DNA of 64,000 nt, taken from contig NZ_CP103288.1 of NCBI RefSeq assembly GCF_024758005.1, positions 4,379,992 through 4,443,991 of the forward strand, given 5' to 3'. Position numbers and translations under genes: made by a program. Positions 1 to 64,000 of this stretch are shown here, piece after piece (position 1 is the first letter of the stretch; every line of letters starts with the position of its first letter). This DNA comes from Pseudarthrobacter sp. NS4 (lineage in GTDB: Bacteria > Actinomycetota > Actinomycetes > Actinomycetales > Micrococcaceae). A model generated the notes under the pieces. It was not told where the DNA came from, ran no database searches, and saw nothing but the letters and a program-made list of their open reading frames with translations.

Positions 1-1605
1 GTCGGCAACGGCGGGGAACAGCTCACCAACGAGTTCACCCCCCAGGTGCAGGGCTACCTGGCAGTCAAGCTGGACAAGCCCGCGGACGACTACACCAAGG
101 ACGGACAGCCCTACTCCTACTCCGCAGGTGACGCCAGCGTTGCCGATCTTGACGGTGACGGCACTTACGAAATCCTCCAAATGTGGTCACCGTCCAACGC
201 CAAAGACAACTCCCAGGCCGGCTACACAGGCACGGTTTATGTGGACGCCTACCGGATGGACGGCACCAAACTCTGGCGGATCAACATGGGCCCGAACATC
301 CGCGCCGGCGCCCACTACACCCAGCTCCTGGCGTACGACTTCGACGGCGACGGCAAGGCTGAGGTTGCCATGAAGACAGCGGACGGCACGCGGGACGGCG
401 CCGGGACCGTGATCGGAAACGCCGGAGCCGATTACCGCAACAGCAGTGGTTACGTGCTGACGGGTCCGGAGTTCCTGACGGTCTTCCACGGAGCCACCGG
501 CACCGTCATGGACACCGTCGCCTACGATCCTCCCCGCGGTGACGTGGGGGCCTGGGGTGACACCTACGGCAACCGTGTGGATCGCTTCCTCGGCGCCGTG
601 GCCTACCTTGACGGGGAACGTCCATCCATGATGTTCAGCCGCGGCTATTACACGCGCACCGTGCTGGCCACCTACGACCTGGTAGCGGGCAAGATCATCA
701 AGCGCTGGATCTTCGACTCCGACACCGCCGGCGCCCAGTATCGCGGACAGGGCAACCACAACCTGTCGGTGGCGGATGTGGACGCCGATGGAAAGGACGA
801 GTTTATTTTCGGGTCCATGACCATCGACGACAACGGCAAACCGCTGTACAACACCCGCCTGGGCCATGGTGACGCCATCCACACCAGCGACCTCGATCCG
901 TCCCGCCCGGGCCTGGAGACGTTCATGGTCCACGAGGACATGGGAGCCAGTGGAAACCGCGGTGCAACCTTCCGCGATTCGAAGACCGGCGAAATCCTCT
1001 GGAGCATCATGTCTGCCAAGGACACCGGGCGTGGAGCCGCGGGAGATATCGACCCCCGGCACGCCGGGGCCGAGGCCTGGGCAGTCGGCGGCGACGCCGC
1101 CTGGAACTCACCGGTCGGTGAACTGCGTTCGGCCAAGGGGCAGCTGATTGCCAACAAGATTCCCGCGGCCAACTTCCTGGCCTGGTGGGACGGCGACCTG
1201 CTCCGCGAAATCGTGGACCATGACTGGAACGCCGCCACCAACACGGGCACGCCCAGCATCGCCAAGTGGAACTGGGAGACGGAGTCGAGCGACAGGCTGC
1301 TGACAGCAACGGGTGCCAAGACCAACAACAGCACCAAGGGCAACCCCGCCATCCAGGCCGACCTCCTGGGTGACTGGCGGGAGGAGATTGCCTGGCCGTC
1401 CGCAGACAGCACGGAACTTCGGATCTACACCACCACGGCTGGCACCGACGTCCGGCTTCGGACGCTGATGCACGATCCGGTGTACCGCCTGTCCGTGGCG
1501 CGGGAGAACGTCTCGTACAACCAGCCGCCGCACCCCGGCTTCTATATCGGTGAAGGCATGGAACTGCCGGCTCAGCCGGACATTGTCTATACCCGCGCCG
1601 GATAG
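1..1605 (+). CDS. Rhamnogalacturonan lyase, PL11 family (5' end outside window)
   Basis: Polysaccharide lyase family 11 (YesW/YesX type) enzymes cut the rhamnose-galacturonate backbone of pectic rhamnogalacturonan I by beta-elimination, normally outside the cell. The frame is open from base 1, so 534 C-terminal residues are visible and the signal peptide and first propeller blades are missing; the GTG at 46 is not a credible start. Seen: acidic DxDxDG-type calcium loops (DLDGDGTYE, DFDGDGKAE, DVDADGKDE) spaced along a beta-propeller, and the family-like strings INMGPNIRAGAHY and MKTADGT. A strong hairpin follows the stop. No other pectin gene is visible on this side; partners, if any, lie upstream. 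Family assignment is confident, exact substrate is inferred. Confidence 0.9.
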   Translation, partial: VGNGGEQLTNEFTPQVQGYLAVKLDKPADDYTKDGQPYSYSAGDASVADLDGDGTYEILQMWSPSNAKDNSQAGYTGTVYVDAYRMDGTKLWRINMGPNIRAGAHYTQLLAYDFDGDGKAEVAMKTADGTRDGAGTVIGNAGADYRNSSGYVLTGPEFLTVFHGATGTVMDTVAYDPPRGDVGAWGDTYGNRVDRFLGAVAYLDGERPSMMFSRGYYTRTVLATYDLVAGKIIKRWIFDSDTAGAQYRGQGNHNLSVADVDADGKDEFIFGSMTIDDNGKPLYNTRLGHGDAIHTSDLDPSRPGLETFMVHEDMGASGNRGATFRDSKTGEILWSIMSAKDTGRGAAGDIDPRHAGAEAWAVGGDAAWNSPVGELRSAKGQLIANKIPAANFLAWWDGDLLREIVDHDWNAATNTGTPSIAKWNWETESSDRLLTATGAKTNNSTKGNPAIQADLLGDWREEIAWPSADSTELRIYTTTAGTDVRLRTLMHDPVYRLSVARENVSYNQPPHPGFYIGEGMELPAQPDIVYTRAG

Positions 1606-1625
1606 CCCTCCGGCATCCGGTAAAC

Positions 1626-1658
1626 CTGCCCCGTCCGCCTCTCCGGCGGGCGGGGCAG
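1626..1658 (+). terminator. Intrinsic terminator-like hairpin after the PL11 lyase
   Basis: A 14-bp GC stem (CTGCCCCGTCCGCC with GGCGGGCGGGGCAG) around a 5-base loop lies 20 bases after the lyase stop. The trailing T-tract is weak (GTTTGTCT), so this is a likely but not textbook terminator. Confidence 0.6.
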
Positions 1659-1720
1659 CGCCGTTTGTCTCTACGCCGCCCCAACCAGCGGGTAACCGGG
1701 GGCGTCAGTATGATCGCAGC

Positions 1721-2692
1721 ATGACTTCGACCGGCACCCCGAACTCCGTTACCCTCCGATTCCTGGCCGCGCCCATGGACGTGGGCCACAGCGGCTCGGT
1801 CGATGCCGGCACCGTCCTGGAGTGGGTGGACAAGGCGGCCTACGCTGCGGCTGTGGGATGGGCGAAGTCCTACTGCGTCACCGCCTATGTTGGGAACATC
1901 CACTTCGCGGACCCGGTCAACAGCGGCGATATGGTGGAAGTTGAAGCCACCATTGTTTACACCGGCCGGTCCTCCATGCATATCCGGACCGTGGTCTCCT
2001 CCGGAGACCCCAGGGGCGGGCCGGCCACCATGCGCAGCCAGTGCATGGTCATCTTCGTAGCCGTCGGGGAAGACGGAAAACCCACCCCGGTGCAGCAGTT
2101 CGAGCCCGTCACCGCCGACGAGGTGGAGCAGCGGGACCATGCCCTTGCCCGGATCAAGGTCCGCGAGCAAATCGTCGAAGCCATGAACCGGCAGGAATAT
2201 ACCGACGCCGGTACCGCCGAGCGGGTCACCCTCCGGTTCATGGCCGCTCCAACAGACGTGAACTGGGGCGGCAAGGTCCACGGCGGAATCGTCATGAAGT
2301 GGATCGATGAAGCCGCCTACGTTTGTGCATCCCGCTACTGCGGCAAAGACACTGTGGCTGTGTTCTCGGGCGGAGTGCGCTTTTACCGGCCGCTGCTGAT
2401 CGGGCATGTGGTGGAGGTGGAGGCCCGCCTGGTGTACACGGGAACCAAAGGCATGCACATCGCCGTCCACGTGCGCTCCGGGGACCCCAAGGGCGGCGGA
2501 CTGAACCTCACCACATACTGCCTCACCGTCATGGTGGCGCGCGACGACGAAGGCAACTCCGTCCCCATTCCCTCCTGGGTGCCCGTCAGTGAGGAGGATA
2601 AGCGGCTGCAGGCCCACGCGCGGGAACTGCTCGAGATTCGGGGCACTGCACCAGGCAACCGCCTCCCGAACCATCTGCTGGCGCAGGGCTAG
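1721..2692 (+). CDS. Acyl-CoA thioesterase with two hotdog domains
   Basis: Predicted cytoplasmic acyl-CoA hydrolase of the 4HBT/BFIT-like type, releasing free fatty acid and CoA. The 323-residue chain contains two homologous hotdog halves (about residues 8-125 and 165-285), each with the pattern LRFxAAPxDV, VxWxDEAAY or WVDKAAY, and YTGxxxMHI. The second half has the usual GGKVHGG turn ahead of the active-site helix; the first has a diverged GHSGSVDAG, as is common when only one half is catalytic. I chose ATG 1721; the frame is open further 5' but that part is not protein-like. It converges on dnaB with a 4-base overlap of the 3' ends. Substrate chain length cannot be read from the sequence. 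Confidence 0.88.
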   Translation: MTSTGTPNSVTLRFLAAPMDVGHSGSVDAGTVLEWVDKAAYAAAVGWAKSYCVTAYVGNIHFADPVNSGDMVEVEATIVYTGRSSMHIRTVVSSGDPRGGPATMRSQCMVIFVAVGEDGKPTPVQQFEPVTADEVEQRDHALARIKVREQIVEAMNRQEYTDAGTAERVTLRFMAAPTDVNWGGKVHGGIVMKWIDEAAYVCASRYCGKDTVAVFSGGVRFYRPLLIGHVVEVEARLVYTGTKGMHIAVHVRSGDPKGGGLNLTTYCLTVMVARDDEGNSVPIPSWVPVSEEDKRLQAHARELLEIRGTAPGNRLPNHLLAQG

Positions 2693-4071
2693 AAGCCGCC
2701 ACCGCCGGCGTCAGCGGCCATGTTCGCAAACCGGGAGTAGTGACCCTGGAAAGCGACCACGATGTCCTTGGTGGGGCCGTTACGATGCTTGGCCACGAGA
2801 ATGTCAGCCTCACCCGCACGCGGTGATTCTTTGTCGTAGACGTCCTCGCGGTGCAGCAGGATCACCATGTCCGCGTCCTGCTCAATGGATCCGGATTCAC
2901 GGAGGTCAGAGACCATGGGGCGCTTGTCCTGGCGTTGCTCCGATCCACGGTTCAGCTGTGACAGGGCAATAACCGGGACCTGGAGTTCCTTGGCCAACAG
3001 CTTCAGCGCGCGGGAGAACTCGGAGACTTCCTGCTGGCGCGACTCCACCTTCTTGCCGGAGCTCATCAGCTGCAGGTAGTCGAGGATGACGAGTTTGAGG
3101 TCGTGCTGCTGCTTCAACCGCCGGCACTTGGCCCGGATTTCCATCAGGGACATGTTGGGGCTGTCATCAATAAACAGCGGCGCGTCATTCATCCGGCCCA
3201 TGGTGGTGGCGATCTTGGACCACTGCTCGTCCTTGATGGTTCCCTTGCGGAGATCCTGCAGCCCGATGGTGGCTTCTGCCGAGAGGAGGCGCATGGCAAT
3301 CTCGTTGCGGCCCATTTCGAGCGAGAACATGACCGTGGCCAGGTTGTTCTTGATGGCGGCGGAGCGGGCAAAGTCCAGGGCGAACGTGGACTTACCGACG
3401 GCGGGACGGGCTGCGATGACGATCATCTGGCCGGGGTGCAGGCCATGGGTGAGCTCATCAAGTTCGTAGAACCCGGTGGGGACACCGGTCATGCCCTCAC
3501 CGCGGTGGCCTGACGCTTCGATCTCGTCCACCGTGGACTCCATGACGTCCTTTAGGACCACGTAGTCCTCGGCGGTGCGGCGTTCTGCCACGGCGTATAC
3601 CTCGGCCTGGGCCTGGTTGACCAGGTCCTCCACCTCACCATCGGAGCCGTAACCCAGCTGGACGATCTTGGTACCGGCATTCACGAGGCGCCGGAGGACA
3701 GCCCGTTCGGCAACGATCTCCGCGTAGTACCCTGCGTTGGCCGCGGTGGGAACAGTCTGGATCAGCTCATGCAGGTAGGCCGGACCGCCGATCCTGTTGA
3801 TTTCCGCACGCTTGGTCAACTCATCGGAAACGGTCACGGCATCGGCGGGCTCACCGCGGCCGTACAGGTCAATGATCGCTTCGTAAATGGTTTCATGGGC
3901 CGGCCGGTAGAAGTCCTGGCCCCTGAGGATCTCCACCACATCCGCGATGGCGTCCTTGGACAGCATCATGCCGCCCAGCACCGATTGCTCGGCGGCGATG
4001 TCCTGGGGAGGCTTTCGGCTAGTGTCTGATCCGCGGGAAGTCTCCACCGGGTCCAGATGCGCGATTGACAA
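2689..4071 (-). CDS. dnaB: Replicative DNA helicase DnaB
   Basis: Hexameric 5'-3' helicase of the replication fork and binding partner of primase. The 460 residues are the normal intein-free length. The N-terminal domain (about 20-130, starting PPQDIAAEQSVLGGM) is followed by the RecA-like domain with Walker A ARPAVGKST, Walker B KLVILDYLQLM and the DnaB-type HREDVYD and HRNGPTKD segments. Start ATG at 4071 directly precedes the conserved N-terminus. As in many actinobacteria it lies downstream of rpsF-ssb-rpsR-rplI on the same strand, here separated by four small genes. Upstream of it sits a cluster of DnaA boxes, which may couple its transcription to initiation. Confidence 0.98.
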   Translation of the reverse strand: MSIAHLDPVETSRGSDTSRKPPQDIAAEQSVLGGMMLSKDAIADVVEILRGQDFYRPAHETIYEAIIDLYGRGEPADAVTVSDELTKRAEINRIGGPAYLHELIQTVPTAANAGYYAEIVAERAVLRRLVNAGTKIVQLGYGSDGEVEDLVNQAQAEVYAVAERRTAEDYVVLKDVMESTVDEIEASGHRGEGMTGVPTGFYELDELTHGLHPGQMIVIAARPAVGKSTFALDFARSAAIKNNLATVMFSLEMGRNEIAMRLLSAEATIGLQDLRKGTIKDEQWSKIATTMGRMNDAPLFIDDSPNMSLMEIRAKCRRLKQQHDLKLVILDYLQLMSSGKKVESRQQEVSEFSRALKLLAKELQVPVIALSQLNRGSEQRQDKRPMVSDLRESGSIEQDADMVILLHREDVYDKESPRAGEADILVAKHRNGPTKDIVVAFQGHYSRFANMAADAGGGGF

Positions 4072-4228
4072 AGCTGCCGTCCTCCATTTTTACCGGGACC
4101 TGGGTTGCCCGGTGGTTACCATCCTGTTGAGGCCTCGTCGGGAAAATCCGCACTCCGCCACCTGTCAAGGTTTATCGGCGGGGTCTGACAATGTTCCAGC
4201 CAGCTCCGGAAAATGAGGATTTCGAGAG

Positions 4229-4706
4229 TTATCCCCACTGTCCACAGGTTTTCCACAAAGGCCTCTCCCGAGGGCCGGAACTGGCCGGGGAACTGCGGTT
4301 TTACCGCAGTTCCCCGAGCTAATTACTGCCCTAAGAACAGGTACCCCGCTACGGTAGCCGCCCGGGGTCCAGCCGCAAAGCCGGGTTGCCGGAAGGGCTG
4401 TGGATAAGCTGTGCAGTAACCGGCATAGCTTGTGCACAGCCTGTGCGAAAGCCTGTGGATACAAAAAAACTTTGAGTTGCTACCCGCCCCTGACCAGCGA
4501 AAACGTCTTCTCCCGCATGTGGAGTAAATATTTCTTCTGTGGAATTTCATCCACAGGCCGTACCTGCCATTCGGGCAGGATGGCGCCTGGACTGTCCCCG
4601 TGACCAAGTTCATGCATCAGCCGTGGCGGTTCTCATATTCCACGTGAAGCGTTTGACCTGCCTCTCACCGTCCGATAAGCGCACAGGTGAATATTGCTGT
4701 GGATAA
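4229..4706. other. DnaA-box cluster upstream of dnaB
   Basis: The 660-base gene-free gap between dnaB and the next gene carries repeated matches to the 9-mer TTATCCACA. Perfect inverse copies (TGTGGATAA) lie at 4399-4407 and 4698-4706. Near matches are TTATCCCCA 4229-4237, CTGTCCACA 4238-4246, TTTTCCACA 4249-4257, TGTGGATAC 4454-4462 and TCATCCACA 4547-4555. No gene was seen in the gap. Could be a DnaA-responsive promoter of dnaB or the divergent gene, a DnaA-titration site, or a relic of the origin. Confidence 0.7.
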
Positions 4707-4731
4707 AGTGGATCTGGCATAAGCTTTATGT

Positions 4732-5016
4732 ATGGGCGAACTACTGCTGGTGCTATTGCCTGCGATTGTCTTGATTGCGCTCATTTGGGGCCTTTTCACC
4801 GCACTCAGCCCGCGCGATACCGGGATGTCGGATGCGGAAAGATATCAGCGCGACCTCGCTGAGCGTTCAGCCCGGCATTACGCAGCCCAGGTCGAAGCTG
4901 CCACGGCAGCACGTGCCAGGTTGGAGGCCAAGACCCGCCCCAGCCAGAACACACAGCAGCACACCCAGCAGCAGGACGCACGCAACCAGGCCCGGCAACG
5001 GCCTGGAAATACATAG
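4732..5016 (+). CDS. Small single-pass membrane protein, unknown function
   Basis: A 94-residue protein with one N-terminal hydrophobic segment (about residues 2-25, rich in L, V, I) followed by a polar, Ala/Gln/Arg-rich tail that should be cytoplasmic and helical. I do not recognise a family. The start ATG lies 26 bases after a perfect DnaA box (4698-4706), so DnaA could influence its promoter. The next gene begins 16 bases after its stop and is also an N-terminally anchored protein, suggesting a two-gene operon. Confidence 0.65.
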   Translation: MGELLLVLLPAIVLIALIWGLFTALSPRDTGMSDAERYQRDLAERSARHYAAQVEAATAARARLEAKTRPSQNTQQHTQQQDARNQARQRPGNT

Positions 5017-5032
5017 AACGGCTTTTAGAACG

Positions 5033-5605
5033 ATGGAATCGCTTGTGGTCCCTGTCCTCATCCTCTGTGCAGTGGTTACGGGAGTTGCTGTGGCAGTCCG
5101 CGCCATCAGCCGGCGTAAGGCAACGCGCGGCCCCGAACCGGCACAGCCGGCGGCAACGTCCCCGGAGCTGGCGCGCGCCGCCGCGGCCAAGCTGTCGGAG
5201 GAAGAACACCGGCGGCTTTACGCGCTGATCGCCCAGGGGCAGGCGATGGCCGCCATCAAGCTGTACTACGAAGCCACCGGCGATGGTTTGCGGGCTTCGC
5301 GGGACGCGGTGGGGGCGCTGGCAGCCCATCCCCAGCCCTACAGAAGCCCTGAGGCGGCCGCCCCGGAGCAGGACGAAGACGAGGACAACGAGCCCCAGCG
5401 GTTCCCCTACCGCTACCGGGCCATTGCCAGCAAGGGCGACGTAACCCGCGAGGTGAGCAGCAACATGCTCAATGACGAAATCTATGGCAGGATCCGTACC
5501 TTGGCGCGCAACGGGGACACGGAAGCCGCAGCCAGTGCACTGACGCGGCACTCTGATATTTCAATGAAGCAGGCGCGGGAGTTCATCGAGCTGCTGGACG
5601 ACTAA
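5033..5605 (+). CDS. Membrane-anchored protein with an L7/L12 C-terminal-like segment
   Basis: A 190-residue protein starting at ATG 5033. Residues about 3-25 form a transmembrane anchor. Residues about 55-90 contain IKLYYEATGDGLRASRDAV, closely following the pattern of the ribosomal protein L7/L12 C-terminal domain (IKxxRxATGLGLKEAKDLV). A second, weaker copy of the same fold pattern may lie near the C-terminus (SDISMKQAREFIELL). An acidic linker (EQDEDEDNE) separates the two. Proteins of this kind occur in Arthrobacter relatives, but I know of no assigned function. It probably shares a transcript with the preceding small membrane protein. It is not a ribosomal protein; the resemblance is local. 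Confidence 0.7.
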   Translation: MESLVVPVLILCAVVTGVAVAVRAISRRKATRGPEPAQPAATSPELARAAAAKLSEEEHRRLYALIAQGQAMAAIKLYYEATGDGLRASRDAVGALAAHPQPYRSPEAAAPEQDEDEDNEPQRFPYRYRAIASKGDVTREVSSNMLNDEIYGRIRTLARNGDTEAAASALTRHSDISMKQAREFIELLDD

Positions 5606-5643
5606 AGGCGCACCTGGGAGGCAGGGATGCCAAGCAGTCGACC

Positions 5644-5988
5644 CTAGAAGTCGAATATCTCCCCCAGCCAGCCCTCCTTTTTCTTGTGCCGCCGCTGGTC
5701 GTAGTCCCGGTCGTACCCCTGCTTCCCGTACTTGCGGTCGTCGTAGCGTGGCTGCTCGCGCCGGGCCTCGAAGTTGGGATAGAGCGGCGGCGGGGTTGGG
5801 CCGGCTGCCGGAGTCGCGGGCCTGGCCGACGCTTCGGGCGTCGTGCCGGCGGCGCGGTCCAGGATCTTATCGAGCTCTCCACGGTCCAGCCAGACGCCGC
5901 GGCACTGCGGACAGTAGTCGATTTCCATCCCGCTGCGCTCGGTCATCAGCAGGTCTACGGAATCCACAGGACATTTCATGTCCCGCAC
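5644..5988 (-). CDS. TFIIB-type zinc-finger protein
   Basis: A 114-residue cytoplasmic protein. The N-terminal 45 residues are a zf-TFIIB domain: MKCPVD, then about 20 residues on, CPQCRGVWLDRGELDKI, giving the three to four Cys ligands expected for one zinc. The C-terminal half is a low-complexity, strongly basic and Tyr/Asp/Arg-rich tail that could bind nucleic acid. Function of this family is not established. Two starts are possible, at 5988 and three codons further in (MKCPVD). It lies 39 bases downstream of the FMN reductase gene on the same strand and may be co-transcribed with it. Confidence 0.82.
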   Translation of the reverse strand: MRDMKCPVDSVDLLMTERSGMEIDYCPQCRGVWLDRGELDKILDRAAGTTPEASARPATPAAGPTPPPLYPNFEARREQPRYDDRKYGKQGYDRDYDQRRHKKKEGWLGEIFDF

Positions 5989-6027
5989 AACGACCGGCGC
6001 ACCTCGAAAGTTCGGCGCACGCGGCCT

Positions 6028-6654
6028 TTAGCGGTTTCCGGAAATGCCGGCCAGCAGCTGCTCGAACGGCAGGGACTCCATTGGAGCGGGCTTGCGGCCG
6101 GGCTGGGGACCGTCCAGCAGCCGGGCGAACTCACCGGCAGCACGGTCGATCCGCTCTGCAAGAGAAGAGCCGCCGTCCTCTGTGCTGCCCCAGTCCTGCG
6201 GACCGGCGAAGACGCCTGTGGCGGCCGTCCGGGTGCGCAGGTAACTGAACAGCGGACGCATGGAGTAGTCCAGGACCATCTGGTGACGGTCAGTGCCGCC
6301 GGTTGCGCCCAGCAGGACAGCCTTGCCGTCAAGGGACTTAGGGTCCAGGACGTCAAAGAATGATTTAAACAGGCCGCTGTAGGACGCGCTGAATACTGGA
6401 GTTACGGCGATGATTCCATCCGACGCTTCCACACCGGCAATCACTTCGGCAAGGCGGGGGGCGGCGTAGCCGGTCACGAAGTTGTTGGCGATATCCACCG
6501 CCACGTCCCGGAGCTCGACGACGTCCACCGTCACGTCGTAGCCGGCCGCCGTCAGTTGCCGCTCAGCGGACGCGGCCAGCTGGTCAGCCAGCAGGCGGCT
6601 CGACGATGGTACGCCAAGCCCGGCGGAAAGGACTGTGATGCGGCGGGTTTGCAT
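6028..6654 (-). CDS. NAD(P)H-dependent FMN reductase
   Basis: Flavodoxin-fold FMN reductase of the actinobacterial CE1759/SsuE-like group, which would supply reduced flavin to a two-component monooxygenase or act in redox defence. It has 208 residues. Visible motifs are the N-terminal phosphate-binding loop LSAGLGVPSSSR, the TPVFSASYSGLFKSFFD segment that lines the flavin site, and GATGGTDRH. Start ATG 6654 follows an ACAGGAG ribosome-binding site. The partner monooxygenase is not encoded nearby. The gene is separated from rplI upstream by a strong terminator hairpin and so has its own promoter. Confidence 0.88.
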   Translation of the reverse strand: MQTRRITVLSAGLGVPSSSRLLADQLAASAERQLTAAGYDVTVDVVELRDVAVDIANNFVTGYAAPRLAEVIAGVEASDGIIAVTPVFSASYSGLFKSFFDVLDPKSLDGKAVLLGATGGTDRHQMVLDYSMRPLFSYLRTRTAATGVFAGPQDWGSTEDGGSSLAERIDRAAGEFARLLDGPQPGRKPAPMESLPFEQLLAGISGNR

Positions 6655-6830
6655 GGCATTCTCCTGTTGCTACTTCATTTCACCTTATATGCATTTGCAT
6701 CTACATGGTGAACTGCTGGCGTCTTCGGAGTATTCCCGCACCTGTTCATTCCTCTTCCAGGGCTACAAAACAGCACGTCCCCAGGAGGATGCCACCACCT
6801 ACGGCGGAGCCTGTCCCCTGCTTGCAAAGC

Positions 6831-6869
6831 GAAGACCCCCACCGCCGGAATCCGGCAGCGGGGGTCTTC
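6831..6869. terminator. Terminator hairpin after rplI
   Basis: A perfect 10-bp stem (GAAGACCCCC with GGGGGTCTTC), extended by an inner CCGCCGG/CCGGCAG pairing, lies 14 bases beyond the rplI stop and ends the rpsF-ssb-rpsR-rplI transcript. Confidence 0.85.
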
Positions 6870-6882
6870 ATGCAGTCAGCTA

Positions 6883-7335
6883 TTACTTGCCGGCTACTAC
6901 GTCGAGTTCGATCACAGCAGCAACGTCGTCGTGCAGACGGACGTTGGCCTGGTAGGAACCTACCGACTTGATGTGAACCGGCAGTTCAACCTTGCGCTTG
7001 TCGATGCTGCCGAGTCCGGCGGCCTCAACAGCATCAGCGACGTCGGCCTGCTTGACCGTGCCGAACAGGCGTCCGGTCTCGCCAGCCTTGACGACCAGCT
7101 TGACCGGCTTGGCGGAGAGTGCAGCGGCTTGCTTCTGAGCGTCTTCCAGGGAAGCGTGCTCGCGGGCAGCGCGGGCAGCCTTGATGGACTCAACCTGCTT
7201 TTCGCCGCCCTTCGACCAGGTCAGGGCGAAGTTGCGGGGCAGCAGGTAGTTACGTGCGTAACCGTCCTTGACCTCGACAACGTCACCAGCAGCACCGAGA
7301 CCGGTTACTTCGTGGGTCAGAATGAGCTTTGCCAT
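6883..7335 (-). CDS. rplI: 50S ribosomal protein L9
   Basis: Large-subunit protein with two globular domains joined by a long helix, binding 23S rRNA near the L1 stalk. The 150 residues match the usual length. The L9 signature is intact near the N-terminus ([20 protein letters not shown]), and the C-terminal domain ends in [16 protein letters not shown]. It is the last gene of the rpsF operon, 17 bases after rpsR, and is followed by a terminator. Confidence 0.98.
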
Positions 7336-7352
7336 GTTAGTTAATCCCTTCC

Positions 7353-7592
7353 TTAGCCGCGGCCAGCGCCGGAGTAAGGCAGCAGAGCAACTTCGCGGGC
7401 GTTCTTGATTGCCTGTGCGATCTTGCGCTGTTCCTGGACCGTGACGCCGGTGACGCGACGGGCGCGGATCTTTCCGCGGTCGGAGATGAACTTGCGCAGC
7501 AATGCTACGTCCTTGTAGTCGATGACAGTGATGTCAGCGGCCTTCAAGGGGTTGGACTTTGGTTTGGGCTTACGGAGTTCAGCCTTAGCCAT
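7353..7592 (-). CDS. rpsR: 30S ribosomal protein S18
   Basis: Small-subunit protein that binds 16S rRNA as a heterodimer with S6. It has 79 residues, with the S18 core [34 protein letters not shown] split here only by the normal basic N-terminal tail. There are no zinc-ligand cysteines, so this is the C-minus form; actinobacteria often carry a second S18 elsewhere. It lies between ssb and rplI in the conserved operon order. Confidence 0.98.
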
Positions 7593-7615
7593 CGTGGAGC
7601 TCCTATTCTAGGGAG

Positions 7616-7637
7616 CCCGTGGATATTGATCCACGGG
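7616..7637 (-). promoter_or_regulatory. Hairpin in the ssb-rpsR spacer
   Basis: The spacer (7593-7718) contains a perfect 8-bp stem, CCCGTGGA with TCCACGGG, around a 6-base loop. It could stabilise or process the mRNA between ssb and rpsR. There is no T-tract, so it is not a clear terminator. Confidence 0.45.
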
Positions 7638-7718
7638 ATGGTGGTGGTCCGACGGCGGCAGTCACCCTGGTGCCTGTAGGCACTTCGGGTGGTCCCGTCG
7701 TCGGGCCTTAATGGGTGT

Positions 7719-8297
7719 TTAGAAGGGAGGTTCGGAATCGGGGCCGTTGCCCCAGCCGCCTGCATTGGACACACCGGGCGTAGCCCAGGGATCGTCCTGT
7801 GCAGCCTGCTGGTTGCCGCCGCCCCAGCCTCCGCCGGAATTGCCGCCCTGGTTTCCCCCAGGAGCGCCTCCTCCGAAACCGCCGCCGCTGTTGCCGCCGC
7901 CGAAGCCACCCGGTGCACCCTGTCCGCCGGAGCGCTGGGTGCGGTTGACCTTGGCATTGGCATAGCGCAGGCTGGGGCCGATTTCGTCGACCTCAAGCTC
8001 GATAACGGTGCGCTTTTCGCCTTCTTTGGTTTCGTAGGAACGGCTCTTCAGGCGGCCGCTAACGATAACGCGCATGCCCTTGGTCAGGGACTCGGCCACG
8101 TTCTCGGCTGCTTCACGCCAGACGGCGGCGCGGAGGAACAGGGTTTCCCCGTCCTTCCACTCGTTGGACTGGCGATCAAAGGTGCGGGGGGTGGAAGCGA
8201 TGGTGAAGTTCGCTACTGCCGAACCGGACGGTGTGAACCGCAATTCCGGGTCATTGGTGAGATTACCTATGACCGTAATGGTGGTCTCGCCTGCCAT
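7719..8297 (-). CDS. ssb: Single-stranded DNA-binding protein
   Basis: Tetrameric ssDNA-binding protein of replication, repair and recombination. It has 192 residues: an OB-fold domain (about 1-110, [21 protein letters not shown] and later [16 protein letters not shown]), then a long Gly/Asn/Gln-rich disordered linker typical of actinobacterial SSB, then the acidic tip DSEPPF that recruits partner proteins. It lies in the rpsF operon between rpsF and rpsR. Confidence 0.98.
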
Positions 8298-8371
8298 CTA
8301 CTGCCTCCTTGTTCGATCCTGGGTGAAGAGTGCGTTTCCTGCGGGGTAAAGAATGAAAATTGGTGCTGAAA

Positions 8372-8677
8372 TTACTCAGCAACAACCTTCTGCTCTTCGG
8401 GGCGGGTGATCTTGGTGCGCATGATGGTCTCGTTAAGAGACAGCTGGCGGTCAAGTTCCTTGGCGGTTTCCGGCTTGGCGGTGAAGTTCACCACGGCGTA
8501 GATACCTTCGGACTTCTTCCTGATGTCGTAAGCCAGCCGGCGACGGCCCCAGATGTCAACCTTTTCGATGGTTCCACCATCGTTGGTGATGACGTTCAGG
8601 AACTTCTGAAGCGACGGCTCAACGGTACGCTCTTCGACCTCGGGGTCGATGATTACCATCAATTCGTAAGGACGCAT
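8372..8677 (-). CDS. rpsF: 30S ribosomal protein S6
   Basis: Small-subunit protein that pairs with S18. I set the start at ATG 8677 ([16 protein letters not shown]), giving 101 residues: an AGGAGG site at 8689-8694 has the right distance from it, whereas the upstream GTG at 8689 would overlap that site. It is the first gene of the operon. Its 5' leader folds into a structure resembling the S6:S18-binding motif, so autoregulation is likely. Confidence 0.97.
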
Positions 8678-8681
8678 ATGT

Positions 8682-8734
8682 GAACCCACCTCCTTTGGGC
8701 TAAGCGGTTACGGCATTTCCGTAACAGGAGGTTC
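8682..8734 (-). promoter_or_regulatory. Likely S6:S18-binding autoregulatory leader of rpsF
   Basis: On the mRNA strand an outer stem can form between GAACC(U)CC (8734-8727) and GGAGG..GGGUUC (8694-8682), which would hide the ribosome-binding site. It encloses a hairpin GUUACGG-AAAU-GCCGUAAC (inverted repeat about 8706-8726), followed by a CCG trinucleotide. The known S6:S18 motif upstream of rpsF in many bacteria has a hairpin with a conserved CCG in the adjoining bulge. Folding was done by eye. Confidence 0.5.
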
Positions 8735-9232
8735 ATTTGCGATGCTGTGCGATGCCCCGCCGCCGGAACGGAGGCAGGACGCAGCACAGACTTCAATATC
8801 TTAGTGCATTTGGGCCGGATAGGCGATTCGCTTGACTCAAGCCTAGGATTCGTGCTGGCCGGGCCACAGCGCTGGCTCCCCTATGTGGAAAAGCGCGTTA
8901 CTCGCGCCAAGTTTCGCCTTGTTCGGCAGGTCATCCTGGCTGCCACCATGAACCTCTGGCTAGCCCTGGTGACCTCAGAAGCGTCTGCTGGCAGTGCGCA
9001 GGAGGCAAGTCTCAACGACGGCCGAAATATGAGTACTTGAAGGCCCGGATCTCTCTGGTGCGGTTTATGGATCAGGGTTTATATTGGCAAGCAACGGCTG
9101 GGTACCGTGCTGGACGCGACAAGCGGCCAGGCAGGTTGGTCCGCTGGTCGCCTATTTGGCTTGCGGCCCCACATGCGCATTTGAACAGTACAAAGGAATA
9201 CAGGTCTCCTTCTTCCGATGGATGGGGACCTG
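8735..9232. other. Gene-free divergent region between rpsF and the LuxR-type regulator
   Basis: About 500 bases between divergent genes. It must hold the promoter of the rpsF operon (leftward) and of the regulator (rightward). I could not pick out convincing -35/-10 pairs, and saw no tRNA or small gene. Confidence 0.5.
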
Positions 9233-11926
9233 ATGTCGTTAATTGGCCGAAGCAAGGAGTTGGACCGGATCCTTTCCGTGATCCGGGGGCCCAAGGAGTC
9301 CGCACTCACGGTCGTCGGGCGACGAGGTGTGGGAAAGACTTCCCTTCTGTCCGAGATCCCCACGCTTTCCGATAACCGGACTGTCTTCCTGCGGGCAAGC
9401 CCATCAGAGTCGGACTGGCCGTTCTCTGGTCTAACGGCGCTCCTGAACGGAATCGATGATCCCGTCCTCAACCGTTTCGCCGACGAGTTGCTCCGCGGTT
9501 CCGCCGGCGCCATGGACGTTCCCACGGTCTCCACCATGCTCCTCAGCGGACTGCACCAGCGCTCGTCCTCCCGAACAGTCATTGTCATGGACGACGCGGA
9601 CCAGCTGGACCCCAGCAGCCAGGCGGTGATCGGATTCCTGGCGCGCCGCCTCTCCCGAACCGACATGGCGCTGTTCGTCAGCGTGCGGGAAGAAACTCCT
9701 GATAGCACGTTCGCGAGCCTGCCAATCCTTCAACTGAGGCCCCTGAGCTACAACGACACGGTCCGGATGCTCGAGTCCATCCCGGCACCGCAGACCGCAA
9801 CCGCGGCCGTCCATGCGGTTGCCGCCGCAACCCAAGGCAACCCGCTCGCCGCGGTCGAGCTTTATACCTGCCTGCTTGAGCGGCAGGCCGAAGGGAAATA
9901 CGCCCTTCCGGTACCGTTATCCTGCAGAGGCAGCTTCGAAGCCGAGTTCGCTGCGGCAGTCGGAGGGCTGACGCAGGAAGCTCGCCACGTCCTGGACCTC
10001 CTCTCGTTGTCTTGCCGGAGCGACATCGCGACCCTGGAAAAGGTGTACAGCCAGCTGTGGCCCGGGGTCGACGAACTCCTGGCCACCGGCATGGTCAGCA
10101 GGACCGGACCGCACCTTCGGATCCAGGACCAGCTGCTGCGCGGATACGTCTCCGCGGCCATGACACCGGCAGCGCGGACCGCCAACCACCGCGCCATGGC
10201 CGAAGCGGCCGGTCCCACCGACCCCTATGCCCGGAGGTGGCACCTTAGCTTTACCGCGTTGGAACGGCAGACGCCGTTCGGCCTGCTCCGGTCCGCCGTT
10301 GACCTGATCCGCAGCGGGGATACAGCCCTCGCCTTCGAATATGTTGAACGTGCCCTCACCATCAATCCTTGGGATGGTGAGACTGCCGCCAGCCTCACCA
10401 CTGTGGCCGAACTGCTGTTCAACAGGGCTGAGTTTGTCTACGCCAAGCGCTACCTGGTCTGGGCACAACGGTTGACGCGTAATCCTGCACTGATTCTTCG
10501 CCTGACCGGGCTTGCCTTCAAGATCCAGTTCATCCAGGGGGCCGTGGTGCGCTCCACCATGGTGGTGCGCTTGGTCAAGGAATTCGGCCAGCACGACCCC
10601 GCATACGCCTCACACCTGCTGGCCATAGCTTCCCTCTACTATGCTGAGCGCTGGGAGCTGGAGGATGCAGCCTGCGTCTTGAAATTAATCGAAAAGTTTC
10701 AGGATTCAGCGTCCGCGGACTGCCTGGCCGTTGTGGGGCGCGCCAAACAGTTGATCGAGGCCATAGGCGGAAATGCCGAACACCTCGGCCGAAACCACGA
10801 GGCCGGCGGAGGTGAGATGGTGGCGACGCTCCTGGTCCAGGGGCGCTCCCTGAGCTATGCGGAACACCATGAGCTTGCCCGGGAGGCGTTCACCATGGTC
10901 CGGAATTCCGTTGGGTCAAGCAACATCAACTGGCGGGAAACCGCAAACTTCCTTGCAGTGGACAATGAAATCCGCGCCGGCAATGTCCGAACGGCAATTA
11001 AACTCATCGAAGAGCTGGAACTCTCTGAGCCGGAAACCAAATACCACCGCGGGATGCGGCACATCTTCCGGGTGTGGCGGGCGCACGCTTTGGGTGACGA
11101 AGGGCTTGCACGTGCGCATGTGGCGGAGGCGCAGCATTTCTCATGCGCTGAGAGCCACCCGGCCCTCACAGCTCAACTGGCCGCGTGCCAGGGACATTTT
11201 GCCCTAATGCGCGGCGACCTTGCGGAATCATTCGCGCAGCTGTCCCGGGCTGCGGAGATCGGTATGGCCTTCCGCAACCCCACCTTACTGCGATGCGAGG
11301 CGGACCTGGTCGAGGTCCTGGTCCGCCTGGGACGGCACCGGGAAGCGACTCAGGCGCTCTTCCGCCTGGAGAGCCGTTCCGTGGGCCTGCGCTCAGCCTG
11401 GCTGATGTCTGCTGTTGCCCGCAGCCGGGCCATGCTGGCCGACGGCGACCAGTCCCTGCAGCTGTTCAGCCAGGCGCTGGAGGGCAGGATTGCCCATGAG
11501 TCTGTGCTGGAACGGGCGCGGACGATGCTTTGCTACGCCGAGCGGCTGGGTGCATTCGGCCGGCTTCGCGAAGCCCGGGACGGACTGCTGCGTGCGAAAG
11601 TGATGTTTGACGAAGCCGGAGCCGATGCCTGGACCCAGCACGTGGATTCCCTGCTGCTGGACGAACGGGTGGAACCAGTCCGCGCCCCTGGCAACCCCGC
11701 CATGCTGATGCTCGCCGACCACGAGCGGGCCTTGGCAACAATGGTGGCGAGAGGTATGCGGAACAAGGAAATCGCAGCCACGCTTTACGTGTCCGTCCGG
11801 ACCGTGGAAGTTCGCCTCACGGCGATCTACCGCAAGCTGGGCGTGGAATCGCGCGCCCAACTGACCGCCCTGGCAGCAGGTAAGCAAGCCGCGGCCCGGG
11901 AGCCATACGTACTGCCCGTCCTTTAG
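9233..11926 (+). CDS. Large ATP-binding LuxR-family regulator (LAL type)
   Basis: STAND-type transcription activator of 897 residues. Near the N-terminus LIGRSKELDRIL opens the ATPase module, with Walker A VVGRRGVGKTSLL and Walker B VIVMDDADQLD. A long alpha-helical (TPR-like) middle region follows. The last 65 residues are a LuxR helix-turn-helix (MRNKEIAATLYVSVRTVEVRLTAIYRKLGV). I prefer ATG 9233, which follows TGGGGA and begins at the usual MxLIGR; ATG 9218 is an alternative without a good ribosome-binding site. Such regulators often sit beside the cluster they control; here that would be the DegT/NeuD pair downstream or the glycan operon. The inducing ligand is unknown. Confidence 0.9.
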   Translation: MSLIGRSKELDRILSVIRGPKESALTVVGRRGVGKTSLLSEIPTLSDNRTVFLRASPSESDWPFSGLTALLNGIDDPVLNRFADELLRGSAGAMDVPTVSTMLLSGLHQRSSSRTVIVMDDADQLDPSSQAVIGFLARRLSRTDMALFVSVREETPDSTFASLPILQLRPLSYNDTVRMLESIPAPQTATAAVHAVAAATQGNPLAAVELYTCLLERQAEGKYALPVPLSCRGSFEAEFAAAVGGLTQEARHVLDLLSLSCRSDIATLEKVYSQLWPGVDELLATGMVSRTGPHLRIQDQLLRGYVSAAMTPAARTANHRAMAEAAGPTDPYARRWHLSFTALERQTPFGLLRSAVDLIRSGDTALAFEYVERALTINPWDGETAASLTTVAELLFNRAEFVYAKRYLVWAQRLTRNPALILRLTGLAFKIQFIQGAVVRSTMVVRLVKEFGQHDPAYASHLLAIASLYYAERWELEDAACVLKLIEKFQDSASADCLAVVGRAKQLIEAIGGNAEHLGRNHEAGGGEMVATLLVQGRSLSYAEHHELAREAFTMVRNSVGSSNINWRETANFLAVDNEIRAGNVRTAIKLIEELELSEPETKYHRGMRHIFRVWRAHALGDEGLARAHVAEAQHFSCAESHPALTAQLAACQGHFALMRGDLAESFAQLSRAAEIGMAFRNPTLLRCEADLVEVLVRLGRHREATQALFRLESRSVGLRSAWLMSAVARSRAMLADGDQSLQLFSQALEGRIAHESVLERARTMLCYAERLGAFGRLREARDGLLRAKVMFDEAGADAWTQHVDSLLLDERVEPVRAPGNPAMLMLADHERALATMVARGMRNKEIAATLYVSVRTVEVRLTAIYRKLGVESRAQLTALAAGKQAAAREPYVLPVL

Positions 11927-12087
11927 TCACCTCAGACAAAAAACGGGCCATTGCAGGTACCCGCAGTTTCCACACTGTTCCGTTCATGCACCACAGAGGC
12001 CCTGGCTTTCCCACCATAGCCGGCTTCGCGGGACTAACTTTGCATCATGGTCAAAGCACAACGCGTTCGCGCCGGGAAGGGGTAATC

Positions 12088-12189
12088 ATGGCAGAGGTAC
12101 CAGTTGCCGGGTCCCGCCGTGCAACCTTCGGCTGGCCATTTGTGTCCGCCTGCAGAACATTGACGGCGAAGGAGGTGGGTGCCCGGTGA
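12088..12189 (+). CDS. Possible 33-residue leader ORF coupled to the DegT-fold gene
   Basis: A short frame begins at ATG 12088 after GGGAAGGGG and ends in TGA at 12187-12189, overlapping the GTG start of the next gene (12186) by four bases (GTGA). The peptide (MAEVPVAGSRRATFGWPF...) matches nothing I recognise and has no run of a single amino acid as in classical attenuators. It may be a translationally coupled leader or chance. Confidence 0.35.
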   Translation: MAEVPVAGSRRATFGWPFVSACRTLTAKEVGAR

Positions 12190-13349
12190 CTGCGGAAACA
12201 GTCCTCGCCCAGCTCAACGTCACCAAGCCCTGGATCGGCGAGGAGGAGGCCCACGCCCTGGCGGAGGTGGTTGCCTCCGGCTGCTTGGCCCAGGGGCCCA
12301 AGGTCAAGCAGTTCGAAGCGGACTTCGGAGCCGCGCAGGGGGCGAGACACGCCGTCGCCACGTCCAGCTGCACCACTGCGCTGCATCTCGCACTGGTGGT
12401 GGCTGGCATCGGAACCGGGGACGACGTCATCGTGCCTTCCCTTTCCTTCACGGCCACCGCGAATGCAGTGACCTATGTGGGCGCCCGTCCAGTGTTCTGC
12501 GACGTGGACCCGGCCACGGGTAACGTGACAGCTGAGGCTATCCGGGCCGCACTGACTCTGGATACCCGGGCTGTGATCGTTGTGGACCAGGGCGGCGTAC
12601 CGGTTGACCTGGACCCTATCCGAAAGCTGTGCGACCGGCACGGGATCACCATCGTCGAGGACGCCGCCTGCGCCGTAGGCTCCCAGTACAGAGGCAGGCC
12701 CGTGGGCACCGGGGCGGACGCGACTGTGTGGTCGTTCCATCCATGCAATATTCTCACCACGGGTGAAGGTGGGATGCTGACCACGGGGCGTGCCGACTGG
12801 GCTGCCCGGGCACGGTCCCTCCGCGAGCACTCCATGAGCGTTTCGCCCACTGACAGGCACGGCTCGGCGCTGCCACCGCCGGAGGTCTGCCTTGAGATCG
12901 GTTTCAACTATCGGATGACGGACCTGCAGGCTGCCGTGGGGATTGTGCAGCTGGGCCGGCTCGCGCAGGTGGTGGAGAGGCGGCGGGAGATCGCGGCACA
13001 GTACGTCACCGGTCTTCGGGGCCTCAAGGGCTTGCGGTTTGTGGCCGATCCGCTCTGCGGCACCACCAACTTCCAGTCCTTCTGGCTCGAAGTCCTGCCG
13101 GGATTCCCCACCGACCGTGAAGGGCTGCTGGCACGGCTGGCGGACGCCGGGATTTCTGCCACGCGCGGCATCACGGCCGCGCACCGGCAGCCCGCGTACC
13201 GGTGGCGTGATACCGGCTATGCCAGCCTGCAGAACACGGAACGGCTGACCGACAGCACCCTGATACTCCCGGTCTTCCACGAGTTGGACGCCGCCGGAAT
13301 CGAGCGCGTCGTGAGCTGCATCCGTGCGGCCGCCGGTGCACGGATGTGA
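12186..13349 (+). CDS. DegT/DnrJ/EryC1-fold protein lacking the catalytic lysine
   Basis: Fold-type I PLP enzyme family that transaminates keto-sugars for surface glycans and antibiotics. The 387 residues cover the whole fold: N-terminal VTKPWIGEEE, SSCTTALHLAL cofactor phosphate loop, FTATANAV, VEDAACAVG with the Asp that contacts the pyridine nitrogen, and C-terminal NYRMTDLQAAVG. At the position of the Schiff-base lysine (usually FHxxKxxTTGEGG) the sequence reads FHPCNILTTGEGG, i.e. Asn (codon AAT, about 12747-12749). Sugar 3-dehydratases of this fold have His there; Asn is not a known functional substitute to my knowledge. It may be non-catalytic, have another chemistry, or reflect one sequence error. 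GTG start; the following gene overlaps by 4 bases. Confidence 0.85.
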   Translation: MTAETVLAQLNVTKPWIGEEEAHALAEVVASGCLAQGPKVKQFEADFGAAQGARHAVATSSCTTALHLALVVAGIGTGDDVIVPSLSFTATANAVTYVGARPVFCDVDPATGNVTAEAIRAALTLDTRAVIVVDQGGVPVDLDPIRKLCDRHGITIVEDAACAVGSQYRGRPVGTGADATVWSFHPCNILTTGEGGMLTTGRADWAARARSLREHSMSVSPTDRHGSALPPPEVCLEIGFNYRMTDLQAAVGIVQLGRLAQVVERRREIAAQYVTGLRGLKGLRFVADPLCGTTNFQSFWLEVLPGFPTDREGLLARLADAGISATRGITAAHRQPAYRWRDTGYASLQNTERLTDSTLILPVFHELDAAGIERVVSCIRAAAGARM

Positions 13350-14005
13350 GTGAGCTCATCCTCATTGCCGCCAGCGGCCTGGCCCGCGAGGTCCTGGCGA
13401 TGGTGCGCAGCAGCGGCCAGTACGACGTCGTGGGTCTGCTCGATGACGACAAGGAACTGGCTGGCGTTACAGTGGACGGTGCGCCGGTCCTGGGAACCAT
13501 CGATGATGCCCCAAAGTACAAGCACGCGTTTGTGCTCGTATGTATCGACTCCGGAAGATCGAGGGAGGCAGCGGTGGAGCGACTGACAGCCATGGGCCTG
13601 CACGAGGCCCGCTACGCCACGGCAGTCGACCCCTCAGTCCAGCCCCCCGAGGGCTGCAGGATCGGCCGCGGCAGCATCCTGCTGCGGAACGTCACGCTGA
13701 CAGCGTCAGTCAGCCTGGGGTGCCACGTGGTGGCCATGCCCTCGGTGACATTCACACACGACGACAATGTGGCGGACTTCGCCACGTTCGCCGCCGGCGT
13801 CTCGCTGGGCGGCGGGGTACGAATCGGGCGGGCGGCCTACCTCGGAATGAATTCCAGTGTCAGGGAACGGACATCGGTGGGGGCGTACGCCACCGTTGGC
13901 ATGGGTGCCGCGGTATTCAGCAACGTGCCCGACGGCGAGACGTGGGTGGGCGTTCCGGCCCACGAAATCGACCGGGACGGGTTCGGCTTTGCTAGTGGAC
14001 GATGA
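13346..14005 (+). CDS. NeuD/PglD-like sugar O- or N-acyltransferase
   Basis: A 219-residue left-handed beta-helix acyltransferase. The N-terminal Rossmann-like sugar-binding domain (ILIAASGLAREVLAMVR, then VVGLLDDD) is followed by hexapeptide repeats (about residues 95-200, for example IGRGSILLRNVTLTASVSLG and later VRIGRAAYLGMNSSV) ending in VPDGETWVGVPA. The usual catalytic His lies in the TFTHDD segment. NeuD/PglD enzymes acetylate amino- or sialic-type sugars made by a preceding aminotransferase; the pairing with the DegT-fold gene (GTG start, 4-base overlap) fits that role, although the partner lacks its lysine. The locus faces the glycan operon tail to tail. Confidence 0.87.
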   Translation: MSELILIAASGLAREVLAMVRSSGQYDVVGLLDDDKELAGVTVDGAPVLGTIDDAPKYKHAFVLVCIDSGRSREAAVERLTAMGLHEARYATAVDPSVQPPEGCRIGRGSILLRNVTLTASVSLGCHVVAMPSVTFTHDDNVADFATFAAGVSLGGGVRIGRAAYLGMNSSVRERTSVGAYATVGMGAAVFSNVPDGETWVGVPAHEIDRDGFGFASGR

Positions 14006-14135
14006 ACGCAAACTTTGACCCGGGTCCGCGCGGCCTTCGGACTGGATCCGCGAAACTGCAGCCCCGGCCACTGGTTTCGGTGGTCATCCCCTGCTGCACA
14101 GGCAGCCTCGCTGCGGGAGCGTCAGCCACCCTCCG

Positions 14136-15188
14136 TTAGTCACCGTCCGGACGCCAGTATCGGAGCCCGCCCCTGGTCGCGCCGTCGCGGGCGACTTCGA
14201 CCACGGCGTATGGGAATGCCCGTCGGTCCGACTGGTCCGGTCCGCGACCGCGGACGTCCGAACTCCACGTACCGGTGTTGATGTATCGGGCGGAGCCACC
14301 CTCGAGCGCCGACTCGAGGGCCCGGTGCGTGTGGGCCGAGACGTACCAGGCCACCCCGGACCCGTACGTCTCAAGGGTTCGCACGAACCGGCCCGCGGCA
14401 GCAGGAGCCTTCTCGCCGGCGGTACTACGTCCGGCGGCTGCAAGGACGATGCGAGTGGCGGTGCGTGGGAGCGCCGACACTGTCCGGAACCGGGACAGGC
14501 GTGCCAGGTCCCGAACGGCCGCCTTATCGAGTGCGAGCCGCAGTGACTCAGTCTGCAACAGCTCGTCGTACGCAGGCTCCCGGACACGGCGTTCCGCCAG
14601 CTCGGATGCCAGGCAGGACCGGGCAACGGCCCCGGCACGACTGAGGCGTGACCTCGACGGATGGGCGTTCCAGGCGGCGAGCGGTGGCAAGTCCAGCTCG
14701 TCGGTGCCGTTGACCGCCGCGCGGAGCACCTCGGGAATCCGGTGCAGCGCGTGGTGCTGGTGCCCGTGCTCGGCCACGAGCACCTGAGGCACGTGCAGGA
14801 ACCACGGGTGCACGCGGACCCGTGTGGGCTCGAGGGGTGACAGCATCGCTGACAGGCGGGAAGCAACCGAGGGCCGGGCCAACTCCACATCGTGGTTGCC
14901 GCACACGAAGTGCAGCTGCACGCCGCCCGCCGCACACGCCTCCAGCCCCCGGAACGTGTCGAGGTGTCGGGCGAGGATGGACTCGAGCCGGGCCAGACTC
15001 TCGTCCTCGTCTAACCCGGCCAGCTCGAACGTGTCACCGACGAAGACGACGTGCTGCTGCGGACCGGAGGCTCCGAGCACCCCGCGGCGCAGGAAGTCGG
15101 GCAGCACCGTGCCGGGTCGCCGGGGGTCGTCGTCCGACACGCCGAGATGGAGGTCGCTGAGGAGCCACCACCGCGCCGCACGGCTCAC
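14136..15188 (-). CDS. Calcineurin-like metallophosphoesterase
   Basis: Binuclear-metal phosphoesterase with all five family motifs: LSDLHLG, FVGDTFE, CGNHD, AEHGHQH and SAHTHR, followed by NTGTW. I chose GTG 15188, which overlaps the stop of the upstream gene as GTGA and lies just ahead of the core; an ATG at 15239 in the same frame would overlap that gene by 55 bases. That gives 350 residues with no obvious signal peptide or membrane span. It is the last gene of the glycan operon. Related enzymes hydrolyse nucleotide-sugar or lipid pyrophosphates; a housekeeping role on polyprenyl- or nucleotide-linked intermediates is a reasonable guess, not shown. Confidence 0.85.
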   Translation of the reverse strand: MSRAARWWLLSDLHLGVSDDDPRRPGTVLPDFLRRGVLGASGPQQHVVFVGDTFELAGLDEDESLARLESILARHLDTFRGLEACAAGGVQLHFVCGNHDVELARPSVASRLSAMLSPLEPTRVRVHPWFLHVPQVLVAEHGHQHHALHRIPEVLRAAVNGTDELDLPPLAAWNAHPSRSRLSRAGAVARSCLASELAERRVREPAYDELLQTESLRLALDKAAVRDLARLSRFRTVSALPRTATRIVLAAAGRSTAGEKAPAAAGRFVRTLETYGSGVAWYVSAHTHRALESALEGGSARYINTGTWSSDVRGRGPDQSDRRAFPYAVVEVARDGATRGGLRYWRPDGD

Positions 15189-15406
15189 GCCAGCAGTTCC
15201 AACACGCGTGGAAGGACGAGGAACAGGCACATCAGCCACATAACGGCGACCACCCTGCGGGTCACCGTTCGGCCGAGGAGCCGGCGTGTCGGCTCCTCGG
15301 CGTCTGGTCCAACGCGTTGGACCTCGAGCGTGACGAGCGTGACCAGCAGGGCGAGGGCGACGAGCAGGGCGGCAATCGCAAGCAGTCCCGTCAAATACTC
15401 CATCAT
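15185..15406 (-). CDS. Small membrane protein of the glycan operon
   Basis: A 73-residue protein with two hydrophobic segments (about residues 5-25 and 48-68) joined by a polar loop rich in Asp, Glu and Arg. Start ATGATG at 15406/15403 follows CAGGAGACC and overlaps the TGA of the upstream gene; its own stop overlaps the GTG of the phosphoesterase. These overlaps argue that it is a real, co-translated gene despite its size. No family recognised. Confidence 0.65.
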   Translation of the reverse strand: MMEYLTGLLAIAALLVALALLVTLVTLEVQRVGPDAEEPTRRLLGRTVTRRVVAVMWLMCLFLVLPRVLELLA

Positions 15407-15741
15407 GATAGGGTCTCCTGTCGTGCGCGTGCCAGGCACGCGAGGATGGTGATGACGCCCATCGTGATGACGCACGCCTGCCACGACCACACAGCGAGAT
15501 AGAACATCGCCGTGGACACCGCCGTGAGCGCGGCGAGGCCGAGCGCCAGAACGAGCAGTACGCCGAGCGCGAGGTCGGTGACCGGCGTGAGCCGGACCAG
15601 TGCCTGTCCTGGGAGCAGGATGAGGACGGCTATCGCGGCGACCGCCTGCAGCGGTGTCGGCAGCCCGACGAGCGTGATCAGCGATAGCACAACGGCCGCG
15701 AGACCGAGCACCATGGTGGGCCGACTGATGCCGCCGCTCAT
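15403..15741 (-). CDS. Small polytopic membrane protein of the glycan operon
   Basis: A 112-residue, very hydrophobic protein with three or four predicted membrane spans separated by short polar turns (PTPLQ, RLTPVTD). I recognise no family. Its start overlaps the stop of the large membrane protein upstream by four bases and its stop overlaps the start of the next small protein, so it is made in fixed ratio with both. It could be a subunit of the polymerase-like protein upstream. Confidence 0.7.
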   Translation of the reverse strand: MSGGISRPTMVLGLAAVVLSLITLVGLPTPLQAVAAIAVLILLPGQALVRLTPVTDLALGVLLVLALGLAALTAVSTAMFYLAVWSWQACVITMGVITILACLARARQETLS

Positions 15742-17522
15742 GGCGTCACCCGGTAGGCGCGCGCGTCGGCGTTGCTGAACACGAGCTCAACGCCGTCCTG
15801 TTTGCTCAGCCACGTCTCCAGCTCTGCGAAGCCGCTGGCGCTGCTGACGCCCCGGAGTACGAGGCTCGACTCTGACGAACGCGTGAGCAGCACGATGGCA
15901 CCCTCCTGGTTTTCCCTGGCTTCTTCATAGACGAGTGGGCCGCACGTCGCCGTGGACAAGTCGGACTCGCACATGTTGTCCATGGTGCGGTACCGGTGTT
16001 CAAGGTAGGCCTCGCTGCGCCATGGCGTCGGGGTGGCAGCCGAGATGATCATCGCGCCGGGAGGCGCGAGACGCTTCACTTCGGCGACGGCGGCGATCTC
16101 ACTGTCGGTGAAGACGTCATACTGGGCGTTCCCGAACCTACCTGTCACGGTCAGCACGGCCAGCAGGAAGCAGATGAGCGCAAGGCCCCCCGCGGCGCGG
16201 GGTGAGGGGTGTGTGCTTGTGCTGTCGTCCGGGGGAAGCAGGATCGAGCATGCCTGCAGGGCGATGAAGGGCAGCGCGAACAGCGAAACGCGGATGAGCA
16301 TCTCCCCGCCGTACAACTGCACGGGGAAGAGCAGCAGCGGGGTGACGGCGAGGAGGACCACCCGGATATCGAGACGTCCCCTGCGCCAGTCGCGCACCGC
16401 CCCCGCCGTGGCGAGCGCCCACAGCACGAGGGTGAGAAAGACCCGGAGCTGCACCACGAGCACGTGCCCGGCGGTCCCGGTCACGCGGTCGACGACGTTC
16501 GCGTCGATCGCGGCCAGCAGGCCCCCTTCGGCCAGGGGTGGGTTCCCGGCGAGGTATGCACTGGCGGGGTAGACGAGCCAGAGCGCCAGCACGATCCCGA
16601 TGATCAGGGGCAGCCGGCTGGGCCAGACACGCCCGCTCAGGGTGAGAGCGGTAACGGTGATGAGCACCAGGAACGGCGTCAGTTGATGGCTCGCGCAGAT
16701 GACGATTACCAGCAAGAGTGTCACCGCGAGGGCGCTCACCCGGTGCCCCGGCCGAAGCTCGGCGGGTGCCCGCCCCAGCCACCACGCCGCCAGGTCTTCG
16801 CGTCCGAAGCCGAGGAACTTAGGGGGCTGCGCGGCCAACGGGCCGAGGACCAGCGCGATCACCACGAGGTACAGGAAGAAGCCGAAGGCCTGGGGAGACA
16901 GGTAGTCCTGGTCCTGCCAGTTGCCAAGGCAGAAAAGCCACAGTACGAGCCAGCGCCGTCGCGGATCGTGCGTCAGGTAGCGCGTCAGCACGTTCAGGGC
17001 AGCGAGCCACAGACCCATGTTGAATACCGGCGCCCAGAGGGCAACGGCCACCGGGTCGAGACCGGTCGCCTTTAGCACTGTCGCCAGGAGGGCGAAGAAA
17101 CCCGGCCAATTGAAGTAAGCGTCGATGTCCGGGTCAATCCCCTGGATGCGTGAAAGGGCATCGGCAATACCGAGATGACGGAACGCCACCTCACCGCGCG
17201 GTACGTCCGTGACGAAGGCTGCGGTCCCGAAGAGCACCAGGACCAGCACGACGAGGAGCCACATCATGACCGGGCGGCGCGCCGGGCCCGCGGCATCTCC
17301 CCGCAGCGCCACGACGAAGGCGACGTTCAGAATCAGGAGCCCTGCCCAGAACGGGTAGGGAAGCACTCCGACGAGCCCCAGATCGCTGTTTACGGGCACG
17401 TCCACCGTAGAGGCGGCGCCCACGGCAAGCACAAGCGATACGACTCCCGCCAGTGCGCACCACACATCACGGGGCTTCCATCGTCCTTGGGTGCGGCTGG
17501 ACACATCAATCACGGCAGTCAT
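15738..17522 (-). CDS. Large polytopic membrane protein, possible glycan polymerase or GT-C enzyme
   Basis: A 594-residue protein with roughly a dozen transmembrane segments and a C-terminal extracytoplasmic domain of about 130 residues (from about TDSEIAAVAEVKRLAPPGAM). Start ATG 17522 overlaps the flippase stop (ATGA). The first large loop contains acidic and aromatic residues (QGIDPDIDAYFNWPG), as in GT-C glycosyltransferases, and the soluble tail ends with a short beta-alpha domain. By position between a Wzx-type flippase and small membrane proteins it could be the Wzy-like polymerase or a lipid-linked-sugar transferase. I cannot decide from the sequence. Confidence 0.7.
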   Translation of the reverse strand: MTAVIDVSSRTQGRWKPRDVWCALAGVVSLVLAVGAASTVDVPVNSDLGLVGVLPYPFWAGLLILNVAFVVALRGDAAGPARRPVMMWLLVVLVLVLFGTAAFVTDVPRGEVAFRHLGIADALSRIQGIDPDIDAYFNWPGFFALLATVLKATGLDPVAVALWAPVFNMGLWLAALNVLTRYLTHDPRRRWLVLWLFCLGNWQDQDYLSPQAFGFFLYLVVIALVLGPLAAQPPKFLGFGREDLAAWWLGRAPAELRPGHRVSALAVTLLLVIVICASHQLTPFLVLITVTALTLSGRVWPSRLPLIIGIVLALWLVYPASAYLAGNPPLAEGGLLAAIDANVVDRVTGTAGHVLVVQLRVFLTLVLWALATAGAVRDWRRGRLDIRVVLLAVTPLLLFPVQLYGGEMLIRVSLFALPFIALQACSILLPPDDSTSTHPSPRAAGGLALICFLLAVLTVTGRFGNAQYDVFTDSEIAAVAEVKRLAPPGAMIISAATPTPWRSEAYLEHRYRTMDNMCESDLSTATCGPLVYEEARENQEGAIVLLTRSSESSLVLRGVSSASGFAELETWLSKQDGVELVFSNADARAYRVTP

Positions 17523-18802
17523 CGCGCCTCCCTTGTAACGGACCGGAGGACCGAGACCAGCCGGACGCCGACTACGACGGCCCCGATGGAGAGCACCACC
17601 AGCCACGCAAGGGCCATGGCGCCGGGCCCCGCTTCGGCGACCAACAGCGCTGAGGTGCAGAGGGCGACGCCGATTATCACGCCGACCACGATCGGCTCTG
17701 TATAGCGGCCTAGGGCCCGGCATACGGCGTTGTAGGCCTGCAGCACCGCGTACGGCACAAGTCCCGCAGCCAACCACCGCAGGGCGTCAGCGGAAGCGTC
17801 GGCGTACCGCTCCCCCAGCAGGCTAAGCAGCGGGTGAGCGAGGAGGACTAGGACGACTGCCGCCAGACCTCCTACGGCGAGCGACCAACGGAGACTCGCC
17901 CAGGTCGTCGACACCAGGCGGTGCGGATCGCGGACACCTTCGGAAAACTGGACGATGCCCATCAGCATCGGAGCGGAGTAGGCGGCCCAGGCCATCATCC
18001 ACGCGGGATACCAGTAGGCAGCGATCTCCGGCGCCACCGTGTGGGCGAGCAGGAGCGGCAGCACCAGCCCGGGGGCGCGCTCGGTGAGGGTGAGGAGCTG
18101 GTACGGAATACCCACCGCCAGCAGCGGGCGGCCGCGCGCCGAGCGTAAGGATGGTCGCGGCCGGTAGCCAATAAGTCTCCGCAGCTGGACCACACCGACG
18201 ATGCACGCCACCGTATTCCCGAGGGTCCAGCAGGCCATCACCACGTCGGCGGAGGCGCCGTGCGCCTGCCAGGACACGAGCGCTGCAGCCCCGAGTGAGA
18301 CCCCGCCGCCCAGCGCGTACCTCAAGGTCGCGCTGGCACCGCGCCCCAACGCCACGAGCGCCTGGTCCAAAACAATAACCAGGGTGCCGGTGACGGCAGC
18401 CACGAGGAACGTGAGCCAGAAGAGAATCGATGCGGACGCCGTGTCCGGCGCCACCGCCGACTGCAGCACGAGGTAGCCGAGGGCCAGCACGGTGCCGGCT
18501 ACCCCCACGATGGCGAACGCCGCGTCCAGCACCCGCGCGGGCGGCTCCCCTCTCCCCACCGCAACGATCACAGCCGAACCGGCGCCCAGCACCGCAAGCT
18601 GCGTGCAGATCATCACTGCCGCGACCGCGGCCATGGTGAGCCCGACCTCACGGTCTGACGTGGCGCGCGCGGCCACGACCCAGAAGGCAAATCCCCAGCC
18701 AATCTGCGCGCCCTTGCCCACAATGAGGCCGAACGAACTGCGCAAAGCGGAGTGTCGGATGGTCGAGGGGTCCGTGACAGCGATCCCAACCTCGGCGCTC
18801 AT
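17519..18802 (-). CDS. Wzx-type polysaccharide flippase (MOP superfamily)
   Basis: A 427-residue integral membrane protein with about 12-14 predicted spans, beginning with a short cytoplasmic tail and SSFGLIVGKGAQIGWGFAF, the typical opening of O-unit/exopolysaccharide flippases. It would move undecaprenyl-linked oligosaccharide across the membrane. Start ATG 18802 overlaps the glycosyltransferase stop (ATGA) and its own stop overlaps the next start in the same way, so it is translationally coupled on both sides. The hydrophobic profile is regular and there is no sign of truncation. Confidence 0.82.
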   Translation of the reverse strand: MSAEVGIAVTDPSTIRHSALRSSFGLIVGKGAQIGWGFAFWVVAARATSDREVGLTMAAVAAVMICTQLAVLGAGSAVIVAVGRGEPPARVLDAAFAIVGVAGTVLALGYLVLQSAVAPDTASASILFWLTFLVAAVTGTLVIVLDQALVALGRGASATLRYALGGGVSLGAAALVSWQAHGASADVVMACWTLGNTVACIVGVVQLRRLIGYRPRPSLRSARGRPLLAVGIPYQLLTLTERAPGLVLPLLLAHTVAPEIAAYWYPAWMMAWAAYSAPMLMGIVQFSEGVRDPHRLVSTTWASLRWSLAVGGLAAVVLVLLAHPLLSLLGERYADASADALRWLAAGLVPYAVLQAYNAVCRALGRYTEPIVVGVIIGVALCTSALLVAEAGPGAMALAWLVVLSIGAVVVGVRLVSVLRSVTREAR

Positions 18803-19611
18803 GACGCGAGACCTTTCGCCAGGCCTGCATAGTTGTACCAGCAGAAGGCGAGGTAGTAGCGCAGCCACCGAGGCTGGCCCGAGGCAAGGCTCAATGCGCT
18901 GCCGCGGACTGCCGCGGCGGCGGGCAGCAGCGCTAACCTCGCACCCCGCCAGCCGTGCTTGCGGATCATCCGTCCCAGCCCCGTTCCGTCCATGAGGAAC
19001 TGGTCGAGCGCGAAGTCGAAGTCGTCTGCGGCGAAGCGATGTTCGACGACGACCCGCTGGGACACCGCCGTTCGCAGCCCTGACTGCCGCATCCTCCAAC
19101 GCAACTCGATGTCCTCCCCCGACTTGAATTTGTCGTCAAAACCTACGCCCAGCATCAGGGCCCGGTCAACGACCGTCGCCACGAGCCCGAACCAGTTGCG
19201 GCTGCGGCCGGTGCGATGGTGATGTGCCAGCGCCTGCCCCCAGTAGCCGGGGCCAGCGACACTCTCCAGACCGGCCTGGAGGGCGTCGTAGCCGCCTTCG
19301 ACCAGCTCCGTCAGCAGGTCTGCGACCCCCGTTGGCCCGAACACGACATCGGAGTCGACGAGCAGGACCCATCGGGTATTGCTGTTCTGTACGCCGAGCG
19401 TTCGGGCCCACGGCAGGCCACGGCCCTCGTCACTCAGGATCCGGGCACCGGCCGCGACGGCGATTTCGACGGTGCGGTCGGTAGAGCATCCGTCCACCAC
19501 GATGATCTCTGCGACACCTGACTGACGCAGGGCCTCCAGGCAGCGCGGGAGCATGAGTTCCGCGTTGCGGGCCGGAACAACCGCGGTGATCTCGGAAGGG
19601 CTGTGACCCAC
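18799..19611 (-). CDS. Glycosyltransferase family 2
   Basis: A cytoplasmic GT-A fold enzyme of about 270 residues. Seen: AVVPARNAELMLPRCLEAL, VVDGCSTDRT, the nucleotide-binding LLVDSDVVFG, and the acceptor-side FKSGEDIELRWRMRQSG. The C-terminal 60 residues include a hydrophobic stretch that may associate with the membrane. I favour GTG 19611, eight bases after AGGGGG; GTG 19620 lies directly against that site. It follows the HprK-like gene by 13 bases. The donor sugar cannot be read from the sequence. Confidence 0.88.
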   Translation of the reverse strand: MGHSPSEITAVVPARNAELMLPRCLEALRQSGVAEIIVVDGCSTDRTVEIAVAAGARILSDEGRGLPWARTLGVQNSNTRWVLLVDSDVVFGPTGVADLLTELVEGGYDALQAGLESVAGPGYWGQALAHHHRTGRSRNWFGLVATVVDRALMLGVGFDDKFKSGEDIELRWRMRQSGLRTAVSQRVVVEHRFAADDFDFALDQFLMDGTGLGRMIRKHGWRGARLALLPAAAAVRGSALSLASGQPRWLRYYLAFCWYNYAGLAKGLAS

Positions 19612-19624
19612 TGTGTCCACCCCC

Positions 19625-20728
19625 TCAGATCTGCTCGTCGAGGACCGACGGCAGCAGTTCCTCGAGGAACCGGACGATGTCGTCCGACGCCTCATCGGCC
19701 GTGAACGCGGAGGGCACCTGCAGCAGATGGCAGGGCCGTCCGTCGAGCGCTTTGTTCAGCACTACCCCTTTTGCGGCGAAGTGCTCCCGCCACGGGACAA
19801 CGGACGTGGCGGCCAGGCCTGTCACGACATGCTGCGAGAAGCCTGCCATCTCGATGTGGAAGTTGCCGATCATGCGGTCAACCATCCAGTCGGTTGTCCG
19901 CTCGACAATCCGGGACCGGGAGCCCTCGTAGCGCTCGATATAGATGGCGGCCGCGAGCGGGGCCGTCGTCGTCACTTCCCGGCCTGGAAACGCGGTCCCG
20001 GCATCAACCATGCGGTGCTCCGGCGACCACCGCCGCGAGAAGTCCGCGAGGCGCGGATAGCGGATGACGTACGGATGCACCACCGTGGTGAGGCGGCCGA
20101 CGCTCTTGGACAGCTGCGGCGGGACGAGGGGCTTCCGGACACCTTCAAACAGGTGGGGGTAGATGTTCCGGTGGTGCGGTTTAATAAACATCGGCTTCGC
20201 GTAGCCGAGCAATGTGGCGTCCTCGGCCAGGAATGCCCAGTCATCGCCCATGAACGACCACCCCTCGCGCCGCATGAGCTTGGCGGCGGTGCTCGTCTTA
20301 CCGGTCCCTCCGGCGGCCGGAAGCGCGATCGCGTGCCCCCGGTACGCCATCGTTGCGGCGTGGATCATGCCTGCTCCCCGAGCGACCATGGCGGCATCCA
20401 GAACAGGGACCACCGAGGTCAACAGCTCGCCCGGTCCGTGGATGCGCCACTGGTTTCCGTCCCTCACTACCTGGAGCCGCTCGGCTTGGAAGCGCAGGCT
20501 GCTTTCCGTGTACGCGAGCTCGTGCTCAAGCAGACCCGCATCCGGCATCGGCTCCAGTTGGTCATCCACCGTGATATCGGCCGGCCGCTCGGTGTCAGTA
20601 GCGAAACACGCCAACATGCTCCGAAGCTGGGGCGCTGACGGCGCCCCTGCGTCGACGCGGAGCGTGACGCGGCCGTGGATGTCGAAGTGCAGTGCCTTGG
20701 TGTCGGTCTTGGTCTGCCTGATGTGCAT
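19625..20728 (-). CDS. HprK-fold kinase-like protein of the glycan locus
   Basis: A 367-residue protein whose central region resembles HPr kinase: P-loop LPAAGGTGKTSTAAKL at about residues 136-151, then GDDWAFL about 20 residues on. The N-terminal 110 residues carry no known domain, and the canonical HprK signature loop for HPr phosphorylation is not evident, so the substrate is probably not HPr. HprK-fold proteins appear in exopolysaccharide and peptide-modification clusters where their role is usually unproven; some phosphorylate a small substrate or peptide. Here it lies between the secreted repeat protein and the first of the coupled glycosyltransferase genes. Start ATG at 20728. Confidence 0.78.
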   Translation of the reverse strand: MHIRQTKTDTKALHFDIHGRVTLRVDAGAPSAPQLRSMLACFATDTERPADITVDDQLEPMPDAGLLEHELAYTESSLRFQAERLQVVRDGNQWRIHGPGELLTSVVPVLDAAMVARGAGMIHAATMAYRGHAIALPAAGGTGKTSTAAKLMRREGWSFMGDDWAFLAEDATLLGYAKPMFIKPHHRNIYPHLFEGVRKPLVPPQLSKSVGRLTTVVHPYVIRYPRLADFSRRWSPEHRMVDAGTAFPGREVTTTAPLAAAIYIERYEGSRSRIVERTTDWMVDRMIGNFHIEMAGFSQHVVTGLAATSVVPWREHFAAKGVVLNKALDGRPCHLLQVPSAFTADEASDDIVRFLEELLPSVLDEQI

Positions 20729-20814
20729 TGTTGTCCCCTGTTTGATGGTGTCGGTCGGATAGTGCTGCTGGTGGATAGTGTCGGTCGGATGGTTGATGGT
20801 GCTGAGGTGTCGGC

Positions 20815-23800
20815 CTACTTCAGCGTGAGCACGAGCTTGGGCGGTGTGCTGGTCTGACGGGAGCCAAGGTCGAGCCCGTCGCCGCTGGTCGAGTCCAGCC
20901 CCAGGGAGAGGAACCGATCGGTGGGCAGACTGCCCGCCGTCAGAGTGACGTTGTAGTCGGTGTTGCTGCTGGTGGGACCAAGCTTGCCCACCGCGATGCC
21001 GAGCTCCGGCTTATTGGTGTAGGTGATGCCGGTCTCGGTCCAGCTGTCGTCGCTGACCAACTTGACGTTCTGCGTGCCGCTCGACCCACTGCTGGTGGCC
21101 CGCAGCTGCAGCGTGGCACCCGTGATCTCACGACCGGCGTAGGCCCCCAGGTCGAACTTCAGATAACTGATCTCGATCGGGCTCCCGTCCACTCCCAGCA
21201 CGCTCGCCGTGCCGTAGTTCGTCCCGGTCGCCCCGGCCGAGACGTAGCTGTCCTCGGCCACCGTCAGCGTGACCGTCTCCGACGTCCCGCCGCCCGTGGC
21301 AGCCGCGGTGGTGAAGCTCCAGGTCTTGTCGGTCCCCAGGGGGTTACCGGCAGCGTCCTTCACGCCGTTGGTGCCGCCCTTGATCGTCGCCGTGTACGTC
21401 GTACCCGCCGCCAGATCCGCACCAGGGTTCAACGTCGCAACCTTGGCCGTGCTGTCGTACGTCACAGCGGCCGACAGCGGCGTCGTCGTCCCCGGCGCCG
21501 TCAACGTGAACGTGCCCAACGTAACCGTCGCGGCATCCATCGCCTCCGAGAACGACCCCGTCACATTCGCGCCCACCGCAACACCGGTCGCCCCGGCAAC
21601 AGGAGAGGTAGCCGTCACCGTCGGAGCCGTCGTATCAGCCGGCGCAGGCACCGTCCCGCCACCGCCCAGGGTGAGGACGAGCTTGGGCGGTGTGGTGGTC
21701 TCACCGGAGTTGAGGTCGAGGCCGTCGCTGCTGCTGGAGTCCATGCCCAGTGAGAGCTGTTGGCCGAGCTCGCCGGCCACGCCGCTGACCGTTAGCGGGA
21801 CGTTGTAGTTGGTGTTGGTCGTTGTCGGGCCGAGCGTGCCGATGCCGGCACCGAGCGCCGGACGGTTGCTGTACGTGATCCCGGTCTCGGTCCAAGTGTC
21901 ACTAGCGACCAGCTTGACGTTCTGCGTGCCGCTCGACCCGCTCCCGGCGCTGCGCAGCTGCAGCGTCGCACTCTCCAGCGTCCTGCCCGCGTACGCGGAG
22001 AGGTCGAACTTCAAGTACGTGATCTCCTCCGTGCTGGCGTCTACGCCTAGTACGGTACTGGTGCCATAGTTCGTCCCGGTCGCCCCGGCCGAGACGTAGC
22101 TGTCCTCGGCCACCGTCAGCGTGACCGTCTCCGACGTCCCGCCGCCCGTGGCAGCCGCGGTGGTGAAGCTCCAGGTCTTGTCGGTCCCCAGGGGGTTACC
22201 GGCAGCGTCCTTCACGCCGTTGGTGCCGCCCTTGATCGTCGCCGTGTACGTCGTACCCGCCGCCAGATCCGCACCAGGGTTCAACGTCGCAACCTTGGCC
22301 GTGCTGTCGTACGTCACAGCGGCCGACAGCGGCGTCGTCGTCCCCGGCGCCGTCAACGTGAACGTGCCCAACGTAACCGTCGCGGCATCCATCGCCTCCG
22401 AGAACGACCCCGTCACATTCGCGCCCACCGCAACACCGGTCGCCCCGGCAACAGGAGAGGTAGCCGTCACCGTCGGAGCCGTCGTATCAGCCGGCGCAGG
22501 CACCGTCCCGCCACCGCCCAGGGTGAGGACGAGCTTGGGCGGTGTGGTGGTCTCACCGGAGTTGAGGTCCAGGCCGTCGCTGCTGCTGGAGTCCATGCCC
22601 AGTGAGAGCTGTTGGCCGAGCTCGCCGGCCACGCCGCTGACCGTTAGCGGGACGTTGTAGTTGGTGTTGGTCGTTGTCGGGCCGAGCGTGCCGATGCCGG
22701 CACCGAGCGCCGGACGGTTGCTGTACGTGATCCCGGTCTCGGTCCAAGTGTCACTAGCGACCAGCTTGACGTTCTGCGTGCCGCTCGACCCGCTCCCGGC
22801 GCTGCGCAGCTGCAGCGTCGCACTCTCCAGCGTCCTGCCCGCGTACGCGGAGAGGTCGAACTTCAAGTACGTGATCTCCCTCCGTGCTGGCGTCTACGCC
22901 TAGTACGGTACTGGTGCCATAGTTCGTCCCGGTCGCCCCGGCCGAGACGTAGCTGTCCTCGGCCACCGTCAGCGTGACCGTCTCCGACGTCCCGCCGCCC
23001 GTGGCAGCCGCGGTGGTGAAGCTCCAGGTCTTGTCGGTCCCCAGGGGGTTACCGGCAGCGTCCTTCACGCCGTTGGTGCCGCCCTTGATCGTCGCCGTGT
23101 ACGTCGTACCCGCCGCCAGATCCGCACCAGGGTTCAACGTCGCAACCTTGGCCGTGCTGTCGTACGTCACAGCGGCCGACAGCGGCGTCGTCGTCCCCGG
23201 CGCCGTCAACGTGAACGTGCCCAACGTAACCGTCGCGGCATCCATCGCCTCCGAGAACGACCCCGTCACATTCGCGCCCACCGCAACACCGGTCGCCCCG
23301 GCAACAGGAGAGGTAGCCGTCACCGTCGGAGCCGTCGTATCAGCACCGCCAGCACCGCCACTGGGGTCGTGGAAGTGCCAGTACCGGCTTGTGGCGTTCA
23401 CATCTGCGAGCAGCAGCAGGCCGCTGTTGGCCGTGCCCCGTGCCGTGCTGTTCAGGTTTTGCTTCGTCGACGTCACGTTATGGACATACTGGTCCGCGTC
23501 CACGATACGAGCCGTCTTCGTGGTGGTGAAGCTGATCGTGTCCAGCGGCGTGGACTTTTCGTAGATCGCGCCTCCGGAGGTAGTGCAGACGCCGGCGTTC
23601 GTTGTGCCGCTGGGCTTGGGATAGGTAGCGAAGGTACGCAGCCTCTGAGTGCTCTCGTCAATCAGGACGATCACCCGGTTCGGACACTCGGCCACGGTCG
23701 CGATGGTGTGCGCAGACCACGTCGCGGTCGCGTTATTCAGTGCCAACAGCTGGATCAGCGGCTGGGACGCGGATGTGAACGATGTCTTGATAGCGGCGAA

Positions 23801-24679
23801 AACCCTTCCACCGGAGGAGTCCAGCCACTTCAGGTTCATGTGGTCATCGCCGCTGCGCTGCCCCTTCACCGCGGCGACAGGAGTGGTCCAGTTGGTGTTC
23901 GCTGCTCCATCGACGTGGTGGCTCCAGTACATGCCGTCGGTGGAATCACCGACCTGCCGGCTCCACATCACACCCATCTTCCCGTCGAACGCGATCACAG
24001 CCGAGGTGTCATCCACGGACACGTTGCTCAACGATGAAGGGTGCGCGAACGGCGTCCCCCAGGTCTTGCCATCCGTTCCGGTGACGTTCAGATAGATCCG
24101 GTTCCCCTGCTGCCACGTCGCCCACACCCGGCCGGTCGAGTCCTTATCGATGGTCAGGGCCTCAACGCGCTGGTTGTTGATCTGTGTAGAACTCAGCAGC
24201 GAGTACTTCTTAGTGCCCGGGTCGTAGCTGTAACGCCGCATCGTCGTCGGGTAGTTCGGCTCAGCCGGCAGGCCGTCATTGACGAACCGATAGCTCGCCA
24301 CATGCAACGTCTTCCCGTCCCACAACACGTCATGATGCGTGCTCGCCCGCGGGTCCGTCACCACACCGGTATCGACCCAGGAACTCGTCGCGACGTTGAA
24401 CCGGAAGATGTGGAAATCCGAGCTAGCGGTGTGCCACAGGTTCCCCCACCAGCTCCCGTCGTGAAACCACAACCCACTCGTTGACCGCTTCGTACCCGTC
24501 GGTGTCCCTGTCCCCGAATGGGACGGACCCTCAACGCCAACATCACCCGGAGCAGCCGACGCCCCAGCCGGCACCACCAGGCCGGCGAGCGCAACCAGCA
24601 GCGCTGTCAGCAGTGCGTGGAGCCGCAGCTTCCGCGACCCGCGGGGACTTCCCACCGCATACGCATTCTGGTTGCGCAT
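20815..24679 (-). pseudogene. Secreted beta-propeller / Big_5 / DNRLRE repeat protein, interrupted by a +1 frameshift
   Basis: Read through one extra C, this is a protein of about 1287 residues. The N-terminal part (24679 to about 22877) has a signal peptide (ending PAGASAAPG), about 390 residues of beta-propeller-like sequence (WFHDGSWW, TIDKDSTGRVWATW), then an Ig-like Big_5 domain (SPVAGATGVAVGANVTGSFSEAM core). From there Big_5 and DNRLRE domains alternate, giving three of each; the last DNRLRE is diverged. The frame breaks at 22876-22880, where GATCTCCCTCCG stands against GATCTCCTCCG in the otherwise identical second repeat. Either a sequencing/assembly error in a repeat or a phase-variable/inactivated surface protein. 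It fits as a secreted adhesin or glycan-binding protein of the locus. Confidence 0.8.
21209..23343. repeat. 852-bp near-identical tandem repeat (two and a half copies)
   Basis: Copy 1 is about 21209-22060, copy 2 about 22061-22913 (one base longer, the frameshift), and a partial third copy (the Big_5 part only) about 22914-23343. By eye the copies differ at only a few bases over hundreds, for example G/C at about 21718 versus 22570. Each copy encodes one Big_5 plus one DNRLRE domain. Such identity implies recent duplication or gene conversion and makes copy number uncertain in assembly. Confidence 0.9.
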
Positions 24680-24803
24680 ATTTACAACCTCCCGGCATGT
24701 TCAGGCTGCGATATTTGGACGGCGACGATCCATTGCGCCCCCGGTTGTCGGTCCGGCAAGCGATGGCTTGTCTTACCCGGTATCAGCTCATTCATTCGTT
24801 CAC

Positions 24804-25799
24804 TCACTGGACTTCCCTCCAGGCTGCATCCAGGGGAACCGGGCTTCCCGGGATTGGCGCGACATGGGCAAACCGCCGGCCGCGCAGATAACCGGCCGCC
24901 GTGCAGGCCAAGACCGAAACCACGGCCCCTGCCCGTCCGAGTCCTCCCCAGTTTCCGTTTTTGCTCCAGTCGTAAATCCCGGAAACAACGGCGCGTGGCA
25001 GGACGCTGCGGACGTAACGGCGTTCCGGGCCCAGTGCCCGCTTGTGCCCCACAACTTGGCTGACCTGGGCCTTGGAGATCCCTTCGGACCAGGACCTCGC
25101 CAGCATGTAACGGAACGTTCCCCTTTGGGCCGGCACGTGGTGGCGTACCAGAGCTGCGGGTTCGTAGACGATGCGTGACCCCGGTGTGCCCATTCTGGAA
25201 CGTATGCAGATCTCGGTCTCTTCGCAGCCCAGGGGCTTCGACCCCTGGCGTCCAAGGTCAAGATTGAAGCCGCCAACCTGATGGAGCACTTCAAGACGGA
25301 AGGACATATTTGCGCCAATGACGTTCCTGACCTCGGAGGCGACCTTGGGCATTCCCCTGTAGCTGCAGCCGACGATCCAGTCCAGCTCCTCGCCAAAGTA
25401 CGGAGGACGGCCGGATTCCCATACCGGTTCGACGCGCCCGCCCACAGCCAGTACATCCGGATCGTCGTAGTAGGTGATCAGCCGTTCGAGCCAATCGAGA
25501 GCCGCTTCGGCGTCGTCGTCGAGAAAGGCCACGACATCGGAAGTACAAAGGCTTACTCCCGTGTTCCGGGCTCCGGAGAGCCCCTTGGCACCGCTGCTCT
25601 CCACAAGAGTCACGTCATCAACAGTGGCGATGAGGCGTTTATAGAGGTCCTCATTGTGGTCGACAACCACAAAGACCTCGTGTGGGACGACCGTCTGGGC
25701 TCGGACGGAACCAATGACGTCCAGCAACGTGTCCCAGCGCGCCATCGTGTAGCAGCAGATGACTACGGAAACTGACGGAGGTTCAATATGGGGGCGCAT
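24804..25799 (-). CDS. Glycosyltransferase family 2 (succinoglycan-type)
   Basis: A 331-residue GT-A enzyme. Seen: SVVICCYTMARWDTLLDVI, GLSGARNTGV, the metal/nucleotide motif AFLDDDAEA, IGANMSFRLEVL, and the acceptor motif GCEETEICIR. The last 50 residues include one hydrophobic segment that may anchor it. Its start lies one base after the stop of the neighbouring glycosyltransferase gene, so the two form one transcription unit. A 124-base gap separates it from the repeat protein downstream. Confidence 0.88.
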   Translation of the reverse strand: MRPHIEPPSVSVVICCYTMARWDTLLDVIGSVRAQTVVPHEVFVVVDHNEDLYKRLIATVDDVTLVESSGAKGLSGARNTGVSLCTSDVVAFLDDDAEAALDWLERLITYYDDPDVLAVGGRVEPVWESGRPPYFGEELDWIVGCSYRGMPKVASEVRNVIGANMSFRLEVLHQVGGFNLDLGRQGSKPLGCEETEICIRSRMGTPGSRIVYEPAALVRHHVPAQRGTFRYMLARSWSEGISKAQVSQVVGHKRALGPERRYVRSVLPRAVVSGIYDWSKNGNWGGLGRAGAVVSVLACTAAGYLRGRRFAHVAPIPGSPVPLDAAWREVQ

Positions 25800-25800
25800 C

Positions 25801-26661
25801 CTAGGCTCCTCGCACTACGGAAAGAACGCTTTGCGGATCCGTGGGTGTGCGCGGAAACCTGACGTTAGCGTATGTATACTTCACCCGCCGGAGGGCCTCG
25901 GGGCGGGCTCCGGCAGTCGGCGCTTCCCAGAGCGTGCATTCGCGTGCGAGGGTTCCCAGGACCCGCCACCCGTCACGGAACGTCTGCAGATGCGACGCTC
26001 CGGAGATGCGGTCGAGTTCAATGCTGGGTACCTCGGCGATGCGAAGGCCTGCCCTGGCTGCGCGGACAATCAGCTCGGTCTCGATCTCGAACCCGTCTGA
26101 TTCAAGCTGCAAAACCTCCAAGCATTCCTTTCGGAAGGCAATATATCCGTAACAGAGATCGGAGTAGTTGCTGCGCAATACTGCATTGGCCATCCACGTA
26201 AACGCGCGGTTGCCGGCGCTCCGCAACCAGGTCAGGTCTTCGGATCCGCCCCCTGTGACGTAGCGGGACCCTTTCACGAAGTCGTAGTCGTGCTGAAGCG
26301 GTGAGACAAACCAACCGATCTCCTGGGGGTCCATGCTTCCGTCAGCGTCCAGCATGACGATGATGTCTCCCGATGCTGCAGCGAACCCTGCCCGGAGTGC
26401 GGCCCCCTTGCCCTTACGCTGCTCGTCCACCACAACGACGTCATCGCGCAGCGCCCGGGCAACGTCGACGGTATGATCATGGGAGCGCCCATCTACGATG
26501 ACAACCTCGTCCACGTACGAGGGCATGCGGCGAATGACCCAGGGCAGATTCATGGCTTCATTAAGGGTTGGAATCACCACACTTACTGACGCCCTGGGTG
26601 ACGAGATGTCCGGCTCGGAGAAGGACATTGGGAGCTGGGTGGAAATAGACAAATGCATCAC
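25801..26661 (-). CDS. Glycosyltransferase family 2, dolichyl-phosphate-mannose-synthase-like
   Basis: A 286-residue GT-A enzyme resembling DPM1-type polyprenyl-phosphate glycosyltransferases: SVVIPTLNEAMNLPWVI, VDGRSHDHTVDVA, KGKGAALRAGF, VMLDADGSMDPQEI, DFVKGSRYV, and the conserved YGYIAFRKECL and GFEIETELIVRA. Such enzymes make a lipid-linked sugar that a GT-C protein then uses outside the membrane, which would suit the polytopic protein at 15.7-17.5 kb. It is the first gene of the minus-strand glycan operon. Start ATG 26661 or a later Met is possible, since the first 25 residues are not conserved-looking. Confidence 0.88.
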   Translation of the reverse strand: MMHLSISTQLPMSFSEPDISSPRASVSVVIPTLNEAMNLPWVIRRMPSYVDEVVIVDGRSHDHTVDVARALRDDVVVVDEQRKGKGAALRAGFAAASGDIIVMLDADGSMDPQEIGWFVSPLQHDYDFVKGSRYVTGGGSEDLTWLRSAGNRAFTWMANAVLRSNYSDLCYGYIAFRKECLEVLQLESDGFEIETELIVRAARAGLRIAEVPSIELDRISGASHLQTFRDGWRVLGTLARECTLWEAPTAGARPEALRRVKYTYANVRFPRTPTDPQSVLSVVRGA

Positions 26662-26691
26662 CGCTTCATGACAATTACCGGATATTGGACG

Positions 26692-26717
26692 ATGTCGCGT
26701 TTATGAATGCGCGACAT
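26692..26717. promoter_or_regulatory. Inverted repeat upstream of the glycan operon
   Basis: ATGTCGCG (26692-26699) and CGCGACAT (26710-26717) form a perfect inverted repeat with a 10-base spacer, 31 bases upstream of the first glycosyltransferase start. It could be a dimeric operator or an mRNA leader hairpin. Confidence 0.45.
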
Positions 26718-26894
26718 TAGCGCTTGTCGGTCTCGGTCTGGTCTACTGAGGCCCCAGCTCTCTTAGCCCTTGACTCTGTCCTTGTCGTAAGAGCGTATGG
26801 TTCGCCCCAAGGGGTGTCACGAGTAGCCTGTACTCCCTTTTCTCCGCAAGATTTACTCGCTCTACGTAAGTAGCGGGGTTATGTTGCAGTCCAT

Positions 26895-26973
26895 TACTTA
26901 GGTATAGGGTTACCGCTCAATCCAATACTTGGGCATAGGGGGTTTCGCGGACCCCAAGAACATAGGTATAGGG
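26895..26973. promoter_or_regulatory. Three direct repeats, TACTTAGGTATAGGG-like, upstream of the glycan operon
   Basis: TACTTAGGTATAGGG (26895-26909), TACTTGGGCATAGGG (26926-26940) and GAACATAGGTATAGGG (26958-26973) are spaced 31-32 bases apart, three helical turns, in the 515-base gene-free gap 26662-27176. They read CCCTATACCTA on the operon strand, about 230-310 bases ahead of the first gene. This is how multiple operator sites of an activator look; the LuxR-type regulator at 9.2 kb is one candidate. Nothing else was recognised in the gap. Confidence 0.5.
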
Positions 26974-27176
26974 GGTTCTGTCGCGCGTTCATTGTGACCG
27001 TGGTTATTTCCGGGGTCTACGCTTTGCTTATCTCCGGCCGGTACTCTAAATCCCCAGTAGAAACAGCGATGAATACTTAAGCAGTGTCCGCTGGCTTTAC
27101 CCCTCACAAACCTGCACGCCGCGGGCACCTACTGCCAGCAGCCAGCCAGCTCACCCTGCTGCCGGACGAAACCCGG

Positions 27177-28511
27177 CTACGCAGACTCCCTGGCCGCAGT
27201 CCTGAAAAAGAGCTCCGTCACCGCAGCAAGGCGGCGCGGATCCTCCACGCCGCACAGCTCGCGGGCCGAGTGCATGGACAGCAGCGGCACGCCGACATCC
27301 ACCGTCCGGATTCCCAGGCGGGTGGCCGTCAGCGGCCCGATGGTGGATCCGCAGGGGATCGTGTTGTTGGAAACGAATTCCTGGTACGGCACCCCGGCCT
27401 CCGCACACAGCCGGGCCCAGAATGCCGCCCCTGCCGCATCCGTGGCGTAGCGCTGGTTGGCGTTGATCTTCAGCAGCGGGCCGCCGTTGAGCACCGGGTG
27501 GTTGGCGGGATCGTGCCGTTCCGTGTAGTTAGGGTGCACGGCATGCCCCGCGTCGGCGGAAACACAGAACGACGCCGCCAGAGCCTGCCGCCGCTGGCCT
27601 TCCGAAGCCCCGAGGCCGGCGGAAATGCGCACCAGGACATCCTCCAGGATCGGTCCGCAGGCACCGGAGCGGGAGTTGGAGCCGATCTCCTCATGGTCAA
27701 ACGCCGCCAGGACAGCAATCGGACCGCTTGCAGCAGTACCGGAGGTACCAGCACCAGAGGCAGAAGCGTGCGCAATCAGCGCAACAAGCCCCGCGTGGGT
27801 GGACGAAAGGTTGTCCAGGCGCCCGGAGGCGAAGAACTCGCCGTTGCCCCCGAAAACCGCAGGTGCCTGAGTATCCGCAATAACGACGTCGTACCCGCCA
27901 ATCTTTCCTGGTTCAACGGAAGTGCCGGGCACGTGCAACGCCAAAACCTTCAGGAGATCAGCATCAGAAGGGTTGCCCAGCCCCCACACCGGATTCATGT
28001 GGCGCTGCTTGTCGAGCGTAAGTCCGTCATTTGCCCCACGGTCCAGGTGGATCGCCAGCTGCGGGAACCGAAGCATGGGGCCAGTGGCCGTCAGATGCTC
28101 AGTGCCGTCCAGCATCACCAGCCGGCCCGCAAGCTGCAGTTCCCGGTCAAGCCAGGAGTTGAGGAGCGGTCCGCCATACACCTCCACTCCCGCCTGGAGC
28201 CAGCCGTGCGCGCCGGTGGTCGGCTTGGGCTTCAGCTTGAAGGACGGCGAATCGGTGTGGGCGCCGAGGATGTTGAACCCGGTGGTGGCCCCGGCTCCCT
28301 CAGGGACCACCCAGGCGATCAGGGCGCCGTCACGGATGACGAAGAACGAACCCGGTCCGCCTTCCCACGGCTCCAGCTCATCCAGCCGCGTGAACCCGGA
28401 TTCCTCCAGCCGCCTGCCTGCCTCGTGGACTGCGTGAAAGCTCGACGGGGACGCGCTGACATAGCTGCCAAGGTCCTGGATGTGGTCTGTGGCGGAGGAA
28501 AGGAAAGGCAT
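27177..28511 (-). CDS. apeB: M18 family aminopeptidase
   Basis: Cytoplasmic dinuclear-zinc aminopeptidase of family M18 (aspartyl-aminopeptidase type), releasing N-terminal, often acidic, residues. It has 444 residues, the usual length. Metal-ligand segments are intact: NILGAHTDSPSFKLKP, SGRLDNLSSTHAG, AAFDHEEIGSNSRSGA, CVSADAGHAVHPNY and, near the C-terminus, GVPLLSMHSARE. It begins 95 bases beyond the start-side end of the dioxygenase-like gene on the same strand. It is single-domain, with no export signal. Confidence 0.95.
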   Translation of the reverse strand: MPFLSSATDHIQDLGSYVSASPSSFHAVHEAGRRLEESGFTRLDELEPWEGGPGSFFVIRDGALIAWVVPEGAGATTGFNILGAHTDSPSFKLKPKPTTGAHGWLQAGVEVYGGPLLNSWLDRELQLAGRLVMLDGTEHLTATGPMLRFPQLAIHLDRGANDGLTLDKQRHMNPVWGLGNPSDADLLKVLALHVPGTSVEPGKIGGYDVVIADTQAPAVFGGNGEFFASGRLDNLSSTHAGLVALIAHASASGAGTSGTAASGPIAVLAAFDHEEIGSNSRSGACGPILEDVLVRISAGLGASEGQRRQALAASFCVSADAGHAVHPNYTERHDPANHPVLNGGPLLKINANQRYATDAAGAAFWARLCAEAGVPYQEFVSNNTIPCGSTIGPLTATRLGIRTVDVGVPLLSMHSARELCGVEDPRRLAAVTELFFRTAARESA

Positions 28512-28521
28512 GGTCCCGAGT

Positions 28522-29423
28522 CTAAAGGGTGACGTTGAGCCCCGCCGTGTATCCCTCCGCCGCGGAACCGGTCATCGTTGCGAGCTGGTAGATGCCGCCG
28601 TCGTTTCGAAATACGACGTCCGACTGCAGGGTGGTCCGCCTCATGGTGGCCACGCTGCCCTCATACCCGGGGGTTGCGTACACCTCGTCGCAGGCCGCCC
28701 TGGTGAGCGCAATCTGCGAGACGGCCAGGACCTGTCCGGCCGCCGTCGCATTGCCCAGCGACTGGAACACCTCGAAGTGGATGTGCGGCCAGCGCCCGGA
28801 GTAGGCGCCGGGGAAGACGGACGTGAAGGTCACCTGGCCGCTGGCATCCGCTTCCTGGACACCGCGGAGGTAGTTTTCGTTGGTCAGTTCCGGGTCGTAC
28901 ATGGAGTACTTCCCTTCCCGGTCGCAGTGCCAGGCATACACGGCTGCCCCGGCCAGCGGACGGCAGCCGTTCGCGTTGTCGAGAAGTGTCAGGGTGAAGG
29001 TCAGCGGGACGCCTTCCGCCCTGCCGGAGAACGCCCCGAAGCTGGAGGTGATGTCGCGGCGGACCACACGGAGGCGGTCAGGGCATCAGGGCCGTTGGAG
29101 CCGTCGCCCGGGAAGGGTCCTGCCGTTTCCTGCGGAATTTCAACACCGCATTCGGCTATCGCCCGGGTCACCGTGGGGCTGGCTGATGTGACGGCTGTGC
29201 CGGGCGGAGGCGATGCGACGGACGACGGCGCCGGGCTGGTTGCCGTTTCCCCGCCGGCCGTGCAGGCGGCAAGGGCAGCCACGGCGCCACCGGCGCCAAG
29301 GAACCTGCCCAGGGAGCGGCGGCTCATCATGGTGGTCAGGTCGAATTCCAGTCCCCAGTCGTGATCCGGGTGCGGCTGCTGCCCGCCCCCGCCGGGACCT
29401 CCGGGCATGCGCGAAGTGGTCAT
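28522..29423 (-). pseudogene. Tat-exported intradiol dioxygenase-like protein, frameshifted
   Basis: The N-terminal part (start ATG 29423) has a twin-arginine/lipoprotein-like leader (SRRSLGRFLGAGG...AALAACTAG), then PQETAGPFPGDGSNGPDALTAS. The C-terminal part continues in another frame with VVRRDITSSFGAF and the intradiol dioxygenase core: AAVYAWHCDREGKYSMY and GRWPHIHFEV, which hold the Tyr and His iron ligands. The frame is lost at about 29068-29075 (TCCGTGTGGTC, where one more base restores it). Secreted relatives of this group are widespread in actinobacteria with unclear substrates. Either a true pseudogene or a consensus error; neighbouring genes have similar breaks. Confidence 0.8.
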
Positions 29424-29480
29424 GACTCCATCAAAGGCCACCACGCCCCGCCTTGCCTAGATCAGTAACGCCGGTACAGC

Positions 29481-30171
29481 TCAGTAGTCCGGGTTGCTCG
29501 GAACCACCAGGCCCGTCTCGTAGGCATACACCACTGCCTGTACCCGGTCGCGGAGGTGGAGCTTGGTCAGGATCCGGCGGACGTGCGTCTTTACGGTGGC
29601 CTCGGACAGGAAGTACCGGTGGGCTACCGGCGTTGGAGAGGCCTTCAGCCATCGCCTCCAGCATTTCCGTTTCCCGCGGCGTGAGATCAGCCAGCAGCGG
29701 ATCCGGCACAGGCGGAGCGGGCACCGGTTTGGCCGCACCCCGGACATACGTCTCGAGCAGGCGCTGGGTGATCCTGGGTGCCACGACCGCATCACCGCTG
29801 GCTACCACCCGGACGGCGTGGATCAGGTCCGACGGCGCCGCGTCCTTCAGGAGGAAAGCGGACGCGCCTGCCTGGAGTCCGGCAAAGGCATATTCGTCCA
29901 CATCGAACGTGGTCAGGATGATGATGCGGGCACAGGAGCCCGCGGCAGTGATGGCACGGGTTGTCTCGATGCCGTCCAGGACCGGCATCCGCACGTCCAT
30001 GAGCACCACGTCAGGGCTGAGGTCGTTGACCAGCCGGACAGCTTCTGCACCATCCGACGCTTCACCCACAATCCGCAGGTCTTCCTCGCCCTCCAGGATC
30101 AGGCGGAATCCCATTCGGAGCAGGGGCTGGTCATCCACCAGCAGGACGGTGATGGGTGCGTTTTCGGTCAT
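29481..30171 (-). pseudogene. NarL/LuxR-family response regulator, frameshifted before the HTH helices
   Basis: The receiver domain is complete: VLLVDDQPLL acidic pair, DVVLMDVRMP with the phospho-Asp, IIILTTFD and FLLKDAAP. The linker leads to LTPRETEMLEAMAEGLSNA, the start of the LuxR helix-turn-helix. At about 29628 the frame changes; the remainder, VAHRYFLSEATVKTHVRRILTKLHLRDRVQAVVYAYE split over the expected helices, is in another frame and ends at 29481. Two more bases (for example AG, giving NAEVAHR) would repair it. Without repair the product keeps 50 unrelated residues and should not bind DNA. It pairs with the histidine kinase gene, overlapping it by four bases. Confidence 0.85.
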
Positions 30172-31361
30172 GCCTTGCCTTGCAGTTCATAGGTGTATGG
30201 GCTTGGTTCGGAGCTGTCATCGGCCGGCAGGGACAACACGGCGTGGACACGCCAGCCGCGCCCGCTCCGGCCGGCCTCCACTGTGCCGGAGTAGATGCGC
30301 GCCCGCTCCGCCATCCCGGCGAGCCCCTGGCCGGTACCAAAGGAGCCGTGCTGAACCCCGCCTTCGTCCGGGCTGGACTGCCCCGGGACCCCTGCGCCGT
30401 CGTCGAGCACGTCTATGGTCACCGTCCACCCGGATCGGACAATGCTGACGTCCACCCGGCCCAGGGACCGTCCGTAGCGGAGCACGTTGGTGAGCGATTC
30501 CTGGACGATCCGGTACACCGTGAGCTGGAAAGCGGCGTCGTCGGGCAATGCCGGGCCGCTGTGTGCATAGTGCAGCGGGAGGCCGGCCGTGCGGAATCCT
30601 TCCAGGAGCTTGGACAGGCTGTTGCCACCTGCTGCTATCGGCAGCCTGGGGGCGGCCGCTCCGGCATCGTCTCGGAGGACGCCCAGGACGCGGCGCATGT
30701 CGGCGAGGGCGTTGCGGCCTGTGCGTGACAACTCACCCAGCACGTCACCGGCGCGTTCCGGGTTTTTCCGGACCACGACGGCGGCGCCGTCCGACAGGCT
30801 GATCATCACCGTCAGCGAGTGGGCCACGACGTCGTGCATCTCCCGGGCGATCCGGTTCCGTTCGTTGACCGATGCCAGTCGCGCGGTCCGGGCAGCCCAT
30901 GCCGCCACCTCCTGCTCGTGCTCCCTCCGTTGCTTTACGCCGATGCCGATCCCGGTGGCAATGACATTGGACAGCCCGATGCTGGCACCGGTGGCAATGC
31001 TGGTCATGAGGTGGAAGTCGCCGGGGTTGGCGCCGGCATCGTGGAGGAAGGAGTTTTCCATCGGACCCACGGCTGCCAGGAGGTAGGGGAGGGCCAGCGG
31101 CGCAGTCGCCGCCGCCATGGTGATCAGCGCGAAGCGGCGGGTGTGCACCACGGCCACGGCATAGAGCGAGAACCAAAGACCGGCGGAGACGTTGGATCCC
31201 CAGGGGTGCAGCAGCGTCACGGCCACCTCCACCACCGCCACGAAGGCCACCAGGCCTACGGGATGGAAGCGCCGCAGGAACAGGGCCGCTGCTACCGCCA
31301 CCAGCAGTGCTGCCGCGGGCCAGTTGCCGGAGATCACGGTATCGGCCACAGTGGGCGTCAC
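30168..31361 (-). CDS. Sensor histidine kinase (HisKA_3), N-terminus apparently disrupted
   Basis: A DesK/NarX-type membrane kinase. The open frame starts at GTG 31361 and gives 397 residues: four or more membrane spans, then ERNRIAREMHDVVAHSLTVM with the phospho-His, the N-box VQESLTNVLRYG and the ATP lid GTGQGLAGMAERARIYSG. Upstream, between 31362 and about 31480, protein-like sequence continues but switches frame (RRGLIRRYLYRHPR, then VMDAVVALSYA one frame over, then back to LLVTP), and no start codon fits. So the first membrane span appears damaged by compensating indels. Partner of the adjacent response regulator; the ABC exporter genes upstream are the likely target. Confidence 0.82.
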   Translation of the reverse strand: MTPTVADTVISGNWPAAALLVAVAAALFLRRFHPVGLVAFVAVVEVAVTLLHPWGSNVSAGLWFSLYAVAVVHTRRFALITMAAATAPLALPYLLAAVGPMENSFLHDAGANPGDFHLMTSIATGASIGLSNVIATGIGIGVKQRREHEQEVAAWAARTARLASVNERNRIAREMHDVVAHSLTVMISLSDGAAVVVRKNPERAGDVLGELSRTGRNALADMRRVLGVLRDDAGAAAPRLPIAAGGNSLSKLLEGFRTAGLPLHYAHSGPALPDDAAFQLTVYRIVQESLTNVLRYGRSLGRVDVSIVRSGWTVTIDVLDDGAGVPGQSSPDEGGVQHGSFGTGQGLAGMAERARIYSGTVEAGRSGRGWRVHAVLSLPADDSSEPSPYTYELQGKA

Positions 31362-31496
31362 CAGCAGTGTGCATAGCTCAGCGCCACCACGGCGTCCATG
31401 ACGCGCGGGTGCCGGTAGAGATAACGCCGGATGAGCCCCCGGCGCCGGGCTGTGAGTTCGGCAAAGGTCCCGCCCGGTTCATGCTTTCATCCAGCG

Positions 31497-32393
31497 TCAG
31501 ACGTCGCGTTTCTTGAGCACAACCACGGCCGGAATAAGGAACAGCAGAACATAACCCAGGAAGATCAGGCCCCCCTGCCATGGATCGATCACTCCGTCAG
31601 TGTGGCCGATGGAAAGGAACCGTCCCCCGGCCTCATTGGGAATGTACTGCGGTACATACTTCCAGAACTCGCCCGGGATGAGCGTCAGGAAACTTGCCGC
31701 GATGGACAGAACGAAGAAGATGCCCACCAGGACGGTAATGCCCCCCGCGGAGTTCCGCAGCAGCGTCCCCAGCGACAGGCCGATCAGGGCGACGCCCGCA
31801 ACGTAGAGGCCGCCGGTAAAGATGCTGTACAGCACGCCATCGGTGGACCAGTCCAGGTCAAAGCCGATGCCCTGGAAAACCGGCATGGCAATCAGGAAGG
31901 TAGCCACTCCCGCGATGGTGGTGATGACGTAGGAGATGACGGCGAGAATGATGGCCTTGGCCGCGAATGCCGGTGTGCGGCGCGGAACGGCATTCATGGT
32001 TGAGCGGATCATCCCCGTGGCGTACTCGGAGGACATGAACAGGACCGCCAGTGACCCGAGGACCAGGATGCCGATCTGCAGGCCGGCGTTCGGCAGGTTG
32101 TACAGATCAAACCCGGATCCCGGTGGAAAGGTCTGTTCCATCATTTCCGGGGTCAGTGTTTGGCCCTGGTCCCTGGCGTTGCGGATCATCTCGTCCAGGA
32201 ACGTATAGCGGATCAGGACAGCCAGGGCACCTACGCCCACAATGGCTGCCAACGTCAGGAGCAGCAGGATGCGTGTGGACATGAGGGACCAGAGCTTGAT
32301 CCACTCGGACCGGAGGACGCCGCCGAAGGTGACACCGCGGGAACCGGCGGAGGAACGGGCGGGGGTGGCAGGGGTTTGTGTTTGGGTGCTCAT
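31497..32393 (-). CDS. ABC-2 type transporter permease
   Basis: A 298-residue membrane subunit of an ABC exporter. After a polar N-terminal tail (about 25 residues, Thr/Ala/Ser-rich) come a first span, a long extracytoplasmic loop (RYTFLDEMIRNARDQGQ...), and five more spans with SSEYATGMIRSTMNAVPRR, the usual ABC-2 coupling region, between the second and third. It follows the ATPase gene by five bases. Together with the kinase and regulator it resembles exporter modules controlled by their own two-component system, often for peptide or antibiotic resistance. The substrate is not known. Confidence 0.88.
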   Translation of the reverse strand: MSTQTQTPATPARSSAGSRGVTFGGVLRSEWIKLWSLMSTRILLLLTLAAIVGVGALAVLIRYTFLDEMIRNARDQGQTLTPEMMEQTFPPGSGFDLYNLPNAGLQIGILVLGSLAVLFMSSEYATGMIRSTMNAVPRRTPAFAAKAIILAVISYVITTIAGVATFLIAMPVFQGIGFDLDWSTDGVLYSIFTGGLYVAGVALIGLSLGTLLRNSAGGITVLVGIFFVLSIAASFLTLIPGEFWKYVPQYIPNEAGGRFLSIGHTDGVIDPWQGGLIFLGYVLLFLIPAVVVLKKRDV

Positions 32394-32398
32394 TGTCC

Positions 32399-33346
32399 TT
32401 ACTTTCCTGCCGTCGCGGGGGCGGGCACAGCGGAGTCTCCAGCCAGGTGCGAGTGGTATTCCACTTCGTCCTTGGTGAGGTGGAAGTAAGCGTCTTCGAG
32501 GGAGGACACCTGCGGCGTGAGTTCATACACCAGAACCCCGTTGCTGAGCGCCACCTGCGCAATTTCCCGCGGCCCGAGGCCGGTCACCGTGAGGGTTTCC
32601 GGTTCGCTTTGGTCAACCGTGACACCGTTGCCCGCCAACAGGGAGGACAACTGCAGGGCAGCGTCGGTGCGGACCAGTGTCCGGGCCTGGCGGGTGCCGG
32701 CGATGATCTCATTGACGGGGGCGTCCGCGATGATCCGGCCGCGGCCGATAACGATCAGGTGGTCGGCGGTCTGGGCCATTTCGCTCATGAGGTGCGAGGA
32801 GAGGAAAACTGTTTTGCCCTGGTTCGCCAGGTACCGGACCAGGTTCCGCACCCAGAGCACACCTTCGGGATCCAGGCCATTGACCGGCTCGTCCAGGATG
32901 AGTGTCTGCGGGTCGCCGAGGAGGGCGTTTGCGATGCCCAGCCGCTGCCCCATGCCCAGGGAAAAGCCGCCGGCTTTTTTTCGCGCTACAGCGTCAAGGC
33001 CGGTCATCTCGATCACCTCATGGACCCTCGCCTTGGGGATGCCGTGTGTGGCGGCCATGGCGAGGAGGTGGTTGTAGGCACTCCGGCTTGTGTGCACCGC
33101 CTTGGCGTCCAGCAGGGCACCCACTTCGTGCAATGGGGCCTTGTGTTTCGCGTAGGGCAGGCCGTTCACGGTGACGGATCCCGACGTCGGCCGGTCCAGT
33201 CCCATGATCATGCGCATGGTGGTGGACTTTCCGGCGCCGTTCGGCCCCAGGAAGCCGGTGACTTGCCCTGCCCTGACGGTGAAACTGACTCCGGCCACGG
33301 CGGTTTTTCCGCCATAGACCTTAGCCAGGTCTTTTGCCTCAATCAT
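32399..33346 (-). CDS. ABC transporter ATP-binding subunit
   Basis: A 315-residue ATPase partner of the permease that follows it. Walker A GPNGAGKSTTMRMIMG, Q-loop region, signature FSLGMGQRLGIA, Walker B TLILDEPVNGLDPEG and the switch His in FLSSHLMSEMA are all intact. The C-terminal 90 residues form the extension typical of drug/peptide exporter ATPases (BcrA/NatA-like). It is the first gene of the transcription unit that continues into the kinase and regulator. Confidence 0.94.
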   Translation of the reverse strand: MIEAKDLAKVYGGKTAVAGVSFTVRAGQVTGFLGPNGAGKSTTMRMIMGLDRPTSGSVTVNGLPYAKHKAPLHEVGALLDAKAVHTSRSAYNHLLAMAATHGIPKARVHEVIEMTGLDAVARKKAGGFSLGMGQRLGIANALLGDPQTLILDEPVNGLDPEGVLWVRNLVRYLANQGKTVFLSSHLMSEMAQTADHLIVIGRGRIIADAPVNEIIAGTRQARTLVRTDAALQLSSLLAGNGVTVDQSEPETLTVTGLGPREIAQVALSNGVLVYELTPQVSSLEDAYFHLTKDEVEYHSHLAGDSAVPAPATAGK

Positions 33347-33512
33347 GGGTGTGTTCCTTCTGACGGCAGCGCATGGCTGCGAATAGGTTCAGGTACGTGG
33401 TGTACGCCTTACGCTACCGACGCGGACGCCGCTTTTCGCCTGTCTCAGGGATGATTCAGGGGCTAACCAGGGTAGTCCCCTTGGATGACCGGAGGACACG
33501 GCCGTCCTGCCG

Positions 33513-35009
33513 TCAGGAATGGGGAGTGTAATAGGCAAGGGCCCGTGGCACCACCCTGTACTCAACGCTGCGCACCCCGGCCAGGGCCTCGCCGTCCACA
33601 GCCAGTGCCATTGGCGCCCCGCCGGCGTCGATGCGCACCTCTGTTGCCTCCGCCAGGTGCGTGATCCGCGAACTTGCCACCGTCCCGGTCAGCACCGACC
33701 ACAGGAGCCTCAGCCGCGCAAAGGACTCATCCGCTGTGATCAGCCTGACGTCCAGGATCCCGTCGTCCAGGACAGGGCGCAGCAGCGGGGCGTGGTCGCG
33801 GGGATAGTAGCGGCCCCGTCCCACATACGCGATCCACACCTTGTGCCGGACACCATTGACGGTGAGAGTGATGGGTGTGCCGGCAGCGAAGGTCCTGATC
33901 ATGGCAACCACCCCGGCGAGCGGCTTGCCGAGAGCGGGCTGGAGCTGTTCCCGACGCCGTACCAGATTGGGGTAGAGGCCCAAGCTCGAGGTATTCAGCA
34001 TCATCAGCTCCGCAGCTTCAGGCTGGCCCGCCAACCCGCGTTCCACGGTGACGACGCCGATGTCCGCCAGTGCGGCCTCGCCCCTTGAGGCAGCCGCAAC
34101 GGCTTCCTTGAGGCTTCCAGTTCCGGCATCACGGGCAAAGTGGTTGAGGGTTCCGCCGGGAAGGACCAGGAGGGGGATGGAGCGCTCGACGGCGGCCGCG
34201 GCCGCTGCTCCGACGGTCCCGTCGCCTCCCCATACGCCCAGGGCCTTGGTTCCGGGCCAGTCCGCTGTAGCCCGGATTTCCCCGAGCAGGTCATCTTCCG
34301 GGTGAACCGTATGGATATGCGCTTTCGGGAATACTTCCTGGAGGGCCGACGCCGTCTCCTCGGTGAACGAGCCGCCCAAGGTGTTGACCGCGATACTCAG
34401 GCCCTCGCCGTCCGGCAGTTCGGGAGCAGGCGTCCAGGTCCGGGCGGTCTGCGGGAAGGGCGGGCGGACGGGCCACCACCGGCGGGTCACCAAAGCCGCC
34501 CCTGCGCCAAGCGCGGAACCGAAGAAGACGTCCGAAGGCCAGTGTGCGCCGGTATGGACCCGCGAGTAGGCAACTCCCAGGGCGGCCGGCGCCAGGGCGG
34601 CGCCAAGGGCGGGCCGGACCAGGCCAACTCCAACCGCAAAGGCCACAGCTGATGCTGAATGTCCCGACGGCATGGAGGAGCTGGTGGGCTGCGGAAGGAC
34701 AAACCGGAACACCGGAAGGTGCTCGGGCAGCGGGCGGGTCCGGGGGAGCAAGGTCTTGAACACCCCGTTAGTGACGGCCGACGCTACGGCCTGCGCTATC
34801 AGGCCGTGCAGTGCCGCCCTCCGGGTCCTGCCGGGGAAAACAGCCATAACGGCAGCCGCCGCCATCCACAACTTGCCATGATTGGCCGAGGCCGAAAGGC
34901 GGCGGAAAAAAACGTCGTGGTTGCCGCCCGGCAGATCCGAAACATGCCGGACGAGGTATCTATCCAGCCGGCCTATCCATCGATGGCTTCCACGCCACTT
35001 GCTCTGCAT
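33513..35009 (-). CDS. Fusion of PAP2 phosphatase and diacylglycerol-kinase-like lipid kinase
   Basis: A 498-residue two-domain protein. Residues about 10-180 form a membrane PAP2 lipid phosphatase with the three phosphatase motifs KTLLPRTRP, PSGH and SRVHTGAHWPSD. Residues about 200-490 are a DAGK/sphingosine-kinase-like catalytic domain with GVWGGDGTVG and LPGGTLNHFARD. Dephosphorylating phosphatidic or polyprenyl-pyrophosphate substrates and rephosphorylating lipid in one protein suggests recycling of a lipid carrier or phosphatidate. The fusion occurs in other actinobacteria; the physiological substrate is inferred. The gene stands alone. Confidence 0.9.
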   Translation of the reverse strand: MQSKWRGSHRWIGRLDRYLVRHVSDLPGGNHDVFFRRLSASANHGKLWMAAAAVMAVFPGRTRRAALHGLIAQAVASAVTNGVFKTLLPRTRPLPEHLPVFRFVLPQPTSSSMPSGHSASAVAFAVGVGLVRPALGAALAPAALGVAYSRVHTGAHWPSDVFFGSALGAGAALVTRRWWPVRPPFPQTARTWTPAPELPDGEGLSIAVNTLGGSFTEETASALQEVFPKAHIHTVHPEDDLLGEIRATADWPGTKALGVWGGDGTVGAAAAAAVERSIPLLVLPGGTLNHFARDAGTGSLKEAVAAASRGEAALADIGVVTVERGLAGQPEAAELMMLNTSSLGLYPNLVRRREQLQPALGKPLAGVVAMIRTFAAGTPITLTVNGVRHKVWIAYVGRGRYYPRDHAPLLRPVLDDGILDVRLITADESFARLRLLWSVLTGTVASSRITHLAEATEVRIDAGGAPMALAVDGEALAGVRSVEYRVVPRALAYYTPHS

Positions 35010-35134
35010 TCCCTCACCCTACCGTCACGGCAGCAGGCGACGCCCTCCCGGCTTTTGCACCCAAAACGCCAACGCTCCCGCACCTTTAGCGCCCCCTCAA
35101 ACCGCCGACACTGGCCCCGTGCCCTTCGGCGTCC

Positions 35135-36346
35135 TTACGTGACGTCCGCCGCCTGCTTAATTTTCAGCGGTTTGGCTGCACCAGCCAGCACCAGTGCCAG
35201 GAGGATGGGCGCCAGGATGGCCAGCAATGCCAGGTGGATACCGGTGAGGTCCCCCAGGTACCCGAGCAGCGGAGGGCCGGCGAGGAATGAGACATATCCA
35301 AGGGTGGATACGACCGAAACCCTCGCGGCTGCATGCTGCGGGTCGTCGGCTGCGGCTGACATCCCCATCGGGAAGGCCAGGGCTGCTCCCACACCCCACA
35401 GTGCCGCGCCCGCGGCGGCAAGCCAGAGGTTCCCCGCCAGCACGAAGAGGCAAAGACCTGCCGCGGCCGCGGCCATGCTGGCACGCAGCACCGCAACGCG
35501 GCCATACTTGTCGATGACCCGGCCACCAAAGAACCGCATGGCCGTCATGGCCAGGACAAACAGGGCAAACATCAGTGCCCCGGTGGACTCTGAAGTGCCA
35601 AGTCCATCCACCGATGCCTTCGCAATCCAGTCGTTGCCGGCGCCTTCCGTCAGGGTTGCCCCAAGGACCACCACTCCAATGAGCAGGGTCCGGCTGTCCC
35701 GCCATGCGGAGGGACCCTTGGCCGGCTTCGCTTCACCTTCGGGGATGGCGGCTGCAATGTGGGGCAGGAAGTAGCGGGGTGCGATCGTCGTGACCAGGAC
35801 CACGATGCCGACGATCACCAGCAGGTGCACCGGCAGGTCCACACCCAGGTTGGAAAGCGCCGCGCCGACGATAGCACCCACGAAAGCGCCGCCGCTGAAC
35901 GCTGCATGGAACTGCGGCATGATGGTCCGCCGCATCCTGTGTTCGACGTCGGCCCCCTCAATGTTCTGGGACACATCCCAAAGTCCAATGGCGATGCCGA
36001 AGAAAAACAGGGAGACGGCTGTGCCGGGCATCGAAGCATTGGAAAGTGACAGGGCGATGCCCACCCCCGACGCTGCGGCCAGCAGCCCACCCAACCGGAC
36101 TGTGTTGGCGGTTCCGAGCCGCCCGACCACCAGACCCGCAGTAGGCAGTGCCAGCAGCGAACCGACGGCGGTGCACAGCAAGAGTGTCCCCATCTGTCCC
36201 GAGGTGATCTGCAGCGTCTCGGTGACTGCGGGAATTCGTGCTGCCCAACTGGCGAAGACCAGGCCGTTGATTCCAAAGACCAGGAACGTGGCCAACGCCG
36301 CCGCCTTCAGTCCCGCTTCTTGTTCCGTGCCGGTGTTGAGGCTCAT
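35135..36346 (-). CDS. MFS transporter
   Basis: A 403-residue major facilitator with 12 predicted spans; the first begins at about residue 14 (ALATFLVFGINGLVFASWAARIP, shown in part). The loop 2-3 region reads GLVVGRLGTANTVRLGG, a recognisable MFS motif A variant. Start ATG 36346 overlaps the stop of the DeoR-type regulator as ATGA, so the two are co-translated. Regulators of that family respond to sugar phosphates, so a sugar or sugar-derivative substrate is likely; close homologues are annotated only as MFS. Confidence 0.88.
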   Translation of the reverse strand: MSLNTGTEQEAGLKAAALATFLVFGINGLVFASWAARIPAVTETLQITSGQMGTLLLCTAVGSLLALPTAGLVVGRLGTANTVRLGGLLAAASGVGIALSLSNASMPGTAVSLFFFGIAIGLWDVSQNIEGADVEHRMRRTIMPQFHAAFSGGAFVGAIVGAALSNLGVDLPVHLLVIVGIVVLVTTIAPRYFLPHIAAAIPEGEAKPAKGPSAWRDSRTLLIGVVVLGATLTEGAGNDWIAKASVDGLGTSESTGALMFALFVLAMTAMRFFGGRVIDKYGRVAVLRASMAAAAAGLCLFVLAGNLWLAAAGAALWGVGAALAFPMGMSAAADDPQHAAARVSVVSTLGYVSFLAGPPLLGYLGDLTGIHLALLAILAPILLALVLAGAAKPLKIKQAADVT

Positions 36347-37116
36347 ACATTCACTACTTCCACTGAGTATTCGTCGAGTTGGGCGCGCTCCCCGGCGCTG
36401 AATTCCTTGTCCGTCACCATCACGTCCACCCGTTCCAGGCCTGCCACCAGCACCCGTGCATGTGCGTTCCACTTTGCCGAAGCAGCGGCCAGCACCACCC
36501 GGGCACCGGCTTCGAGACCTGCCCGTTTTACCGCCGCATCCTCCAGGTCGTGGGCGAGCAGCCCGTCCTTGAGGTCCACGGCGCAGGGTGTAACGACGGC
36601 GGTATCAAACCGCAGCGACCTGATGTTTGACTCTGCCAGGGGTCCGCGGAAGCATAATTCGCCCGGCACCAGGCTTCCCCCGGGCAACAGGAGGGACGGC
36701 CGGACGCCGGCGGGGCTGTCTTCACCGGCCGCCGCATTGAGTGACCGCAGGGACATGGGCATCAAGGTGAGGTCCCTGCCTGCTACTGCCCGCGCCACCT
36801 CCGTGGCGGTACTGCCGCTGTCCAGCCAGACATGCTCCCGGTCCCGCAGCAGGTCTGCCACGGCTGCGGCAATCCGCTTTTTGACGTCCTGATCCTCCAG
36901 CTCGCGCTGGCCATAACCTGGATTCATGCCCTGGGCGATCAGGCTCCTGGCTCCGCCGTGGATGCGTCGGAGCACACCGTTGGCGGCCAGTACTTCAAGG
37001 TCGCGGCGGATGGTTGCGCCCGAGGCATCGCAGGCAAGAATCAGCTCTTCAACGCTCACTTCCGGCCGGCCGCGCAGGATTTCGGCAATAGTACGGTGCC
37101 GCTCCTCCGTCTTCAT
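36343..37116 (-). CDS. DeoR/GlpR-family transcription regulator
   Basis: A 257-residue repressor type protein. The N-terminal helix-turn-helix (ERHRTIAEILRG, then SGATIRRDLEVLAANGVLRRIHGGA) is the DeoR signature; the C-terminal DeoRC domain has the phosphosugar-binding motif WLDSGSTATEVAR and the conserved VTPCAVDL and AKRA-like VKRAGLEAG segments. Start ATG 37116 was chosen over the in-frame codon nine residues earlier because the shorter form begins MKTEERHRT. It probably represses itself and the coupled MFS gene through TGATCA-type repeats just upstream. Confidence 0.92.
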   Translation of the reverse strand: MKTEERHRTIAEILRGRPEVSVEELILACDASGATIRRDLEVLAANGVLRRIHGGARSLIAQGMNPGYGQRELEDQDVKKRIAAAVADLLRDREHVWLDSGSTATEVARAVAGRDLTLMPMSLRSLNAAAGEDSPAGVRPSLLLPGGSLVPGELCFRGPLAESNIRSLRFDTAVVTPCAVDLKDGLLAHDLEDAAVKRAGLEAGARVVLAAASAKWNAHARVLVAGLERVDVMVTDKEFSAGERAQLDEYSVEVVNV

Positions 37117-37136
37117 GCTCAAATGATAGCAACTTA

Positions 37137-37162
37137 TGATCAATTGATCAGGGCTTGATCAG
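37137..37162. promoter_or_regulatory. Probable DeoR-type operator
   Basis: A perfect palindrome TGATCAATTGATCA (37137-37150) and a further TTGATCAG (37155-37162) lie 20-46 bases upstream of the regulator start, over the expected promoter. DeoR/GlpR proteins bind multiple TGATCA-containing half-sites, so this is a good autoregulation candidate. Confidence 0.65.
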
Positions 37163-37207
37163 TGGTTCGTGGGGGAGTGATGCGGAAAAGCCGGCGGGAT
37201 GTCCGGC

Positions 37208-38899
37208 TCAGCGGGCGCGCTCGACGCGTTTCTCGTCCCAGACCGGCTCTGCTGATTCGTACACTTTTCCATCGGATCCGAACACCAGGAAACGGTCGAA
37301 GGTGCGGGCGAACCAGCGGTCATGCGTGACGGCCAGGACCGTCCCCTCAAAATGGTCGATGGCCCGCTCCAATGCCTCCGCGGAATGCAGGTCCAGGTTG
37401 TCAGTCGGCTCGTCCAACAGCAGCAAGGTGGCGCCGCTGAGCTGCAGCAGCAGGATCTGGAACCGTGCCTGCTGGCCGCCGGAGAGGGACTCGTACTTCT
37501 GCTCGGACTGTCCCGCTAGCCCGTAACCGTCCAGCGCCCCGGCCGCTGCTTCCCGGCCAAGGCCTGAGCGGTGCTCATCACCGCGGTGCAGGATCTCGAG
37601 GAGCGTCTTGCCGAGCAGATCCGGCCGCACATGCGTCTGGGCGAAGAAACCCGGACGGATGCGGGCCCCGAGTTTCACGGTGCCCTCATGGGGAACCTCG
37701 GCGATCTCAACATCGGACACAGGCAGGTGCTCCCGCTCCGGATCGGTTCCCCCGGTGGCGAGCAGGCGGAGGAAGTGGCTCTTGCCCGAGCCGTTCGAAC
37801 CCAGGACGCCCACGCGGTCGCCGAACCACACTTCCGTGGAGAACGGCTTCATGAGCCCGGTCAGTTCCAGCCGTTCCGCCACTATGGCACGCTTGGCGGT
37901 GCGGCCGCCCTTGAGCCGCATCCGCACATTCTGCTCGATGGGCAGCGCCTCCGGCGGCCCCACTTCAAGGAACTTGGCAAGACGGGTCTGGGCTGCGTGG
38001 TACCTGTTGGCCATGTCGGAGCGGAAGGCTGCCTTGTTCTTGTACATGTTGACGAGCTCCTTGAGCTTGATGTGCTCCTCGTCCCAACGTTTGCGAAGTT
38101 CCTCGAAACGGGCATTCCGGTCCGCGCGCGCCTCGACATAGGAGCCGAATCCGCCGCCGTGGATCCATGCCGCCGCCCCGTTGATTCCCGGCTCCAGCGT
38201 CACGATGCGTCCCGCGGCATTGTTCAGAAGTTCGCGGTCGTGACTGATGAAGAAGACGGTTTTTTTGGATTCGTTAAGCTTTTCCTCAAGCCAGCGCTTA
38301 CCGGGCACGTCCAGGTAGTTGTCCGGTTCGTCCAGCAGCAGGAGGTCATCCGGGCCGGCAAAGAGCGCCTCCAGGACCAGCCGTTTTTGCTCACCGCCGG
38401 AAAGGCTCGACGCCGGGCGGTGCTGTGCGTGGTCAAAGGGCAGTCCCAGCGCAGCCATGCACACCTCGTCCCAGACCGTCTCGACGTCGTAGCCTCCGGC
38501 GTCGCCCCAGTCCACGATGGCCTGCGCATACCGCATTTGGGTCGGTTCGTCGTCGTGCTCCATCATGGCGAGTTCAGCCTCGTCAACCTCGCGGGCAGCG
38601 GCAGCAAGCGCGGGCGGTGCAGCGGAGACCAGGAGATCGCGGACGGTGGAGTCGTCCCTGACCTGGCCTACGAACTGGCGCATGATCCCCATGTTTCCGG
38701 ACCGTCCAATGACGCCCTCGTCCGGCGTGAGGTCACCGGCGATGATCCGGAAAAGGGTTGTTTTACCCGTCCCGTTGGGTCCGATCAAAGCAGTCTTGGT
38801 GCCATCCGGAACCTTGAAGGTCACCCCGTTCAGCAACTGGGTGCCGTCGGAGAGGAAGTAATCGATACCGGAAACGTCAATATGGGCCACGGGGTCCAT
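37208..38899 (-). CDS. ABC-F family ATPase
   Basis: Soluble tandem-ATPase of the ABC-F translation-factor group, acting on ribosomes rather than in transport. The 563 residues hold two full ATPase cores: Walker A GPNGTGKTT and GSNGSGKSH, signatures LSGGEQKR and LSGGQQAR, Walker B LLLLDEPDN and LLLLDEPTDN. Between them is the charged helical linker (RNARFEELRKRWDEEH) that reaches towards the peptidyl-transferase centre. Some ABC-F proteins give antibiotic resistance, others are housekeeping factors; nothing in the context decides. It is a single-gene unit, with no signal or membrane span. Confidence 0.93.
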   Translation of the reverse strand: MDPVAHIDVSGIDYFLSDGTQLLNGVTFKVPDGTKTALIGPNGTGKTTLFRIIAGDLTPDEGVIGRSGNMGIMRQFVGQVRDDSTVRDLLVSAAPPALAAAAREVDEAELAMMEHDDEPTQMRYAQAIVDWGDAGGYDVETVWDEVCMAALGLPFDHAQHRPASSLSGGEQKRLVLEALFAGPDDLLLLDEPDNYLDVPGKRWLEEKLNESKKTVFFISHDRELLNNAAGRIVTLEPGINGAAAWIHGGGFGSYVEARADRNARFEELRKRWDEEHIKLKELVNMYKNKAAFRSDMANRYHAAQTRLAKFLEVGPPEALPIEQNVRMRLKGGRTAKRAIVAERLELTGLMKPFSTEVWFGDRVGVLGSNGSGKSHFLRLLATGGTDPEREHLPVSDVEIAEVPHEGTVKLGARIRPGFFAQTHVRPDLLGKTLLEILHRGDEHRSGLGREAAAGALDGYGLAGQSEQKYESLSGGQQARFQILLLQLSGATLLLLDEPTDNLDLHSAEALERAIDHFEGTVLAVTHDRWFARTFDRFLVFGSDGKVYESAEPVWDEKRVERAR

Positions 38900-38931
38900 C
38901 TTCCCACGCGGCCCATATCCGGTTGGACCCG

Positions 38932-40920
38932 CTAGCCTGCTGCGGTCAGGAATTCCTTCAGCAATGGTCCGGACGTTGTTGCGCCCAGGCCGCCGTCCTC
39001 CACGAAGACAGCGACGGCAAGGTCACCCTGCACTGCCACTATCCAGGCGTGGGTTTTGGGCGGGTTCTCATTGCCGAACTCCGCCGTGCCGGTCTTGGCC
39101 CCAACGGGTTCTCCGGGAACGGATGAGAGGAAACCTGCATGTCCAGAGGTGACGACGGCGCGCATCATGTCGGCCAGGGAAGCAGCCTCTGCGGCGGTGA
39201 TTGGCTGCTCGGACGCGGTCGACGGGGCTTCTGCGGTGGCTGTCGCCGAAGGCTGTGCGGCCGGCGCTGTCGAACCGCTTGTGGTTCCCGCAGCAGCTGC
39301 ACCGCCGTCGGGGTTCAGCACGAGCTGCGGGGAGACCGGCGCACCCTTGGCTACCGAACCGGCCATCATCGCCGCTGCAAGGGGCGAGAGAAGCACCTTG
39401 CCCTGGCCGATCATGGAGGCGGCATGCTCCGTTCCGGCTGCTTCGGCAGGGACGGAACCGAGGAAAGCGTCAGCACCAAGCGTGGGCGCCTCCACGGCGA
39501 GGCCCATGGCCATGGCTGCCGCCTCGAGCTGCCCCTGCGACACCGTGTTGCGGGCGGCAATGAAGGCGGTGTTGCAGGAATGGGCGAAGGCATCCCGGAG
39601 GCTCACGGAACCGAGGGAGTCCTCGGGATACCCCTCCGCGTTCTTGAACGTCCGTCCGTCCACGGTAAGAGTGGGGCTGCACTCGACCTTGGAATCCGGA
39701 GTGAGCCCGTTGCGGAACATCGCCAGCGAGTCCACCATCTTGAAGATTGATCCGGGGGCGTACTGGCCCAGCATGGCCGTGTTGTAGCCGTTGCTGCCCG
39801 GACCCGACGCTGCCGCCAGGATGGCGCCCGTTGACGGGCGCAGGGCCACGAGGGCGGAGGCCGGGCCCACGTCCTCCAAAGTGCTTTCGGCAAGCGCCTG
39901 CAGTCCCGGGTCCAGCGTGGTCTTCAGCGGCGTACCCGGTGTTGGCGCAACCTCGAAGAGAACGCGCCTCGGATCCGTGCCGGAAGACTGGATCTGTTCA
40001 CGGGTCAGGTCCGCGCGCTGGGCACGGATAACGACGGCGTCCGTCCCCCGGAGTTGCTCGTCGTACTGTTGCTGAAGACCGCCAATGCCTGTCACGTCTC
40101 CCGGAGTCAGCGCCCCTTCCGACGCCTCGATCTGTTCAGCGGTCGCCTCGCCGACGGAGCCGAGCACTGCGCGGGCAAAAATCCGGCTGGGTGCCAGCGG
40201 CATGGAAGCAGGAATGGCACGCGCACCTGGAATGGCGGCGATCTGCTCGTTCGTGATGGTACGGCCCTCTTCACGCAGGGTGATCGCCGGAACGAAGGCT
40301 TCCGCACCGGCCGCCTTGACCTGCTCCGTATAGCCGGCGGGGTCCACTCCCACCAGAGCGGCCAGTTTTCCTGCCGGGTCTGCCGGATCGGCCCCACCCA
40401 GCTGCGGCTTGTCGAGTCCGACGTTCACCACGGGCCGGTAGGTAACCAGGGGAATATCGCCGGCACCGAGGATGTCAGCGCGTTGCGGCGACTGGGAGCC
40501 TTTCGTCAGAATTTCGGAGTCCGCGAGGCCCGGGACCAGGATGGCAGGGTCCCATACCGTGAGCCATTTATCCCCGGACTTCTTGAACTTGGCCGAAACC
40601 GTGTACTTCCACTCCGCATCCCCGAAGGACCAGGTGTAGTTCAGGGGCGCCGAAGCGTTGTCCCCATCCAGGGCGAGCTCGCCTGCCTCTACCGCCGGCT
40701 TTTGCGGATCAAGGGCAGCAAAGACAGTTTTCAGCTGGTCATTGGCCGCACCGGCATCCTTGCCGTCGAAGGCTACCGACCCTACGTCCAGCCCGGAGAC
40801 GGCACTGGCCAGTTGTGTGGCCGCCGCTTCAGCACCACTGCGTCCGTCGTCACACGCCACCAACGACGTTCCAAGAATGAGAGCAGCTACGGCAACCGAA
40901 AGTTTTGTTTTTTTCCCCAT
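38932..40920 (-). CDS. Lipoprotein penicillin-binding protein (class B, MecA_N type)
   Basis: Membrane-anchored DD-transpeptidase for peptidoglycan cross-linking. The 662 residues start at ATG 40920 (MGKKTKLSVAV) with a lipobox ending SLVAC. Next comes an NTF2-like MecA_N domain (about 30-150), a PBP-dimer domain, then the transpeptidase domain: SIFK (active Ser, in GSIFKMVDSL), SCN (in AHSCNTAF) and KTGTAE near the C-terminus. All three penicillin-binding motifs are intact. There is no second catalytic domain. MecA_N-bearing enzymes are often low-affinity for beta-lactams, but affinity cannot be predicted here. Confidence 0.92.
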   Translation of the reverse strand: MGKKTKLSVAVAALILGTSLVACDDGRSGAEAAATQLASAVSGLDVGSVAFDGKDAGAANDQLKTVFAALDPQKPAVEAGELALDGDNASAPLNYTWSFGDAEWKYTVSAKFKKSGDKWLTVWDPAILVPGLADSEILTKGSQSPQRADILGAGDIPLVTYRPVVNVGLDKPQLGGADPADPAGKLAALVGVDPAGYTEQVKAAGAEAFVPAITLREEGRTITNEQIAAIPGARAIPASMPLAPSRIFARAVLGSVGEATAEQIEASEGALTPGDVTGIGGLQQQYDEQLRGTDAVVIRAQRADLTREQIQSSGTDPRRVLFEVAPTPGTPLKTTLDPGLQALAESTLEDVGPASALVALRPSTGAILAAASGPGSNGYNTAMLGQYAPGSIFKMVDSLAMFRNGLTPDSKVECSPTLTVDGRTFKNAEGYPEDSLGSVSLRDAFAHSCNTAFIAARNTVSQGQLEAAAMAMGLAVEAPTLGADAFLGSVPAEAAGTEHAASMIGQGKVLLSPLAAAMMAGSVAKGAPVSPQLVLNPDGGAAAAGTTSGSTAPAAQPSATATAEAPSTASEQPITAAEAASLADMMRAVVTSGHAGFLSSVPGEPVGAKTGTAEFGNENPPKTHAWIVAVQGDLAVAVFVEDGGLGATTSGPLLKEFLTAAG

Positions 40921-40982
40921 CGCGCCATTATGCCCCGGATTTGACACTCCCTTTTCCCACATTGCGCACCTTGTCTTTGAAG

Positions 40983-42440
40983 TCAGCGCACCGCAGAAGC
41001 GTCGACTCCCAGCGCTGGTAAAGGCAGCTTGAAGATGTCTTTAAGCGCGTACCTTGCGGCGTGCAGTCCGGGCATTCCCGTGACCCCCGGACCCGGCGGA
41101 GTGGAGGACGAACACAAGTACACTCCGGGCAAGGGAGTACGCCACGGCACCCGGGACACCACTGGCCTCTGGACAAGGCCCCGGAGATCCATGGTGCCCA
41201 CGCTGAAGTCCCCGCCGATGTAGTTCCGGTTGTAGTCGGCCAGCTGCGCCGCCGTGACCACGTGGGTTTGCAGCACGAGGTCGCGGAAGCCAGGGGCGTA
41301 ACGCTCCAGTTGGGCAGTGATGGCCTCGGTCATGTCCTTGCTTGAGCCAGCTGGAACGTGGCAGTAGGCCCACAGGGTGTGGTGCCCGGCCGGTGCGCGG
41401 CCAGTGTCGAAGCGTGACTGTTGGGCCACAAGGACGTACGGACGTTCAGGGTGCCTGCCGGCGTCGACGTCGTTCTCAGCACTGGCCACCTCAGCCCGGG
41501 TACCGCCCAGGTGGACCGTTCCGGCGTCTGCCAGTTCCGGTGCCGCCCATGGCACAGGTCCGGAAAGGATGTAGTCCACTTTGCACGAGCCATTCCCGTA
41601 CCTGAAGGATTCCAGCGCCGCCCGGTAGCGCGTGGGAAGGGCGCTACCGGCCATGTTCAGCAGGCCTTGCGGGGCGACATTCAACAAAGTTGCACGGGCA
41701 GCGGGAAGATCTTCCAGGCGGTCGATAGGCGCATCGGTGTGGATAACACCGCCATGCGCAACGATGTCGTCCGCTAATGCGGCAGCAATGGAAGCCGAGC
41801 CGCCTTCCGGAATGGGCCATCCCCCGGCATGCCCAAGTGCCCCCAGCATCAACCCGGCGCCGGAAGCGCCAAGGGAGGGCTGATGGGAGATGGCGTGGGC
41901 GGCAACCCCGCTGAGCAGGGCGGGCGCGAGGTCTTCCTTGAACCGGGCATTCCACAGTCCGGATCCCTGCTCCAGGGTCCGCAGCCCGAAAATCCCGGCT
42001 GCCAGCGGATTGCGGGGTATGCGGAGAAGCTGGTTCTGGGTGAAGTCCATAACGGCGTCGATGCGGGCCACAAGAGGCGCCATGAGCCGCCGGTAGGCAT
42101 CGCCGTCGCGGCCCAACGCGGCCGCTGTCCTGTCCAGCGACCGGTAAGCGAGGGCGGCCCTGCCACCGTCCAGGGGAGATCCGTAAGACAGTTCCGGGGT
42201 TATCAGGTTCACCCTGCGGGACAGTTCAAAGGCCTTGAAGAACGGGGAAGCGACTGCCATCGGGTGCACGGCTGAGCAGATGTCGTGGAAGTGGCCGGGC
42301 TGCATCAGTTCAGTGGTCCGCGTGCCACCACCGATTGTCTTGCCCGCTTCGAAGATTTCGACGGCGAGGCCGGCCCGCGCCATGACCGCCGCGGCTGCAA
42401 GTCCGTTGGGTCCGGCGCCCACCACGGCGACGTCAGGCAT
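40983..42440 (-). CDS. Phytoene-desaturase-like FAD-dependent oxidoreductase
   Basis: A 485-residue flavoprotein. The N-terminal dinucleotide-binding fold reads VAVVGAGPNGLAAAAVMARAG with the acidic residue at the end of beta-2 (IFEAGKTIGG), followed by a C-terminal GTCVCSS-like FAD segment (PGVYLCSSSTPPGPGVTGMPG). Relatives are annotated as phytoene desaturase or NAD(P)/FAD-dependent oxidoreductase (all-trans-retinol saturase group). No carotenoid genes are nearby, so the substrate is open. It overlaps the preceding membrane-protein gene by eight bases. Confidence 0.87.
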   Translation of the reverse strand: MPDVAVVGAGPNGLAAAAVMARAGLAVEIFEAGKTIGGGTRTTELMQPGHFHDICSAVHPMAVASPFFKAFELSRRVNLITPELSYGSPLDGGRAALAYRSLDRTAAALGRDGDAYRRLMAPLVARIDAVMDFTQNQLLRIPRNPLAAGIFGLRTLEQGSGLWNARFKEDLAPALLSGVAAHAISHQPSLGASGAGLMLGALGHAGGWPIPEGGSASIAAALADDIVAHGGVIHTDAPIDRLEDLPAARATLLNVAPQGLLNMAGSALPTRYRAALESFRYGNGSCKVDYILSGPVPWAAPELADAGTVHLGGTRAEVASAENDVDAGRHPERPYVLVAQQSRFDTGRAPAGHHTLWAYCHVPAGSSKDMTEAITAQLERYAPGFRDLVLQTHVVTAAQLADYNRNYIGGDFSVGTMDLRGLVQRPVVSRVPWRTPLPGVYLCSSSTPPGPGVTGMPGLHAARYALKDIFKLPLPALGVDASAVR

Positions 42441-43893
42441 TTGAGGCTGCCTTCCCGGGCAAGAGGGAATCTGCAGGCCTGCGCAGGCTCAACCGGAAAC
42501 GATCCGGCGCGCGGGCGAAGGGCCCGCCATGGGGATCGTCTACATGGTGGCGCCGGATGGGGTCGTAGTCCGGATTGTAGATGTCCCAGGCCACCCGAAG
42601 CATAAGGTAGGCCACCGCAGCCATGTGCGCCGCCACGGCGAGGACGTAGTAGGGCATATCCAGGTTGTGCTGGGAAGAGCCTGCGCTGGTCACTTGTCCA
42701 AGGTACATCCACACGGCGGCCCAATGCAGGCCCTCAATTCCCTGCCAGATCAGGAAGTCGCGCCAGCGTGGCCGGGCCAGGGCCAGGAGGGGGATCAGCC
42801 ACACCACAAACTGCGGCGAGTAAGCCTTGTTGGTGAGGATGAAGGCGGCCACCAGGAGGAAAGCGAGCTGGGCCAGGCGTGGGCGGCGGGGAGCAGCCAG
42901 CGCAACGACAGCAATTGCAGCAAACAACACCACAAACAGGCCGGGCGCGAGCAGGTCCACAGCGGCGGGGCTCAGCTCGGACCATCGCAGCCTGCCGGCC
43001 ACCAGATTGTAGGCGAACCACGGCGAACTGTAGCCCGCTTCACGGTCGGCGGCGAACCGAAAATAGTACGTCCACCCGCCAAAGTTTGCTGCCGCGAAAG
43101 GCAGGTTAACCGCCGTCCACGTCATCGCCGCTGCACCACCTGTGACCAGCAGGGCACGAAGCCGGCCCGACCGAAGGGCCAGCAGCAGGATGGCACCCAG
43201 AACGAGCAGCGGGTACAGGTTGGTGGCGGTCGCGAGTCCTATCAGGATCCCGGCCGGTACCAGCCGCTGACGAGCGAAAAAATACATGCCGACGGCGAGC
43301 AGGCACACCGTCCACAGGTCCCAGTTTATGGTGCCCGCGAGAATGATTCCGGGCGCCAGGGCCACCATTGCGGCATCCCAGGGCCGGCGCGCGGACGTCC
43401 TGGCGGTTGCGAGGACCGTGATCATGGCCACCACCGCCAGCAGCGCCGCATTGATGTCGAAGTAGGCCAGGACCCGTCCCTCCGATGTCCCGGTACCCGG
43501 AACCAACCAGGCCGTCAGCCCGGCGATGAGGCCTACAAGGACCGGATATTCGAACTGGCTGCCGAGAATGGGGACGGCGCCCTCCGCCAGCCCGCGGTTC
43601 CGAAAGAGCTCAGGAAAGTCCGAATAGCAGGTGGCGTAGAACTGGCTGGGGGATTCCCAGCCGTTGGCGCGGCAATAGCTTTTGAGCAGTACGCCGATGA
43701 GTGCCGCAACGACGGTGAGGAGGATCAGTACCCGTTCCACAGTGAATATGCCGGGTGAAACGACACCTGGGTCGGATCTGCGCCCCAGCGGACCGCCAAC
43801 CACTTCCGTGAAGTTCCGCAGCAACATGTCGCTGCGGCTGGGAACCACCAGTCTGGCCCGTCCTCGGCGCCCCGGGGGCTGGGTCTCCTCCAT
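42433..43893 (-). CDS. GT87-like polytopic membrane protein (DUF2029)
   Basis: A 486-residue integral membrane protein with about ten to twelve spans. The early part resembles alpha-mannosyltransferase-type GT-C proteins of family GT87 (polyprenyl-phosphomannose-dependent): a long first periplasmic loop (KSYCRANGWESPSQFYATCYSDF, in part), then FPELF and repeated Trp/Tyr-rich spans (NLPFAAANFGGWTYYFRF, in part). Such enzymes add mannose to lipomannan-like glycolipids in actinobacteria. The next gene in the unit, the oxidoreductase, overlaps by eight bases. Activity is inferred. Confidence 0.8.
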   Translation of the reverse strand: MEETQPPGRRGRARLVVPSRSDMLLRNFTEVVGGPLGRRSDPGVVSPGIFTVERVLILLTVVAALIGVLLKSYCRANGWESPSQFYATCYSDFPELFRNRGLAEGAVPILGSQFEYPVLVGLIAGLTAWLVPGTGTSEGRVLAYFDINAALLAVVAMITVLATARTSARRPWDAAMVALAPGIILAGTINWDLWTVCLLAVGMYFFARQRLVPAGILIGLATATNLYPLLVLGAILLLALRSGRLRALLVTGGAAAMTWTAVNLPFAAANFGGWTYYFRFAADREAGYSSPWFAYNLVAGRLRWSELSPAAVDLLAPGLFVVLFAAIAVVALAAPRRPRLAQLAFLLVAAFILTNKAYSPQFVVWLIPLLALARPRWRDFLIWQGIEGLHWAAVWMYLGQVTSAGSSQHNLDMPYYVLAVAAHMAAVAYLMLRVAWDIYNPDYDPIRRHHVDDPHGGPFARAPDRFRLSLRRPADSLLPGKAASNA

Positions 43894-44016
43894 GGAATCG
43901 AGCTTACCGGTGCGCCTGCAAGGATATCCGCAGGCGCAAACAGTACCGGCGGATACTGAAGGCCGGATCGCGGCGCTGCTGGTTCAGCAGTCACCGCAAT
44001 CCGGCGCCAGGAGTGT

Positions 44017-44157
44017 TCAGCGAAGGCCTCCCATCTGCTGGTGCAACAGGACGAACACGTCGTCCCGCAGCTGCTGCTCCAACAGGTCCCTGTTGAACAT
44101 CTTCCTGCTGGACCCTTGTGGCCGGGGAAACAGGAGCTTCCGGAGTTTTCGAATCAT
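44017..44157 (-). CDS. Putative 46-residue protein
   Basis: ATG 44157 follows GGGAGGTGAAAATCC, a near-perfect ribosome-binding site at good distance. The peptide starts MIRKLRKLLFPRPQG and has a basic amphipathic N-terminus, an acidic centre (NRDLLEQQLRDD) and a hydrophobic end (VFVLLHQQMGGLR). No family recognised. Confidence comes only from the site and the protein-like composition. Confidence 0.45.
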   Translation of the reverse strand: MIRKLRKLLFPRPQGSSRKMFNRDLLEQQLRDDVFVLLHQQMGGLR

Positions 44158-44496
44158 GGATTTTCACCTCCCATCAGGGTGATGGCTGTCCCTAAAACGG
44201 GCGCGACAAATCAAAGGCGGTATGGGAAAGGAAATTGCCGGCTAAATTCAGGCAGGCAAATGCGCAGCAATAAATAAGGTGTTTGAACAGGAAAAGGAAC
44301 TCCTGTGCATGCTGCCGGCAGCCCCAACGCGAAGCTGGTTCCGAATTATGGGGTGCGGGCAGGAGACGCCTGCAACACACGCCTGGGTCCACCGTCGGCG
44401 GGATGTCTGCCGAACAGGGGAAACTTCAGGTCTGCGAACCCGCCTGTAAAGCCGGGATACCTTGCCGCCGCAGGGAAAAGGGCGGAAGGGCAGGGG
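44158..44496. other. Gap with no recognisable gene
   Basis: A 339-base stretch between two short minus-strand ORFs. Frames exist on both strands (for example a 66-codon one at 44192-44392) but none is protein-like or has a ribosome-binding site. No RNA gene or repeat was seen. Confidence 0.4.
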
Positions 44497-44592
44497 CTAG
44501 CTGCCTGAACGGCCCCGGAACAGGCGCGCGTTGTGCGCAGAGGCCGGGTACGCGTCGACAGTGGTCTTCCGTCCGCCAGTCAAAGTCATCAT
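44497..44592 (-). CDS. Putative 31-residue peptide
   Basis: ATGATG at 44592 is preceded by AAGGAGGT (44601-44608), the strongest ribosome-binding site in this area. The peptide, starting MMTLTGGRKTTVDAYP, is polar with several Arg and Ser and no hydrophobic segment. No family recognised; could be a small protein or a leader for the 46-residue ORF downstream. Confidence 0.4.
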   Translation of the reverse strand: MMTLTGGRKTTVDAYPASAHNARLFRGRSGS

Positions 44593-44754
44593 TTCTCCCA
44601 ACCTCCTTTTCTACTGTTCGGTGCAATTAGAGCGTGCAACCGGGCCGCTGACCTTGGCAGATTACTCTGGGGTCAGAAATAAAAGTACACCAGGAATGTT
44701 CCGGTGACTACTTATTGCAGGAGATTCCCCCAAAGTTCTTATAAAGAGACTTTC

Positions 44755-45339
44755 CTAGAGTCCCCAACGCACAATTGCCGGTGTTTTCTTATCCCAGCCC
44801 AGCGTGCACACTTTAGCCGTTCCAAGGATGAAGTGCCGGCCCTCAGTGGGCGGCAGTTCCAGCCACCGGGCAGTGAGGATCCTCGAGAAGTGGCCGTGCG
44901 CAACGATCAGCACGTTGTCCATTCCGGATCCCAGGATCCGGCCGATAATCTTGTCGGCCCTGGCGCCAACCTCGTCCAGCGTCTCGCCGTTTGGAACACC
45001 GTGGGTCCAAATGAGGTAGTCGGGGTTGTCCTTCCGGATCAGGTCGGAGCTGATGCCTTCGTAGTCGCCATAGTTCCATTCCACTGCCAGCGGTTCGTGC
45101 TGCGCGTCCGGAAACCCGGCAAGTTCCGCGGTCCGCCGGGCACGCCTCAGGGGTGAGGTAAGCACCAGGTCGAAGTCGACGGCGTCGAGCACCTTCCGCG
45201 CTTCCACGGCCTGCTGTTCACCTTCCACCGTGAGCGGGAGGTCCGTAAGCCCGGTGTACTGGCCGCTCTTGGACCACTCGGTCTCCCCGTGGCGGAGGAT
45301 CCAGAGCTGGGGACGGGGGACAAGGGCAGGATCGGTCAC
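44755..45339 (-). CDS. Histidine phosphatase family protein (phosphoglycerate-mutase-like)
   Basis: A 194-residue cytoplasmic phosphatase with the catalytic LRHGETEW near the N-terminus, the second Arg/Glu region SPLRRARRTAELAG, VEWNYGDYEG and the second catalytic His in VLIVAHGHFSRIL. Relatives include acid phosphatases and glucosyl-3-phosphoglycerate phosphatases; the substrate cannot be assigned. It follows cca, overlapping its stop by four bases, so it is translationally coupled. Confidence 0.92.
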   Translation of the reverse strand: MTDPALVPRPQLWILRHGETEWSKSGQYTGLTDLPLTVEGEQQAVEARKVLDAVDFDLVLTSPLRRARRTAELAGFPDAQHEPLAVEWNYGDYEGISSDLIRKDNPDYLIWTHGVPNGETLDEVGARADKIIGRILGSGMDNVLIVAHGHFSRILTARWLELPPTEGRHFILGTAKVCTLGWDKKTPAIVRWGL

Positions 45340-46844
45340 TGGGTCTCCTCAGAAGGGAAAGGTTCGACGGCGGCGGGAGACATTCCGGCCTCCGCTGCGG
45401 CAGGTGCCGATTCGGGCTGTTCGGCCCACCAGCGGAGCAGCCGGGCTTCCGCTTCCCCGACGGGCAAAGGACCGTGTTCCATCCGCTCGTTGAGCAGGAA
45501 CTTGTAGGCCTTACCTACCACTGGGCCGGGCTTGAGGCTGAGCAGTTCCATGATCCGGGCACCGTCCAGGTCCGGGCGCACGGCATCCAGTGACTCCTGC
45601 TCCCTCAGCGCGGCGATGCGGGCTTCGAGGTCGTCATAGGCAAAAGCCAGCCGCTCAGCCTTTCGCTGGTTTCGGGTAGTGACATCGGAACGGGTGAGCC
45701 GGTGCAGGCGTTCCAGCAGCGGACCGGCGTCGGTAACGTACCGGCGGACCGCCGAGTCGCTCCAGCCGGCCTCGCCGTAGCCGTAGAAGCGCATGTGCAG
45801 CTCCACGAGGCGCGCAACGGCCTTGGTGGAGTCATTGTCGAAACGCAGGGCCTTCATGCGTTTCGACGTCAGTTTGGCGCCCACCATGTCGTGGTGGCGG
45901 AAGCTGACCGCCCCGCCCGGTTCGAAGCGCCGCGTAGCCGGCTTGCCGACGTCGTGCATCAATGCTGCGAAGCGCAGCACAAAGTCGGGGGCGGGTACCG
46001 GGCCGTCAGCGTCCGTCTCCAGCTGGGTTGCCTGTTCCAGAACCTGCAGGGAGTGCTGGTAGACGTCCTTGTGGCGGTGGTGCTCATCGGACTCGAGGCG
46101 GAGGGCGGACACTTCGGGCAACACGAATTCGGCGAGACCCGTGTCCACCAGCAGGTCCACACCCACACGGGGCTGAGCCCCGCAGATGAGCTTGACCAGC
46201 TCGTCGCGGACCCGCTCGGCGGAAATGATGGTGATGCGTTCGGCCATGCGGGTCATGGCTTCCCGGACGTCGTCGTGGACTGTCACTCCCAGCTGGGCCG
46301 CGAACCTGGCAGCCCGCATCATCCTCAGAGGGTCATCGGAGAAGGACGCCTCAGGTGCCCCGGGCGTGGCCAACACGGACGCGTGCAGGTCCCGGACGCC
46401 TCCGAACGGATCCACAAGTTCCATGGTGGGCAGTTTCAAGGCCATGGCGTTGATGGTGAAGTCACGGCGCAGCAGGTCATCCGTCAGGGACGAGCCGAAC
46501 GCCACCACCGGCTTGCGGGACTCGGCGTCATAGGCTTCTGCCCGGTAGGTGGTGATTTCAATCTGGAACCCGTCCTTGCGCATGCCAATGGTTCCGAAGG
46601 CCCGGCCAATCTCCCAGAAGTTGTCCGCCCACTTCTTGATCAGGGCGACCGTCTGGTCCGGGGTGGCGTCCGTGGTGAAGTCCAGGTCGGGCGAGGTGCG
46701 TCCCAGGAACAGGTCCCGCACCGGTCCGCCCACCAAAGACAGTTCGTGGCCGGCGTCGACAAAGCGCTGCCCGAGCTCCAGGACCACCGGGTCCACCTGG
46801 AAATCGACGGTGTGGGAATCAGTCTTGTGATGTGCGTGCGCCAT
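45336..46844 (-). CDS. cca: CCA tRNA nucleotidyltransferase
   Basis: Adds or repairs the 3' CCA of tRNA using CTP and ATP. The 502 residues show class II nucleotidyltransferase features: GGPVRDLFLGR, the metal-binding DLDF pair, RRDFTINAMAL, DPFGGVRDL, then RMMRAARFAAQLG. An HD domain follows (MHDVGKPATR), typical of bacterial enzymes that also act as phosphohydrolases. The start, ATG 46844, faces the Nudix gene across a divergent 159-base promoter region, the same order as in mycobacteria. Confidence 0.96.
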   Translation of the reverse strand: MAHAHHKTDSHTVDFQVDPVVLELGQRFVDAGHELSLVGGPVRDLFLGRTSPDLDFTTDATPDQTVALIKKWADNFWEIGRAFGTIGMRKDGFQIEITTYRAEAYDAESRKPVVAFGSSLTDDLLRRDFTINAMALKLPTMELVDPFGGVRDLHASVLATPGAPEASFSDDPLRMMRAARFAAQLGVTVHDDVREAMTRMAERITIISAERVRDELVKLICGAQPRVGVDLLVDTGLAEFVLPEVSALRLESDEHHRHKDVYQHSLQVLEQATQLETDADGPVPAPDFVLRFAALMHDVGKPATRRFEPGGAVSFRHHDMVGAKLTSKRMKALRFDNDSTKAVARLVELHMRFYGYGEAGWSDSAVRRYVTDAGPLLERLHRLTRSDVTTRNQRKAERLAFAYDDLEARIAALREQESLDAVRPDLDGARIMELLSLKPGPVVGKAYKFLLNERMEHGPLPVGEAEARLLRWWAEQPESAPAAAEAGMSPAAVEPFPSEETQ

Positions 46845-47003
46845 AGTTACTTAAGCTTGGCAGAAACCAGCGCCCCGGCAGGCCAAAATACTGTCAAGAT
46901 CCTTTTGATTCGGTCCGCCGCCGCGAAACTGCGTCATATGCCGTCCATGTTGGAGTCATGTTCCGGTCATCACGAACGGGCAACAGTCGTTAGAGTGGAC
47001 TCC

Positions 47004-47552
47004 ATGGCCCATCCAGTACCGAGCGCTCCCGGCAGGAGGACGAACGCACCATTGCCGTCGGCAATCGGTGCGCACGTTGCGCCTGCCCAGCATTCGGCAC
47101 CGGCTTCGTTGCCAACGGTCGAGGAAGTCTCGGCCGGCGGCGTGGTGGTGGATACGTCCGACGCCGGGTTGAGGGTTGCGATCATCGCCCGCCTTAACCG
47201 CGGCGGGCGCCTCGAGTGGTGCCTGCCCAAGGGCCATCCGGAGGGCAAGGAAAACAACGAAGAGGCCGCGGTGCGGGAGATTGCCGAAGAAACCGGCATC
47301 GAGGGCAGCATCCTTGCCCCGTTGGGAAGCATCGACTACTGGTTCACGGTCAGCGGCCACCGGGTCCATAAAACCGTGCACCATTATCTCCTGCGCGCTA
47401 CCGGCGGCGAGCTGACCATCGAGAACGATCCCGACCAGGAAGCCGTGGACGTGGCCTGGGTGCCCATCCAGGAGCTGGCCCGGAAATTGTCCTTCCCCAA
47501 TGAGCGGCGCATCGCCGACCTCGCCCGCGAGGTCCTGCCCGGACACCTCTAA
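47004..47552 (+). CDS. Nudix hydrolase (MutT4-like)
   Basis: A 182-residue pyrophosphohydrolase acting on a nucleoside diphosphate linked to some other moiety. The Nudix box is exact: GHPEGKENNEEAAVREIAEETGI. A 45-residue Pro/Ala-rich N-terminal extension precedes the fold. I start it at ATG 47004; an upstream in-frame ATG at 46938 is less likely. Its place between cca and murJ matches the mycobacterial Rv3908 locus, where the orthologue is called mutT4. No DUF6049 gene separates it from murJ here. Confidence 0.9.
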   Translation: MAHPVPSAPGRRTNAPLPSAIGAHVAPAQHSAPASLPTVEEVSAGGVVVDTSDAGLRVAIIARLNRGGRLEWCLPKGHPEGKENNEEAAVREIAEETGIEGSILAPLGSIDYWFTVSGHRVHKTVHHYLLRATGGELTIENDPDQEAVDVAWVPIQELARKLSFPNERRIADLAREVLPGHL

Positions 47553-47603
47553 GAGGCGCCGCCTGTGCCGGTGTTGCGGTGATAGGGGCGTTCGGGTGAG
47601 ACG

Positions 47604-49787
47604 ATGAACTCGATGTCAGCTTCCAATTTTCCTTCCGACAAACCCGGCCGGCCCGGCGACGCTGCAGCTGGCGTCCCTGCAGATGGCGCCCCTCTCGACG
47701 GGGCCCCCGTGGACAGCGGCCAACCAGGGGCCGTGCAAGCGAGTGAAACGCGTTCCAGCGCCATCATGGCCGCGGGGACGCTCATTTCGCGGTTCCTCGG
47801 GTTTGGAAAGACCTGGATGCTGGGCACGGCCCTGGGACTCGGCTCCACGGTCAACGACACGTTCATCAACGCCAACAACCTGCCGAACCTGATCTTCCTG
47901 CTGGTGGCCGGCGGTGTGTTCAACGCCGTCCTGGTGCCGCAGATCATCAAGGCAAGCAAAGCCCCGGACAAGGGAGCGGACTACATCAGCCGGCTGCTGA
48001 CGCTTGCTGTACTGCTCCTGCTGGGGCTGACCGCCCTGGTGACACTGGCAGCTCCCTGGGTCATCGAGCTCACCACCCAGGGATACTCACCGCAACAAAA
48101 AGCCCTGGCCGTCACCTTCGCCTTCTGGTGCCTGCCACAGATCTTCTTCTACGGGCTGTACGCCCTGCTCACGCAGATCCTGAATGCCAACGGCGCTTTT
48201 GGTCCTGCAATGTGGGCGCCCATCCTGAACAACCTGGTGGCCATCGCAGGCCTCGGCATGTTCATCTATATTTTCGGCGCCAACGAGTTCAACCCGCACA
48301 CGCTGGACAACTGGGGCGACACCCAAACACTGCTGGTGGCAGGGTTCTCCACCATCGGCGTCGTATCCCAGACCGCCATCCTGATGATCCCCGTGGTGCG
48401 GTTGAAACTGGGACTAAGGCCGCGGTTCGGCTGGCGGGGAGTGGGACTGGGCCAGGCGGCAAAGCTGAGCGTATGGACGCTCCTGACGGCCGCCGTCGGG
48501 CAACTGGCCTTCCTCTACGTCATGCGCATCGCCACCATTCCCGGCGCGGAACGCATCCGGCTGCAGCAGGCGGGCGACCCGGCCGCGTACATGCTGCCCG
48601 GCAACGCGGTGCTGGAAGTGGCCAGCCAGCTTTACCTGCTGCCGCACTCCATCATCGCGCTGTCGCTTGCCACCGTCCTCTTTAACCGGATGACACGTGC
48701 GTCACAGGACGGCAATCGCGACCAACTCCGCGATGCCCTCTCGCACGGACTGCGGACCATGGCCGTGGCCACTGTATTTGGTGCCCTGGCCCTGTTTGCC
48801 CTGGCCGGCCCGCTGGGCATGTTCTTCTCCGGCGGCCTGCGCCAGGACGGCGTGATGCTTGCGCAGACGCTCACCATCCTGGCCCTGAGCACCCCCTTCA
48901 TGAGCGCCAACTTCATGATGTCGCGGGTGTTCTACGCGAATGAGGACGCACGCACCCCCTTCTACGTCCAGCTGCAGCTTGCCGTGGTTTACGTTGCCGG
49001 CGCGTTCGCCATCCAGTTCCTGCCGGTAAACCAGATCATCTACGCCATCGCAGTCCTCTATATGGTGGGCAACATTTTGTCCGTGGTCATCAGCGCCTAC
49101 TTCCTGCGGCGCCTCCTCGGACACCTCGACGGACCCAGGATCGCAAATTCCTACATCCGGATGGGTTACGCCGCTTTGGGATCAGCCATCGCGGGCGCGG
49201 GCGCACTGTGGTTGATGGGCAGCTACAGCCCGGACGGATTCGCTTGGCAGGACCGGCTGTCGGCGCTGATCACGGTCATCGTGGTGGGCCCCGTGATGCT
49301 GGTGGTCTACTTCTTCCTGCTCAAACTGTTCCGCGTGGCTGAACTTCGCGACCTGCTCCGGCCGCTGCTTGGCCGCTTTGGCCGTGGCCGCCCCGCGGCG
49401 CCCGCGGCACCAGGCGGGGTCCCCCCGTCGTCCTCTCCCGAGGGAACGCCTTCGGTGGAGGCAGGGCCCGCCGTGGAACGCCCTGCCCGTGCCGAACGCT
49501 CCACCACGTCCGTTGACACGGGCCTCATTCCCCGGATTTCCGGCGAATTTGATGCGGCTTCCTTCCGCGCCGGCCCCGCGCCGGAGCACCGTGCGGGCCG
49601 CGCGGACTCTTACGACGCCGACATTCACGGGGCGCCCGACGGCGGCTACCTGCCAGGTGAGGATCAGCCCAGTACCGCCCGCGGAGGCCTGCTCCGTGAG
49701 CAGATCCAACTGCCCGGCCGGCGCACCTTCCAGGGCAAGGCAGGGGAGAACCCTTATTTCAAGCGGCGGCGGCCGCGGAAAAAGTAA
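47604..49787 (+). CDS. murJ: Lipid II flippase MurJ
   Basis: Polytopic MOP-superfamily transporter that flips lipid II for peptidoglycan assembly. The 727-residue chain has an Ala/Pro-rich N-terminal tail (about 50), then 14 predicted spans beginning MAAGTLISRFLGFGKTWMLG, with the MurJ hallmarks NLPNLIFLLVAGGVFNAVLVP (in part) and the later PHSIIALSLATVLF. A cytoplasmic C-terminal tail of about 180 residues (Pro, Arg and Gly-rich) follows, longer than in proteobacteria. In mycobacteria this protein is fused to a pseudokinase and extracellular domain; here those parts are in the next gene. Confidence 0.95.
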   Translation: MNSMSASNFPSDKPGRPGDAAAGVPADGAPLDGAPVDSGQPGAVQASETRSSAIMAAGTLISRFLGFGKTWMLGTALGLGSTVNDTFINANNLPNLIFLLVAGGVFNAVLVPQIIKASKAPDKGADYISRLLTLAVLLLLGLTALVTLAAPWVIELTTQGYSPQQKALAVTFAFWCLPQIFFYGLYALLTQILNANGAFGPAMWAPILNNLVAIAGLGMFIYIFGANEFNPHTLDNWGDTQTLLVAGFSTIGVVSQTAILMIPVVRLKLGLRPRFGWRGVGLGQAAKLSVWTLLTAAVGQLAFLYVMRIATIPGAERIRLQQAGDPAAYMLPGNAVLEVASQLYLLPHSIIALSLATVLFNRMTRASQDGNRDQLRDALSHGLRTMAVATVFGALALFALAGPLGMFFSGGLRQDGVMLAQTLTILALSTPFMSANFMMSRVFYANEDARTPFYVQLQLAVVYVAGAFAIQFLPVNQIIYAIAVLYMVGNILSVVISAYFLRRLLGHLDGPRIANSYIRMGYAALGSAIAGAGALWLMGSYSPDGFAWQDRLSALITVIVVGPVMLVVYFFLLKLFRVAELRDLLRPLLGRFGRGRPAAPAAPGGVPPSSSPEGTPSVEAGPAVERPARAERSTTSVDTGLIPRISGEFDAASFRAGPAPEHRAGRADSYDADIHGAPDGGYLPGEDQPSTARGGLLREQIQLPGRRTFQGKAGENPYFKRRRPRKK

Positions 49788-49953
49788 CTGACGTGCCGTT
49801 TCCCGACGCCTTTGTCTGCGGTGCGCCGGACGCAATCCGCTAGGATCGAAAAGGTACAGGGGGAGTTGCATTCAGGGGCACGCCGCGTGGCTGGTCCATG
49901 AACGGCGGTCGCATCATCTATGCCGGCAATCCCGGAAAGTCTAGGAGGAACAC

Positions 49954-51552
49954 GTGTCCAACCCGATCGATGTCGGATCAGTACTGGGCGGCCGCTACAA
50001 GGTCACAGCCACTGTATTGGCTTCGCACGACCACGATCTGGTGCTGGATGGTGTGGATCAGGTCCTGAACCGGCCGGTCAGCATCCTGGTTGCCGGACCC
50101 GGGAACACAGACCAGGTGGCCCAAAGCGCCCGTGAGGTTGCCACCGGTGAACGGCCCGGTACTGTCCAGGTACTGGACCTTGGCGTGACTGAAGCAGCCA
50201 CGTACCTCATCACCAACCACACGTCCGCAGCAGATCTGCTGGACCTCGCAGTGGCGTCGAATCCTCCATATGTGGAGCCGTTTTTCACCGACACACTGGG
50301 CAGCGAGATCTTTGGCCAGCCCCGGTCCCACGAGCCGGAACCCTACGACGACGAAGATCACGTCGACGCCGGGTACATCAACTATGGGGATACCCACCGC
50401 AGCCAGGTGGACCCCTATGGAACGGCGCCCGTTGCGCCGCCAAAACCTCCGGTGAGGCCTTCGGCAGCGCCTGGAGCGGGCCGGAAAGCCGCGGGGGCGT
50501 CCGCTGTTGGCGGGGCAGCCGCAACGGGTGCTGCAGCCGGAGCCGGTGCCGCAGCACGCGATGAAGCAGCACGTGGCGGGGCGGCTGGAGCCGATACTGA
50601 TCCGGATGCCACCGCCGCGCATTCGGTACAGGCTGCATCCACTGGTTCCGCCGCCGGATCTTCTTCTGGCAGTTCAGCCCGTGAAGCCGCGTCCGGGAGG
50701 CCCAAGGTATCCCTCTGGTCCGATGACGACTACGCGCAGGCGGACCAGCAGGGTCATGATGACCACGATGAAAAACCGGCCGAGGATCCCAAGCCCGTCA
50801 ACAAAAAACCAGCCATGTTTGCCCGGGCGGCAGCTCCGGCTGCTGCTGGGGTTTCCTTCGCCGACCAGGGCAACCATGACGGTGACAGCGACGAGCCTGA
50901 ACGTGAACCGCGGTCCATGCGTTGGCTGGTGGGCGGGCTCCTGGCAGTGGTCCTCATCGCAGGGCTCGTCTTCGCCGTGACCAATCTGGGCAGCCTCCTT
51001 TCCCAGCCCCAGGCGAACAGCCCGGCCCCGGCAGCCACCAACACCAGCGCTCCGGAAGCTTCATCCGCGCCCACCCAGGCGCCCAGCTCCGCTCCGCCGG
51101 CTGTACCGCCGGCCATTGAAAGTGTCAGCCGCCAGGGGAACTTCGACTTCGCCGCAACGTTCGACGGTGACCTGGCAAAGGCTTACGACGGGAATGCGGC
51201 AAGCTACTGGTCGGACATGGAATTTGCCAGCGAGAACTGGGGCGGTCTGGCACCGCAGGGCGTTCCGCTGATGGTGAAGCTGGAGAAGCCGGCCACGGTT
51301 TCGTCGATCACGCTCTCGCAGCTTGGCGGCTCCGGTGGAAACATCACCGTCTACACCAATGACCGGCCTTCCCTGGACGGAGCAAAAGCCGTAGGGACCA
51401 ACAGCTTCACCTCCACCGACCTGAACATGCCGTTGGCGGAGCCCGCAGAGGCGGAGTACGTGATCGTTTCGATCAACTCACTTCCGCGGCTTGCTGCACC
51501 CAAGACCCGCTATGGGTTTGGGATCCGCTTGGCCGAGATCAAGGTCCAGTAG
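49954..51552 (+). CDS. Pseudokinase-like membrane protein with extracellular domain (Rv3910 C-terminal equivalent)
   Basis: A 532-residue single-pass protein. The first 85 residues (VLGGRYKVTATVLASHDHDLVL, in part) look like the N-lobe of a Ser/Thr kinase without catalytic residues. A long Ala/Gly/Asp-rich linker leads to one membrane span (WLVGGLLAVVLIAGLVFAV, about residues 325-343). The outside part (about 390-532) is a beta-sandwich like the extracellular domain of mycobacterial MviN (DGDLAKAYDGNAASYWSD, YGFGIRLAEIKV). GTG start follows AGGAGGAACAC. By analogy it would tie FhaA-type regulation to MurJ. Confidence 0.85.
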   Translation: MSNPIDVGSVLGGRYKVTATVLASHDHDLVLDGVDQVLNRPVSILVAGPGNTDQVAQSAREVATGERPGTVQVLDLGVTEAATYLITNHTSAADLLDLAVASNPPYVEPFFTDTLGSEIFGQPRSHEPEPYDDEDHVDAGYINYGDTHRSQVDPYGTAPVAPPKPPVRPSAAPGAGRKAAGASAVGGAAATGAAAGAGAAARDEAARGGAAGADTDPDATAAHSVQAASTGSAAGSSSGSSAREAASGRPKVSLWSDDDYAQADQQGHDDHDEKPAEDPKPVNKKPAMFARAAAPAAAGVSFADQGNHDGDSDEPEREPRSMRWLVGGLLAVVLIAGLVFAVTNLGSLLSQPQANSPAPAATNTSAPEASSAPTQAPSSAPPAVPPAIESVSRQGNFDFAATFDGDLAKAYDGNAASYWSDMEFASENWGGLAPQGVPLMVKLEKPATVSSITLSQLGGSGGNITVYTNDRPSLDGAKAVGTNSFTSTDLNMPLAEPAEAEYVIVSINSLPRLAAPKTRYGFGIRLAEIKVQ

Positions 51553-51573
51553 CCTTCAGCACCAGCGTCTTTT

Positions 51574-51604
51574 GCGGCCCTCTCCCTTAGCTGGGGAGGG
51601 CCGC
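51574..51604 (+). terminator. Terminator after the pseudokinase-like gene
   Basis: A GC-rich hairpin, GCGGCCCTCTCCC pairing with GGGGAGGGCCGC around a short loop, followed by TTGTCTTT, 22 bases after the stop. Confidence 0.85.
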
Positions 51605-51735
51605 TTGTCTTTATGCACTTGTAATGCATTCACGCCCGCGTCATCGGCAGCGGCTGCGGGACTGTAATCTGGAAAGAGTGTCTGGCGGAGTTGGCATGGT
51701 GCCGTCCAACCGGTGCTCTTCCGGTTCCAGGCGCC

Positions 51736-51761
51736 GGAATATTCAGCATCCAGTAGCAGTT
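51736..51761 (+). promoter_or_regulatory. SigR-type promoter of trxB-trxA
   Basis: GGAAT (51736-51740), an exact 18-base spacer and GTT (51759-51761, followed by G) match the SigR/SigH thiol-stress consensus GGGAAT-N18-GTT. It lies 61 bases ahead of the trxB GTG. In Streptomyces and mycobacteria trxBA is a core member of this regulon. Confidence 0.75.
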
Positions 51762-51821
51762 GTGCCATGTGGCCGGCCTCCACAGGGAGGTGCGTCGAAT
51801 AAGGAAGAGGTTCACCGTTCA

Positions 51822-52778
51822 GTGACCATCGCAGAAAACACCGCGCCCGAAGTGCGTGATGTCATCATTGTCGGCTCCGGTCCGGCTGGTTACACGGCGG
51901 CCGTTTACACGGCTCGCGCCAACCTCAAGCCACTGTTGCTTGCAGGCTCCGTAACTGCGGGCGGTGAACTGATGAACACCACCGATGTCGAGAACTACCC
52001 GGGCTTCCCCGATGGCATCATGGGGCCGGACCTCATGGAGAACTTCGAAAAGCAGGCAGCGCGGTTTGGAACGGAAATCCAGTTCGAGGATGTAACGGCG
52101 CTTGACCTCGAAGGCCCGGTCAAGACGGTGACGATCGCCACGGGGGAGAGCTTCCAGGCAAGAGCAGTTATCCTCTCAACCGGATCCGCCTACCGGGAAC
52201 TGGGGCTGCCTAACGAGAAGCGGCTTTCGGGCCACGGTGTCAGCTGGTGTGCAACCTGTGACGGTTTCTTTTTCAAGGATCAGGACATCGCCGTCATCGG
52301 CGGTGGCGACTCTGCTATGGAGGAGGCCCTGTTCCTGACCAAGTTCGCGAAATCAGTTACGGTTGTGCACCGTCGCGACTCGCTCAAAGCTTCCAAGATC
52401 ATGGCAGACCGCGCTCTTGCCCACGAGAAGATCAACTTCATCTGGAACAGCACGGTCGAGGACGTTGTTGGCGAGGACAAAGTCACCGGCCTCAAGTTGA
52501 AGAATCTGGTAGACGGTGCGGTGTCCGATCTTGCGGTTACGGGTGTGTTTGTCGCCATTGGCAATGACCCCAGGACTGACCTTGTGAAGGACGTCCTGAC
52601 GCTGACCCCCGAGGGCACGATCGCGGTTGAGGGCCGGAGTTCCAGGACCAGCATTCCCGGTGTATTCGCTGCCGGTGACGTCGTTGACCCCACCTACCGC
52701 CAGGCCATTACCGCCTCCGGCTCCGGTTGCGTTGCTGCCATCGACGTAGAACACTACCTGGCTGACCTGCCCGCATAG
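51822..52778 (+). CDS. trxB: Thioredoxin reductase
   Basis: NADPH-dependent FAD enzyme that reduces thioredoxin. The 318 residues start at GTG 51822 ([11 protein letters not shown]), after an AAGGAAGAGG-like site. FAD loop [13 protein letters not shown], redox-active SWCATCDG (CATC), NADPH loop [11 protein letters not shown] and C-terminal FAD motif [10 protein letters not shown] are all present. Upstream lie a terminator and the SigR-type promoter; trxA follows by 38 bases in the same operon. Confidence 0.97.
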
Positions 52779-52816
52779 TTTCGCCCAATCGCTATCCGAA
52801 GAGAAAGACAAAGGTT

Positions 52817-53143
52817 ATGAGCAACGCAAAAGACGTAACTGACGCAAGCTTCGGGACAGACGTCCTGTCCTCCGAGAAGCCGGTAATCGTGGATTTCTGG
52901 GCCGAATGGTGCGGGCCCTGCCGCAAACTGGGACCCATCCTCGATGAGATTTCCGTTGAGTACAGCGAGAAGGTGAATGTCGTTAAGGTAAACGTTGACG
53001 ACAACCCCGCCATTGCAGCCGAATACGGCATCACGTCCATTCCTGCCGTGTACCTGTTCCAGGGCGGCGAGGTGAAGAACACCGTCATCGGTGCGAAGCC
53101 GAAGCAGTTCTTTGAGAAGGAATTCTCGGACGTCCTTTCCTGA
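52817..53143 (+). CDS. trxA: Thioredoxin
   Basis: A 108-residue thioredoxin with the redox centre WAEWCGPCRKLGP, the buried Asp of the VDFWAEW strand and the cis-Pro in ITSIPAVYLF. ATG 52817 follows GACAAAGG. It forms an operon with trxB and ends with a strong terminator. In mycobacteria cwlM follows at this place; here no gene follows for 4.6 kb. Confidence 0.97.
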   Translation: MSNAKDVTDASFGTDVLSSEKPVIVDFWAEWCGPCRKLGPILDEISVEYSEKVNVVKVNVDDNPAIAAEYGITSIPAVYLFQGGEVKNTVIGAKPKQFFEKEFSDVLS

Positions 53144-53178
53144 GCATGACGTCCCTCCGGTTGACTACCGGGGAGAAC

Positions 53179-53215
53179 AAAGTGGTCACTGCCCCTGGGG
53201 CGGTGGCCACTTTTG
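53179..53215 (+). terminator. Terminator after trxA
   Basis: A 17-bp stem with two G-U pairs (AAAGTGGTCACTGCCCC with GGGGCGGTGGCCACTTT) followed by TTGTTT, 35 bases after the stop. Confidence 0.9.
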
Positions 53216-53325
53216 TTTGGGTACCAATTTGGGTTGGCCGGGGGACCCCTCGCTCGCGTTCGTGATGGTGATCCAACCTTCTGCGCCGGCCTGGACTTCC
53301 TAATGGGTAGCATCTCTAAACCAGG

Positions 53326-53341
53326 TGTTTCACGTGAAACA
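53326..53341. other. parS site 1
   Basis: Perfect TGTTTCACGTGAAACA palindrome, the ParB-binding consensus. Confidence 0.95.
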
Positions 53342-53583
53342 GCGCCTGCTCCGTCCTGCGTCTGCACTTCTGGCTTGGCGGGGAAACTGAAGTCATCACT
53401 TGACGTCTCCACCTCTTCCAACCAGGCATAAGCAATTCCCGAGCCTCGTGCAGAGCAGGACTGTGCCCCCGGTGGGGAAGACAGGCGACACCGAGGGCTT
53501 CAAACAGCTTTTGGTAGCGGAAATGACGGCACTCGCGGGCCTCGGTCTCCAAAGCGCTCTTTGGGTTGGCGGAAAACGATACT

Positions 53584-53599
53584 TGTTTCACGTGAAACA
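53584..53599. other. parS site 2
   Basis: Perfect TGTTTCACGTGAAACA, extended by one base pair on each side to an 18-bp palindrome. Confidence 0.95.
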
Positions 53600-54022
53600 A
53601 CACGACCGCCCGGTCGCCAGAACGAAGTTGGGGGTAGCGGGCACTACCTGAGTCTCGCGTTCCCGCCTACCTCCGAATCATCGTCCCCGTCATCACTCCC
53701 AAAATGGGGAACCGGCCTATACCTGGACTCCCTGGACCATAATCGGAGAGCGACCCGGTAAGGCCATCCCCTCCAGAGCTTCACCCGCAACCATACTCAA
53801 TTCGCCCGGAAGTCGTCTATTGTGCGCTTCATGGACCCTTACACGGAATGGCGGAGCAAGATCTAACCGTTGATAATGGCGTGCTCCCCAGCACAAGCAG
53901 CACTTGTTTTGATGCTTCCCCCCCAAGCAGGTCCCGTCAGTGGTGGTGCTCCACGCTTCACATCTTTGGCCCTAGTTCTCGTGTTCAAAGGACTTCGAGC
54001 TACGGGTGGTCGGGGCAGCTGT

Positions 54023-54038
54023 AGTTTCACGTGAAACA
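54023..54038. other. parS site 3
   Basis: AGTTTCACGTGAAACA, one mismatch at the outermost base. Confidence 0.9.
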
Positions 54039-54792
54039 TCAACACCTGGTTCCGGCAAAAACGAGTGGAGTACGGTTGGGACGAGACGAGGCACGTCGGT
54101 CGGCTTCACGGCGCGCAGCGAAGGGCTGGCTAAGGCGGGCCCCGTCCCTGGCGCGGTTTAGAACCAGCAACAACCTGCAATCGCGTCGTCCGAAACCCAG
54201 GCCAGAGTAGCCAGCAGGATACTACCGACATAACAGCTTCAAGCTCGGTCCTCGATGAACCTAGAACGGAAACCCATCGCGCATCTCCAAGTATCACACC
54301 TAAACCAACCCTAGACAGATTCAGGCCGGGCTAAGGGACCGCTGGAATCCGCTGCAGCCGGACAGGACAAAGGTCGCACGTGGTCAAAGTTCTGTAGACG
54401 TGAGCCGCGCACTAAGTGCGTATAACGCCAGTCCACATACAGCCGCATTACATCGGCGCCTCACAGGTGGTACGGGGACAAAGGTACCTCCGATCAACAA
54501 TTCCTCGACTTCGGCAGAAAGCCCTTTGTGAAGCTTGCGACTTTTAGGCGGAACCCTCGGCTTCGAGACCGCCCTCAGGAACAACCACGCTGAGCAACAG
54601 GCTTCCGGCGTGGACCTGATCGAATATAGGTGTACCCGCCAGGCGCCTTCCGTACCCCTTCCAGCATGTGGCCTACCGCGATGGCCTCCACGCAAGGGCG
54701 GAGGAGAGTTCCAGTTGCCGCTCATTGCCATGCAGAAGCTGCAGCAACTCGTGTATCCGAAGCATTTTTGCGATGTAGAAAGCGCAGGGTGA

Positions 54793-54808
54793 TGTTTCAC
54801 GTGAAACA
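54793..54808. other. parS site 4
   Basis: Perfect TGTTTCACGTGAAACA. Confidence 0.95.
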
Positions 54809-55367
54809 GCCTTATCCCGCCCCGTGGCACCCCGCGAACGCCAGATCAAGCCCTCGCGGACACAAGGCTTGACTTAACGAAGAGCAAACGAGCCTTCTCA
54901 TCACAGATGCTGAGTCAGTGAGGAATTCGTGAATATTTTGGCTGAAACGTACCGTAGGCGACAGGCTTCCATATAGAACGCCGGCCCAATTCGAATCCGT
55001 CCAAATACAGGGCTGACATCAGAATCCGGACCACAAGTGACTAAGCTAGCCGTTTCCAGGCGAGCCCAGTTTCACGCCGGTAGTCCAGCCAAACAGGGCC
55101 TGGCGGTGACGTCTGTGATCCACTCCGGTACTACTGCTGCCCAGGCAGCAAGACCACGCCACAGACTTAATCATCCCAGCGCTGTGTGCCCTGCAGCGGG
55201 GAGCATAGCGCCGCGGGAATACTCGGCACGAAGAATTACTCGGCCGAAAGGACGAGCTTCCTAGGGGTCCTTCAACGTCCCACCATGGGTCCGCTGTCTT
55301 GGTCCAGCCGGAACCACACCCCAAAAATTGCAAATCTGCCACCTCCCAATTCGGTGTGGTCGCGCGT

Positions 55368-55422
55368 TGTTCCACAGGTTTTCCACAGGTACCGTCGGCG
55401 CTTATGCACAGCGTTTTCCACA
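55368..55422. other. DnaA-box-like group A in the gene-free region
   Basis: Four near matches to TTATCCACA on the same strand: TGTTCCACA 55368-55376, TTTTCCACA 55379-55387, TTATGCACA 55402-55410 and TTTTCCACA 55414-55422. Spacings are 11, 23 and 12 bases, near one or two helical turns. Confidence 0.6.
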
Positions 55423-55623
55423 GGCGGCGGCTTTCCTGTGACGAAGAACATATTGATACCACCCAGTGGGCCACGGCCTAGGTCGATAGCGTGAAGCAAG
55501 TCGTTCGCTGTAGCTACTCTCAAATTCACCATCCCGGGCGGTTTCGCCGTCACGAGCAATGACCAGGCACCCTTGAGGGGTTGAAACGCGAAAGCGTGCA
55601 CCTGTTTTGTTGCGCGCTGTCGG

Positions 55624-55639
55624 TGTTTCACGTGAAACA
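55624..55639. other. parS site 5
   Basis: Perfect TGTTTCACGTGAAACA, between the two DnaA-box groups. Confidence 0.95.
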
Positions 55640-55733
55640 CCCGTAGTCCCTATAACCGTCGCCGAACAGGGACAGCCAAGAACTTCCTGCCAAGAGCACT
55701 AGCGCATGCAGGTGACCGGACATCTCCACGGCC

Positions 55734-55778
55734 TTGTCCACACAGTTATCCACACCGATATCCACAACACAATCCACA
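55734..55778. other. DnaA-box group B: four boxes at exact 12-bp spacing
   Basis: TTGTCCACA 55734-55742, TTATCCACA 55746-55754, ATATCCACA 55758-55766 and CAATCCACA 55770-55778, all in one orientation with 3-base spacers. The first two are exact matches to actinobacterial and general DnaA boxes. About 8 kb from the main oriC cluster. Confidence 0.8.
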
Positions 55779-56269
55779 GCAGGACGGACCTTTGGTCTGG
55801 ACTTGAGAAGGCCTGCCGCCGCGGGGGACCTGAGGAACTGTAGGGGCGGAGCGCCCTGTTCCTCCGGGATGTTTAGGATCGCCGTCGAGCGTCGGATATC
55901 TGCGGCACAGACGTCTAAAGTGAAAGTGACACCATCTAGCGCTTCCCCCCAAGTTGACTTGCCTATCGCTGGTTTCCTGCTTCCCCTGGTCTGCGGCCAA
56001 CCTGCCAGTGCATGCCTTGAATCGCTGCTGTTCAAAACTGGATTCGTTCCCGTCCGAGCATCGCTTCGAGGCCGCCCACCATAGGGGCGGTAGCGGTCCC
56101 GACAGCGCTACGTAGAGGAACTGGGGGAAATTGCCAAATATTGAAGTCGCCAATAGCTGCATGATTGTAGCGTCCCGTCATGATCCTGTCCCGTGCCGTT
56201 TCAGCGACCTGCTGTTGCCCAGAAAGAAGGGGATACCTTCGCAAGCATGCAGGTAGGGCACCCGTGTAC

Positions 56270-56419
56270 TGGAGCACCATAAGTAGGGCATGCCCGTATC
56301 GGAGCACCACAGATAAGGCACGGCCGTAGCGGAGCACCAAAGTCAAAGCACGCCCGCAGCGGAGCACCAAAGTCAAAGCACGCCCGCAGCGGAGCACCAC
56401 AGACAAAGCACGCCCATAG
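56270..56419. repeat. 30-bp tandem repeat, five copies
   Basis: Units start at 56270, 56300, 56330, 56360 and 56390, each beginning TGGAGCACCA or CGGAGCACCA; units 3 and 4 are identical. A decayed unit may precede (56240-56269). There are no spacers, so this is not CRISPR. On the minus strand it encodes ten-residue repeats (VLRCGRALTL) without other signs of coding. Confidence 0.9.
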
Positions 56420-56743
56420 CCGGCTCTTACAGTTCACGAGTTTCCAGTAGGGACCTGGCGTTTCAAATCGCACGGGGGACGTGCAACGGGTGTGGCTGGA
56501 AGCGATAGATGGCCATACCGACTTAGATGCGATACTGCCACGCCCGCAATTCCAATTCAGGCGAAGGCCATCCACGGCTGGCTTAGCAACTCTTGCGGAG
56601 GCAGTGAGACACGACACCATTGTTCCATCTCGTAGCCCAGCAGGACAATCTGCTCTTCAAATCAAGGTCACGGGCTTCGTCAGCAGGAGACCGTGGGCCT
56701 TCTGAGTACTGGCCATCGCCACCGGGCATAGGGCGGTTGACAG

Positions 56744-56759
56744 CGTTTCACGTGAAACG
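56744..56759. other. parS site 6
   Basis: CGTTTCACGTGAAACG; the outer base pair differs symmetrically from consensus, leaving a perfect palindrome. Confidence 0.85.
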
Positions 56760-56857
56760 TTGCGAGGTCACCGCCATTCGCACATGTACCCACTGCACAC
56801 TATGGTGATCTCGACTGCATGAAACAGTCCGGCCTGCTGGCCGCACCACCTAGAGCC

Positions 56858-56873
56858 AGTTTCACGTGAAACA
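56858..56873. other. parS site 7
   Basis: AGTTTCACGTGAAACA, one outer mismatch. Confidence 0.9.
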
Positions 56874-57411
56874 CTCCGAGCACTGCCCCAACGTGAACGT
56901 GGTTTCTGATGGTGGATCGTCCCAGTTCCACGGTGACTAGCCGCTAACACGGCGACTGATCCCACATAGCAACCGCCCATTAAGGTGTTGCCAGCATGCG
57001 GCTTCTGCAGTCCGCGTATGCGGCAGGTCATTGCTGCATCCCTGGACAGCTCATGGGCCCGCCGAACGGCGGCAGTGGGAGGTCAGGTCCGTCTAGGCCT
57101 CGTCGACAGCCTCAAGCGGCCCGCATTTCTATGTCGGCTAATAGCTGCCGCTTTTGCACTATATGGGCAGAGAAGCGCGATGGCCTATCAAAGGAGGGCA
57201 ACCCGCACAAAAGGGAAGAAGTGCAAGTGCTCCACCGGTTCAGTCTTAGTTTGTCATCGAAACGCAAGGCTAGGCTCCAAATCCAGTTTTGGAGACCCAT
57301 GATGCGAACTTGCACTAACGGCTTCATGCGATCCCTCGGTGACTCCGAGGTGCCCCTTCCTCCTCATCAACAGCGACCGGGGTGGAAGACCAAGAGTAGG
57401 CCAAGACTAAC

Positions 57412-57427
57412 TGTTTCACGTGAAACG
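57412..57427. other. parS site 8
   Basis: TGTTTCACGTGAAACG, one outer mismatch. Confidence 0.9.
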
Positions 57428-57761
57428 GCTCCGCCAGAACGCGACCTCATCGGCGCCAGATCGGCACCGAAAACGCGACTGCTGACCGATCCTGCTAATC
57501 CGATAAACTTCTGGACCTAGCCGAAGCTAGGCCAAAAATCGACTGGCGTTAACCTTATGAGAGGAAACTTAAGACAGGGCACTATTCCTCACTTCCCTAT
57601 GCGATCAGACCCGAGGCGGGGAGCGTTTGGCTGGATACAACGGCCGCCGCAGAAGAAGTTGACCTGACTTGCAAATCCCAGCCTGGAGCGCCGGTAACCT
57701 GGCGGGGGAGCGTAGCGCGGTCCTTTGCATAGGGAGAGGACGAGATTGTGGGGCCATACAG

Positions 57762-57799
57762 AAAAAGGGCCCGATTCTTTGAGAACCGAGCCCCTTTTT
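57762..57799. terminator. Terminator after parB
   Basis: AAAAAGGGCCCGATTCT and AGAACCGAGCCCCTTTTT pair imperfectly around a short loop. Runs of A and T flank both sides, so it could stop transcripts from either direction. It lies just beyond the parB stop (57809). Confidence 0.85.
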
Positions 57800-57808
57800 A
57801 GTGTCAGC

Positions 57809-59113
57809 CTAGTTGGTTGATCCGGGGGCCAGCACGTCCATGATGCGGTTCAGATCCTCGACGCTCGCAAACTCGATGCTGACCTTACCCTTACGGACAC
57901 CAAGGGAGATCTTCACGTTGGTATCCAGGCGGTCGGACAATGACGACGCAAGGTAGTCGAGACGCTCGTGGCGTGCGCCAGGGCGGGGAATATTGTTCTT
58001 CGTTTGCTTTGTCGGATCCTGGTACAGGGTGACGGCCTCTTCTGTTGCCCTTACGGACATACCCTCAGCCACAATCTTTTGGGCCAGACGCTCCATGGCG
58101 GCAGCATCGGGGAGCGAGAGGAGGGCGCGGGCATGGCCTGCTGACAGCACACCTGCAGCAACACGGCGCTGCACCAGTGGAGGAAGTTTCAGCAGCCGAA
58201 GCGTATTGGACACCTGAGGGCGTGAACGGCCGATCCGGTCCGCCAGCTGCTCATGGGTTGTGCCGAAGTCCTCCAGGAGCTGCTGGTAGGCTGCTGCTTC
58301 TTCCAGCGGGTTCAGCTGGCTGCGGTGCAGGTTTTCCAGCAACGCATCGCGCAGCAGGTCGTCATCGGTGGTATCCCGGACGATGGCGGGGATGGTTTCC
58401 AGTCCAGCTGCCTGGACAGCCCGCCAGCGGCGCTCACCCATGACGAGCTCGAACGGCTCGCTACCGGTTTCGGTTGACTTACGGACCACGATTGGCTGGA
58501 GGACGCCAATTTCGCGAACGGAGTGAACAAGCTCAGCCATGTCGTCTTCATCGAAGACAGAACGCGGCTGCTTACGGTTTGGGTGGATATCAGAAACGGG
58601 AATTTCGGCGAACCGCACGCCCGGTACCTCAACAAGTTCCACACCGGAGTCGGTGCCGGCAAACTCCTTGAGGGGCTCAGGTGCAGTACTCACCGGAGCC
58701 GGGTCAGAGGGTGCCTCTTCTTCGAGGTTCTCGCTGGACGTCTCCTTGGCAGCCGTCCTCTTGCCGGCAGAGCGCTCCGCTTCGGCTGGAGAAGGCGAAT
58801 CGGAAGCTATCTTGTCGGCAGCAGCCCTGGGATCAGGCTCGGAGGATTCAACAATCCTGGAGGAATCCTTCTTCTCGGACGAAGACTTCGTGGAAGTCTC
58901 GGAATCAGGCGCGGAGATCAGCTTGTCGGCAACGGACTTTGCGGTCTCCACGGCAGCATCGTCCGAGGGTTCCGTCTTCTTTCGGCCCTCAGGAAAAAAG
59001 AGGTCGACCGGACGGGATACGGCAGCACCATTGTTGCCCTGCCCATTGGATGCGGCGGAACTTGGAATCAGCGCGCCAAGACCGCGGCCTAGGCCCCGTC
59101 GCTTCTCGCTCAT
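57809..59113 (-). CDS. parB: Chromosome partitioning protein ParB
   Basis: CTP-dependent clamp that loads at parS and spreads to form the segregation complex. The 434 residues begin [19 protein letters not shown], the ParA-interacting motif. About 130 residues of Ser/Glu/Ala-rich linker follow, longer than usual. The ParB/Srx domain (from [19 protein letters not shown], in part) has the CTP-binding GERRWRA box; then the parS-recognising helix-turn-helix ([19 protein letters not shown]) and a C-terminal dimer domain. Transcribed with parA, 63 bases downstream of it. Nine target sites are nearby. Confidence 0.98.
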
Positions 59114-59176
59114 GGGTAAATCCCTCCAGTGGTAGAACCAGCATTGCCGGCTCCGGTCGTTGCAGTTTTGAAGATT

Positions 59177-60244
59177 TTAGCGTTCTGCTATTTCAGCAGC
59201 GGCTTCCAAGTAGGACAGCGCACCACTGGAGGATGGGTCATACGTCATAACCGTCTGCTGATAGCTCGGTGCTTCGGAGATGCGCACTGAGCGGGGAACC
59301 ACTGCTGAAAGCACCTGCTCCGGGAAGTGCGTCCTCACCTCGGCAGCAACCTGGGCAGCGAGATTGGTCCGACCGTCATACATGGTGAGCAGGATGGTGG
59401 ATACAACAAGATCGGCATTGAGGTGCTTCTGGATCATCTCGATGTTCTTGAGAAGCTGACTCAGCCCTTCGAGCGCGTAGTACTCGCACTGAATGGGAAT
59501 CAGGACCTCATTGGCTGCGCAGAAGGCGTTTACAGTCAAAAGTCCCAGGCTGGGCGGGCAATCGATGAAGATGTAGTCGAGACGTTCTTCACCGTTCTTT
59601 TCCCGCGCCTTGGCATACACGTCAATTGCACGGCGAAGGCGCTGCTCGCGCGCCACCAGTGACACCAGCTCAATTTCGGCCCCGGCCAGGTGAATGGTGG
59701 CCGGCGCACAGATCAGCTTGTCGATGTCAGGGCACTGCGCCACCACATCGGCCAATGCCATGTCATTGATCAGGACGTCGTAGATGCTGTCCACGTCAGC
59801 GTGGTGTTCTATACCCAAAGCTGTGGAGGCATTGCCCTGGGGATCGATGTCGATCACCAGGACGTTCAGCCCGGCGGCGGCCAGGGCTGCCGCAATGTTC
59901 ACGGTAGTGGTGGTCTTTCCGACACCGCCTTTTTGGTTGGACACGGTGAAGATCCGGGTCTTTTCCGGCGTCGGGAGCCGGCGTCCCATCAGACGCTCAC
60001 GGCGCTTGGTTTCATGGGCCAGTTCCCGCGCAATTGGACTGGAATCATCAATTGCATCGATGATGTTGGTTCGGCCTGAAGAGGTTGTTTCACGTGAAAC
60101 AAGGGCAGCCGTACCGGAATTAGTAACCTGCTTAGGGTGATTTCCACCTCTGCCCGGGGCCAGGACGGGACCAGCGACAGAACGAGCTGACCCCAATGAC
60201 ACAAACGGCGGTATCCGTTGTGCGGAGGCTTCACTACTGGTCAC
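59177..60244 (-). CDS. parA: Chromosome partitioning ATPase ParA
   Basis: Deviant Walker ATPase that moves ParB-bound origins along the nucleoid. The 355 residues comprise an N-terminal extension of about 95 residues, then the core: SNQKGGVGKTTTTVN, DIDPQGNASTALG and IDCPPSLGLLTVNAF. A perfect parS lies within the extension (encoding VSRET). GTG 60244 is the first start in frame; a start nearer PIARELAHE or MGRRLP is possible and would leave parS outside the gene. The extension is common among actinobacterial ParA proteins. Confidence 0.96.
   Translation of the reverse strand: MTSSEASAQRIPPFVSLGSARSVAGPVLAPGRGGNHPKQVTNSGTAALVSRETTSSGRTNIIDAIDDSSPIARELAHETKRRERLMGRRLPTPEKTRIFTVSNQKGGVGKTTTTVNIAAALAAAGLNVLVIDIDPQGNASTALGIEHHADVDSIYDVLINDMALADVVAQCPDIDKLICAPATIHLAGAEIELVSLVAREQRLRRAIDVYAKAREKNGEERLDYIFIDCPPSLGLLTVNAFCAANEVLIPIQCEYYALEGLSQLLKNIEMIQKHLNADLVVSTILLTMYDGRTNLAAQVAAEVRTHFPEQVLSAVVPRSVRISEAPSYQQTVMTYDPSSSGALSYLEAAAEIAER
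60086..60101. other. parS site 9, inside parA
   Basis: Perfect TGTTTCACGTGAAACA, an 18-bp palindrome with flanks, within the 5' part of parA. Confidence 0.95.
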
Positions 60245-60333
60245 TGGGGCACACTCACTCTCGTTCAGCCAATTTTGCTGCCGTTGACTAGCCTAACTGC
60301 TTGACCCGCCAGACTACGGTCACCGGGCCAGGA

Positions 60334-60984
60334 CTAGGGTTTCTTTTGGGACTTGTTTACAACGATGCGTACAACCGTGGTGGGCTCCTCGAGCAGGTTG
60401 TCACCAACGGTAAGGACCGACGTCTGCACGCCGCCCAATTTACGGATCGTTTTGGCAGCCTTTTCGATTTCCTCGCTGGCGCTGCGGCCCTTAATTGCGA
60501 CAACCTCACCGTGTCCGGCGAGAAGGGGGATGGTCAGCCCGGCCAAGTTACTCAGGGCAGATACTGCCCGGGCAGTCACAACATCGGCTTCCACCTGACC
60601 CACTGCGAGCTCGGCGCGGGTGCGCATCACCGTGACATTGTCCAGTCCGAGGTCATCCACCACTTCCTGGAGCCAGATTACCCTGCGCTCCAGCGGCTCA
60701 ATCAGGGTCACCTCAAGATCCGGACGAGCGATGGCCAGGCAGAGGCCGGGGAGTCCGGCGCCGCTGCCGACGTCGGCCACGTGGCTGCCTTGGGCAATCT
60801 CGCTTTCGATGACTGCGCAGTTGAGGACATGGCGGCTCCAGAGCCGGGGAATCTCCCGTGGGCCAATAAGGCCGCGCTCTGTGCCGGAGGTAGCCAGATG
60901 TTCAACGTAGCGCTTGGCCAGCTCAAGCCGATCGCCAAAAATCTTCTCAGCGGCCAGCAGCTCAGCTGCCGTGATGTCAACCAT
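60334..60984 (-). CDS. rsmG: 16S rRNA (guanine-N7) methyltransferase G
   Basis: Methylates G527 (E. coli numbering) in the 530 loop of 16S rRNA with S-adenosylmethionine; loss gives low-level streptomycin resistance. The 216 residues have the SAM-binding VADVGSGAGLPGLCLAI, LIEPLERRVIWLQEV and the downstream VTARAVSALSNLAGL. It sits in the conserved order khpB-rsmG-parA. Confidence 0.97.
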   Translation of the reverse strand: MVDITAAELLAAEKIFGDRLELAKRYVEHLATSGTERGLIGPREIPRLWSRHVLNCAVIESEIAQGSHVADVGSGAGLPGLCLAIARPDLEVTLIEPLERRVIWLQEVVDDLGLDNVTVMRTRAELAVGQVEADVVTARAVSALSNLAGLTIPLLAGHGEVVAIKGRSASEEIEKAAKTIRKLGGVQTSVLTVGDNLLEEPTTVVRIVVNKSQKKP

Positions 60985-61005
60985 GATTATCGGGTCAGCA
61001 ATTCT

Positions 61006-61572
61006 CTAGTCTGCGGATACGACAATGTGGCGTCCGGTGCCTTCACCCTCGGACTCGCTGACGAGGCCCAGGTCTGCAACCGCGTCGTGAACGATTTTCC
61101 GCTCGTAGGCACTCATCGGCTCCAGGGCTACAGACTGGCCGGTTTCCTTCACGGTAGCGGCAGCGTCTTCGGCGATCTTCTGCAGATGGCCGGTACGTTC
61201 CTGCCGGTATCCGTTGATGTCCAGCACCAGCCGTGACCGGTTCTCTGTGGCGGACAGGACAGCGAGCCTGGTGAGTTCCTGAAGGGCCTCGAGGACTTCG
61301 CCGTCCTCGCCTACCAGGCTGTCCAGCCCATCGGTCTCCTCTTCGGCAACGATGGAAATATAGGTGCGGCCATTGCGGACTTCGATGTCGATATCGCCGT
61401 CGATATCAGCGATGTCCAGCAATTCCTCCAGGTAGTCGGCCGCGATGTCCCCTTCTTCTTCGAGGCGGCTGACAGCCGACACTTTGGGAGAGGACGTCTC
61501 CTCGTTCACGGACTCGTCCTGATCTTCGATGATCTCTTCAGAAAGGGCGTGTTCGGTACTCTCGGCTGACAT
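61006..61572 (-). CDS. khpB: RNA-binding protein KhpB (Jag), R3H domain
   Basis: Cytoplasmic RNA-binding protein of 188 residues. An acidic N-terminal region (rich in E, D, S) is followed by a KH domain (DIEVRNGRTYISIVAEEE, LVGEDGEVLEALQEL) and an R3H domain (MSAYERKIVHDAV, SEGEGTGRHIVV). The Jag-N domain of firmicutes is absent, as usual in actinobacteria. Start ATG shares a base with the yidC stop (TAATG), so the two are coupled. Confidence 0.95.
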   Translation of the reverse strand: MSAESTEHALSEEIIEDQDESVNEETSSPKVSAVSRLEEEGDIAADYLEELLDIADIDGDIDIEVRNGRTYISIVAEEETDGLDSLVGEDGEVLEALQELTRLAVLSATENRSRLVLDINGYRQERTGHLQKIAEDAAATVKETGQSVALEPMSAYERKIVHDAVADLGLVSESEGEGTGRHIVVSAD

Positions 61573-62543
61573 TACTTTTTCTTCCTGTTCTTGCGTTGTG
61601 GCTGGACACGCTGGACCTTGGGTTCGACGACGGCGGCCGCGGCAGCAGCGTCCGCTGCTTCATCTTTCTTGCCGCTCAGGATCGACAGGGCCGGAAGGCC
61701 CTTGGCGGCACGGCGTTCGGCAAGGGCCTTGGCGGCGGGGGATCCCGGCGTCGGCATGCGCCGGATGACGAAAAACTGCTGGCCCATTGTCCAAAGGTTG
61801 GTGGTGGTCCAGTAGATGAGGACACCGATAGGGAAGTTGATACCGCCCACGCCGAACACGATCGGCAGGATGTAGAGCATCATCTTCTGCTGGCGCATGA
61901 AGGGGCTGGCCATGGCTTCTTCAGACATGTTCTTGGCCATGATCTGCTTCTGCGTGATGAACTGCGAGGCCGTCATGGCAAGGATCATGATGATCGAAAG
62001 GATCCAGACGGCGGTCTGGTTTCCTTCCCCGCCGTGCAGCAGGGAAGCGGACAGCGTAGCCCCGAAAATGGTGGAGTCATCAAACTGCACCACCTGCTCG
62101 GGACTCATGGCACCGATGCCCTTGCCCTCACGGCTTGCCGTTGAAATACCGGAAAGCACCGTGAACAGTGCGAAGAAGAACGGCATCTGGATCAGCATGG
62201 GGAGGCACGCGGAGAACGGGTTGGTCCCGTGCTTCTTGTACATCGCCATCTGCTCCTGCGCCATGGCCTGGCGGGACAGCTGGTCGGTCTTGCCCTTGTA
62301 CTTGTCCTGGAGCTTCTTCAGGTCAGGCTGCAGGAGCTGCATGCCGCGCTGCGCCTTGATCTGCTTCACGAATACGGGAATCAGGGCGGCGCGGATCACC
62401 AGCACCAGCCCGATGATGGAGAGAGTCCAGGTCCAGCCTGAGGCACCAGGCATGCCAATGGCGCTCAGGCCCTCATGGAAGCCCACCATGATGATGGATA
62501 CAAGCCATTTGAACGGAAACATGATTGTTTCAAAGAAGTCCAT
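61572..62543 (-). CDS. yidC: Membrane protein insertase YidC
   Basis: Inserts and folds membrane proteins with or without Sec. The 323 residues show the Gram-positive five-span layout: N-terminal span (MFPFKWLVSIIMVGFHEGL), the positively charged cytoplasmic hairpin (KQIKAQRGMQLLQPDLKKL), conserved KKHGTNPFSACLPMLIQMPFFFALF (in part), and a basic C-terminal tail (QPQRKNRKKK) that can bind ribosomes. The large periplasmic domain of proteobacteria is absent. Confidence 0.97.
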   Translation of the reverse strand: MDFFETIMFPFKWLVSIIMVGFHEGLSAIGMPGASGWTWTLSIIGLVLVIRAALIPVFVKQIKAQRGMQLLQPDLKKLQDKYKGKTDQLSRQAMAQEQMAMYKKHGTNPFSACLPMLIQMPFFFALFTVLSGISTASREGKGIGAMSPEQVVQFDDSTIFGATLSASLLHGGEGNQTAVWILSIIMILAMTASQFITQKQIMAKNMSEEAMASPFMRQQKMMLYILPIVFGVGGINFPIGVLIYWTTTNLWTMGQQFFVIRRMPTPGSPAAKALAERRAAKGLPALSILSGKKDEAADAAAAAAVVEPKVQRVQPQRKNRKKK

Positions 62544-62558
62544 ACTTATCCCTATTCG

Positions 62559-62951
62559 TCAGGCCGCACTGCGGCCTTCTTCATCAGTCCGAGCAGCCAG
62601 GTACTTGTCCGGGTTGTTCAGCACAACAATTGTGGGGGCCTGGCTTTCGGGCCATTCCCGGTTTCCGGCGGGGACATGGTCCACACCACCGGCATTCCAT
62701 GGGTGGCAGCGGCCAAGGCGGCGGACAGCCAGCCAGCTTCCCTTGACGGCGCCATGGACAGTGACCGCTTCAAGGGCATAGGCCGAGCATGAAGGGAAAA
62801 AACGGCAGACCTGGCCGTACAGGGGTGAGATCACCTTGCGGTAGGCCTTGAGCAACACGATGAGGATGTTCCGGGGCAGGTTCCACAGGAAGATCCCGAC
62901 GGCGGCGGCTACAGGATAAGCGCGGGCGACGACGACGGTGGTGTTACGCAC
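62559..62951 (-). CDS. yidD: Membrane protein insertion efficiency factor YidD
   Basis: A 130-residue membrane-associated protein that aids YidC-dependent insertion. An amphipathic N-terminal helix precedes the signature [23 protein letters not shown] and the [13 protein letters not shown] motif with conserved Cys residues. Longer at the C-terminus than the E. coli protein. It overlaps rnpA by eight bases. Confidence 0.96.
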
Positions 62952-63354
62952 GCGGGGTCCCCTCCTGTGTTGTAGCGGCCGAACCGTTCGCGGCAGCCTT
63001 AGGAAGGCGGCCCGCCAGCCGGGTCAGCGCCGATTCCAGTGCAGCGTTGTAGTCCGACAGCAGCTGGTCCCAGCTGGCAGACGCGGACGCAGGAAGCGCC
63101 CGGACCACTATGGCGAAGCCGGTGCCATGCTCGCGCAGCGAGGCAGCACCTGCTTCTCTTAGTCTCCTCTTAACGAGGTTCCTGACCACAGCGTTCCCTA
63201 CACTCTTGGAAACGATGAACCCGATCCGGCTGGGTTCGTCGGCAGCAATGGCTGCCGCATATAACACTACGTTCCGGCGTCCATTGCGGACACCGGAACG
63301 TACAGTTGTTGAAAAATCGGTTGCAGTCCTCAAGCGGTTGCGGGCGGCCAGCAC
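62944..63354 (-). CDS. rnpA: Ribonuclease P protein component
   Basis: Protein subunit of RNase P, aiding 5' processing of pre-tRNA by the catalytic RNA. The 136 residues carry [20 protein letters not shown] near the N-terminus and the RNR-like basic signature [17 protein letters not shown]. The order rpmH-rnpA-yidD is conserved. The catalytic RNA gene is not in this window. Confidence 0.97.
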
Positions 63355-63394
63355 CTTAAACTCGCAAAGAGACGTCTACCGACAAGTCAGTTAT

Positions 63395-63532
63395 TTATGC
63401 CGACAGCTCGGTGCGGCCCTTGCCACGGCGGGCTGCCAGGATGGCGCGGCCGGCACGGGTACGCATACGAAGGCGAAAGCCGTGCTTCTTGGCTCGACGG
63501 CGGTTATTCGGCTGAAAAGTCCGCTTGCTCAC
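63395..63532 (-). CDS. rpmH: 50S ribosomal protein L34
   Basis: A 45-residue very basic protein of the large subunit, [18 protein letters not shown] at the N-terminus and [13 protein letters not shown] end ([10 protein letters not shown]). It begins at GTG 63532 and ends in TAA at 63395-63397, 40 bases ahead of rnpA. As first gene after the origin its promoter should lie in the DnaA-box region to the right. Confidence 0.97.
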
Positions 63533-64000
63533 GTTAGTTACTCCAGTGGATCAAAGGTGCGCCCACCCGATCAGTATGGGGAAGAACTGGCCGACGCTAA
63601 GTTTTGTATATGCACGCTTCCCCCGGCTGCTCAAACGCGGAGCGTCTGAGAGATTCAGATGGGGCCAAAAAGCGGACACAAAGGACTTCACAACGTTAGG
63701 CAATTTAAGCCCCTGAGTCAAACCGGAGGGCGGTCCTGCAGCTATCCCCAGCTGTGCTTAACCTGGCCGCTGAGCCTGTGGATGAAGTGGCTCACAAGGC
63801 CCTTTTCGGAACCACAACGGTGTAATTATCCACAAGCTACTTGCCAGCTATCTTCTAGGCTTTTCATCCCCTAGAGTGGCCCAGTAGCCGATTATCCACG
63901 GACTGTGCATAACCCTGTGGATTAAGCTGGGCCAGCATCCTGGTTCCGGACTTGGGGCTGCAGGCAATGCAGGCAAAGCAAGTTTTGAGGGAACCCATTG
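63533..64000. other. rpmH-dnaA intergenic, origin-side DnaA-box cluster (runs off the window)
   Basis: Perfect TTATCCACA at 63826-63834; near matches CTATCCCCA 63742-63750, TGTGGATGA 63777-63785, TTATCCACG 63892-63900, TGTGCATAA 63904-63912 and TGTGGATTA 63916-63924. No gene in the 468 bases. In actinobacteria oriC proper may lie here, between dnaA and dnaN, or both; dnaA is expected just to the right on the plus strand. Confidence 0.8.

Follow-up and report, generated by a model that had tools for sequence, protein, structure and literature searches.

A conserved pair of same-strand DnaA-box groups in the centromere region of Pseudarthrobacter and its relatives, a candidate datA-like element

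Organization of the locus

In the 64,000-nucleotide stretch of the Pseudarthrobacter sp. NS4 chromosome analyzed here (the window), a 4.67-kb spacer with no convincing gene (53144..57808) lies between the convergent genes trxA (52817..53143, plus strand) and parB (57809..59113, minus strand), with parA (59177..60244, minus strand) on the far side of the latter. The names trxA, parB, parA, and, below, dnaB are our reading of the respective proteins, and that of trxA does not come from a family search. The spacer forms the centromere block and carries parS at eight positions (53326, 53584, 54023, 54793, 55624, 56744, 56858, and 57412). It is unusually long and apparently noncoding, measuring 4–9 kb and carrying 7–12 parS sites in most close relatives. 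An imperfect tandem repeat, with about five 30-bp units, is situated at 56258–56420, inside the parS block. Noncoding RNA was considered and rejected, as window positions 52000–64000 yielded zero Rfam matches at gathering thresholds.

Two groups of DnaA boxes are located in the middle of this block. Group B (55734..55778, plus strand) consists of four boxes in a 12-bp register, at 55734–55742 (TTGTCCACA), 55746–55754 (TTATCCACA), 55758–55766 (ATATCCACA), and 55770–55778 (CAATCCACA), all in the same orientation and separated by 3-nt spacers; the first three constitute the conserved core, and the fourth differs from TTATCCACA at two positions. Group A (55368..55422, plus strand) also has four boxes, TGTTCCACA at 55368, TTATGCACA at 55402, and two copies of TTTTCCACA at 55379 and 55414. 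The layout is bipartite: group A is followed by approximately 310 bp containing the fifth of the eight parS sites, TGTTTCACGTGAAACA (55624..55639), whose center is 118 bp before the center of B, and then by group B. The sequence-only reading from which this work started had placed four same-strand boxes in exact 12-bp steps, group A, and the intervening parS at these very positions, and each was found there. The array was also described as being in perfect, helically phased register; the spacing is indeed regular, but “helically phased” is loose wording, because 12 bp differs from the 10.5-bp helical repeat.

Since the window ends the contig and the first base of the contig starts dnaA, group B begins 8,267 bp (8.27 kb) 5′ of the dnaA ATG, under the assumption that the ends of the single 4,443,991-bp contig join in a circle (contig position 1 being window position 64001). 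The oriC boxes upstream of dnaA (63777..63924) are of mixed orientation, with 63826 and 63892 on the plus strand and 63777, 63904, and 63916 on the minus strand; six further DnaA boxes are found in the dnaA-dnaN spacer. Yet another six boxes, with at most one mismatch and on both strands, are localized at 4229–4706, upstream of dnaB (2689–4071, minus strand). As similar box-rich regions precede dnaB in five relatives (L201–L204, L206), DnaA may control this helicase gene. Elsewhere in the genome, the DnaA AAA+ family is matched a second time at G000:C1:3808952-3809260 (44.6 bits, above the family cut-off), perhaps by another AAA+ protein.

The clustering of boxes is far from what chance would produce. 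Counting the oriC and dnaB boxes, the window contains 20 DnaA boxes with at most one mismatch, versus 4.9 expected, and 0 of 100 shuffles reached this number. Same-strand triples at 12-bp steps were absent from 400 Markov-simulated spacers, versus one observed. In the whole 4.44-Mb genome the pattern TCCACAN6TCCACAN6TCCACA occurs without mismatches only at array B, in two overlapping registers; the best occurrence in the dnaA-dnaN spacer has two mismatches, as do two other places in the genome.

Conservation in the Arthrobacter group

We collected 64 loci of the Arthrobacter group (L175 was omitted, as parB is outside its stretch) and removed four duplicates with identical 120 bp around B, leaving 60 loci. 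An exact 12-bp triple was present in 59 of these, the exception being L023, and this fraction is biased upward because the 12-bp spacing was required to locate B. The B core consensus of the 59 distinct loci is tTaTCCaCAaaGTTATCCACAg.gaTATCCACcG, and the place of the fourth box shows 50–80% agreement in its middle (.tatccac.). An extra box matching at least 6 of 8 positions was found at +36 in 27 loci, at −12 in 13, and at either in 34 of the 59, the background being 0.003 per position. The boxes are strikingly uniform in direction, 371 of 382 occupying one strand and 11 the other. Among 242 spacings between neighbors at most 40 bp apart, 161 equal 12 bp and 14 equal 13 bp, with many of the others at 22–24 or 34–36 bp; these counts comprise all boxes in regions located by the 12-bp rule, while the box lists of the named loci were made without it. 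In those lists, two same-strand groups are present in 24 of 25 loci, whereas L018 has one, its other group being mixed-strand.

Group A, defined as two or more plus-strand boxes within 40 bp of each other and 230–480 bp before B, accompanies B in 58 of the 59 loci, and in the remaining one (L011) it is 1.85 kb away. The distance from the first box of A to the first box of B is approximately 320–425 bp, both groups having been retained while the flanking sequence diverged. By eye, this distance seemed to vary with a periodicity of about 12 bp, a candidate feature that we rejected as confounded by the array register.

In a 1.3-kb alignment of 25 loci (L024, L026, and L030 being left out), the columns reaching 85% agreement or more are all confined to A, parS, and boxes 1–3 of B. 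This bears on the possibility that the boxes belong to a DnaA-controlled promoter of an unrecognized RNA or gene in the spacer. DnaA doubles as a transcription factor, which speaks for such a role, but an alignment devoid of strongly conserved columns outside the three elements, together with the negative Rfam result given above, makes it highly improbable.

Of 198 genomes belonging to the genus, 189 carry a strict B pattern with at most three mismatches, and a reversed-pattern control gave 0 among the matches listed. One of the nine genomes that miss it has no ParB match, two are represented by contigs ending within 0.8 kb of parB, and five retain both box groups in a degenerate form. In L216, neither a box cluster nor trxA was found over 10.6 kb downstream of parB. 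For 40 genomes taken from among the matches listed, four of them repeats of named loci, the array adjoins trxA in all 40; the stretch extends to parB in 39 of them, and in every one of these the array is located between the two genes. The sequence-only reading had proposed that loss of the array from close strains keeping the parS block would speak against it; no refutation came from this side, with the five degenerate loci still carrying both groups. As far as predicted sites can tell, this conservation lends strong support to its central claim, a second locus of DnaA boxes within the parS block, some 8 kb away from oriC.

Distribution of the box groups outside the genus

A ParB search of named genomes yielded 80 loci, and 56 sequences, the window included, with a trxA-parB gap of 800–9,500 bp were compared. 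Three or more boxes fall within 150 bp of each other in 24 of the 56, namely, the window and 23 loci named Arthrobacter, Pseudarthrobacter, Paenarthrobacter, or Sinomonas. The other 32 have no such cluster; these include Rothia, Glutamicibacter, Cellulomonas, Arthrobacter agilis, gandavensis, and koreensis, and one locus named Paenarthrobacter (L031), with the reservation that the non-bearing loci were delimited by the best trxA match, which in distant families is possibly not the orthologue. In the ParB tree of 58 rows, 24 bearers, i.e., all except Sinomonas L023, form one clade (support 99/97), and the bearer/non-bearer label requires two changes. The wider supported group of 29 unites all 25 bearers with four non-bearers, two of which are Psychromicrobium loci (L032, L042) with almost no spacer. 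Box groups are thus absent from some relatives just outside the bearing clade (L026, L031).

In a second genus, g7, which we take to be Sinomonas, two box groups are present in the trxA-parB spacer of all 15 genomes drawn in the family-level search; the boxes are mostly on the plus strand, and five genomes have one minus-strand box beside A. This layout is shared by L023, a named Sinomonas locus. None of these 16 loci has parS between A and B. Their nearest parS is 156–822 bp from the first B box, and in three of the 16 one parS is situated 77–80 bp before A.

At the family level, the strict B pattern matched 123 of 395 genomes, in 10 of 32 genera. Outside the genus, 25 matching genomes were re-searched and 20 of them examined in context. 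Eight of the 20 genomes have a match between dnaA and dnaN, five have one upstream of dnaB, and one has it in the trxA-parB spacer; the stretches of the other six, two of which are short contigs, contain none of these genes. L210 carries a further match that is not at oriC. In genus g21, three loci (L194–L196) contain a dense DnaA-box array in stretches with no dnaA, parB, or dnaB, that of L194 being adjacent to rhomboid and sortase genes.

The eight dnaA-dnaN triples belong to three other genera, and oriC of Pseudarthrobacter itself has box pairs at 12 bp; the array can therefore be assigned to the orisome type. Could the A-B element then be a subsidiary origin that opens DNA and loads helicase, as was also suggested from the sequence? 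Its AT maxima are slightly higher than in the rest of the spacer in 42 of 59 loci (the mean of the best 30-bp AT fraction is 0.654 near A-B versus 0.614 elsewhere in the spacer). However, the AT profile, examined for an adjacent unwinding element, revealed no strong one: in the window the best 30-bp fraction is 0.63 near A-B versus 0.73 in the dnaA-dnaN spacer, the region upstream of dnaA also having 0.63. As a strong AT-rich element is wanting, an origin at A-B is not favored, and we regard it as very improbable.

Predicted curvature between the groups

In most of the 59 loci, the DNA between A and parS (55509..55614 in the window, where the signal is weak) contains A/T tracts phased at 10.5 bp, predicting intrinsic curvature. 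The mean power of A/T tracts at 10–11 bp in this segment, the main test interval of −230 to −115 having been picked after sequence inspection, is 3.54; 43 background windows average 1.15 (sd 0.13) with a maximum of 1.53, and Markov shuffles of the segment give 1.38, with 0 of 300 reaching the observed value. A scan over 34 offsets yields 3.35 at −250, 4.05 at −200, and 1.75 at −150, and does not exceed 1.33 at any other offset. In a wedge model, on whose parameters the A/T-tract measure does not depend, the mean predicted bend is 49.9 degrees versus 25.8 degrees for the background of the same loci. The bend exceeds the locus's own background mean in 52 of 59 loci and is in the top tenth in 32; L147 and L171 are relatives for which it is predicted to be strong. 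The signal is unlikely to be just inherited sequence, because in 21 loci with segments less than 55% identical the power is still 3.27.

The feature has evident exceptions. The power is above 3 in 37 loci and at most 3.0 in 22, and the window itself is near background (32 versus 25 degrees, power 1.7). In g7, the bend test over the whole A-B interval failed to reach significance (p 0.19 and 0.15). Nor are phased A/T tracts confined to A-B, as some oriC windows also have raised power (3.23 and 2.76 in 22 named loci), in sequence likely common by descent. Given the g7 result and the lack of parS between A and B in that genus, neither the predicted bend nor parS is universal to the A-B arrangement.

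Proximity of parS to group B

Throughout the genus, a parS site with at most two mismatches has its center 79–131 bp from the center of B (59/59 loci). The nearest one is on the A side in 46 loci, 106–131 bp before the B center and most often at 118–119 bp, with satellites near 107 and 128–131 bp. In the other 13 loci it is on the far side of B, at 79–106 bp; the named examples are two Paenarthrobacter loci and one of Arthrobacter sp. (L012, L015, L016). Helical phasing of parS relative to B was considered and set aside, as the 17 distinct upstream values give a weak R of 0.31 at 10.5 bp and the 10 downstream values give 0.27.

One explanation of this proximity is centromere licensing, in which DnaA bound at A-B would act on ParB-parS and start origin movement with little effect on replication timing. 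The precedent is the Caulobacter centromere, which binds DnaA and moves at low DnaA without replication, according to PMC6399470, citing Mera 2014. Both loci have DnaA boxes beside a parS near the origin, and in our case parS stays near B even where it has changed sides. They differ in that the A-B sites are predicted ones, forming a bipartite array repeated across an actinobacterial genus. Licensing is possible but on balance rather unlikely. Boxes adjacent to parS, as in Caulobacter, are found in all 59 loci of the genus but not in the second genus, where A and B persist with B farther from parS; nor would such a role need a bend between the groups. The nearness of parS to B is kept in the genus, yet is not a necessary part of A-B, because g7 and L023 retain both groups with no parS between them. 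The earlier suggestion of a junction of DnaA and ParB control is plausible from parS placement in the genus and loses force from the lack of this placement in the second genus.

The relation of the two proteins might also be antagonistic. On chromosome II of V. cholerae, ParB2 spreading from parS2 displaces the initiator RctB in one of the models described in PMC6399470. At rctA/parS2, as at A-B, initiator sites adjoin parS near the origin, so that ParB spreading could evict an initiator; this likeness rests on site layout, and the predicted initiator at A-B is DnaA and not RctB. Conversely, DnaA filaments on A and B could act as a roadblock that bounds or patterns ParB spreading in the centromere. 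The position of A-B inside the parS block, with parS at a similar range, would suit a roadblock, but parS sites flank A-B on both sides and a barrier there would not confine ParB, which renders this explanation very unlikely.

A possible datA-like assembly site for DnaA

Among the known extra-oriC loci, datA of E. coli offers the closest parallel. As described in PMC5742627, its essential boxes all point in one direction, IHF bends the DNA between them, and DnaA-bound ATP is hydrolyzed; in the DARS core, box I runs counter to boxes II and III. The A-B element resembles datA in that it is noncoding (no gene-like conserved columns), belongs to the oriC half of the chromosome (8.27 kb from dnaA), and has unidirectional boxes (all eight in the window are on the plus strand). 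A bend site between the groups may be a further likeness, being predicted in most relatives but weakly in the window and not significantly in the second genus. It differs from datA in its distance from oriC, 8 kb rather than hundreds of kb, in having a 12-bp triple array, in its position inside the parS block, and in that predicted intrinsic curvature (most relatives) takes the place of the IHF site. DARS1 and DARS2 are likewise clusters of DnaA boxes outside oriC, and DARS2 also employs bending proteins, but DARS fits badly because of its opposed box I; the conserved A-B boxes share one direction, the B core boxes being all on the plus strand. Of the functions first proposed for the array, datA-like regulation or titration agrees best with the single box direction and with the predicted bend in most of the 59 loci. 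Simple titration, however, may call for more than eight boxes.

Our preferred reading, which we hold tentatively and rate somewhat short of probable, is that the four boxes make up one half (B) of a bipartite predicted DnaA assembly site in the centromere, where a looped A-B complex, gated by ParB, would lower the DnaA available to oriC. DnaA would oligomerize head-to-tail on A and on B, and curved DNA between the groups would bring them together. The complex could then reduce the DnaA activity available to oriC, either by titration or by datA-like hydrolysis of DnaA-ATP. As A-B is 8 kb from oriC, its dose should double as soon as initiation has occurred. ParB clamps that load at the neighboring parS could move along the DNA into B, gate the complex, and tie it to the state of the centromere.

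An extension of the datA-like reading, doubtful at present, is a switch between replication and segregation. Here a single centromere complex would sense both DnaA, through two arrays joined over curved DNA, and ParB, through clamps from the B-side parS, so that assembly or movement of the centromere would time the release of DnaA to oriC 8 kb away or its withholding.

In the literature searched, we found no paper combining Arthrobacter, parS, and “DnaA boxes,” and no title on Arthrobacter ParB, parS, or chromosome segregation concerned such an element; subscription papers were mostly beyond reach, and an earlier report is possible. The coupling of replication start to origin separation is largely open beyond a few model bacteria. 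Within approximately 400 bp, the element described here combines predicted sites for the initiator with a centromere site and, among most relatives, predicted curved DNA, and does so across a large genus of soil bacteria. Such a guarded, predicted double site for DnaA within the centromere hints at a direct link between copying the chromosome and separating it.
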